36,656 nt of DNA from Candidatus Peribacteria bacterium (GTDB lineage Bacteria > Patescibacteriota > Gracilibacteria > UBA1369 > UBA12463), in the NCBI GenBank assembly GCA_943355055.1, contig CALREA010000010.1:1-36656 (forward strand), written 5' to 3'. Of the stretch, positions 1-36,656 are shown one piece after another; position 1 is the stretch's first letter, and every line of letters begins with the position of its first letter. The notes under the pieces were generated by a model. It was not told the origin of the DNA, did not search any database, and saw only the letters and a list, made by a program, of their open reading frames with translations. Position numbers and translations under genes: made by a program.

Positions 1-47
1 AAAAAAATCAGCTGTTTGATATATGCCATTTTTATCGTATGATGCAC

Positions 48-67
48 AAATTTCCCCGGGGAAATTT
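48..67. repeat. 20-bp perfect palindrome in the left intergenic region
   Basis: AAATTTCCCCGGGGAAATTT is self-complementary with no spacer and is followed by TTTA. It could be the terminator of a gene left of the window or a protein-binding site. The rest of positions 1-201 is AT-rich. It holds a weak hairpin (TCAGAA at 120-125, TTCTGA at 135-140, then five T) and no gene I can support. Confidence 0.5.
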
Positions 68-201
68 TTAGCTTTAAAAATGATACTTTTTCGACATTAG
101 TAGCACTAAGAGCCCATAGTCAGAAAAGTCAATGTTCTGATTTTTGAAAAACTGGGGTCTTTTTAGTACAAGTTGCAGCACAAGTAGCGGTAACATATGC
201 A

Positions 202-1683
202 TTGAGCGATGCACCACAAGAAAATCCCGCAACCATTCCCGAAAAAGTCTCCAGCCTCGAAATACTCGCAGCCGCAGGCCTCCCAACACCAAAACATCGT
301 CTATACCTAGACGCAAGTTGCTTTGAGCCTGGTAACGAAAATAATCTCCTGGATAAGATAAGCGCATTTGCTGAAATACCGCGCATAATAGTTCGCTCAG
401 CACACGAAATGGAAAGTAAATTCTCAGGTGGAGCATTTTGCAGTGAAGAAACAAATAATGTGCATTCATTCTATCCTGATAGTCGCATTCGAGCAGCCCG
501 ATCAATAATCATAGAAAAGAGCAAACCGGCAAATTCCCCTCGTGTTCGTCGCGATATCCATCAGCGCAATATTGAAAACTTCAACCCAGAAAACATGGGT
601 GTATATCTTAACGAAGTCGTTCCTTCCATTAGACAAATCACGGTAGTGCCACTCGATAACGGACAAATAAGTTTACGTTATTTTAACAATGACGAAATCA
701 GAATTGAGGATATTGATCCAAAGAATAACCCACCCAAGCATATTTACATTCTCGAACAAAGAGGCGCAAGAAAAATTCCACTTGTTGTCAATCGTCAAGC
801 ACTCATCGAAGACATCAAGAAGGCACAAGCATGTTTTGACACTCCACAAGAATTTGAAATTCAAATCATTCAAGACGGCAACACAGATATGGCGAAATGG
901 GTATTTGTACAAGCAAAAAGCGTCACCGCCGAGAGTACGCAAAATGATACAATTCCGGAAAAAGAATATGATGAAGGTGCAAAATATTACCACCCAAACA
1001 GCGGAACGGAAGGAGATAGGTACAAAGTTCTACGCGCAAACAATAGAGATATCGTTCGACACACTTCAGCCATCACTATCGACGAAGCCGAGTGGATAAA
1101 GGAATGGATCGTAGAAAATATAAAAGGAGAAATGCAATTTGGCAGATTCTGTCCGAGCGATCGGACTAGATTTCCCGATGGTGTTTATAATATGAGTTCA
1201 ATAAGCATATTTGATTTTCTCTACGCGGAGCCAGAGTGTGCAAAGGTAATAATGGATAAATATTCTGAACTTATCGAACTGGCAACAAAAACAGGTGCAG
1301 TAACAGTAATAAAAAAAACAACTCGGGTAACTGACAAGTATTGTCCCATCGTACATCATGATCCGAATAGCATGGAGTATAAAGATGAAATAAAGAAAAC
1401 TATGCGATTGAGAGAAGAACTTCTTTCGCTAGCATCCGTAGTTTTTCAAGGAATGACCGAAGGCGATAACGACACATCTGCCGATCATCACACTGTATTC
1501 GGAGGAGGTAACATCGCCCAAATAACAATTCTTTATCAAGGAAACCTATCAATATCCAATATAGATGACTGGAAGAATATTAAGCGCATGAAAAAACTCA
1601 AAGATGGTGACTGCCTTACGGTCATGATCAAAAACGGAGTAGCGTCGCTCCATGTTCCGGAACTTGAAGAAGAAACAAAATAA
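202..1683 (+). CDS. Stand-alone protein resembling the PEP synthase/PPDK N-terminal ATP-grasp domain
   Basis: 493 residues. The N-terminal half has the layout of the pyruvate-phosphate dikinase/PEP synthase nucleotide-binding domain. There is an AGLPTP stretch near residues 25-30. At 62-79 is IIVRSAHEMESKFSGGAF, which matches the usual VRSSA...FAGQ pattern. Near 230-242 is WVFVQAKSVTAE, at the place of the family's WxVQaRPIT. No phosphohistidine (swivelling) domain or PEP/pyruvate barrel is visible, so a full dikinase is unlikely; a role in phosphotransfer or nucleotide binding is inference. The C-terminal 250 residues are unrecognised. The start is uncertain: TTG at 202 is used because the frame has no ATG or GTG back to a stop at 145-147, and no ribosome-binding site is visible. 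It converges with the next gene, with only 2 bp between their stops. Confidence 0.6.
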   Translation: MSDAPQENPATIPEKVSSLEILAAAGLPTPKHRLYLDASCFEPGNENNLLDKISAFAEIPRIIVRSAHEMESKFSGGAFCSEETNNVHSFYPDSRIRAARSIIIEKSKPANSPRVRRDIHQRNIENFNPENMGVYLNEVVPSIRQITVVPLDNGQISLRYFNNDEIRIEDIDPKNNPPKHIYILEQRGARKIPLVVNRQALIEDIKKAQACFDTPQEFEIQIIQDGNTDMAKWVFVQAKSVTAESTQNDTIPEKEYDEGAKYYHPNSGTEGDRYKVLRANNRDIVRHTSAITIDEAEWIKEWIVENIKGEMQFGRFCPSDRTRFPDGVYNMSSISIFDFLYAEPECAKVIMDKYSELIELATKTGAVTVIKKTTRVTDKYCPIVHHDPNSMEYKDEIKKTMRLREELLSLASVVFQGMTEGDNDTSADHHTVFGGGNIAQITILYQGNLSISNIDDWKNIKRMKKLKDGDCLTVMIKNGVASLHVPELEEETK

Positions 1684-1685
1684 GT

Positions 1686-3485
1686 CTAATCCCTGCTCAA
1701 CTGTAACTTCGGAGGCAATTGGGCGTCATCAGAAACAACATTCTGATCGACGCTCTTTTCAATTTCTACAATCTTCTCATTAGAAACCGGAACAGCCACA
1801 GCCGCAACCTCAGCTACACTCTCCGTCTTCGTAGCAACACTCATTGGATTCTTCAACGCAACATACTGAACCTCCAAACTTGCTCTTCGAGCAGGAACAT
1901 CACTCTCTACTGTCAGCTTTTTTGATACTTTTCCGGATACTAACGTATCCACATCCTTAATGCGCTGTTGATATTTCCCAAGTGCCTTCGCATACTCATC
2001 CCTCAACCCCTTATCCTGCAACACCTGTGCCTCCGCCAAAAACTGAGAAGCCTGGTCAAGAGCTACACTCAATTTCTGATCCTCGGGCGCCTGAACAAAA
2101 TCTCGTTCCTCGAGGGCCACTTTCACATCGTATAAACTGGAATCCGGTTTCGCTGATAGTAATTTCGATCTCGCGGACTGCAGTACCGCTACAGACAACT
2201 TCTTAACATCATCACTTAAGATCCCATCGGCTTTCTTAGCGATAGTTTCAAGTTGGTCAAACGAGGCACGAACCTCATCGACCTTCACATTACCTTTTTC
2301 TAACACTTCATAAAATGACCTCTCGGCAATATTAAGTTCCAATTTGAATCGTTCATTGGAATCGAAAGCAAGGAGCAATGAAGCATTTTCCCGCAATACG
2401 CCGCTAGGTCCGGCCACCACTCCCTGATTCTGACTCTGAGCATCAGCAATAAGTTGCGCATCCTTTTGTAAATTAACACTCACCCACTCCTTCTCGGTAC
2501 CTTTCAGCTGAATCAGCTCAATTCGGCTCTTCGAGGCACTTGACCCAACGGCGGCATTAGCTACGAGCTGGTAGCCCTTCACGACCGTCTTCATCTCAAT
2601 CGACTTCTCCTCAGACTTCTGCGGGAGCGATACGTTCACAGCATTCTGAAAAACCTGCACTTGTGAAGCACCATTCTCAGAAGAAACACTGAACGTCGCT
2701 CGCTTGGAAGCTGAAGTAATGAGATCATTCGCCCTTACCCTAAAATCGGAATTTTTTACAAAATCAAACACGCTTGACCAAAGCATACCGCGCTCTAAAT
2801 CCAACTCAACCAAATGATCAACTCCAAAATTTTCCGAACGCAAAGATTGAAAAGCCAGATCCGTATTCGCAAACAATCGAGTAAAGCTCTTATCAAAATA
2901 TTTCACCTCCACGCGACCATCTTCACCCGTACGCAACTCATCCCCTTCCTTCAACTCAAATCCCTGCTGCGCCATCGAAGCCTGTCCGTCACGCACGATC
3001 TGTACATCACCGGAAACTTCATGGACAACCGTAAATTCACGAGCATAGGTGACAGGAACTCGGAGTACATACGCGAATAAACTGAGTGCCAAAACACCAC
3101 CAACCGAGAAGCTCGCCGTAAGCTTCCTCATGAATCCCGCATTAAACCAAGAAGCAAAAATCGACCTCTCGGGTAAAGCATATAATTTCTCGCGAATAAT
3201 CGCTCGTCGCACAGGATTCAATAGAACTTCTCGGGAAGCACTTCGGATCCATGAAGTAAGTCTATCAAGCAAGTACGATTCATCCTCGACATCCACCTCT
3301 CCCGGTACGGTATTCTGAATTCGCTGAAACATATGCGCCTTAATACGACTCTTCGCATCACGATCCATAGGAGAAAAATGCACGGTAGGTAGTTTTTTTA
3401 ACTTCTCGCCAAGCATCACGAGTGCAGCCTCCATTTCGGCGCTCATCTCACTATCATCCGTATTGTTATAGTCAAAATTGTTCAT
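1686..3485 (-). CDS. Membrane FecR-domain protein, probable anti-sigma factor
   Basis: 599 residues. An acidic N-terminal cytoplasmic part (about 1-125) has anti-sigma-like helices around EMEAALVMLGEKLKKLP. One transmembrane segment lies near 128-148 (SVGGVLALSLFAYVLRV). A FecR-type beta domain follows at about 150-225 (HEVSGDVQIVRDG, then LKEGDELRTGEDGRVEV). Beyond about 370 a long helical C-terminus resembles DUF5667, a domain often found in anti-sigma-like membrane proteins. It lies directly downstream of an ECF sigma gene on the same strand, the usual sigma/anti-sigma order. The likely role is to hold the sigma factor at the membrane and release it on an envelope or surface cue; this is inferred from architecture and context. 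The gene ends in TAG. Confidence 0.75.
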   Translation of the reverse strand: MNNFDYNNTDDSEMSAEMEAALVMLGEKLKKLPTVHFSPMDRDAKSRIKAHMFQRIQNTVPGEVDVEDESYLLDRLTSWIRSASREVLLNPVRRAIIREKLYALPERSIFASWFNAGFMRKLTASFSVGGVLALSLFAYVLRVPVTYAREFTVVHEVSGDVQIVRDGQASMAQQGFELKEGDELRTGEDGRVEVKYFDKSFTRLFANTDLAFQSLRSENFGVDHLVELDLERGMLWSSVFDFVKNSDFRVRANDLITSASKRATFSVSSENGASQVQVFQNAVNVSLPQKSEEKSIEMKTVVKGYQLVANAAVGSSASKSRIELIQLKGTEKEWVSVNLQKDAQLIADAQSQNQGVVAGPSGVLRENASLLLAFDSNERFKLELNIAERSFYEVLEKGNVKVDEVRASFDQLETIAKKADGILSDDVKKLSVAVLQSARSKLLSAKPDSSLYDVKVALEERDFVQAPEDQKLSVALDQASQFLAEAQVLQDKGLRDEYAKALGKYQQRIKDVDTLVSGKVSKKLTVESDVPARRASLEVQYVALKNPMSVATKTESVAEVAAVAVPVSNEKIVEIEKSVDQNVVSDDAQLPPKLQLSRD

Positions 3486-3538
3486 AACTCACTACTTATA
3501 ACGAAGGAAAGCCATTTATGTTACAACACCGAAGCGTA

Positions 3539-3570
3539 GCCGGGTCACCAGACCTGTCCCTTGGGGGGAA
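3539..3570. repeat. GC-rich intergenic repeat, copy 1
   Basis: GCCGGGTCACCAG is followed by ACCTGTCCCTTGGGGGGAA. Both blocks recur, slightly changed, at 9361-9418. The core is an imperfect palindrome of the form TCCC-short centre-GGGG. It lies in the 107-bp gap between the sigma-factor gene and the FecR gene. Confidence 0.6.
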
Positions 3571-3592
3571 GGTGGGTTCTCGTTCCCGTTTC

Positions 3593-4159
3593 CTATCCGG
3601 ACTCCGACCCCTGTTTCATCCCCATCTCCTCGAGTACCCCCTTCAAAGCCTTCAATGCCCTGAACTGCAAAATCCTCAAGCTCCCCTCGCTCTTATCCAA
3701 CAAAGCTGAAATCTCCTTATTAGAAAGTTCATTGATGTACTTCAGCACCAAAACCTGTTGGTAATCATCTTTCAAGCCCTTCAGCGCCTTTTGAAGCAAA
3801 TCACTCTCAATCCCCCGCTCCGTAACAATCTTGGGATGATACTCAGCCCGATACTCCTGATACTCCTCGGTAATCGCCTCAACGGTCTTACGAGAACGAT
3901 AGTGATCGACCACCAAATTATGAGCAACACGGAACAACCACGAGGAAAAATTATCCTTGGTTTGCTTGTACCCAGCAATCTTCTCCCACGCTTTCACAAA
4001 AACCGTCTCCACTAAATCCTCAGCATCATCCGCATCTACCCGGAAATACACATAACGATAAATCGCATCCACATACTGTTCATACAGGGATGCAAAAGCG
4101 TCCTTGTCACCTTGCTTGGTCCGCTCAACAAGCTCCTGTACCTGTGTCTCGGTCATCAT
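3593..4159 (-). CDS. ECF-type RNA polymerase sigma factor
   Basis: 188 residues, a normal length for a two-domain ECF sigma-70 factor. Region 2 is clear at about 20-95: FASLYEQYVDAIYRYVYFRV, then DADDAEDLVETVFVKAWEKI, then FSSWLFRVAHNLVVDHYR. Region 4 is at about 125-180, with a helix-turn-helix in ELSNKEISALLDKSEGSLRI. It directs core RNA polymerase to a restricted promoter set. The gene starts with two ATG codons and no ribosome-binding site. An ECF-like promoter immediately upstream places the transcript start near the first ATG, so the mRNA may be leaderless. The FecR membrane protein downstream is the probable cognate anti-sigma. It lies 48 bp after the fructose-bisphosphatase gene on the same strand. 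Confidence 0.88.
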   Translation of the reverse strand: MMTETQVQELVERTKQGDKDAFASLYEQYVDAIYRYVYFRVDADDAEDLVETVFVKAWEKIAGYKQTKDNFSSWLFRVAHNLVVDHYRSRKTVEAITEEYQEYRAEYHPKIVTERGIESDLLQKALKGLKDDYQQVLVLKYINELSNKEISALLDKSEGSLRILQFRALKALKGVLEEMGMKQGSESG

Positions 4160-4165
4160 AAAAGA

Positions 4166-4194
4166 AGTATACGGGTTGAAACAGAAAACGTTGC
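4166..4194 (-). promoter_or_regulatory. Candidate autoregulated ECF promoter of the sigma gene
   Basis: On the minus strand, GCAAC (4190-4194), a 16-nt spacer and CGTATA (4168-4173) resemble the GGAAC-N16/17-CGT layout of many ECF promoters. TATACT (4166-4171) would also suit the housekeeping sigma. The predicted transcript start falls at about the ATG. This was matched by eye. Confidence 0.4.
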
Positions 4195-4207
4195 AGACAT
4201 GAGAATT

Positions 4208-5170
4208 TTATCTCATTATAAAGAACTCCAATGCCTTTTCAACCTCTTTCTTCGATCCGGCAAAAAACGGCGTTCTCTGGTCCAATTGCTCCAAAGGTTT
4301 ATTCATAATTGAAATAACCCCATCGCTGGCCACTCCTCCCGCCTCGATGATAAGGAAACCCATCGGTCCGCACTCATAGAGCAGCCGCAATTTACCCCTC
4401 GCGGGACTATCTGCTGAATCGCCCCTCGCGGGACTACTTGCTAGATCGCCAAGCGGAACATCGACGTATCCAGGATAGGTAAATATTCCCTTACCTTTGA
4501 CAAGAATATGATTAATATCCGGGACCATACCTCCCGAATAACGCAGGGTGTACTGATTATCAAGCCAGTAATCAACCAACGCTTTGTACTGAGGATTTTT
4601 CGCGCATGCTCGCAAATTGCCGGGCGCAAAATATTTCCCCTCTTCAGCAACCTGAATACTCTCTTTCTGTAGCTCAAATCCACCATCGGTCAATACATAT
4701 TGATGCACCCCCTTTCCCTTGACGGTAATAAAAAGTGTCGTCCTCGGTCCATACACCGCTACCATCGCGCTATACATCTGACTTGGCTTTTTTCCAATAA
4801 ATGAACCGCCGGGATAGATACCGATAATCGTTCCCACCGCGAAATTCACGTCAACTAATGATGATCCATCGAGCGGATCGAACGCTACGGAAAATTCCCC
4901 GTCGATATGCAAACGTCGTTCAATCTCCTCCTCTTCTGAAGCCGCAAAATCAACGCTCTTCACCCCTGACAACTGCTTCATCAAAATATCATTCGATGCC
5001 ACGTCCAACTTCAACTGATCCTCTCCAAACACATTTTGGGTACCGGCATATCCGGACGTCCCGACATGCACAAGCTCCCGAATGTGAAATATTCCATCCG
5101 CGCACGCAAGCATGACCTCATACAAAGAATCACTTACTCCCAACGTTTTCAAATGTTCATCAAGTTGCAT
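4208..5170 (-). CDS. fbp: Class I fructose-1,6-bisphosphatase
   Basis: 320 residues, close to the class I family (about 330). It hydrolyses fructose-1,6-bisphosphate to fructose-6-phosphate and phosphate, the committed gluconeogenic step, in the cytoplasm. The metal-binding signature FDPLDGSSLVDV is at 97-108. YSGGMVPDINHIL at 211-223 and KLRLLYECGPMGF at 260-272 are the substrate-binding and C-terminal family motifs. It sits 22 bp after the class I aldolase gene, the preceding pathway step, on the same strand. Oddly, two tandem 9-residue repeats (DLASSPARG, DSADSPARG; residues 242-259) separate the TYP loop from KLRLLYE, where family members usually have a short varied linker. Their DNA is listed separately. 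Confidence 0.93.
   Translation of the reverse strand: MQLDEHLKTLGVSDSLYEVMLACADGIFHIRELVHVGTSGYAGTQNVFGEDQLKLDVASNDILMKQLSGVKSVDFAASEEEEIERRLHIDGEFSVAFDPLDGSSLVDVNFAVGTIIGIYPGGSFIGKKPSQMYSAMVAVYGPRTTLFITVKGKGVHQYVLTDGGFELQKESIQVAEEGKYFAPGNLRACAKNPQYKALVDYWLDNQYTLRYSGGMVPDINHILVKGKGIFTYPGYVDVPLGDLASSPARGDSADSPARGKLRLLYECGPMGFLIIEAGGVASDGVISIMNKPLEQLDQRTPFFAGSKKEVEKALEFFIMR
4394..4447 (-). repeat. Two 27-bp tandem repeats in frame within fbp
   Basis: Each unit has the form GAT, nine variable bases, AGTCCCGCGAGGGG and one more base, and encodes nine residues ending in SPARG. The upstream unit contains CTAGCAAG next to a TCCC...GGGG core. The same combination occurs in the intergenic repeat at 9376-9400, so this looks like a member of that family inserted in a gene. 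Confidence 0.6.
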
Positions 5171-5192
5171 ATATACAACAGTTTGTAATAAA

Positions 5193-6248
5193 TTAATCCT
5201 GACTAACCGTCACCGCTCCCTCCCGGAAAAAATCCTGCTCCATCTCCGCCGAGTACTGACCCAGCGATGCGAGACTATTCATTTTGGCGCGGTGGAGAAA
5301 TACGTTCTGTGCGACCTCCAGATTTTCAGATTTACCCATCCACGCCTTCGTCGCAGCATCCTGCAACGCCCGAGCAAAAGAAAACGAGAGCGGCCAAGAG
5401 AGATTCTTCTCCTGATTGATAGCATTCAAATTCTGCGTAGCCTCTATGTCGCCCTGTCCACCAGAGAGGAAGGCCTCACCCGCAAGTTCAAGTGGTAGCA
5501 CTTTTTTAAACACTCGTAGTGTAGCTTCTGCAACCTGTTCTGGAGCCGCCTTCGCAGCAGAATCCTTACCCGGCAACACCATACTTGTCTTCAAAATAAT
5601 GCCTTCCAAAGCAACTCCGGCACTTTTCAATTCTTCAAAAAGCGCTGTTAAAACTTTTTCACTCGCCGCATCGGCCTGCTCCAAAGTGTGATCCCCATCG
5701 AGAAGAATCTCTGGCTCCACCATAGGAACTAAGGAATTCTGCTGACAAACCAAAGCATAGGCCGCCAAGTCCTTCGCATTCTGGCGAATATTTTCTTCTG
5801 TTGGCATACCTTCGCCGATGGTAACCACCGAACGCCATTTGCAGAATTTCGCACCGAGAGCCACGTATTCTTTCAATCGGGCATCGAGCCCCTCTAATCC
5901 GGTAGTTAATTTTTCATTTCCTGATTCAATTAAACCCAAATCAACTTTGATTCCCGGCAATATTCCAGCAGCCTGCAAAATCTCTACAAATGTCTTCCCG
6001 GAAGAAGTCGTCTGACGAATTGTTTCATCATGAAGAATAACTCCACTAATATATTGACTCTCTCCAGGCGCCGTCAGGAGCATTTCTCGAAAAGCGCGTC
6101 GATTATCCTCGGTATTCTCTAATTCAATAGACGCAAAACGCTTCCCTACCGTTTTCATGCTCTCATCTGCCGCCAAAATTCCCTTACCCGGAGCCACCAT
6201 TTGCTTAGCAATCTTGCTAAGTTCCGCAATAATTAATGAATCAATCAT
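5193..6248 (-). CDS. Class I fructose-bisphosphate aldolase
   Basis: 351 residues, the size of eukaryote-type class I aldolases. It interconverts fructose-1,6-bisphosphate with dihydroxyacetone phosphate and glyceraldehyde-3-phosphate through a lysine Schiff base, without a metal. Visible family motifs are KGILAADES (22-30), GIKVDLG (99-105), FCKWRSV (135-141), EPEILLDGDH (178-187) and the Schiff-base lysine K220 in GIILKTSMVLPG. It is the first gene of a minus-strand run followed by fructose-bisphosphatase. This pairing suggests the segment serves gluconeogenesis, or a reversible hexose/triose node together with the GAPDH encoded at 11971. No Shine-Dalgarno precedes the ATG. A promoter candidate lies at 6281-6308. 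Confidence 0.93.
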   Translation of the reverse strand: MIDSLIIAELSKIAKQMVAPGKGILAADESMKTVGKRFASIELENTEDNRRAFREMLLTAPGESQYISGVILHDETIRQTTSSGKTFVEILQAAGILPGIKVDLGLIESGNEKLTTGLEGLDARLKEYVALGAKFCKWRSVVTIGEGMPTEENIRQNAKDLAAYALVCQQNSLVPMVEPEILLDGDHTLEQADAASEKVLTALFEELKSAGVALEGIILKTSMVLPGKDSAAKAAPEQVAEATLRVFKKVLPLELAGEAFLSGGQGDIEATQNLNAINQEKNLSWPLSFSFARALQDAATKAWMGKSENLEVAQNVFLHRAKMNSLASLGQYSAEMEQDFFREGAVTVSQD

Positions 6249-6280
6249 AAAGCTGAATTAGTAACGTTTATATTGCCACC

Positions 6281-6308
6281 AGCTTATCGGAAAGCGACTG
6301 AAAGTCAA
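6281..6308 (-). promoter_or_regulatory. Promoter candidate for the aldolase gene
   Basis: Minus-strand TTGACT (6303-6308), a 16-nt spacer and TAAGCT (6281-6286), about 33 nt before the ATG. A second A/T-rich box, TATAAA, lies closer to the gene. Confidence 0.4.
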
Positions 6309-6311
6309 CGG

Positions 6312-6328
6312 AGACGTCTGCACGTGCA
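6312..6328. repeat. Two abutting palindromes upstream of the aldolase promoter
   Basis: AGACGTCT (6312-6319) and TGCACGTGCA (6319-6328) share one base and end 3 bp before the minus-strand -35 box. The position suits a regulator site. Confidence 0.35.
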
Positions 6329-6391
6329 CACAGATTCATGTAGTTTGAAAAATATGTCAATTGCCACAACCTAACGATTATTCGCAAAATA

Positions 6392-6400
6392 TGTTATACT
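6392..6400 (+). promoter_or_regulatory. Extended -10 promoter for the gene at 6420
   Basis: TGTTATACT is an extended -10 (TG-n-TATACT). No good -35 lies 17 bp upstream, which fits the extended type. The predicted leader is only about 13 nt. Confidence 0.5.
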
Positions 6401-6419
6401 ACCAAGATAATTTAAAGCT

Positions 6420-7469
6420 ATGAATCCAAAACTCACACAAACCAAAACCACAACCGACTCAATCCAAGAGGCACTAAAAAGTGCTCTCATACTTCGTAAT
6501 ACGCCAAAGCCAAATGCAACTATCGATTCGATTGCAAACACTACACGATCACAAATCACAGCAAATCTCACAAATCAGCACGATATCATCAATACAAAAG
6601 CAACGCTACGCGCCATAGGAAAAATGTATCACTATCGACCAGCCTCTTCGGTATCCGAGAAAATTTCTCTTGATATAGATTGGGGAAAGATAGAAGGAGG
6701 ACTGACTCCCTATTTTTTGAAACAATATGACTATTACGAAAAAGATTCACCAGGAATGACCAGTAGCAGCAAAAACAGTAAGATGCCATATTGGTTCTGG
6801 GAAATGTCATTCATCCAAGAAGAAATACCAAGAGTATCTCCGGAATTTGAAGGAGAAGCTATAGAATTCATCGCAACCAAAAGAATACATGAGTACAAAG
6901 ATGGAAGCCCTGGAGATGACACGCTCCAACTGGGCCTAAAAAGAAGATGCTCAGAAATGTCGCTAATACCAAGTACGGATCACCAATATGTAGCAGATTT
7001 TAACTTTGTTCGCACGGAAAAAAACGGTTATGAAGAATGGGACATGGAACATCGCAGAACAAGTGAAATCTATCGAGATCAAGGAATTGCGTCTCACATG
7101 ATCGGAATTACTGAGAGATATTTACAAGTACGCGCAAAGGAAAAACAACTTCCGCAAATTTTGACAGCCACGGTAGGTCAAGTCGACATCCTTATTTGGC
7201 TTCTAAACAATGGATTTACCGCAGCGACACCAGAAGACCAAGAAAACATTGAACGTGTTTTTCACGGCGATCCGAATCTCATCATCGTTTCTGGTGCAAG
7301 TGAAGAAGGAAAAAAATCAAGAAAATGGTACATCTTCGAACGGAAAAAATACTACGACGAAAACGGACGACAAAAACCAGGAATTTGGGCTCGTAAAAAT
7401 TATAAAAAACCGATTCACTATCTAAAAAGCTCACTGCGAATTAAACTCAAGAAAGAGTTTAAACCATAG
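6420..7469 (+). CDS. GNAT-like acetyltransferase-domain protein
   Basis: 349 residues. The only recognisable part lies at about 205-265. There, IYRDQGIASHMIGITERYL (217-235) matches GNAT motif A (R/Q-x-x-G-x-A, the acetyl-CoA pyrophosphate loop). It is followed by a beta-strand and a VDILIWLLNNGFTAATPED stretch, typical of the GNAT C-terminal region. The N-terminal 200 residues are polar and unrecognised; the C-terminus (after 300) is very basic, with many Lys/Arg/Tyr. The substrate cannot be told. The gene stands alone on the plus strand between divergent and convergent minus-strand genes and starts about 13 nt after an extended -10 box, without a Shine-Dalgarno. The GNAT call is moderately sure; any wider role is unknown. 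Confidence 0.6.
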   Translation: MNPKLTQTKTTTDSIQEALKSALILRNTPKPNATIDSIANTTRSQITANLTNQHDIINTKATLRAIGKMYHYRPASSVSEKISLDIDWGKIEGGLTPYFLKQYDYYEKDSPGMTSSSKNSKMPYWFWEMSFIQEEIPRVSPEFEGEAIEFIATKRIHEYKDGSPGDDTLQLGLKRRCSEMSLIPSTDHQYVADFNFVRTEKNGYEEWDMEHRRTSEIYRDQGIASHMIGITERYLQVRAKEKQLPQILTATVGQVDILIWLLNNGFTAATPEDQENIERVFHGDPNLIIVSGASEEGKKSRKWYIFERKKYYDENGRQKPGIWARKNYKKPIHYLKSSLRIKLKKEFKP

Positions 7470-7496
7470 TTTTTATGAATTTCTTCTGACCTGAGT

Positions 7497-8018
7497 CTAC
7501 CTCATCGCCACCTCATTATTCGTATGCAAATAGGTGACTTTTGTAGCAGGACGCATGTAGAGAATAACATCATTCGTCACAACAGCATGGAGAGACTGCG
7601 CATCGGCAATGGCCATGGTAACTTTTTCATTTTCGAGAACGAGAGCCTGGCGCTTGAACTGTAATTCGCGCATAACATAGCCCTGAGTAACCCCGCTTGT
7701 AGAAAAAATAAGGGTCATGACCGTACTAAATCCGACAACAAGGATTAACGTTACCAGGAAATACATCGGCTTAATATTGAGTTCTGCTCCGACGGCCTTC
7801 ACCTCACGTGGCATGTCCTCACTAATACTCTTGAACGGATTTACAAAGAGAGAGGCAAATGATGGAAAAGCCAAAAGTGCAGCACCAACGCCACCCGCCA
7901 ATGATGGCGTGCGAGAGTGAGCAGCTTCCTGATTCCGACCGACGCTACACTGAATAACCGGTGTAAAATTTCGGGAGGAAACATGTCGTCGATGTCGAGA
8001 TGAGGAGAGTCCGAACAT
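7497..8018 (-). CDS. FtsL-like division protein
   Basis: 173 residues: a basic N-terminal cytoplasmic part, one transmembrane helix at about 87-106 (FLVTLILVVGFSTVMTLIF), then a predicted coiled coil (about 115-145) ending in a short extracytoplasmic tail. This is the FtsL/DivIC/septum-formation-initiator architecture, and the gene follows rsmH by 48 bp on the same strand, the standard mraW-ftsL order of the dcw cluster. FtsL bridges FtsB/FtsQ and activates septal peptidoglycan synthesis. Sequence conservation in FtsL is low, so the call depends on topology and context. The N-terminal 80 residues are longer than usual. No ftsI or mur gene follows: the next gene is convergent. Confidence 0.62.
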   Translation of the reverse strand: MFGLSSSRHRRHVSSRNFTPVIQCSVGRNQEAAHSRTPSLAGGVGAALLAFPSFASLFVNPFKSISEDMPREVKAVGAELNIKPMYFLVTLILVVGFSTVMTLIFSTSGVTQGYVMRELQFKRQALVLENEKVTMAIADAQSLHAVVTNDVILYMRPATKVTYLHTNNEVAMR

Positions 8019-8066
8019 AGTGAGGTTAAAGAGAGAGGTAAAGAGAGGAAATCGATCAAAGCATTT

Positions 8067-9056
8067 TTACAATTTTTCAGCGACACGCATTTTAGCGCTC
8101 CTGCTGCGAGGATTTTCGCGAGTCTCTTCGTCGGTTGGCAATACGGGACTCTTAGTCAAGACCTCTAAAACCGGCTTCGTACGGCACTCGCAGCGCATAA
8201 CTTCTGGAGGGCAGATACAGTCTTTGGTTTGAGATCTGAGAAAATGCTTCACAATGCGATCCTCAAGGGAGTGATAGCTGATAGCCACCAATCTTCCGCG
8301 AAGAGCGAGCAGGCTGACTGCCTGCGGTAAAACGTTTTCTAAGACATCAAGTTCATGATTAACAGCGATACGAAGCGCCTGGAAGGTCTTTGTAGCCGGG
8401 TGTGATTTTCCGTGTCTCAGTTGCGGAGGGTAGGCGTGGAAGACTAAATCTTCGAGCTGCTTGGTAGTAGTAATTCTCTCCTTCAGGCGACACTCCACAA
8501 TCATGTGGGCAATCTTTCGGGACAACCTCTCTTCTCCAAACTCAAAGATAATATCCGCTAAATCTTTTTCGCTATAGGTGTTAACGATGTCCGCGGCAGT
8601 GAGATCAGATAACTCTCGGCTCATTCTCATATCGAGTGGGCCCTCCTGTTGAAAAGAAAAACCTCTCTCGGCACGAGTGAGATGGGGCAGTGCAAGTCCG
8701 AGATCAAATAAAATTCCATTCACTTCGGCAACTTTCAATTCTTTCATCTTTTCAGCCATATCAACAAAATTCGCGTGAATCAGGGTGACAGATTTGAGTC
8801 CATCCTTCCCAAATTTTTCTACGATTCGTTGCTTGGCTATCTCGAGGTGTTCCAGATCCTGATCAAAACTATACACATGACCTTTTGGGCCAACGGCCTC
8901 AATCATATCCATGGTATGACCACCCAGTCCGAGCGTACCATCTATGGCACGATCACCTTTTTGCAAATTCATAAATGCTTTTACCGATTGTCGAAGGACG
9001 GGCACATGCACAAATACTGACGAATCCGAACCTATCTGTTCAAAACTTGTATCCAA
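8067..9056 (-). CDS. rsmH: 16S rRNA (cytosine1402-N4)-methyltransferase
   Basis: 329 residues, normal length. It methylates N4 of C1402 in the 30S P site, using S-adenosylmethionine. Family motifs: HVPVLRQSV (17-25), the SAM loop DGTLGLGGH (39-47), RAERGFSFQQEGPLDMRM, TKTFQALRIAVNHELDVL, and GGRLVAISYHSLEDR-like LRGRLVAISYHSLEDRIVKH near the C-terminus. In the family's DLGVSSPQL motif this protein reads DLGLALPHL, losing the conserved Ser-Ser pair while everything around it is kept. The ATG at 9056 has no ribosome-binding site. The FtsL-like gene follows on the same strand. Confidence 0.94.
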   Translation of the reverse strand: MDTSFEQIGSDSSVFVHVPVLRQSVKAFMNLQKGDRAIDGTLGLGGHTMDMIEAVGPKGHVYSFDQDLEHLEIAKQRIVEKFGKDGLKSVTLIHANFVDMAEKMKELKVAEVNGILFDLGLALPHLTRAERGFSFQQEGPLDMRMSRELSDLTAADIVNTYSEKDLADIIFEFGEERLSRKIAHMIVECRLKERITTTKQLEDLVFHAYPPQLRHGKSHPATKTFQALRIAVNHELDVLENVLPQAVSLLALRGRLVAISYHSLEDRIVKHFLRSQTKDCICPPEVMRCECRTKPVLEVLTKSPVLPTDEETRENPRSRSAKMRVAEKL

Positions 9057-9341
9057 TAGCGTATAACTTTTTTACTCTTAAATCTAAAGTAAGACAACTA
9101 TAGTCATCCAAAGCCGGATAGTCAATTTATTCATCAATCCAAGTACACAAAAACTGTACATATAGAGCTACAAAATCCAGCTATGCTCAAGCCATAAACA
9201 AAAGAAGGTCATTATAAATAATGATGCACAACTTTTTAGTTATTGCATAACAAATGTATACAGTGGATATGAACGAATTTACGAAACACTAGCCACATAC
9301 AATTATAAAACAAAATAGCAATATAACGAATTTCTCAAAGC

Positions 9342-9355
9342 TGTGCCCGGGCACA
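9342..9355. repeat. 14-bp perfect palindrome
   Basis: TGTGCCCGGGCACA is self-complementary with no spacer and lies at the left edge of the GC-rich patch, 6 bp before the repeat cluster. Confidence 0.5.
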
Positions 9356-9360
9356 CTTCA

Positions 9361-9440
9361 GCCGGGTCAGCAGCTCTAGCAAGAGTTTCCCTTGGGGGGA
9401 GACCTGTCCCTAGGGGGAGAAGCGTCCCTTGTGGGCGGAT
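9361..9440. repeat. GC-rich intergenic repeat cluster, copy 2
   Basis: It begins with GCCGGGTCAGCAG (9361-9373), nearly identical to 3539-3551. Three TCCC...GGG cores follow: TTTCCCTTGGGGGGAGA (9386-9402), GACCTGTCCCTAGGGGGA (9401-9418) and GTCCCTTGTGGGC near 9424-9436. CTAGCAAG (9376-9383) before the first core is also found in the repeats inside fbp. Confidence 0.6.
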
Positions 9441-9486
9441 CAAGAAAATAATAGCGAAAAATGACAGAACATACTAAGATACAGCC

Positions 9487-9822
9487 ATGATTATCATGGA
9501 TATTCCAATTTCGCTCGAAGAGATTCAAAAAAATCACCGTCATTTTTATCAATCATTGGTCAAGGCGGTGGTTGATATTGAGCAAGAAACAATCGGACTC
9601 GATGGCGAAATGCATGCAGATATTGAAGAGGAAATGTTATCTCGCGGAAGTCTTCAAAACAATTTATGGGGACTAAACATTACGTTTGAAAATCCATATC
9701 AAATTCAATACACATCACTAATTAATATTCGACCTGGACAAGGAAATAAAAAAATGGAGATAGAAAGTCAGGAACTGAGAGAAAAAATCAGTGCCATAGT
9801 CAATAAATTAGTTATTCAATAA
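9487..9822 (+). CDS. DUF5674 family protein
   Basis: 111 residues, the usual DUF5674 length. The family pattern is recognisable throughout: an opening MIIMDIPISLEEI, then VKAVVDIE near 26-33, GEMHADIEEEML near 40-51, a RGSLQNNLWGLNI block near 54-66, SLINIRPGQGNKKMEI near 78-93, and a final LREKISAIVNKLV. The function is unknown; the family is common in CPR genomes. It is followed after 2 bp by another small gene on the same strand, so the two are almost certainly cotranscribed. A second ATG lies three codons in. No Shine-Dalgarno is visible. Confidence 0.8.
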   Translation: MIIMDIPISLEEIQKNHRHFYQSLVKAVVDIEQETIGLDGEMHADIEEEMLSRGSLQNNLWGLNITFENPYQIQYTSLINIRPGQGNKKMEIESQELREKISAIVNKLVIQ

Positions 9823-9824
9823 AT

Positions 9825-10172
9825 ATGTACCCACTCGTATTACACAAAACCATGACCGCAGAGCGATGGGGAAATTTTCCTCTCTATAAACGAATCTTAA
9901 TGATCGGAAATGAAATACAGCGATTGCAAGATTTCGTAAAAATGAATTCACAGGAAAATGTTACAACAGAAACGTTGGAACGGGCTATGGAACTCACGGA
10001 TTTAACTATTGAAACCACATCGGGAAACTTCAGGAAGGAGCTTCTCCGCTGGCGAGAAATGTTGAGTTTGGCATACCATGAGAAAGAATACCTTAAAAAA
10101 AATCAAAACTTTATAGCACAATTATTTCAAACTCTCATGTTCTTCACCCCCGAATCCGCGCTCGCCTACTAA
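9825..10172 (+). CDS. Small helical protein partnered with DUF5674
   Basis: 115 residues, mostly predicted alpha-helix, with a distinctive start MYPLVLHKTMTAERWGNFP and a middle RAMELTDLTIETT. I do not know a named family, but the start and DLTI block look like a conserved small protein rather than a chance frame. Its ATG follows the DUF5674 stop by 2 bp, implying translational coupling and a shared function. Its 3' end overlaps the convergent TsaC-type gene by 4 bp. It has no signal peptide or membrane segment. Confidence 0.7.
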   Translation: MYPLVLHKTMTAERWGNFPLYKRILMIGNEIQRLQDFVKMNSQENVTTETLERAMELTDLTIETTSGNFRKELLRWREMLSLAYHEKEYLKKNQNFIAQLFQTLMFFTPESALAY

Positions 10173-10777
10173 TGCAAAAACTCTGATAGCGCAATCGGCC
10201 CCTTCCGAATCATCTTCACCTCATCACCCATCACCTCCACAATCGTCGAGGGTTCAATTTCCGGAATTTGTCCCATGTCAATAATTGCATCCGGAACGGC
10301 TTCTCCGTGAATACCATCCGCGTCACGTCCAAGAAGAAATGTCTCAACATCATACGCCTGCGGCTCGCTCGTTCGATTGGCACTCGTGGTAATCAACGGT
10401 CCTCCAAACCCGGTCAATATCTGCTGAGTAATTTCATGATCAGGGTAGCGAATACCAACGGTTGTCACTCCCCTATTAATATGCGCAGGGAGTAACTCCT
10501 TGCGAGGAACAATGATCGTCAATGGCCCGGGCCAATATTTCTCCGCAAGCTGAAGGGCTTTTTCGCTAAAATCACCGTATTTTCGCGCCTCATCGAGCGA
10601 TGAAACCATGATGGATACCGGTTTCGATTCAGGCATATCTTTCAATGAATACACCCTCTCGATAGCCTTTTCGGAGCGAATATCCGCCGCTAATCCATAG
10701 CACGTCTCGGTCGGATGGAGAACAACTCCCCCATTCCGCAAAGCTGAAACCGCCTTTAAAACAACATCGTCGTGCAT
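10169..10777 (-). CDS. L-threonylcarbamoyladenylate synthase (TsaC/Sua5/YrdC)
   Basis: 202 residues, the short TsaC/YrdC form without the Sua5 C-terminal domain. It makes threonylcarbamoyl-AMP from threonine, bicarbonate and ATP for the t6A37 modification of ANN-decoding tRNAs. Visible motifs: GGVVLHPTETCYGLAADI (16-33), the ATP/substrate region YSLKDMPESKPVSIMV, WPGPLTIIVP, TVGIRYPDHE, PLITTSANRTSEP and PSTIVE. The ATG lies a few bases after the predicted transcript start of a shared bidirectional promoter (10783-10816), so the message may be leaderless. Confidence 0.92.
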   Translation of the reverse strand: MHDDVVLKAVSALRNGGVVLHPTETCYGLAADIRSEKAIERVYSLKDMPESKPVSIMVSSLDEARKYGDFSEKALQLAEKYWPGPLTIIVPRKELLPAHINRGVTTVGIRYPDHEITQQILTGFGGPLITTSANRTSEPQAYDVETFLLGRDADGIHGEAVPDAIIDMGQIPEIEPSTIVEVMGDEVKMIRKGPIALSEFLH

Positions 10778-10782
10778 TTGGC

Positions 10783-10816
10783 TTGCAGAATACTATTCCA
10801 ATGCCATAGAATGCAA
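10783..10816. promoter_or_regulatory. Overlapping divergent promoters, tsaC-type gene and gene at 10840
   Basis: Plus strand: TTGCAG (10783-10788), 18 bp, TAGAAT (10807-10812). Minus strand: TTGCAT (10811-10816), 18 bp, TATTCT (10787-10792). Each -35 overlaps the other promoter's -10, so only one polymerase can bind at a time. Confidence 0.5.
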
Positions 10817-10839
10817 CCTATTCATTTATTGAACGATAT

Positions 10840-11220
10840 ATGAGCCAACCAAACTCACCGACAACAAGCAAATCATGGACCGAAACGCTGAACGCCCTCA
10901 CATCGCCACGCACGATGGATGATGTAATTGCCATGATTCCCGAAATTCACGAGGAAGTGAAAAAAATCGATCCGACAGGAACGATTGAAAAAATGCTCCT
11001 CATCGGCGTCGCGCTGAAAACTCCACTCACAGAAACAGAACAGAAAGACTATATCGAAGGACTAAAGGCCATTAATAACGCACTATCCAATACTCCACGC
11101 ATGTCGAGGAAATTAAATTTCGTACTGGATACATATGCGACACACATACGAGCCATTATCGATAATAATACACTGCTTCTTGCAAAGCAAAAAACAAGAG
11201 AACGTGTAGGAACAATATAA
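10840..11220 (+). CDS. Unknown helical protein
   Basis: 126 residues, not recognised. It is soluble and mostly helical, with no cysteine, signal peptide or membrane segment. The N-terminus is Ser/Thr/Pro-rich (MSQPNSPTTSKSWTETLN) and the middle reads MDDVIAMIPEIHEEVKKIDP. It has a good promoter candidate 28 bp upstream. It lies 11 bp before a second helical unknown on the same strand, so the two probably form an operon and may act together. ATG codons without a Shine-Dalgarno are used for both. Confidence 0.65.
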   Translation: MSQPNSPTTSKSWTETLNALTSPRTMDDVIAMIPEIHEEVKKIDPTGTIEKMLLIGVALKTPLTETEQKDYIEGLKAINNALSNTPRMSRKLNFVLDTYATHIRAIIDNNTLLLAKQKTRERVGTI

Positions 11221-11231
11221 AACACCATACC

Positions 11232-11921
11232 ATGAACACATCGGAAAATAGCATAGCTAAACCAGCAATCAGTATTTCACCAGAGCTGAGAGAAGCGATT
11301 GAAATATTAAAAAAACCGGAATCTTTCAAAAAAGGAAACCGTCAAGTAGCCATGGCAAACATGGCCAAGGGTATCGCCCTCGTCGAAGCATTAGAGATAG
11401 CAGCTGATGACGACACTGTTTTTGCGGGAATTATAGAAACTCGAAACGCGGTATGGAAAGTTTATTTGCGGGAACTGTCAGATGCGAAAAGGGTAAAAGC
11501 AGCGGGAGATGAATTGTACAACCATATCGCCATGCTCGTCAGAACGCTCTCATCCTTCCAGCAGCCCACGAATTTAGATGAAGCAGTAAGCATTTTATGG
11601 AGATATACACAACGGGATCTCCCGAATTCGAGATCAGTAGATATGGACGGATCAAAAGCAGCTCTCGTACGACTCGGACGCGGGATGATGAAACTCGTAA
11701 CAGAAGGAGGCTCTTTTACAGAAGAAGAGTGGATGAGCTGGCATGGGATGATTCGACTATGTTGCGAAATGGATCTATCAGAATGGAAAGCATTTAGGGA
11801 CATGCAAAACAGCAGAGTAAAAAATGAGAGTGCGCATGATAAGCCGAGCGCATTGGAAACGAGCATGCGGATTATTATTGATGAGTGGGCAAAAAACTCA
11901 CCTCGATTGACTCTATCCTGA
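11232..11921 (+). CDS. Unknown helical protein, second gene of a pair
   Basis: 229 residues, not recognised. It is strongly helical and soluble, with segments such as ISPELREAIEILKKPESF and LVRTLSSFQQPTNLDEAVS; Trp-rich turns (EEEWMSWHGMIRLCCEMD) lie near 175-195. No catalytic motif is visible. It follows the gene at 10840 by 11 bp. Its last codons overlap the -35 region of the GAPDH promoter candidate, and it ends in TGA. Confidence 0.65.
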   Translation: MNTSENSIAKPAISISPELREAIEILKKPESFKKGNRQVAMANMAKGIALVEALEIAADDDTVFAGIIETRNAVWKVYLRELSDAKRVKAAGDELYNHIAMLVRTLSSFQQPTNLDEAVSILWRYTQRDLPNSRSVDMDGSKAALVRLGRGMMKLVTEGGSFTEEEWMSWHGMIRLCCEMDLSEWKAFRDMQNSRVKNESAHDKPSALETSMRIIIDEWAKNSPRLTLS

Positions 11922-11934
11922 AATGATTTAAACT
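11907..11934 (+). promoter_or_regulatory. Promoter candidate for GAPDH
   Basis: TTGACT (11907-11912), 16 bp, TAAACT (11929-11934); the -35 lies inside the end of the preceding gene. TATATA at 11959-11964 is a weaker alternative -10. Confidence 0.4.
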
Positions 11935-11970
11935 TGGGGAGCTTTTCATATATCTCATTATATATACCCC

Positions 11971-12978
11971 ATGGCAAAACTCCGCACCGCAATCAATGGT
12001 TTCGGTCGTATTGGACGACTCATCCTTCGCGCAAATTTATTAAAAAATCTCGTAGATATCGTAGCCATCAACGATCCGAATCCACCTTCATCACTCGCGT
12101 ATCTGCTAAAATATGATACCACGCATGGGAAGTTGGATTTGGATATCACGTCCACCGATAAATCGATTATCGTAAACGGCGTGGAGATTCCATGCTCCAT
12201 GGAAAAAGACCCAGCGAAACTCCCATGGGCAGCACTCAATGTCGACATGGTTTTCGAAGCAACCGGCGTATTCACCACGAAAGAAAGCGCATCTGGACAC
12301 ATCACCGCGGGAGCAAAACGCGTGATGATTACCGCGCCGGGCAAGGGCGTAGATGGAACATTCGTGTATGGAATCGATCATGAAAGTTTCGATCCTGCGA
12401 AACACATTGTCTTCTCCAATGCATCATGTACCACGAACTGTCTCGCCCCTCTGGCAAAAGTCCTCAATGATAATTTTGGCATCGTGAAGGGGCTAATAAC
12501 GACGGTACATGCGTATACGAACGATCAACGCACGCTCGATCTAGCTCACAAGGACGCGCGCCGAGGGCGCGCGGCCGCCTCAAACATCATTCCCACAACC
12601 ACTGGCGCAGCCGCAGCAATCGGTGAGGTACTTCCGGAGCTCAAGGGAAAACTGGACGGTCTCGCGCTGCGTGTACCCGTTATTGACGCTTCCATCGTAG
12701 ACCTCGTATGTGAAGTTTCCAAACCAACAACGGTCGAGGAGATTAACGCGGCTTACAAAACCGCATCAGAAGGCGCTTTCAAGGGTCTCCTCGAATACTG
12801 CACCGATCCGATCGTTTCTTCAGATATTATTCATAATCCGGCATCTTGTGTTTTCGATGTTGAACTCACAACCGTCATTGGCGGCAACATGGTGAAAGTC
12901 ATGGGCTGGTATGACAATGAGTGGGGATACTCAAACAGACTTCTTGATCTAGCGGGCTATATTAGCACGCGAGTGTAA
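11971..12978 (+). CDS. gap: Glyceraldehyde-3-phosphate dehydrogenase
   Basis: 335 residues, standard length. It oxidises and phosphorylates glyceraldehyde-3-phosphate to 1,3-bisphosphoglycerate with NAD(P), reversibly, in glycolysis and gluconeogenesis. The Rossmann loop INGFGRIGR is at 8-16. The conserved Asp at the end of the second strand (VAIND, 31-35) favours NAD. The catalytic Cys153 is in SNASCTTNCLAP, with His180 in TTVHAYTNDQ. RRGRAAASNIIPTTTGAA and WYDNEWGYSNR complete the family pattern. In NADP-linked forms the residue after AIND and the mid-protein loop differ, so cofactor preference is not settled by eye. It works with the aldolase and bisphosphatase encoded nearby. Confidence 0.95.
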   Translation: MAKLRTAINGFGRIGRLILRANLLKNLVDIVAINDPNPPSSLAYLLKYDTTHGKLDLDITSTDKSIIVNGVEIPCSMEKDPAKLPWAALNVDMVFEATGVFTTKESASGHITAGAKRVMITAPGKGVDGTFVYGIDHESFDPAKHIVFSNASCTTNCLAPLAKVLNDNFGIVKGLITTVHAYTNDQRTLDLAHKDARRGRAAASNIIPTTTGAAAAIGEVLPELKGKLDGLALRVPVIDASIVDLVCEVSKPTTVEEINAAYKTASEGAFKGLLEYCTDPIVSSDIIHNPASCVFDVELTTVIGGNMVKVMGWYDNEWGYSNRLLDLAGYISTRV

Positions 12979-13009
12979 CGAGCGTTGTTTCCGTTTTCAA
13001 AACTTCACT

Positions 13010-14218
13010 ATGCACTTCCCCTCACACAAAATCGCCGCGCACCACAAGCACGACAAAGGCCGTATCTTCGCCTGGATGGGGCTGATTTCCAGCACGGGGT
13101 ATGCCAGCTTCCTGACGATGTTACCGATTATCATCGCAGAAAAGCTTCATAGTGATGTATACGTAGGATATTATTTTGCCATACTCGCCGTCATCTCACT
13201 CGCCGTTTCTCTTTTGAGTGGAAAAATTCTGAAACGCTTTTCAAAAATCACGCTCACCAAGACCATTCTCGCGGTTCTCGCCACCATTTTTTTCCTTCTC
13301 ACCTTCACTACATCAATCTGGAATTTCGCCGCACTCGATATAGGACGAGTAATTCTTATCTCCCTTTTCTTCATAATTCTCGCAATCTTCGTACGCGATT
13401 TCGCTTCCGAAGAAGAAATGGCACTGGCGGAAGGTCGATTCTTTCTCTTTAGTAATATTGGCTGGGTGATCGGTCCTCTCACGGGAGGATTCATAGCAAA
13501 AACATACGGTCCGGAATCGGTATTCATATTCACAGCCGGCTGCTACATAGTGCTACTGGGACTCTTTCTCCAACAACACATTATCGCAAAACATCCAAAC
13601 ATTAAAAATACCACGTCAAAAATATCTACGACGACCAATGTCGGGTCAATATCGGAAAACATCAAAGAGTATTTCAAAAATAAAGATTTGGTTACCGCCT
13701 CAATCATTTCATTCGGCATGTATTTTTGGTGGTCCATTAGTGGCATATACATCCCAATCGCTCTGAAAAATCTCGGATTCGCACCCGATGTTATCGGCTT
13801 AATCTTCGCCCTCAACGTCATCCCGCTCATTCTTCTCGAATTTCATTCCTCCGATGGGGCGCGACAATACGGTATCAAAACGTACCTCGTCATGGGTTTC
13901 TCGATCCTCAGCCTCTGCCTCATACTATTCACGCTCGCCTCAATACCTATGCTGATTAAATTAATGATTGTTATCAATGTCGGCTCCGCCTTCATCGAAC
14001 CCATTAAAGAAATTTTCTTCTTCAAAGTAGTAGCCCCCCGAGACGAAGAGCGATTTTACGGAATCTACAGCGCCTCCTATCCGATCGCCTACATCATAGC
14101 CCCCCTCTTCGGCTCTCTCATGCTTTTCAGCTTTGGAATCAATGGAATTTGGCTCGGAGCCGCAGTTGTGTTTATACTGATCACGCTCGTGGCACTCACG
14201 ATTGATAGAAAATACTAA
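13010..14218 (+). CDS. MFS transporter
   Basis: 402 residues with about 12 hydrophobic segments in two sets of six, split by a basic cytoplasmic loop near 190-225, the major facilitator layout. After the second helix, SGKILKRFSKITLTKTI sits where MFS motif A (GxxxDRxGRR) is expected, but it is degenerate. The N-terminus is basic and His/Lys-rich, so it faces the cytoplasm. The substrate cannot be read from the sequence. It follows GAPDH by 31 bp and precedes hrcA by 23 bp on the same strand, so it may be cotranscribed with either; no separate promoter for hrcA is visible. Confidence 0.85.
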   Translation: MHFPSHKIAAHHKHDKGRIFAWMGLISSTGYASFLTMLPIIIAEKLHSDVYVGYYFAILAVISLAVSLLSGKILKRFSKITLTKTILAVLATIFFLLTFTTSIWNFAALDIGRVILISLFFIILAIFVRDFASEEEMALAEGRFFLFSNIGWVIGPLTGGFIAKTYGPESVFIFTAGCYIVLLGLFLQQHIIAKHPNIKNTTSKISTTTNVGSISENIKEYFKNKDLVTASIISFGMYFWWSISGIYIPIALKNLGFAPDVIGLIFALNVIPLILLEFHSSDGARQYGIKTYLVMGFSILSLCLILFTLASIPMLIKLMIVINVGSAFIEPIKEIFFFKVVAPRDEERFYGIYSASYPIAYIIAPLFGSLMLFSFGINGIWLGAAVVFILITLVALTIDRKY

Positions 14219-14241
14219 TCTCTTTGTAACCTTTTGAGCCA

Positions 14242-14955
14242 ATGGCCGACCTCGACCGACGCACCCAAGTTCTGAAAGCGATTGTGCAACACTTCGTCAC
14301 GACCGCCGAACCGGTAGGCTCGAACACCATAATCGTAAGCTATAAATTCGAGGTATCACCGGCAACCATCCGTAACGAAATGGCCACATTGGAAAGAGAA
14401 GGACTCATCTTCCAACCTCACACGTCTTCGGGCCGAGTTCCCACGGAACTCGGCTATCGCAAGTTCGTCGAAGAAATCGCCGACTACGAGTCCGCCACTA
14501 TAAAGGCACAGAAACTTCTGGAGACGGTATGGGCCGAGTACGCCGCGGAGAAGGCCAAAGAAAAAATCTACGACGCGGTAAATGTGTTAGCGCGCGCAAC
14601 GAATAATGTGAGTTTCGCCACAATCCCGGGCAGCGCGCGGACATTCTTCCTCGGACTCTCGAATGTATTGAAACAACCGGAATTTCAACAAGATCCATTC
14701 CGAGCATCGCAAGTCGTGGAGATTCTCGAAAATGATGACAACTTCCTGAACACGATTTACCAACTCAGCATCGACGAAGAACCACAGATTTACATCGGCC
14801 AGGAAAATATTATTCCTCAAATTCAATCTTGCTCAATCGTCATCTGTAAGTATAGCATCGGCGATTACGAAGGTCTGCTCGGCATTCTCGGCCCCACCCG
14901 TATGGACTACGCTTTCCACGTTGCCATGCTTCAAGAAATCAAAAAACTTTTATAA
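14242..14955 (+). CDS. hrcA: Heat-inducible transcription repressor HrcA, short form
   Basis: 237 residues against about 340 for most HrcA proteins. The N-terminal winged helix is typical: [20 protein letters not shown] (6-25), then the recognition helix [19 protein letters not shown] (38-56) and [16 protein letters not shown] (61-76). The C-terminus keeps the family end [11 protein letters not shown]. The missing length lies in the middle dimerisation/GAF-like part. It represses chaperone genes by binding CIRCE; one perfect CIRCE lies before dnaK in this window (16274-16300). None lies before hrcA itself, so classical autoregulation of the whole cluster is not evident. grpE follows after 26 bp. 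Confidence 0.9.
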
Positions 14956-14981
14956 CAGGAATTTTCTAACCTAAAAAAATA

Positions 14982-15524
14982 ATGTCTGACGACACCACTC
15001 CACCAATCAATCCAGCACAGCCCATTCCAACTGAAAGTCCAACACCCGATTCTACCGTTCCCGACTCCGATATTGAATTACTCAAGTCCCAATTGGATCA
15101 GATGACCGAGACCTGCAAACGGACCCTTGCTGACTTTTCCAATTATAAACGATTTGTCGAAGAACAGCGCAAGCAGGCAGCATGGTTCGGAACCAGCGGA
15201 ATGATCAGCGAAATTCTCCCTATCGTCGACAACTTCGAACGCGCCCTCACTCACATGAGCGATCTCGACGCCGCGCACCGCGAAGGCATCGATGCTATCT
15301 ACCGCCAACTCGCCGCCCTCCTCGAAAAACATAACGTGAAAAAAATCGAAACCATCGGTAAGCCCTTCAACCCGCTCTTTCACGAGGTCCTCTCTCAGGG
15401 ACCCGGTCCTCTCGACACCATCGTCGAAGAGTTCGAAAAAGGCTACATCATCGGCGAACAGGTTCTCAAGCCAGCCAAAGTAATCGTGGGAAACGGTCAG
15501 CCGCTAGCTCCTCCTGCGACCTAA
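14982..15524 (+). CDS. grpE: GrpE nucleotide exchange factor
   Basis: 180 residues, normal length. GrpE releases ADP from DnaK. There is a Pro/Thr-rich disordered N-terminus (1-30), a long coiled coil (about 30-80) with TLADFSNYKRFVEEQRKQAA, then the conserved ILPIVDNFERAL, GKPFNPLFHEVLSQ and a terminal EKGYIIGEQVLKPAKVIVG, which is the DnaK-binding beta domain. It lies between hrcA and dnaK, separated from dnaK by a hairpin, two small unknown genes and the CIRCE promoter. Confidence 0.95.
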   Translation: MSDDTTPPINPAQPIPTESPTPDSTVPDSDIELLKSQLDQMTETCKRTLADFSNYKRFVEEQRKQAAWFGTSGMISEILPIVDNFERALTHMSDLDAAHREGIDAIYRQLAALLEKHNVKKIETIGKPFNPLFHEVLSQGPGPLDTIVEEFEKGYIIGEQVLKPAKVIVGNGQPLAPPAT

Positions 15525-15546
15525 AAGCTTTGCTCACAGGGCTCAT

Positions 15547-15602
15547 GGTTTAATTGAACTTATTTGAGGGGTGGTGGGATGATATCAAATTTCAATTAAG
15601 CC
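15547..15602 (+). repeat. Long stem-loop with a G-rich loop after grpE
   Basis: GGTTTAATTGAA (15547-15558) pairs with TTCAATTAAGCC (15591-15602), with one G-T pair. Inside, ATTTGA (15562-15567) pairs with TCAAAT (15585-15590), leaving a 3-nt bulge and a 17-nt loop, GGGGTGGTGGGATGATA. There is no U-run, so it is not a classical terminator. A six-codon frame (ATG 15579, TAA 15597-15599) begins in the loop after a GAGGGG run. Confidence 0.55.
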
Positions 15603-15615
15603 AAATAGCAACAAT

Positions 15616-15885
15616 ATGGAACTGACAAGAATCGTTCACTCACCCCTATGGAGCACCGACGAACACCGTATAGACGAAGTTCGGGAACATCTGGAGTTTG
15701 ATGTAATAATAGACCTTGTACGACAATCGGGAATTTTCGCGGAAATCGAGATATCCTCAAGAGAAGGAGCTCGATGGATTCGTGTGCATCAAAAAGATGT
15801 AAATGAAGCTAAAGCAATAATTCACAAAGCTGATGACGACGGAACGTTGCTGGATATGGCAAATGACCGGGTAGATTGGTGGTAA
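15616..15885 (+). CDS. Unknown small protein in the grpE-dnaK interval
   Basis: 89 residues, acidic, no known family. It contains EHLEFDVIIDLVRQSGIFAE and an ending rich in Asp and Trp (DMANDRVDWW). It is predicted to be a small alpha/beta protein without a signal or membrane segment. It starts 13 nt after the stem-loop, which may control it. Its position inside the chaperone cluster might be chance, since dnaK has its own promoter. Codon use and length support a real gene, but the evidence is thin. Confidence 0.5.
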   Translation: MELTRIVHSPLWSTDEHRIDEVREHLEFDVIIDLVRQSGIFAEIEISSREGARWIRVHQKDVNEAKAIIHKADDDGTLLDMANDRVDWW

Positions 15886-15893
15886 ATATACAT

Positions 15894-15922
15894 TTGACAT
15901 CAATTGGAAACCGGCGTAAAAC
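15894..15922 (+). promoter_or_regulatory. Promoter candidate for the gene at 15953
   Basis: TTGACA (15894-15899), 17 bp, TAAAAC (15917-15922), about 30 nt before the ATG. Confidence 0.45.
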
Positions 15923-15952
15923 GGCTACGCTTAAACGTAACCAATCGAAAAT

Positions 15953-16231
15953 ATGCAAAGCAATACAGCAAATGGCTATCCATGGGAGATAGACGACCTA
16001 GAAGTAAATAAATCCGGACGTTATCATTCTGACTACAAAATGGGAAAAACCCTTGGCGGACCTCGCACTGAAGGTGATTATGATATGGAGGGTCCATTTA
16101 CAAAATTTGTTCCTCAAGAATTTACACCTCCCAATAATACAGCGGAAACGAGTCTAGGAATTATAAGGGCGACGGGGGTCAATACTCGTCACGGAATTAC
16201 GCGAGCAATGACGGTACAAAATGCCGCATAA
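15953..16231 (+). CDS. Unknown small polar protein
   Basis: 92 residues, polar, probably poorly structured (many Gly, Asn, Thr and Pro), with no known motif. It contains GYPWEIDDLEVNKSGRYHSD and PFTKFVPQEFTPPNN. A consensus -35 and fair -10 precede it, which supports expression. It ends just before the dnaK promoter. The function cannot be inferred. Confidence 0.45.
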   Translation: MQSNTANGYPWEIDDLEVNKSGRYHSDYKMGKTLGGPRTEGDYDMEGPFTKFVPQEFTPPNNTAETSLGIIRATGVNTRHGITRAMTVQNAA

Positions 16232-16259
16232 ACAACGAAAATAAAGCTAAATTTCACCC

Positions 16260-16288
16260 TTGACGACCCTTCATTAGCACTCTATAAT
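16260..16288 (+). promoter_or_regulatory. dnaK promoter
   Basis: TTGACG (16260-16265), exactly 17 bp, and a perfect TATAAT (16283-16288): a near-consensus housekeeping promoter. The -10 lies wholly inside the spacer of the CIRCE operator. The predicted leader is about 50 nt. Confidence 0.9.
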
Positions 16289-16300
16289 CTTGAGTGCTAA
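16274..16300 (+). promoter_or_regulatory. CIRCE operator (HrcA binding site)
   Basis: TTAGCACTC (16274-16282), 9-nt spacer, GAGTGCTAA (16292-16300): both arms are perfect matches to the CIRCE consensus with the standard spacing. HrcA bound here would cover the -10 box and the start site. Confidence 0.96.
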
Positions 16301-16344
16301 TTTAAAATTAGCCTTAATGTATCAATTTTAAACCCAACCATCGT

Positions 16345-18297
16345 ATGTCACGAATCATTGGAATCGATCTCGGAACCACCAACTCTTGCGTCTCAGTCAT
16401 GCAAGGTCAGGAGCCAACAGTAGTCCCAAATACCGAGGGCATGCGAACCACTCCCTCAATCGTCGCGATCGGCAAGGACGGCCAACGTATGGTCGGAATC
16501 CTCGCCAAGCGTCAGATCGTTATGAATCCGGAAAACACAATTTACTCCGCCAAGCGTCTCATTGGTCGTATGTACGACGAAATTAAGCCGCTGATCAGCA
16601 AGCTTTCATTCAAGGTAGTAAAGGGAAAAGATGGCGAACCGGAAATCGTTCTCGACGGAAAAGATCGCAAGCCACCGGAAATCTCCGCTATGGTACTCGC
16701 AAAATTGAAGGCCGATGCCGAGGCCTTCCTCGGTGAACCGGTCACTGAAGCCGTTATTACGGTGCCTGCTTACTTCAACGACTCTCAGCGTCAGGCAACA
16801 AAAGACGCAGGAAAGATCGCCGGTCTGGATGTGAAGCGTATCATCAATGAGCCGACTGCTGCGGCTCTGGCCTACGGCCTGGACAAGAAAAACAAAGCCT
16901 CCAAGGTCGTCGTATACGATTTGGGTGGTGGAACATTCGATGTGTCTATTCTCGATCTTGGCGATGGTGTCTTCGAGGTAATGTCCACAAACGGTGACAC
17001 GCAACTGGGTGGTGATGACTTCGATAACGCGATCGTTACGTACATTCTCGATGAATTCAAGAAGAGCGAGGGTATTGATCTTTCCAATGACAAACTCTCC
17101 CTCCAGCGCATACGTGACGAAGCGGAAAAAGCCAAGTGCGAACTTTCTACGCTCCAGGAGCGAGAAATCAACCTTCCGTATATCACATCAACATCTGCCG
17201 GCCCGAAACATCTCCAGATCAAACTCACCCGCGCCAAGCTCGAATCTCTCGTTGCCGACCTAATCCAACGCACCGAAGGCCCTTGTAAAAAAGCAATCGA
17301 GGATGCCAAGATAAAACTCTCCGAGATCGACGAGATTATTCTCGTAGGTGGTCAGACGCGTATGCCGGCTGTTCAGGAAATGGTGAAGAAAATATTCGGC
17401 AAAGAGCCACACAAAGGGATTAACCCGGACGAGGTCGTCGCCATCGGTGCGGCCATCCAGGGCGGTGTCCTCATGGGCGATGTGAAAGATATTCTCCTTC
17501 TCGACGTTACTCCCCTCTCTCTCGGTCTCGAGACGCTCGGCGGTGTCATGACCAAACTCATCGAACGCAACACGACCGTTCCAACATCCAAGTCTCAAAC
17601 ATTCTCAACCGCCGCCGACAACCAGACCTCCGTTGAAGTCCACGTCCTCCAGGGCGAACGACCAATGGCCTCTGATAACAAATCCCTCGGCAAATTTCAC
17701 CTCGATGGCATCCCACCAGCTCCCCGTGGCGTCCCGCAAGTCGAGGTCACCTTCGACATCGACGCCAATGGCATTCTTCACGTAAAAGCCCTTGAAAAAG
17801 CCACCAACAAAGAACAAAAGATCACTATCTCCGGCACCTCCAACATGTCCGAGGCCGAGATTGAAAAGATGCGCAAAGAAGCCGAACAGTACGCCGAAGA
17901 AGACAAGAAGCGTCTGGAACAAATCGAACTCCGCAACAAAAGCGAGGGACTCGTCCTTCAATCTGAAAAAACCTTGAAAGAAGTCGGCGACAAAGTGGGT
18001 GACGATATCAAGAAGCCGATTGTTGAAAAGATCGACGAACTCAAGAAGGTGCTTGAGAATAAGGATTCTCCAATGGAGACGCTGAAGGTCGCCTATGATT
18101 CGCTGTCGGAGGAATTACAGAAGGTCGGAAGTGAGTTGTATAAGCATGTGGGGCAGGATCAGGCGGCTGCGGGCACTGGAGCTGAAGGTGGTGCAGACAC
18201 GTCAGCCGACGAGGACGGCGTGAAAGTAAAAGATAATAACAAGAAAGATGATGCGGTTGAGGGGGAGGTGATTTCAGATGAGGACAAAAAAGAGTAA
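16345..18297 (+). CDS. dnaK: Chaperone DnaK (Hsp70)
   Basis: 650 residues, full length. ATP-driven chaperone that works with GrpE (encoded upstream) and normally DnaJ, which is not in the window. The nucleotide-binding domain (1-385) has [15 protein letters not shown] (5-19), [14 protein letters not shown] and [19 protein letters not shown]. The linker DVTPLSLG and substrate-binding beta domain follow, with [18 protein letters not shown]. The C-terminus is helical and ends in an acidic, Gly/Ala-containing tail. There is no Shine-Dalgarno. Transcription is controlled by HrcA/CIRCE. Three small genes follow from 18316. Confidence 0.98.
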
Positions 18298-18315
18298 TTC
18301 AATAATTTAATATTT

Positions 18316-18471
18316 ATGACAGACACATTCGTCACATTACTGAATTTCAAGTGCAACAGCTGTAGCTGTACGATAGGCCAATTTATTCACAAAAAAGAGG
18401 AGAAGGAAGAAAAAATTAAGTGCCCTAACTGTAAATCGGATGACTGCGCATACAACACATATCTCCAATAG
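18316..18471 (+). CDS. Small zinc-ribbon protein
   Basis: 51 residues. Two cysteine clusters, CNSCSC (13-18) and CPNC (36-39), flank a Lys/Glu-rich loop, with one more Cys at about 44. This is the pattern of a zinc ribbon in small nucleic-acid- or protein-binding proteins. It starts 18 bp after the dnaK stop and ends 1 bp before the next ATG, so it is probably in an operon with the small membrane protein. The short length makes chance possible, but the paired cysteines and tight packing argue for a real gene. Confidence 0.6.
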   Translation: MTDTFVTLLNFKCNSCSCTIGQFIHKKEEKEEKIKCPNCKSDDCAYNTYLQ

Positions 18472-18472
18472 A

Positions 18473-18685
18473 ATGGCGACCTACATATCAATTTTTGGCC
18501 TGGTATTAAATTTCATCGGATCCCTTATGATTACGTTCTCGGCGATAGAAAATCCAAGCGGAGTACATAGCCTAATCAATGGAAAGAAAATTTTTTTAGC
18601 ATCTCTAGACCCTAAAATTTTGAAAATTGGAATTGGAACACTCTCGATCGGATTTTTAGTCCAGTTAATAGCATACCTTGTATGA
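18473..18685 (+). CDS. Small two-helix membrane protein
   Basis: 70 residues from the ATG at 18473, chosen because it follows the preceding stop by 1 bp; a longer in-frame version without ATG would overlap the zinc-ribbon gene. Two transmembrane helices (about 4-24, ISIFGLVLNFIGSLMITF, and 49-69, IGIGTLSIGFLVQLIAYLV) are joined by a polar loop. I do not know a named family. It lies 3 bp before the next gene. Confidence 0.6.
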   Translation: MATYISIFGLVLNFIGSLMITFSAIENPSGVHSLINGKKIFLASLDPKILKIGIGTLSIGFLVQLIAYLV

Positions 18686-18688
18686 TAC

Positions 18689-19066
18689 ATGGAGACCTCC
18701 GATCAATTCATCGCCAGAAAAGACGCGCAATTTAAAAAAACAGCCCTAAAACCACTAAAGGACGTTACTAGGAAAGGCACTCACGAATTTAAACGTGAAG
18801 CATGGACATTCATGGTTCAGTATAATATCAAAACGAAAGTTTTTAGTATTGAACGTCTCAGAAGAGTCGCAATCAACGGAGAAACGATGCACCGAGAACT
18901 AAAAATTGGCGACATTGAATATCGAATTGGATATTGGATTGTAGGACAAATTGGCCGGGCCAAAGACAGGTGGACGTGGGGGCAGTTTTGCTAGACGATA
19001 CCGGCGGAAGATGTGGGGAGGTTGATGGAGAAGGCGAGGGGGGAAGGGACGGTGATTGATATATAA
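18689..19066 (+). pseudogene. Small conserved-type gene interrupted by an in-frame TAG
   Basis: The first part (18689-18994) encodes 101 residues ending RAKDRWTWGQFC. After TAG (18992-18994) the same frame stays open for 23 more codons (TIPAEDVGRLMEKARGEGTV...) to TAA at 19064-19066. From memory, CPR proteins of this kind (REAWTFMVQYNI ... IGYWIVGQIGR ... WTWGQFC) continue with a P-x-I-P-x-E-D-type helix, so the TAG appears to be a premature stop in the final helix, not the native end. It could still make a shortened protein. This has not been checked by alignment. It is the third gene of the small cluster after dnaK. Confidence 0.5.
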
Positions 19067-19113
19067 TCCGCCAGAATAGTTAGGCGAACACAAGTGAGAT
19101 TGTGTAGATTTTA

Positions 19114-19142
19114 TTGACGGTGAGTAAATATTCACCTATTCT
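19114..19142 (+). promoter_or_regulatory. Promoter of the Bro-N gene
   Basis: TTGACG (19114-19119), 17 bp, TATTCT (19137-19142), about 28 nt before the ATG at 19171. Confidence 0.6.
19119..19136. promoter_or_regulatory. Operator-like palindrome filling the -35/-10 spacer
   Basis: The 18 bp from 19119 form arms GGTGA and TCACC around GTAAATAT, which is itself nearly symmetric. The site fills the promoter spacer, where a bound repressor would block polymerase; autoregulation by the Bro-N or HigA-type protein is possible. Confidence 0.45.
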
Positions 19143-19170
19143 GACGGTACTATTTAATAATCAAAAAAAT

Positions 19171-19986
19171 ATGGAACCAACGAAAATTGCATTATTTAAT
19201 GGCAAGCAGATACGAAAAGCGCTACACGATAACGAGTGGTGGTTTTCGGTAGTGGACATTGTTAGCGCACTTACTAAGAGCGAAAATCCAAATGATTATT
19301 GGTTCAAAATGAAAATTCGAGTAAAAAGTGAGGATGGTTTTGAAGTATCGACAATTTGTCGACAGTTGAAATTACTAGCTCCTGATAACAAAATGCGCGA
19401 AACCGACTGTGCCAACACCGAAGGAGTATTTCGCATAATTCAATCCATCCCCTCTCCAAAGGCCGAACCGTTCAAGCGATGGCTGGCAAAGGTGGGGTAT
19501 GAGCGAGTACAGGAGATAGAGGATCCGGAACTGGCAAGCAAGCGAACGAGGGCCATCTATAAGGCAAAGGGATACAGTGATGGATGGATCGAAAAGCGCA
19601 TGCGGGGAATTGTCATTCGCGAAGAACTGACCGACGAGTGGAAGAATCGTGGGGCAAAATTCGGTCAAGACTATGAGATTTTGACGGCGGAAATTTCAAA
19701 AGCCACATTTGGGGTTACCCCTAGGGAATACAGGGAACTCAAAAGTCTCAAGCGGGAGAATCTACGTGATCACATGAACGATCTCGAACTTATTTTTAAT
19801 ATGCTTGGCGAACGAGCCACCACGGAAATTCATCGCACGGAAGACTCCAAAGGCATTCAAAAGCTCAAAAGCGATGCAAAAGCCGGAGGAGATATTGCCG
19901 GTAGCGCACGAGAAAAACTCGAAGAGCGACTAGGAAGATCCATCGTGACAAAAAGAAATTTTCTGAAAAACAAAGCTGGAATATAA
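19171..19986 (+). CDS. Bro-N domain protein (antirepressor/DinD-like)
   Basis: 271 residues from the ATG at 19171; an in-frame extension to 19114 would start inside the promoter and is rejected. The N-terminal Bro-N domain (about 1-110) is clear: KIALFNGKQIRKALHDNEWW, FSVVDIVSALTKSENPNDYW, STICRQLKLLAPDNKMRETD, then the conserved GVFRIIQSIPSPKAEPFKRW and LAKVGYERVQEIEDPELA. The rest is helical and basic, ending KLEERLGRSIVTKRNF. Such proteins occur as phage antirepressors and as DNA-damage-inducible DinD-like proteins; here it is chromosomal with no phage genes around. Function is inferred as DNA-linked regulation. Confidence 0.82.
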   Translation: MEPTKIALFNGKQIRKALHDNEWWFSVVDIVSALTKSENPNDYWFKMKIRVKSEDGFEVSTICRQLKLLAPDNKMRETDCANTEGVFRIIQSIPSPKAEPFKRWLAKVGYERVQEIEDPELASKRTRAIYKAKGYSDGWIEKRMRGIVIREELTDEWKNRGAKFGQDYEILTAEISKATFGVTPREYRELKSLKRENLRDHMNDLELIFNMLGERATTEIHRTEDSKGIQKLKSDAKAGGDIAGSAREKLEERLGRSIVTKRNFLKNKAGI

Positions 19987-20004
19987 TAACCATTGTCGTT
20001 ATTA
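19984..20004. promoter_or_regulatory. Inverted repeat upstream of the HigA-type gene
   Basis: TAATAAC (19984-19990), 7-nt spacer, GTTATTA (19998-20004). It overlaps the Bro-N stop codon and lies 26 bp before the HigA-type ATG, a suitable place for an antitoxin autoregulatory site. Confidence 0.4.
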
Positions 20005-20029
20005 ACGGACCCCGCTAATATGTATCCAC

Positions 20030-20326
20030 ATGTCTCACAAAATCAAACCAATTCATCCCGGAGAAATTCTGCTCGAAGAATTCCTCAAGCCCTTGAAGAT
20101 CAGCCAATATCGATTGGCGATCGATGTTCACGTACCACCACGACGCATCAATGAAATTATTCATGGCGAACGGGGAATTTCGGCGAACACCGCACTGCGA
20201 CTAGCGAAATACTTCGGCAATGCAGCAGAATTCTGGCTCAATCTTCAGATTCGATATGAATTACTTACTGAAGAACAAACTATGGAAAGCGAATTAAAAA
20301 ATAACGTATTGGTACTGCAAAGCTGA
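20030..20326 (+). CDS. HigA/VapI-family antitoxin-type regulator, orphan
   Basis: 98 residues, the usual length. IKPIHPGEILLEEFLKPLKI (5-24) opens the family, followed by an XRE helix-turn-helix (SQYRLAIDVHVPPRRINEII, then HGERGISANTALRLAKYFG) and FWLNLQIRYEL. HigA antitoxins neutralise HigB RNases and repress their own operon. HigB normally lies just upstream; here that place is taken by the Bro-N gene, and no HigB-like frame is visible nearby. It may be a free regulator, or may partner with the Bro-N protein or the unknown gene at 20359. It ends with tandem TGA stops. Confidence 0.88.
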   Translation: MSHKIKPIHPGEILLEEFLKPLKISQYRLAIDVHVPPRRINEIIHGERGISANTALRLAKYFGNAAEFWLNLQIRYELLTEEQTMESELKNNVLVLQS

Positions 20327-20358
20327 TGAATATTTTTCTGAACTTTAAATAAACGTTC

Positions 20359-20841
20359 ATGCTCACCACCACCGAATCACAACGTCAAATACCCCTCATG
20401 TCCGCCATTCGCGAAGACTTCTATAAATTGCTCGAGCAAGATCACGGGTACGTCAGGACGGCAAAATCACGCATACCGAGGATCGGGAAATGGCAAATCA
20501 TGACAAAAGACAATGTCGAAATTTCAGCGGAAGATGTTTCCTACAAAACGGCTCTGAGAGCCATTGCCATCACCGGTGACAAAAACGCAGACGTGCATAG
20601 ATTGGCACACGATTACGCGAAAATACAGATATACATTGACGTTCCGGTAGAGAGAAAAGCGGATAGATTCTTCACCGTCCATCATAGCCGACAATACCAA
20701 TATCTGCGTCAGCAGGCGAATATAGTACTCCAAACTCGGGAAGATATTCATAAAAGGCTACAAGAGATTCTCCAGCTCGCAAAATGGGGAGCAGGTCTTC
20801 TCGGTATCTCCAAAGAATCAATGCATGATTACGTTCAATAA
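20359..20841 (+). CDS. Unknown protein downstream of HigA-type gene
   Basis: 160 residues, not recognised, soluble, mixed helix and strand, basic. Segments include QDHGYVRTAKSRIPRIGKWQ and VERKADRFFTVHHSRQYQYL. It begins 32 bp after the HigA-type stop on the same strand, so cotranscription and a toxin-like role are possible, but no toxin motif is visible. The serS promoter follows it. Confidence 0.6.
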   Translation: MLTTTESQRQIPLMSAIREDFYKLLEQDHGYVRTAKSRIPRIGKWQIMTKDNVEISAEDVSYKTALRAIAITGDKNADVHRLAHDYAKIQIYIDVPVERKADRFFTVHHSRQYQYLRQQANIVLQTREDIHKRLQEILQLAKWGAGLLGISKESMHDYVQ

Positions 20842-20876
20842 TCGAAAAACGATAATCAAGAAAATCACACATCAAC

Positions 20877-20906
20877 TTGCAAAAAAGCCTCAAAATCCCC
20901 TACACT
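20877..20906 (+). promoter_or_regulatory. serS promoter candidate
   Basis: TTGCAA (20877-20882), 18 bp, TACACT (20901-20906), predicted leader about 30 nt to the ATG at 20943. Confidence 0.5.
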
Positions 20907-20942
20907 AGGCACGGTTCAGCTCCATATTGTAACACCCATCCC

Positions 20943-22226
20943 ATGCTCGACATCAAATTTATCCGTGAAAATCTCGAAATCGTACGAAAAGCCGCGCGCG
21001 TAAAACGAGTAACGGTAGACCTGGATCAACTCATTACGCTCGATGATCGACGACGTGAACTTCTTCAGAAGGTAGAGGCGATTCGAGGGGAGAAGAATAA
21101 AGCCTCGGAAAGCATTCCAAAAATGAAGGGTGAAGAAAAACAGGCACTTCTCGACAAAATGAAGTCATACTCCGCTGAAGAAAAAACACTCGATGAAGAT
21201 TTGAAAGACGTAGAAAGAGAATTATTGAAACTCATGTTATTGGTTCCAGCAGTACCATCTAGCGAAGCGCCAGAAGGCAAAGACGACAGCGAAAACGTCG
21301 AGCTCTACAAGGTCGGAACGCCACCAACGTTCGACGGTTTCACTCCGAAAGACCACGTCACCCTCGGCGAGGAACTCGACCTGATAGACATTCCGCGCGG
21401 CACCAAAATCGCCGGAGCACGCAGCTACTTCCTGAAAGGCGACGCACTCCTCCTGGAAAACGCCGTCATGCGCTTCACGATCGACTTACTCATAAGCAAA
21501 GGATTCACTCCATTTTCCGTGCCACTCATGGTAAACAACGACGCGATGACCGGAACCGGATACTTCCCGGGTGGCGAAGAATCCGCCTACAAACTCGAAC
21601 GTGACGACCTCAATCTCATCGGTACCTCCGAAGTCTCCGTGACCTCATACCACCGTGATGAAATTCTCACCGAAGAAGAACTCCCAAAACTCTATGCCGG
21701 ATATTCTTCTTGTTTCCGTCGAGAAGCCGGAACCTATGGCAAAGACACCCGAGGTCTCTATCGCGTGCATCAGTTCCAAAAAGTGGAACAGGTGGTCGTA
21801 TGCAAAAACTCCGAAGAAGAATCGCAAAAGATGTTCGACCTCCTCTTGAACAACGCCAAAGAAGTCCTGGAAAAGCTCGGACTCGCCTATCGCGTGGTGG
21901 CCGTCTGCACGGGCGATATGGGCCAAGGTCAGGTTTACAAAAACGATATTGAAACCTGGATGCCATCAAGAAACGGCTACGGGGAAACCCACTCCTGTTC
22001 GATGTTCTTCGACTTCCAGGCTCGCCGCCTCAATCTCCGCTACAAGGATGCTCAGGGAAAAAATCACTTCTGCTACACCCTCAACAACACCGCCATCGCC
22101 TCCCCGCGCGTCCTCATCCCCCTTCTTGAGTGCTATCAAAACCAAGACGGCTCGATCACCATTCCGGAGGTACTTAGGCCATATATGAACGGTCGCAGCA
22201 AGATAGAAAAACGAAACAAAAATTGA
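20943..22226 (+). CDS. serS: Seryl-tRNA synthetase
   Basis: 427 residues from the ATG at 20943; a longer in-frame version would begin at a TTG inside the promoter and adds residues unlike the family, whose N-terminus is MLDIKFIRENLEIVR. It charges tRNA-Ser, a class II synthetase. The N-terminal coiled-coil arm (about 25-110) binds the tRNA long variable arm. Motif 2 is in SSCFRREAGTYGKDTRGLYRVHQFQKVE; motif 3 is near NNTAIASPRVLIPLLE (only part quoted). The usual YxEisSCSN of the active site reads YGETHSCSMFFDFQARR, a mild variation. The gene ends in TGA, which shows UGA is a stop in this organism. Confidence 0.96.
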   Translation: MLDIKFIRENLEIVRKAARVKRVTVDLDQLITLDDRRRELLQKVEAIRGEKNKASESIPKMKGEEKQALLDKMKSYSAEEKTLDEDLKDVERELLKLMLLVPAVPSSEAPEGKDDSENVELYKVGTPPTFDGFTPKDHVTLGEELDLIDIPRGTKIAGARSYFLKGDALLLENAVMRFTIDLLISKGFTPFSVPLMVNNDAMTGTGYFPGGEESAYKLERDDLNLIGTSEVSVTSYHRDEILTEEELPKLYAGYSSCFRREAGTYGKDTRGLYRVHQFQKVEQVVVCKNSEEESQKMFDLLLNNAKEVLEKLGLAYRVVAVCTGDMGQGQVYKNDIETWMPSRNGYGETHSCSMFFDFQARRLNLRYKDAQGKNHFCYTLNNTAIASPRVLIPLLECYQNQDGSITIPEVLRPYMNGRSKIEKRNKN

Positions 22227-22232
22227 CATATG

Positions 22233-22266
22233 GTGGCATATCGTTTAAAACGAGAGCCACTATAAT
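22233..22266 (+). promoter_or_regulatory. Inverted repeat and -10 box before the gene at 22275
   Basis: GTGGC (22233-22237) and GCCAC (22256-22260) enclose CGTTT/AAACG (22242-22252), directly followed by a perfect TATAAT (22261-22266). The hairpin could end serS transcripts or act as an operator. TTGACA at 22223 is too far (32 bp) to be its -35. Only 8 nt separate the -10 from the ATG. Confidence 0.4.
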
Positions 22267-22274
22267 ATCAACTC

Positions 22275-23711
22275 ATGAAACCTTCAGCTTCGCCTGAATC
22301 ACCAAGTCGCATAACCCCGGAACTAAAAAAAGGAATTATAGGCATAGCGCTCACTATTGGAGCCGCTATCGGATTTATGGAGCTCAAGGAAAAAGATCCG
22401 GAAAACGAGATCATCCTAGGCATTGAAAGCGTAAGAGACGCCGTCAAAGATGCTATTGCAGGGAAAAACGTGGAAGCAGAAAGGAAAATTGAAGAAGCTA
22501 CCATTCGTTGGAACGTACTCGCGTATCGATCAGAACCTGACTTCGAAAAAGGAGGAAAAATCGGAACATTTAAAAAAGGTACAAAACTACACATCATAGA
22601 AAAAAGGGGCTGGTGGTTAAAAGTAAAAAAACCGGAATCTGAAAATGAAACCGTGTGGATTTGGAGCGGCTATTTGAAAAAAGAAGAAGAAATCAAAGCA
22701 GGAAAAAGTGTAGCGATCACCTACGGCGAAAAAGCACGTGGCATTGCGCAAATTGAAACAATACAACGATCGGCAGCCGACGAACACTTCGATTTCAGCA
22801 TGGAAGAAGAAGCGCGAATTCGAGCATACGCCGACGAGAGAAAAACATTTAAACATGGAATAGACAGTATTAATCGAACCTTCGATCATCGGCTCATAGA
22901 TCATGAAATTCTTTTAGCCAACATTATGCAAAAAGAAGGAAGTACATCCAGCCCGGGAATAGTGGATCTCAGGAAAATTCTATTTCCGCACGCTGAAATT
23001 AAACCGATATTCATCGACATCGGCCCAGGTCTTGCAAATCCAGAAGCCGCAAAAGGAGGCAAAGGGAAGCCAGGAATCACGCTTCAGGAAATTGCAGCTA
23101 AATTCCCTGACATGCCATCGATCGGGATAGATCTGCCGTACCAAATAAATGCCTTTTTCGGGAATAAACCAGAATATCTAATTGATGAAGATAAACAACA
23201 AGAATTCCTCAATCGAAATAACATTCATTTAATTTCCGGAAATGGCCTATCTCGCCTCTCAAATCTATGGAAAAATGAAAACAATAACCCAGTTCCAAAT
23301 AAAAAACGACCGGAAATCACCGCACAATCAACACCAATTATCCGAAGCGCGAACGCATTGGATCTCTATGTCAGCAACCGGGCAGCAAAAGTAGCACTCT
23401 CAAAAATTGCGGAAGATTACAAATCAAATGCCATTATGTTGCTCTACAATAGAGAAATCATGGTAAAACCAGCACAGTCAACACAATGGACTATAGTTGG
23501 ACAAACATCCGGAAGAGGATTTCAACATTTTTCACGATCACTCGATCTTCAAAAAGGTGAATTGCCCTACAGACTCGATGCGGGAAAATTAAACAAAATG
23601 ACAGAAGTATACGCAAGAACCTACGGAAAATCATCGGAAAAACTCCTGGAAAATACACCTGGCGGTGGAAGTATAACATCTCACGGGGCATCACTCGGGT
23701 TACAAGAATAA
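22275..23711 (+). CDS. Membrane-anchored SH3 and methyltransferase-like protein
   Basis: 478 residues. One hydrophobic segment near the N-terminus (about 19-36, KGIIGIALTIGAAIGFME) is a likely membrane anchor. A bacterial SH3-type domain spans about 76-137: NVLAYRSEPDFEKGGKIG, TKLHIIEKRGWWLKV, VWIWSGYL. From about 240 a Rossmann-like domain appears, with PIFIDIGPGLANPEA (244-258) like SAM-methyltransferase motif I and SIGIDLP (282-288) like the motif II acidic position, then a C-terminal QTSGRGFQHFSRS region. The combination is unfamiliar to me. Methyltransferase activity is a guess from the glycine loop. If the anchor puts the body outside the cytoplasm, SAM would not be available, so topology matters. 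Confidence 0.55.
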   Translation: MKPSASPESPSRITPELKKGIIGIALTIGAAIGFMELKEKDPENEIILGIESVRDAVKDAIAGKNVEAERKIEEATIRWNVLAYRSEPDFEKGGKIGTFKKGTKLHIIEKRGWWLKVKKPESENETVWIWSGYLKKEEEIKAGKSVAITYGEKARGIAQIETIQRSAADEHFDFSMEEEARIRAYADERKTFKHGIDSINRTFDHRLIDHEILLANIMQKEGSTSSPGIVDLRKILFPHAEIKPIFIDIGPGLANPEAAKGGKGKPGITLQEIAAKFPDMPSIGIDLPYQINAFFGNKPEYLIDEDKQQEFLNRNNIHLISGNGLSRLSNLWKNENNNPVPNKKRPEITAQSTPIIRSANALDLYVSNRAAKVALSKIAEDYKSNAIMLLYNREIMVKPAQSTQWTIVGQTSGRGFQHFSRSLDLQKGELPYRLDAGKLNKMTEVYARTYGKSSEKLLENTPGGGSITSHGASLGLQE

Positions 23712-23724
23712 GTGAATCTACTGC

Positions 23725-24930
23725 TTAACGAAACAGCCCCATGATTTGTTGAACAGATGCCCCTGCCACAGGATGGACCACGAGGGATTTCATCTTCTTC
23801 ATATTGGAATACGGAGTTCGAGTTTCGAAAGTCCGATTCGATAATGCCTCAACCACGCCGACAATATTTCCATGCATATCGGCAACCGTTCCACCGAGGA
23901 ACCCTGAATCCGCCTGAACACCGAGGGCAAATCGACCATCCGCAAATTTCTCAAGAACCAGACCACCATCTCTCGTTCTCGCCTCCTTACCATGAGGATT
24001 TCCGCAAACAAACAACGACTGACCAAGTTCAACAGAAACGTGAGGAGAAAAGGCAAGGCCGGTCTTCGCGGGAAAAAGTGCAACATCCGAAGTAACCAGT
24101 GCCAATGACTTTGCAGCATTCAAGCGAATATTCAAAGGGGCATTCGTTCCCGCAATCCATTTTGACTTCTGAGCCTTATACGCCTCGCCACCTCGCATCA
24201 ATTTCAAAGTATTAACCGGCTGCACAAAACTCGCGGGGATTATAACGCTTTTCTCATTGATCACCAATCCTGCTACCCGACCATGATTCGTTTCAATAAT
24301 TGCCGTACCGGCAACCAGATCATGATGTATACCTTTCTCCCAATCCACATGATCTAACACCTGTCGTAACGAAGAAAGCACGGCAATATTAGGATCAGCA
24401 AGAGGTTTTTGAGGCTCTTGCAGTTTCTGAGGGTCGTTATGGACCGGAACACTCACAACAGCATGAACCTTACCAGATATCTCATGCTGAACAACGGGCG
24501 GAGAAACAGGCGACACCTCCACGACATTCCTTTTTTCTTCTTGGATAGCAACACCTACTTGCTGCAAAGCATCAAGCACCATAACGCTTCCCTTAACTAC
24601 CGCGCTTGCCTGCTCCACAAACTCCCGAACGTCTTCATCCTCCGGGGGTATATTTTCAACGGCTACCTCGGGTGCCGAGACGAACGTTGGAGAGGATTTT
24701 CGAGGTACATTATCATCAACCAATCTCGCCAACTCCTGAGAATGGTTTCCCATTTCTCGCTTACTAACAATTACATCAAGTATTTTATTTGCCCCAAGCG
24801 CCACCACGACAAGAGATGCGATGGCTCCGGCAACAAAAGTTATCTCCGAAGAGGCCGTTCGTTTCACCGGCTTACCCCCCCCCTCCATTTCGATACTGCA
24901 TATCGTCAGGATGTCCCGCCAATAAACCAC
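23725..24930 (-). CDS. Trypsin/HtrA-fold pseudo-protease, main frame (frameshifted gene)
   Basis: 401 residues in this frame. One transmembrane helix (EITFVAGAIASLVVVALGA, about 29-47), a Pro/Glu-rich linker, then a trypsin-fold domain from about 195 (VDWEKGIHHDLVAGTAI) to the C-terminus. It is a clear paralogue of the gene at 25153, sharing VDW-GIH-LVAGTAI, GEAY, VCGNP-G and RDGG blocks. Where proteases have GNSGGP it reads GFLGGT; the His and Asp positions (VIIPASFV, SLALVTS) also lack the catalytic residues, so it should be inactive. The true N-terminus probably lies in another frame upstream (24872-25072), joined across a run of nine G. The first 19 residues quoted for this frame are then not native. 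Confidence 0.75.
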   Translation of the reverse strand: MVYWRDILTICSIEMEGGGKPVKRTASSEITFVAGAIASLVVVALGANKILDVIVSKREMGNHSQELARLVDDNVPRKSSPTFVSAPEVAVENIPPEDEDVREFVEQASAVVKGSVMVLDALQQVGVAIQEEKRNVVEVSPVSPPVVQHEISGKVHAVVSVPVHNDPQKLQEPQKPLADPNIAVLSSLRQVLDHVDWEKGIHHDLVAGTAIIETNHGRVAGLVINEKSVIIPASFVQPVNTLKLMRGGEAYKAQKSKWIAGTNAPLNIRLNAAKSLALVTSDVALFPAKTGLAFSPHVSVELGQSLFVCGNPHGKEARTRDGGLVLEKFADGRFALGVQADSGFLGGTVADMHGNIVGVVEALSNRTFETRTPYSNMKKMKSLVVHPVAGASVQQIMGLFR

Positions 24931-25072
24931 GAGGTTTCACTCCTCTGTATTGAGGGTGAAAATAATCACTCTGGGGTCTTCTTTTGCGCTGAGGATTATG
25001 CGATTCTCCGGCCTGAGAAGAGTCAGTATGCACGTGAGGCTCTGAATCTCTTCTACCCTTATGTTTAGACAT
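24872..25072 (-). CDS. N-terminal fragment of the frameshifted pseudo-protease
   Basis: 66 residues starting MSKHKGRRDSEPHVHTD, hydrophilic and basic, ending RNGGGG and TAA. The run of nine G (24875-24883 on the plus strand as C) is where it meets the main frame; with eight G the reading continues as GGGGKPVKRTASSEITF into the membrane helix, giving about 448 residues. The cytoplasmic, positively charged N-terminus fits the inside-positive rule. The start is chosen because a promoter candidate lies just upstream; an earlier ATG (25102) would overlap it. Confidence 0.55.
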   Translation of the reverse strand: MSKHKGRRDSEPHVHTDSSQAGESHNPQRKRRPQSDYFHPQYRGVKPRGLLAGHPDDMQYRNGGGG

Positions 25073-25098
25073 ATAATACCATAAAATAATTCGAACAG

Positions 25099-25127
25099 AC
25101 ACTAAAGATGTTTTAGTATTAAGTCAA
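25099..25127 (-). promoter_or_regulatory. Promoter candidate of the frameshifted pseudo-protease
   Basis: Minus strand TTGACT (25122-25127), 17 bp, TAGTGT (25099-25104), leader about 20 nt. It partly overlaps an inverted repeat, GTCAAA-N5-TTTGAC (25123-25139), which could be an operator. Confidence 0.35.
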
Positions 25128-25152
25128 AGTCAGTTTGACAACAGCATCGATA

Positions 25153-26616
25153 TTAAAATGCAAAGATGAATTCTTTCTTGATTTCATCCACAGATACGCC
25201 GAGCGGACGAACAAGGAGCGCCTTGGCATGAACTTCCCTTTCACCGTTATGCGGCGTCCGAAACGTATAATCATCACGAGTAACTCCGCTAACAATCCCG
25301 ACAATTTTTCCTTCCATATTGGAAATAGGACTACCGATATAACCCTCAGATCCTTCAACGCCTAATACGAAAGACTCTTCGTCAATAATCTCAATAATCA
25401 CGCCGCCATCACGATATCGTGGCTCCCGACCGGCAGGATTTCCACACACGAGAAGCGACATATTCAAACGAATTTCCGGTTTGAGAAGAAGAGGAAGTGA
25501 AAATTGCTCACCTGGAAAACTAGGAGCATTATGACCAAATACCGGAGAATCAAAAGTAAGTACAGCGAATTGCCGATATTTATTATAAGAGATTTTGAAT
25601 GAGCCGCCAAAATCCTTCATTCGTTGCATGTGATATGCCTCACCAAATCTCATCGCGCGAAGATCATCATTTTTTTCAACAATATCCACCGCGGTAATAA
25701 TTCGAGAAGAATCCAGAATCATCCCGGTCCGAAACCCTGATTTTGTATCAAGAATAGCGGTACCAGCGACAAGTTCCCGATGAATCCCCTGCTTCCAGTC
25801 AACATGGGAAAGAATTTCATTGAGAGCACGAAGAGATTGAAGAGAGCTCTCGGCATCAAGATGTTCAGCATCATTCTGCGCAGTCACGGCCTGAATTTCG
25901 ACCACAACATCATCTCGTATTTCCTGTTGAACAACATCAGGCCAAATATTTGCCTGTGCTACATCGGAAGTAACATTCACATCCGGAGAAAGTACATGCG
26001 ACTTCTCGTAAGTATCGGAAATAGTTGGCTTATGCATGCCATCACGAAAGACAAACTTACCAACACCAATAGCCACACCGGCACAAAAAACCACCATGAT
26101 TCCCGCTCGCGCATTATGAATGATGAAATTCAAAAAAACATTTTTTCCTGAGTATGGTGTACTGATGGCATCATCATGCTCACGATCGCTGCTTACCGTA
26201 GAAGCATGCCTCATATCATCATGATGAACCTCCGGATGAGCATCCGGATGGGCATCATACCATGCACTCAAATTGGCCACAGGCTGTTGCTGAGGCGGGG
26301 TTTGTGTCACATTGAGCAAAAGATTGGGCTCAGCACTAATCTCTTCTAAAATTTCAACAGCTGTCGTCATGGTAGGATGAAGGGGGCCGACCTTAAAATC
26401 AGGATTGTAGGAAAACGAAGGAATCACGCCTGAAACAGGCTTATCAGAGATAGCCTGAGCAGGTTCCGTACTGGCTGCCACAGGAATATCATCGTGATAG
26501 TCTTCATCCGGAACATACCTATCAGGAAGTGTACGTATTACATCAAGAAATTCATCACCATCATCGGTACCGTCCGTCCAATTATCGTTAGGCTGATCAT
26601 TCGTTCGCTGTGTCAT
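25153..26616 (-). CDS. Trypsin/HtrA-fold pseudo-protease, membrane-anchored
   Basis: 487 residues. A long acidic cytoplasmic N-terminus (1-165) contains a His/Asp/Pro patch, DAHPDAHPEVHHDD (121-134). One transmembrane helix follows at about 171-190 (AGIMVVFCAGVAIGVGKFVF), then a linker and a trypsin-like domain (about 270-480). Family landmarks remain: LVAGTAI (282-288), VCGNPAG (390-396), and the glycine turn with IVGIV. The catalytic residues are absent: IITAVDIV (306-313) lacks His, RQFAVLTF (348-355) lacks Asp, and GYIGSP (425-430) replaces GNSGGP. It may sense or bind peptides outside the cell. It is divergent from rpoB, with a shared 184-bp promoter region. Confidence 0.78.
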   Translation of the reverse strand: MTQRTNDQPNDNWTDGTDDGDEFLDVIRTLPDRYVPDEDYHDDIPVAASTEPAQAISDKPVSGVIPSFSYNPDFKVGPLHPTMTTAVEILEEISAEPNLLLNVTQTPPQQQPVANLSAWYDAHPDAHPEVHHDDMRHASTVSSDREHDDAISTPYSGKNVFLNFIIHNARAGIMVVFCAGVAIGVGKFVFRDGMHKPTISDTYEKSHVLSPDVNVTSDVAQANIWPDVVQQEIRDDVVVEIQAVTAQNDAEHLDAESSLQSLRALNEILSHVDWKQGIHRELVAGTAILDTKSGFRTGMILDSSRIITAVDIVEKNDDLRAMRFGEAYHMQRMKDFGGSFKISYNKYRQFAVLTFDSPVFGHNAPSFPGEQFSLPLLLKPEIRLNMSLLVCGNPAGREPRYRDGGVIIEIIDEESFVLGVEGSEGYIGSPISNMEGKIVGIVSGVTRDDYTFRTPHNGEREVHAKALLVRPLGVSVDEIKKEFIFAF

Positions 26617-26647
26617 AAGACTAAGTTTAGTAATATTTTTAGGTGCA

Positions 26648-26676
26648 AGCGTAGTGCGAATTATTTATTCTGTCAA
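26648..26676 (-). promoter_or_regulatory. Promoter of the pseudo-protease gene
   Basis: Minus strand TTGACA (26671-26676), 17 bp, TACGCT (26648-26653), leader about 25 nt. Confidence 0.55.
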
Positions 26677-26694
26677 AGAAAAATAATAATTCTC

Positions 26695-26722
26695 TTGACG
26701 AAAGGGATTTTCTGAATACAAT
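26695..26722 (+). promoter_or_regulatory. rpoB operon promoter
   Basis: TTGACG (26695-26700), 16 bp, TACAAT (26717-26722). Predicted leader about 70 nt. It faces away from the pseudo-protease promoter, with the two -35 boxes 18 bp apart. Confidence 0.6.
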
Positions 26723-26729
26723 AAAACAC

Positions 26730-26766
26730 GCTATCATGCCCATTTTGATGTGTTGTGAGAGATAGC
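26730..26766 (+). promoter_or_regulatory. Possible leader hairpin before rpoB
   Basis: GCTATC (26730-26735) and GATAGC (26761-26766) could pair around a 25-nt loop at the start of the rpoB transcript. Short stem; a regulatory role is speculative. Confidence 0.25.
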
Positions 26767-26800
26767 AAAGCTGTTTCGAAAATCTCTTACTATTTCATCT

Positions 26801-29800
26801 ATGGCAAAAAAGGACAAAAAAGCCTTGAATAAGGGCCGAATAAGCAAGTCTGTACCGAAAGCAGTGGCAAAGTCGAAGCATGCTCCAAGTAAAGCTGTTT
26901 CTAAAAGTACCCCTAAAAAGGCAACGGTTCCGACGAAGAAGGCAAAAGCTCCGGTTAAAGCGGTGTCAAAACCAAAAATCACCCCTAAGGCCGTCCAAAA
27001 AGCAGCTCCCGCAGCAAAATCAAGCAAAGCTCCTGCCGCAGCAACAAAAGCCATTTCTACCACAAAATACGCTTCAAACCACGAGATTATCAAGCCTTCC
27101 AATTTGAATTGCGATATTAGCGACATTCAGAACGAAAAGCTCAGAAACTACTATTCACATCGCATCGATGCGAAGGTTCCATTGCCTAATTTGATCGAAA
27201 TTCAGCTCGACTCCTATAAGTGGTTTCTCGAAGAAGGAATTCGTGAGCTCCTCGACGAAATCAACCCAATCAGCGACTTCTCCGGCAAAAAGCTCGAGAT
27301 GCACTTTCTCGATCATACGCTTGGCGAAATCAAGTACGATGCCGAGACGGCACGAGCCAAGAACATTACGTACGAAGCACCACTCAAAGTTCACGTTCAG
27401 CTCATCAACAAAGTCACCGGTGAAATCAAGGAACAGGACGTGTTCCTCGGATCTATTCCACTTATGACGAATCGAGGTACGTTCATTATCAATGGTATCG
27501 AACGTGTCGTTGTTTCGCAGTTAGTACGTTCTCCTGGTGTATTTTTCTCAAAAAATGCAGCCGCTCCACAATTCCACAACGCAAAAATTATTCCAAAACG
27601 CGGTGCATGGCTAGAAGTTGAAACTGACAAAAAAGGTGTTATTACCGTCAAAATCGACCGTAAGAGGAAAATTCATATCACCTCCCTTCTCCGAGTATTC
27701 GGATACGAGACAGACAAACAAATGAAGGAAATTTTCAAGGATATTATCACCGGACCGGAAAATGATTTCATCACGATGACCCTTGAAAAAGATACTTCCA
27801 AGACCGTCGATGAGGCGTACCAGAATATTTACAAGAAGCTCCGACCTGGCGATCTCGCTACACCGGAAAATGCAAAGGCGCTGATTCAGTCCATGTTCTT
27901 TGATTACAAGAAATACGACATGGGTCCGGTAGCACGCTACAAACTCAACCGACGTTTCGGCATTGAAGTTCCAAACCAGAAAGAATATCACACCTTCCAG
28001 GTAAAAGACCTGATTGAGATTCTCAAATATTTGATCCGTCTCAACAAAGGAGAGCTTTCACCGGATGATATCGATCACTTGAGCAATCGACGTGTTCGTG
28101 CCGTTGGTGAGTTGGTTCAGAACAAATTCCGAGTTGGTTTACTTCGAACAGAACGTATCGCCAAAGATCGTATGACGGTTATGGATCTCGAGACCGTCAC
28201 TCCAACACAGTTGATCAACTCTCGTCCAATTACCGCAGCGCTTAGGGAATTTTACGCATCTTCACAGTTATCACAATTCATGGATCAGACGAATCCACTC
28301 GCAGAGCTCGCTCATAAGCGACGTCTGTCTGCCATGGGTCCAGGAGGTCTCTCACGTGAACGCGCATCGTTCGATGTACGTGATGTGCACACATCTCACT
28401 ATGGTCGTATCTGTCCTATCGCAACTCCTGAAGGTCCGAATATCGGTCTCGTCGTCCACTTGGCTACCTACGCAAAAGTAAACAAGTACGGCTTCATCGA
28501 AGCTCCATACCGTAAGGTTGCACACAGCGTCTTGAACAAGGCAAAACTACTCGTCGGCCGTATGACTTCCGAGGAGGTAGTTAATCCAAAAAACAAGAGT
28601 ACAATCGCAAAAAAAGATGTACGAATTGACGAAGCATTAGCCAAAAAAATCGAGGCAATTTCAGAACTCCACGAAATTCCTGTTCACACCTTCGTCACGG
28701 ACGAGATGAGCTACTTCGATGCCGATGGTGAGAAACTTCTCGTAATCGCTCAGGCCAACTCAGAACTCAATGATATGGAAGAGTTTGTCGCGCCTCGTGT
28801 ACCGGCTAGACGCGACTTCGAAGCGGGCATGGAACACGTCAAAGACCTTACGCATATCGACGTTTCCCCTAAGGAAATTATTTCAGAAACTACAGCGCTT
28901 ATTCCCTTCTTGGAACACGATGATAATACTCGTGCTTCGATGGGATCGAACATGCAACGTCAGGCTGTTTCGCTCGTTTCACCTGAAGCTCCATACGTTG
29001 GAACAGGTATCGAGGAGATCGCAGCAAAGAGTTCAGGTCAGGTAATTATGGCTGAAGGAAGCGGAATTGTCTCATATATCGACGCCAACGAAATTACTAT
29101 TATTTATGATAGCGGTAGAAAAGCAACCTACGTATTACAAGTGTACGAACGATCAAATCAGGCTACATGTATTCACCAGCGCGCACGAGTAGTGAGCGGA
29201 CAAAAGGTGAAAAAAGGCGACGTCCTCGCGGACGGAGCCGGTACGGAAAATGGCGAGCTCGCACTTGGACATAACATTCTCGTTTCCTATATGACATGGG
29301 AAGGTTTCAACTACGAGGATGCCGTTATCGTTTCAGACAGACTTATTAAAATTGGAAAATTCGACTCCGTACATATCGAAACATTTACGGTAGATGTTCG
29401 TGAAACCAAACTCGGTCCCGAGATTATCACTCGAGATATTCCCAACGTCGGTGAAAACCGTCTGAAGGACCTCGATAACGATGGAATCGTCCGAATTGGT
29501 GCCATGATTCACGAAGGAGATATTCTCGTCGGAAAAATCACGCCAAAGGGTGAAACGGAATTAACCGCAGAAGAAAGGTTACTACGAGCCATTTTCGGGG
29601 AAAAAGCTCGAGATGTGAAGGACACGTCACTACGCCTCCCAGGTGGTGAAGGTGGAAAAATCGTTGATGTACAGATCTTCACACGTCAGCAGGGAGATGA
29701 ACTTCCAAACGGAGTTCTCAAACAGATAAAAGTATCTATTGCGCAAACTCGTAAGATCTCCGTCGGTGATAAGGTCGCCGGTCGTCACGGAAACAAGGGT

Positions 29801-30700
29801 GTTATTTCTATGATTGTTCCGCAAGAAGACATGCCGTTCCTTCCGGATGGTACCCCTATTGATATTATTTTGAACCCGCTCGGCGTTGCATCTCGTATGA
29901 ACATCGGTCAGATTCTTGAGACACATCTTGGTTGGGCTGCTATTACTCTTGGATTCAAGGTCGCTACTCCGGCTCTTAATGGAGTTCCAACCGACACGAT
30001 TCACCGATTACTCAAGGAAGCAGGACTTCCGGAATCAGGAAAAATTCAACTCTTTGATGGAAAAACAGGTCAAGCCTTTGATCACCCGTCAACCGTTGGA
30101 ATCGCCTACATTCTCAAGCTCTCGCACTTGATTGAAGATAAAATCCACGCTCGTTCTATCGGTCCTTACTCTCTCGTTACACAACAACCTCTGGGAGGAA
30201 AAGCACAGCACGGAGGTCAGAGATTCGGAGAAATGGAGGTGTGGGCACTGCAGGCATATGGTGCAGCGCACATCTTGCAAGAAATGCTCACGATTAAATC
30301 CGATGATGTATATGGTCGTTCGAAGGCCTATGAGTCTATTATCAAAGGAGAACAGATCAAAAAACCACGTACACCGGAATCATTTAACGTCTTGGCGAAA
30401 GAGCTCCAAAGTCTTTGTCTTGATGTAACCCCGATTGTCTACACCGATCGTGAAGGATTGGATGATGTAGAAGAGCAATACACGCTTGCCGAGGAAGAAA
30501 TGGAACATTTTGCTCCGGAAACGGTAAGCGAGGTTACCGAACCTGACGATCAAACGCAAAAAGTTGTGGCAAAAGATGAATTCGCGGAAGCCGGATTCGA
30601 AGAAGTTGCAGAAACCCCTGAGATATTTGGCGAAGAGGAACCAAATCCGGAAGAACTAGCCGAATTTGAAAAAACTCTCGAAGAAGAAGGAGAAATATAA
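26801..30700 (+). CDS. rpoB: RNA polymerase beta subunit with charged tails
   Basis: 1299 residues. The core starts near 115 ([20 protein letters not shown]) and keeps the family pattern to the end, including the rifampicin pocket [30 protein letters not shown] with the usual Asp, His and Ser, so it should be rifampicin-sensitive. Two additions are unusual. Residues 1-90 form a low-complexity tail with 25 Lys, about 20 Ala and 9 Pro, like a histone H1 tail. The last 84 residues hold 33 acidic and 4 basic residues. The ATG at 26801 is kept because the whole tail is in frame with no later ATG before the core. It heads the rpoB-ssb-rpoC-DUF805 unit. Confidence 0.97.
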
Positions 30701-30712
30701 CAACCAAGCAAC

Positions 30713-31177
30713 ATGCGAAGCATCAACAAAGTCATTCTTATCGGAAATGTCACCAGGGATCCTGAAGTTCGAACCACGGGAAACGGTCAGCTGGTAGCCA
30801 CACTTACGATTGCCACCAACCGCACATGGGTCACGCGCGATAATCGAAAAATGGAATCTGCCGAGTACCACGACCTCGTGGCATGGGCGCATCTTGCGGA
30901 ACTTTGCGAAAATTTCATTCGCAAAGGAAAACTCCTCTACATAGAGGGATACCTCAAAAGCCGGAGCTGGGACACGCCGGAAGGGACACGCCGATTCAAA
31001 ACAGAAATTGTCGTGGACGATCTGATCATGTTAGACAGACAACGAAGTACGACTGAGTTGTCAGATTCCGATCCCGTTTCTCCTAACTCACAAGAGCCTA
31101 CGGAAATTCCAGCAAATGAACTCGCCGGAATTGGCACAGATAACTCATACGGCCCAGACGGCAATTTCGACCTTTAA
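30713..31177 (+). CDS. ssb: Single-stranded DNA-binding protein, between rpoB and rpoC
   Basis: 154 residues. OB-fold at 1-105: INKVILIGNVTRDPEVRTTG, then LVATLTIATNRTW, YHDLVAWAHLAELCENFIRK, GKLLYIEGYLKSRSW and FKTEIVVDDLIMLD. A disordered Ser/Pro/Glu tail follows. It coats single-stranded DNA in replication and repair. The last residues are GPDGNFDL; the canonical acidic tip DDDIPF used to recruit partners is not present in standard form. It is 12 bp after rpoB and 41 bp before rpoC, so it is cotranscribed with the polymerase genes, an arrangement I do not recall elsewhere. Confidence 0.93.
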   Translation: MRSINKVILIGNVTRDPEVRTTGNGQLVATLTIATNRTWVTRDNRKMESAEYHDLVAWAHLAELCENFIRKGKLLYIEGYLKSRSWDTPEGTRRFKTEIVVDDLIMLDRQRSTTELSDSDPVSPNSQEPTEIPANELAGIGTDNSYGPDGNFDL

Positions 31178-31218
31178 TTAACTACTTCTCCTCTTATTCG
31201 CCCTAAAATTTTCTCTCT

Positions 31219-34200
31219 ATGCAACCATCATCAATTCCGCAATCAAAAAGCAACAAACTCGACGCCTTTGATGCGATCAGTATCTCAGTGGCTTCTCCGG
31301 AAACCATTCTGGGATGGTCACATGGCGAGGTAAAAAAACCTGAAACCATCAATTACCGCACACAAAAGCCGGAACGCGACGGTCTTTTCTGTGAAAAAAT
31401 CTTTGGCCCTACCAAAAACTGGGAATGTTATTGTGGAAAATATAAGAGAATTCGATACAAAGGAGTCGTCTGCGAAAAGTGCGGAGTCGAAGTAACACGA
31501 TCAAGCGTTCGACGTGAACGAATGGGCCACATCAAGCTCGCCGTTCCGGTGACACACATCTGGTTTCTCCGCTCTACGCCAAGTCGTATCGGCCTGCTCC
31601 TCGACCTTCCGATTAAATCCCTCGAACAGGTGGTTTACTTCGCCGCGTATGTTGTCACGGCCGTTGATGAAAAATCAAAAGTCGAAGCACGAGAACAGCT
31701 TGATGCCGAGTACAAGCAGCACAGGAAGAAGACACAGGATGATATGAAAGAGGAAATTGAAACACGAAGCGAAGGATTAAAAGGAGAAGCAAGTATCGCC
31801 CTCAAGGCGGGAGTTGAAAAAGACTATGCCAAGAAACTCGAAGAGTTTGATGGACAGTACTCAACCGCAAAAGAAGAACTTACGAAGATTACGGTCGGAC
31901 GTATCTATTCTGAATACGAATACCGTGATATGTCCGTGAAATTCGGTCACGTTTTCAAGTCTTCAACCGGTGCCGAAGCAATCCGAGACATCATTGCATC
32001 CCTCGACCTTCGAAAGCTTCAAGAAACGCTCGCTGTTGATCTCAAGAAGTCTTCAGGACAGAAACAGAAGAAGATCATGAAGAGACTCAAGTTGGTCAGT
32101 TCACTTTTCCAGAATGACATCAAGCCTGAATGGATGATTCTTACCGCGCTTCCTGTTATTCCACCGGACCTTCGTCCTATGGTTCAGCTCGATGGTGGAC
32201 GTTTTGCCGCTTCAGACCTGAATGATCTCTACCGAAGAGTTATCAACCGAAACAATCGTTTGAAGAGACTCCTCGCGATTGGTGCTCCGGAAGTTATCTG
32301 CCGAAACGAAAAACGTATGCTTCAGGAAGCCGTCGATACGCTGCTCAATAACAACGTTCGTTCAGGTAGAAGTGTATTCAACGCCGGGGACAAGCGAAAA
32401 CTCCGCTCCCTCTCCGACATGTTGAAAGGTAAGCAGGGTCGATTCCGTCAGAACCTTCTCGGTAAACGTGTCGACTACTCCGGCCGCAGCGTTATCGTCG
32501 TCGGTCCAAAACTCAAACTCCACCAGTGTGGTCTTCCAAAACTCATGGCGCTCGAACTTTTCCGCCCATTTGTCATTGGAAAATTAATCCGTGATGGATA
32601 CGCTCATAATATTAAAAACGCAGAAAAGCTCATCCAGAGCGGTAAAAAAGAAGTCTGGGATATTCTCGAAGAGGTAACACGCAATCGTTACGTGCTCCTC
32701 AATCGTGCTCCTACGCTTCACCGTCTCGGTATTCAGGCCTTCCAGCCGGTACTCGTCGAGGGTAAGGCAATTCAAATCCATCCACTCGTGTGCGCCGCGT
32801 TCAACGCCGACTTCGATGGAGATCAGATGGCGGTTCACGTTCCCCTTTCCGGTCAGGCTCAGTTAGAAGCAAAAGAGCTGATGCTTTCTGCAAGAAACCT
32901 CCTCAAACCATCTGCTGGTCATCCAATTATCGCTCCTACACAGGATATGGTTCTTGGTTGTTACTATTTGACCAAGATGACCAAGGGAAAATTGGGTGAG
33001 GGTATGTCATTTTCCAGCACCGAAGAAGCCGTTCTCGCGTATAATCAAGGAGTTGTACATATCCAGGCTCCAATCAAAGCACGTCTTTCTCAGACGCTCG
33101 GAGGCAAAACCGTTGATACGACCGTTGGAAGACTCATCTTCAACGCCTTCATCGCAAAACAACTTGGCTACATCAACGAAACCATCGACAAGAAACGTCT
33201 TGAGAATATCGTTGCGGAAACATTCGAACAGTGCGGTACGGAAATCACCGCTATTACGGCTGACTCTCTCAAGCGAATCGGATTCGAGTTTGCTACTCGT
33301 TCCGGCCTCTCGATTGGTGCCGCCGACATGATTGTTCCTGACGAAAAAGGAGGAGTTGTCGACAAATCCAGCGAAGTTGTTCACCAGATTAATTTACAAT
33401 ATGCACAAGGTCTCATTACCGACGAAGAACGATATCTTCACACGATCAAGGTATGGGGTCAGACGAAATCAGAAATTGCGAGCTTGATGATCAAATCATT
33501 CAACGATGAAAATCACCTCCATTACATGATTAACTCGGGTGCTCGTGGAAACTGGGGTCAGGTAACACAGCTTTGCGGCATGAAAGGACTCGTCGCTAAT
33601 CCAGCCGGTAAAACGATCGAGTTGCCGATTAAATCAAACTTGAAAGAAGGATTTACGATTCTTGAGTACTTTATTGCGACACACGGAGGACGTAAGGGTA
33701 AGTCCGATACAGCGCTTAAGACAGCCGAAGCAGGTTACCTCACACGTCGTCTCGTTGATGCGGTTCAGGATGTTGTTATTCGTGAATACGATTGTGGATC
33801 TACCATGGTTCACCAGGTTACTCGTGAGGAATCCGTAGCCATCGGTGAAGAGTTCGAGAATCGAATTTACGGACGTGTACTTATGCAGCCGGTTGTTGGG
33901 CCTAAAACCGGAGAAGTTATCATCGAAAGCGATGTAGAAATCGACAACGCTGTGATAAAGAAGATTAGAAAAGAAAATATTGAATCAGTCGGCGTTCGTT
34001 CGGTTCTCACTTGTCTCACAGAAGGTGGTATCTGCGTAAAATGTTATGGTAAAGATCTTGGGACGAATCAGACCGTAGAGGTTGGAACTGCAGTAGGGAT
34101 TATAGCAGCTCAATCCATCGGTGAACCGGGAACTCAGCTCACGATGCGTACGTTCCATATGGGTGGTGTCGCTGAAGGAAAAGATATCACCCAAGGTCTT

Positions 34201-35202
34201 ACTCGTGTTGAAGAGCTCTTCGAAGCTCGAACACCCAAGTCCCCCGCCATTTTTGCAGAATTTGATGGAAAAATTTCTATCGAACAAAAAGGACAACTCT
34301 TCGAAATCCTCCTCAGCAACGACAAGCCGGTTGAGAAAAACTACCTCGTCCCATCAGAGATGCAAATATCGGTGAAAATAGGACAAAAGATCAAGGAAGG
34401 CGAAGTTATGGCTCAAAATCCGGACAATCGAGCTACCATCAAATCAGATACCGCTGGCTCAGTTATCGCGGTTGATGACGAAAAAATCAGTATCATGACA
34501 GAGGGAAGTATCGAAAAACTCTACAAGATTCCATCAGGAAAATCACTCAAGGTGAAGAACGGCCAGATGGTACTAAAGGGTTCCGCTATGACCGCCGGTC
34601 ACTTCAATCTCCGTGAGCTTATGCGCCTGACCGACATCTACACGGTCTCACGTTACATCATGACGGAGGTTCAGAACATTTACGCTTCACAGGGTCAGAC
34701 GATTAACGATAAACATATCGAAATCATCGCGCGACAGATGTTATCCAAGGTTCGTATCATCGAATCAGGAGAAACAGCATTCCTCCCTGGTGAGATCTCC
34801 GACATCATCTCCTACGGTAACCGAAATGCCGAATCCAAGGGTGCAGGCAAGAAACCGGCACGTGCCGAACGTCTTCTCCTCGGTCTCACACGTATCTCCC
34901 TCTGTACTGACAGCTGGCTCTCCGCCGCATCCTTCCAGGAGACAATCCGTGTTCTCGTCGAGGCTTCTACCACAAAACGTGTTGATAAACTCGAAGGTCT
35001 CAAGGAAAACGTTATCATCGGTAAACTCATTCCAGCCGGCGCCACCTACCGCAAGCGTCATGATGACCTCGTTCAATACATGAACGGCCGTATGAACGAC
35101 GAAATCACCAAAGGCCTCCGCAAACCACCCGCCGACCCCGTCGAACGCGCTGAATACCTCGAAGAGTTCGAGAGAAGTTCGGATTTATGTCCGATTGTAT
35201 AA
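31219..35202 (+). CDS. rpoC: RNA polymerase beta' subunit
   Basis: 1327 residues. The N-terminal zinc site has Cys70, Cys72, Cys85 and Cys88 (CYC ... CEKC). A Lys/Glu-rich coiled insertion follows at about 155-230. The catalytic loop [12 protein letters not shown] starts at 529 and holds the three metal-binding Asp. The bridge-helix/trigger-loop region and the second zinc site ([13 protein letters not shown]) are present, ending with the clamp region [20 protein letters not shown]. There is no Shine-Dalgarno; the upstream stretch is pyrimidine-rich (TTCTCTCT before the ATG). It is followed after 18 bp by a DUF805 gene and then the terminator. Confidence 0.98.
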
Positions 35203-35220
35203 ATCTTATAAAAGAAAATT

Positions 35221-35565
35221 ATGGACTATTATCTTCAATGTTTCAAAAAATTTGCCGTTTTCAGTGGCCGCTCGGAAAGAGCGGAATATTGGTACTTTTT
35301 CTTATGTAATATTATTGCAGCTATTATTCTCGGCACGCTCGATAATATTATTTTTATTCGAAATGAACTTCTGGTGATAAATGGCATGACTATAAATATC
35401 TTTATTCTCAGTCCGGTCTATGCCTTAATCACACTGATTCCCGGATTAGCCGTTGCGGTAAGGAGAATGCATGATGTGGGAAAAAGTGGCTTTTTCCTAC
35501 TGATTCCCATATATAATATCGTTTTACTCTGCACTGAAGGGACAAAAGATAATAATAAATATTAA
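35221..35565 (+). CDS. DUF805 membrane protein
   Basis: 114 residues, typical for the family. The family start FSGRSERAEYWYFFLCNIIA (14-33) and the VRRMHDVGKSGFFLLIPIYN block (near 80-99) are plain. Three or four hydrophobic helices span the membrane. DUF805 has no agreed function. As the last gene before the terminator it is probably cotranscribed with rpoBC, though 18 bp of AT-rich sequence could hide a weak promoter. Confidence 0.88.
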   Translation: MDYYLQCFKKFAVFSGRSERAEYWYFFLCNIIAAIILGTLDNIIFIRNELLVINGMTINIFILSPVYALITLIPGLAVAVRRMHDVGKSGFFLLIPIYNIVLLCTEGTKDNNKY

Positions 35566-35595
35566 ACACCCTCTTGCTTTTCTTGCCAAGATTTC

Positions 35596-35623
35596 AAAAC
35601 CACCCCACCCGGGGTGGTTTTTT
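35596..35623 (+). terminator. Intrinsic terminator of the rpoB-ssb-rpoC-DUF805 unit
   Basis: AAAACCACCCC (35596-35606) pairs with GGGGTGGTTTT (35611-35621) around ACCC. Eleven base pairs and a run of T (through 35623) make a strong rho-independent terminator, 30 bp after the DUF805 stop. Confidence 0.92.
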
Positions 35624-35682
35624 GTTGTCAGAAAAATTTCAAGAAAAATTCAAACCTTGTTCAGGAATTTGTTAGGTTGGTC

Positions 35683-35691
35683 TGATACGAT
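35683..35691 (+). promoter_or_regulatory. Extended -10 before the toxin-like gene
   Basis: TGATACGAT matches TG-n-TACGAT. No convincing -35. The start codon at 35719 lies 27 nt downstream. Confidence 0.3.
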
Positions 35692-35718
35692 GAAGGATAT
35701 TCATTATTACTCAGCGTC

Positions 35719-36108
35719 ATGATAAAAAAATTCCTCGAATGGATAAGCCTAAAACAAAAATTAAATATGAAGAATATATCGCCACCTCTTGTAAACGAAG
35801 GTGACATATGGTGGACAAGCATGGGAGAAAATATAGGATGGGAGATAAACGGAAAAAGTAAGGATTTTACCCGTCCTGTTATTATATACAAAAAGTTAGC
35901 ACATGGATTTTATTTTGTAATTCCGGCAACTACAAAAGTAAAAACTGGCTCTTGGTATATACCGTATCGACATCAATCTATAAATGCAGCTGCGTGCCTT
36001 CATCAAGCACGTTCAATAGACTTTCGAAGGCTCCACTCGAAACTTGGGAGATTAGACGATAGTGATTTCTCAAAGATCAAAGCTGGATTTATCAAACTCT
36101 ACGTATAA
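35719..36108 (+). CDS. MazF/PemK-family toxin-like protein, orphan
   Basis: 129 residues, or 113 if the second ATG (35767) is used; no ribosome-binding site decides. The MazF/PemK beta-barrel landmarks are present: NEGDIWWTSMGENIGWEING (26-45), RPVIIYKK (52-59), FYFVIPATTKVKTGSWYIPY (64-83) and a final helix ARSIDFRRLHSKLG with DFSKIKAGF. This family cleaves mRNA at short motifs. No antitoxin gene lies next to it: upstream is the terminator and DUF805, downstream a gap and rpsL. The longer form begins with a basic helix, MIKKFLEWISLKQKLN. Confidence 0.75.
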   Translation: MIKKFLEWISLKQKLNMKNISPPLVNEGDIWWTSMGENIGWEINGKSKDFTRPVIIYKKLAHGFYFVIPATTKVKTGSWYIPYRHQSINAAACLHQARSIDFRRLHSKLGRLDDSDFSKIKAGFIKLYV

Positions 36109-36115
36109 AAATTTC

Positions 36116-36155
36116 CCCCACATCCTTTCGGATATGGGGTCGCGAGAAAATCTCG
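36116..36155. terminator. Two adjacent hairpins after the toxin-like gene
   Basis: CCCCACATCC/GGATATGGGG (36116-36139, one mismatch, TTTC loop) begins 8 nt after the stop. CGAGA/TCTCG (36143-36155) follows. Neither is followed by a plus-strand U-run; on the minus strand the first is followed by AAATTTTT. Weak terminator at best. The rest of 36156-36334 shows only the rpsL promoter. Confidence 0.35.
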
Positions 36156-36274
36156 AATTCACAAGCATTATAACAGACAGAAGAATGAAAAGCAATTTAC
36201 CAGCCCACAAAGCTAACTTCCGCTTCAAGCATCATCTAACGCCCCTTCCTCCACCCCCAAAGCCGAAAATTCAT

Positions 36275-36303
36275 TTGCAATAAGGCGGAATATAAGCTAA
36301 ATT
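36275..36303 (+). promoter_or_regulatory. rpsL promoter candidate
   Basis: TTGCAA (36275-36280), 17 bp, TAAATT (36298-36303), about 31 nt before the ATG. Confidence 0.4.
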
Positions 36304-36334
36304 ACCCCCGCTAATAATTAACGAATCGCACACA

Positions 36335-36656
36335 ATGCCTACCGTAAACCAACTGATCCGCAAGCCTCGAAAGTCTCCAAAGAATAAGTCAAAATCGACG
36401 GCGTTGCTGTCAGGTTGGAACTCCATTAAAAACGGACCAATCAGCCTAAATGCACCATTTAAACGTGGCGTATGTCTTCAGGTAAAAACGATGACACCGA
36501 AGAAGCCGAACTCCGCTCTCCGAAAGGTGGCAAAGGTTCGTCTGACTAACGGTGTTGAAGTCATCGCCTACATTCCTGGCGAGGGTCACAATCTGCAGGA
36601 GCACTCAGTCGTTATGATCCGTGGTGGTCGTGTCCCGGACTTGCCGGGTGTGCGTT
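36335..36656 (+). CDS. rpsL: Ribosomal protein S12, 5' part (cut by window end)
   Basis: 107 residues visible, no stop before the end. [20 protein letters not shown] opens the family; [20 protein letters not shown] (54-73), [20 protein letters not shown] and DLPGVR follow. S12 shapes the 30S decoding centre. Two oddities: about 13 extra residues against E. coli between the N-terminal tail and RGVC ([19 protein letters not shown] region), and Pro101 where E. coli has Lys88 (GGRVKDLPG becomes GGRVPDLPG); Lys43 is kept as Lys56. rpsL after rpoC recalls the common rpoBC-rpsL-rpsG-fusA order. Confidence 0.96.

Follow-up and report, generated by a model that had tools for sequence, protein, structure and literature searches.

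Small palindromic or hairpin-forming repeats are known from mitochondria and from Rickettsia, among others. The double-hairpin elements of Allomyces mitochondria lack flanking duplications, and movement via RNA has been proposed for them (PMC2800124). The GC clusters of yeast mitochondria carry short flanking repeats, merge into larger units and turn over rapidly between strains (PMC4478555). Rickettsia palindromic elements enter conserved protein genes in frame, where they are translated and tolerated, and occur between genes as well (PMC2229807). Here we analyse a 36,656-nt stretch of DNA (the window) from the genome of a Ca. Peribacteria bacterium (CPR; G000, 1,142,183 bases or 1.14 Mb in 44 contigs), and conclude that a 54-bp insert in its fbp gene very probably consists of two tandem, aged copies of a non-autonomous mobile 27-nt double-hairpin element. 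No earlier description of such an element in Peribacteria or the CPR was found in the open-licence literature.

The two units in fbp are direct tandem repeats, 85% identical, that stand in frame and encode GDLASSPAR-GDSADSPAR-G (insert-derived stretch SPARGDSADSPARG). The initial annotation had recognised these 27-bp repeats and the 18 residues that they add, and both observations stand; its coordinates, 4394-4447, are one base off the true 4395-4448. The two fbp units are the least canonical (9.2 and 5.8 bits; E in a 981-bp stretch 0.0024 and 0.071), with a first hairpin shorter by one base and a TCCC hairpin with a GCGA loop. Exact AGTCCCGCGAGGGG occurs in the window's genome only in these units, and its genome-wide count with one or two mismatches is near the control level. 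We assign them to the family by their length, layout, motifs and insertion behaviour, and not by score. The fbp genes of 18 relatives, other species of the genus included, lack exactly those 18 residues, and the residues are unconserved in other fructose-bisphosphatases, in line with the earlier view of the 54 bp as an entry into the gene. AlphaFold2 models the window's Fbp with a mean pLDDT of 84, mostly with confidence outside the insert; the sole segment below pLDDT 50 is 242-263, which spans the insert (residues ~241-258), and the insert is thereby modelled as a disordered loop. The earlier suggestion that such inserts persist as surface loops fits this model of Fbp; for the other host proteins we infer tolerated loops.

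Table 1 Features of the window discussed in the text, with positions in the window and strand.
Feature	Position	Strand	Sequence	Remarks
Unoccupied target, copy of an AT-rich repeat	48..69	+	AAATTTCCCCGGGGAAATTTTT	relatives (L008/L009) hold exactly 27 extra nt
Canonical unit	3541..3567	+	CGGGTCACCAGACCTGTCCCTTGGGGG	41.4 bits, E 1.3e-15, unfiltered window scan
fbp, class I fructose-1,6-bisphosphatase, 320 aa, host gene	4208..5170	-		insert of 18 residues just before GKLRLLYEC
First 27-nt unit in fbp	4422..4448	-	CGATCTAGCAAGTAGTCCCGCGAGGGG	degenerate, GCGA loop
Second 27-nt unit in fbp	4395..4421	-	CGATTCAGCAGATAGTCCCGCGAGGGG	
Three units nested in one another	9354..9435	+		boundaries read from the sequence
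Outermost unit	9354-9362 + 9418-9435	+	CACTTCAGC^AGAAGCGTCCCTTGTGGG	recognised by eye
Middle unit	9363-9371 + 9400-9417 (span 9363..9417)	+	CGGGTCAGC^AGACCTGTCCCTAGGGGG	in AGC^A loop of outermost unit
Innermost unit	9372..9398	+	AGCTCTAGCAAGAGTTTCCCTTGGGGG	40.1 bits, E 4.6e-15; in AGC^A loop of middle unit

Copies collected by BLAST and by a pattern that makes no demand on pairing align to a 27-nt consensus, CGNNNC-AGCA-GN'N'N'TG followed by TCCC-NN-GGGGG, which folds as two small adjacent hairpins. Stem 1 shows standard pairs in 94% of cells and both-sided changes in five of its six pairs. Counted over the whole structure, both-sided changes amount to 38 cells; shuffles give 10.5 (none of 500 reaches 38) and slid controls at most 8. 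Stem 2 is invariant and is drawn from base complementarity alone. The structural claim rests on covariation because the free energies of single units are ordinary, most units being indistinguishable from shuffles; in two GC-rich subfamilies a different fold is predicted as the preferred one. Many stem-1 pairs are G.T, which become A.C mismatches on the complementary strand, so any functional structure would belong to the given strand, as RNA or as single-stranded DNA. The orthologous leuS copies of two species (L052 and L067) differ by a compensatory stem-1 pair and a loop change; the copy either underwent compensatory evolution in place or was replaced.

Beyond fbp, the window contains one canonical unit and a nest of three (Table 1). 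The former is located between genes at 1686-3485 and 3593-4159, the second of which is, by inspection, that of an ECF-like sigma factor. The initial annotation had pointed to a related core at 3557-3569, which is accounted for by this canonical copy, and to a recurrence at 9376-9400, which corresponds to the innermost unit of the nest; the cores that it placed at 9401-9436 are the 3′ halves of two further copies, split by inserted copies. The middle unit has one additional G at 9399. In the window, a strict form of the motif has two occurrences; mononucleotide shuffles have a mean of 0.005.

Nesting recurs across the family, with at least ten composites in which one unit lies inside another. 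Excision of the inner 27 nt leaves a 27-nt outer unit whose stem is complete or nearly so, and the nesting points fall in the AGCA loop of hairpin 1, the preferred site (AGC^A in L006, in L074 and at both levels of the window's nest), or slightly 3′ of this loop, by a few bases. Near-identical 54-nt composites are found in uppP and a MurB-like gene, and again in the window and a RecF-like gene; a composite of this length may move as one piece. ‘Half units’ of 13-15 nt, considered as a second element, were rejected as such: they are what remains on the 3′ side where a nested copy has split a unit. A perfect palindrome, TGTGCCCGGGCACA, adjoins the triple nest (window 9342-9355 and L017) and occurs at G000:C7:26464 unaccompanied by the 27-mer; it is perhaps another small palindromic element.

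Searches with the intergenic copy at 9330-9446 and an 80-nt array from argS revealed that the family is dispersed through the genome, which extends the repeat family of the initial annotation well beyond the window. Five genomes of the genus (G000-G004) were compared, all genomes in the analysis being draft assemblies. A covariance model matched strongly at dozens of places in G000 and in G003, at fewer in G001 and at a handful in G002; the fifth congener, G004, gave essentially no matches beyond chance level. The copies read number 58 in G000 (54 distinct sequences), 31 in G003, 10 in G001 and 5 in G002, or 46 in the three congeners beyond G000; these counts are minima. The copies were collected by searches and from sequence stretches. 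In G003, three subfamilies are represented at different places by five, four and two identical copies, an indication of recent multiplication in bursts. Among 84 other genomes of the order the covariance model returned chance-level matches only, and a 380-genome sample of the phylum gave isolated weak matches in four genomes outside the genus. The best match outside the genus reached 24 bits (E 1.1e-6), and two pattern matches in viral contigs were neither of them a proper unit. Judged from these searches, the element is confined to one Ca. Peribacteria genus.

The evidence for mobility is comparative throughout and comes from metagenome-assembled genomes. Orthologues without the element, compared across congeners, are short of 9 or 18 residues; among the matches listed, such orthologues exist for uppP, pgi, gpmI, queG, two MurB-like genes, a PilB-like ATPase, a PDDEXK protein, a second argS and others. 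Occupied and unoccupied genes were further found for leuS, murG, dnaG, aroAK, argS, ileS and ruvB, with small adjacent indels blurring the residue counts in some genes, for example ruvB and murB. Compared as DNA, occupied and unoccupied sites differ by 27 or 54 nt, and no duplication is seen at the junctions. A 27-nt difference likewise separates L008/L009 from the window's own copy, near position 60, of an intergenic repeat (Table 1). In uppP, AAAAATC-element-GAAGATC stands against the unoccupied AAAAATCGAAGATC, and here, as in the L163/L069 pair, the boundaries are unambiguous and match the unit. Presence is sporadic between close species. Some sites are common to species, namely leuS (G000, G001), uppP (G000, G002) and a zinc-ribbon protein (three species), which suggests that copies can persist or that sites can be struck twice.

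Element-external junctions tend to follow G/A. A short inverted repeat with a stem of at least 4 bp lies near 20 of 69 junctions, compared with 8.9 expected (p ~0.0005), in a set that still contains some nested and paralogous sites; the preference for hairpin-like targets is modest and suggestive. Structured RNA genes gave no sign of being targets, as none of the three tRNAs near 20 sampled copies contains a unit and the window has no Rfam matches. In G001 and G003 the 27-mer has landed repeatedly in an intergenic repeat marked by ATATCACCTGATAT and TATCGTAGGATAGCTTTTCAAAAG motifs (L071, L076, L093, L097, L176, L178, L195). A variable linker with GTGCGCAC-like palindromes is found in a paralogous family of ~300 aa (L001, L047, L050, L053, L090, L186; one member was scanned and has no Pfam match), and the element often strikes this linker in different copies. 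A second paralogous family, of ~550 aa with a Cys-rich, zinc-ribbon-like tail (L010, L183, L194), has the same insertion in three species; other paralogues are free of it, and several stand in a row in G001 and G002. A second dispersed repeat, AT-rich (AAATTTCCCCGGGGAAATTTTTAGC...), lies within window positions 1-90 and recurs at L008, L009, L015 and L045. Its copies elsewhere are flanked by GAAAAGACCCCAGTTTTTCCA-type inverted ends, the window's contig begins in one copy, and it is probably a MITE.

Of the insertion clusters read, most (57/92) are inside open frames of 200 codons or more. By Pfam, the hosts include class I tRNA synthetases, phosphoglucose isomerase, QueG, BPG-independent phosphoglycerate mutase, a family-28 glycosyltransferase, phosphomannomutase, BacA/UppP, a RecF/SMC-type ATPase, FemAB, EPSP synthase-shikimate kinase, DnaG primase, RuvB and NAD(P)H-hydrate dehydratase; the more specific names IleS, MurG, MurB and RecF are putative and follow our own reading of domains and alignments. 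Five of the six frames of the unit are mostly stop-free and the sixth usually contains a stop. In the 57 ORFs of at least 200 aa, the five frames are used 56 times and the stop-prone frame once, with insertions on both strands; the peptide predicted in LeuS, for example, is PPRDNPAGP. Because the element is read in five frames and on both strands, it is the DNA and not the peptide that is conserved, and since 27 nt amount to nine codons in mostly stop-free frames, the copies are read through.

This behaviour in genes, in frame and tolerated, with further copies between genes, is that of Rickettsia palindromic elements (PMC2229807), so one alternative is an element of that type, or another MITE, mobilised by a transposase with specificity for terminal inverted repeats. 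We consider it unlikely: the unit is only 27 nt, no terminal inverted repeat joins its two ends, and the occupied and unoccupied pairs lack the target-site duplication of a classical MITE. A REP/REPIN-type element mobilised by a RAYT (Y1) transposase, like those of many proteobacteria, would also consist of short, palindromic, dispersed and partly intergenic units. However, Y1_Tnp (PF01797) is found in none of the five genomes of the genus, with matches in the positive-control genomes, no tetranucleotide tag of the GTAG/CGTC type is evident, and the copies are mostly intragenic, which leaves this origin very improbable. Equally little speaks for inserts that are removed or skipped at expression, so that the proteins would lack them. 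Small hairpin insertions in essential genes are similar in kind to the mitochondrial bypassing elements reportedly described by Lang et al. in 2014, a study cited in PMC4478555, but the length here is a multiple of three, the near-avoidance of the stop-prone frame (1/57 genes) is as expected under translation, and nothing calls for skipping. Least credible is a local minisatellite, with slippage creating the fbp repeats independently of other sites: the fbp units are tandem with a common GCGA loop, and a local duplication of the first could have produced the second, but most copies are single and dispersed, unoccupied sites have nothing of the unit, and copies nest inside copies, so that only the duplication step in fbp could be local.

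In the reading that we prefer, the double-hairpin element acts as selfish DNA that is tolerated for its small size, and a benefit to the cell is not evident. It would multiply through a single-stranded hairpin intermediate, either single-stranded DNA or RNA of the strand that tolerates G.T/G.U pairs. Insertion would fall to some activity of the host for which hairpin-like or AGCAG/GG-rich sequences are acceptable targets, the AGCA loop of the element itself among them, and survival in genes would follow from a length of nine codons, almost stop-free in five of six frames, that encode short loops. Copying through a hairpin single strand seems the likeliest route because there is no terminal inverted repeat and no duplication, a stem covaries and the element nests in itself. 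Reverse transcriptase is absent from the element-rich G000 and from G001 and G002, and is present in G003 and G004. More tentatively, the element may spread with no dedicated transposase, a hairpin copy of single-stranded DNA or RNA entering hairpin loops, preferably its own AGCA tetraloop, and building Russian-doll nests. Stem pairing would then be required for mobility, which would explain the covariation, and essential proteins would receive tolerated nine-residue loops from the element.

An element of this kind would rank among the smallest mobile sequences known in bacteria. The clean occupied and unoccupied pairs in several species make transposase-free, duplication-free movement of a hairpin directly testable. 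In these reduced CPR genomes, tRNA synthetases, primase, RuvB and glycolytic enzymes carry repeated nine-residue insertions from apparent selfish DNA, which bears on annotation, on structure prediction and on ideas about the origin of protein loops.

Compared with the known systems, the element shares with the Allomyces-type repeats, including the hairpin repeats of sponges and cryptophytes, small mobile hairpin units, sporadic occurrence between close species, occasional location inside genes and, for the Allomyces elements, freedom from flanking duplications (PMC2800124). It differs from them in being bacterial, fixed at 27 nt and frequently inserted in frame in protein genes; no common sequence is known, and the resemblance is one of kind only, 27 nt being too short to argue descent. 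Yeast GC clusters such as GC42 are likewise GC-rich, palindromic and mobile, with mergers and rapid turnover (PMC4478555). They differ in having short AG/ACT repeats on their flanks and a mostly intergenic location; the present element has no flanking repeat, and the majority of its copies lie in coding sequence. The initial annotation had likened the repeats to Rickettsia elements, and as an analogy (palindromic, in frame, tolerated) this is sound; kinship is not, for those elements measure 105-146 bp, with a 12-bp terminal inverted repeat and a long stem-loop (PMC2229807), and have no sequence relation to a 27-nt, two-hairpin unit from one Ca. Peribacteria genus. In size and ends, as read from sequence, the unit is unlike both the Rickettsia elements and classical MITEs. 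By analogy, then, the element would work like the double-hairpin elements of Allomyces and be tolerated like the palindromic elements of Rickettsia.
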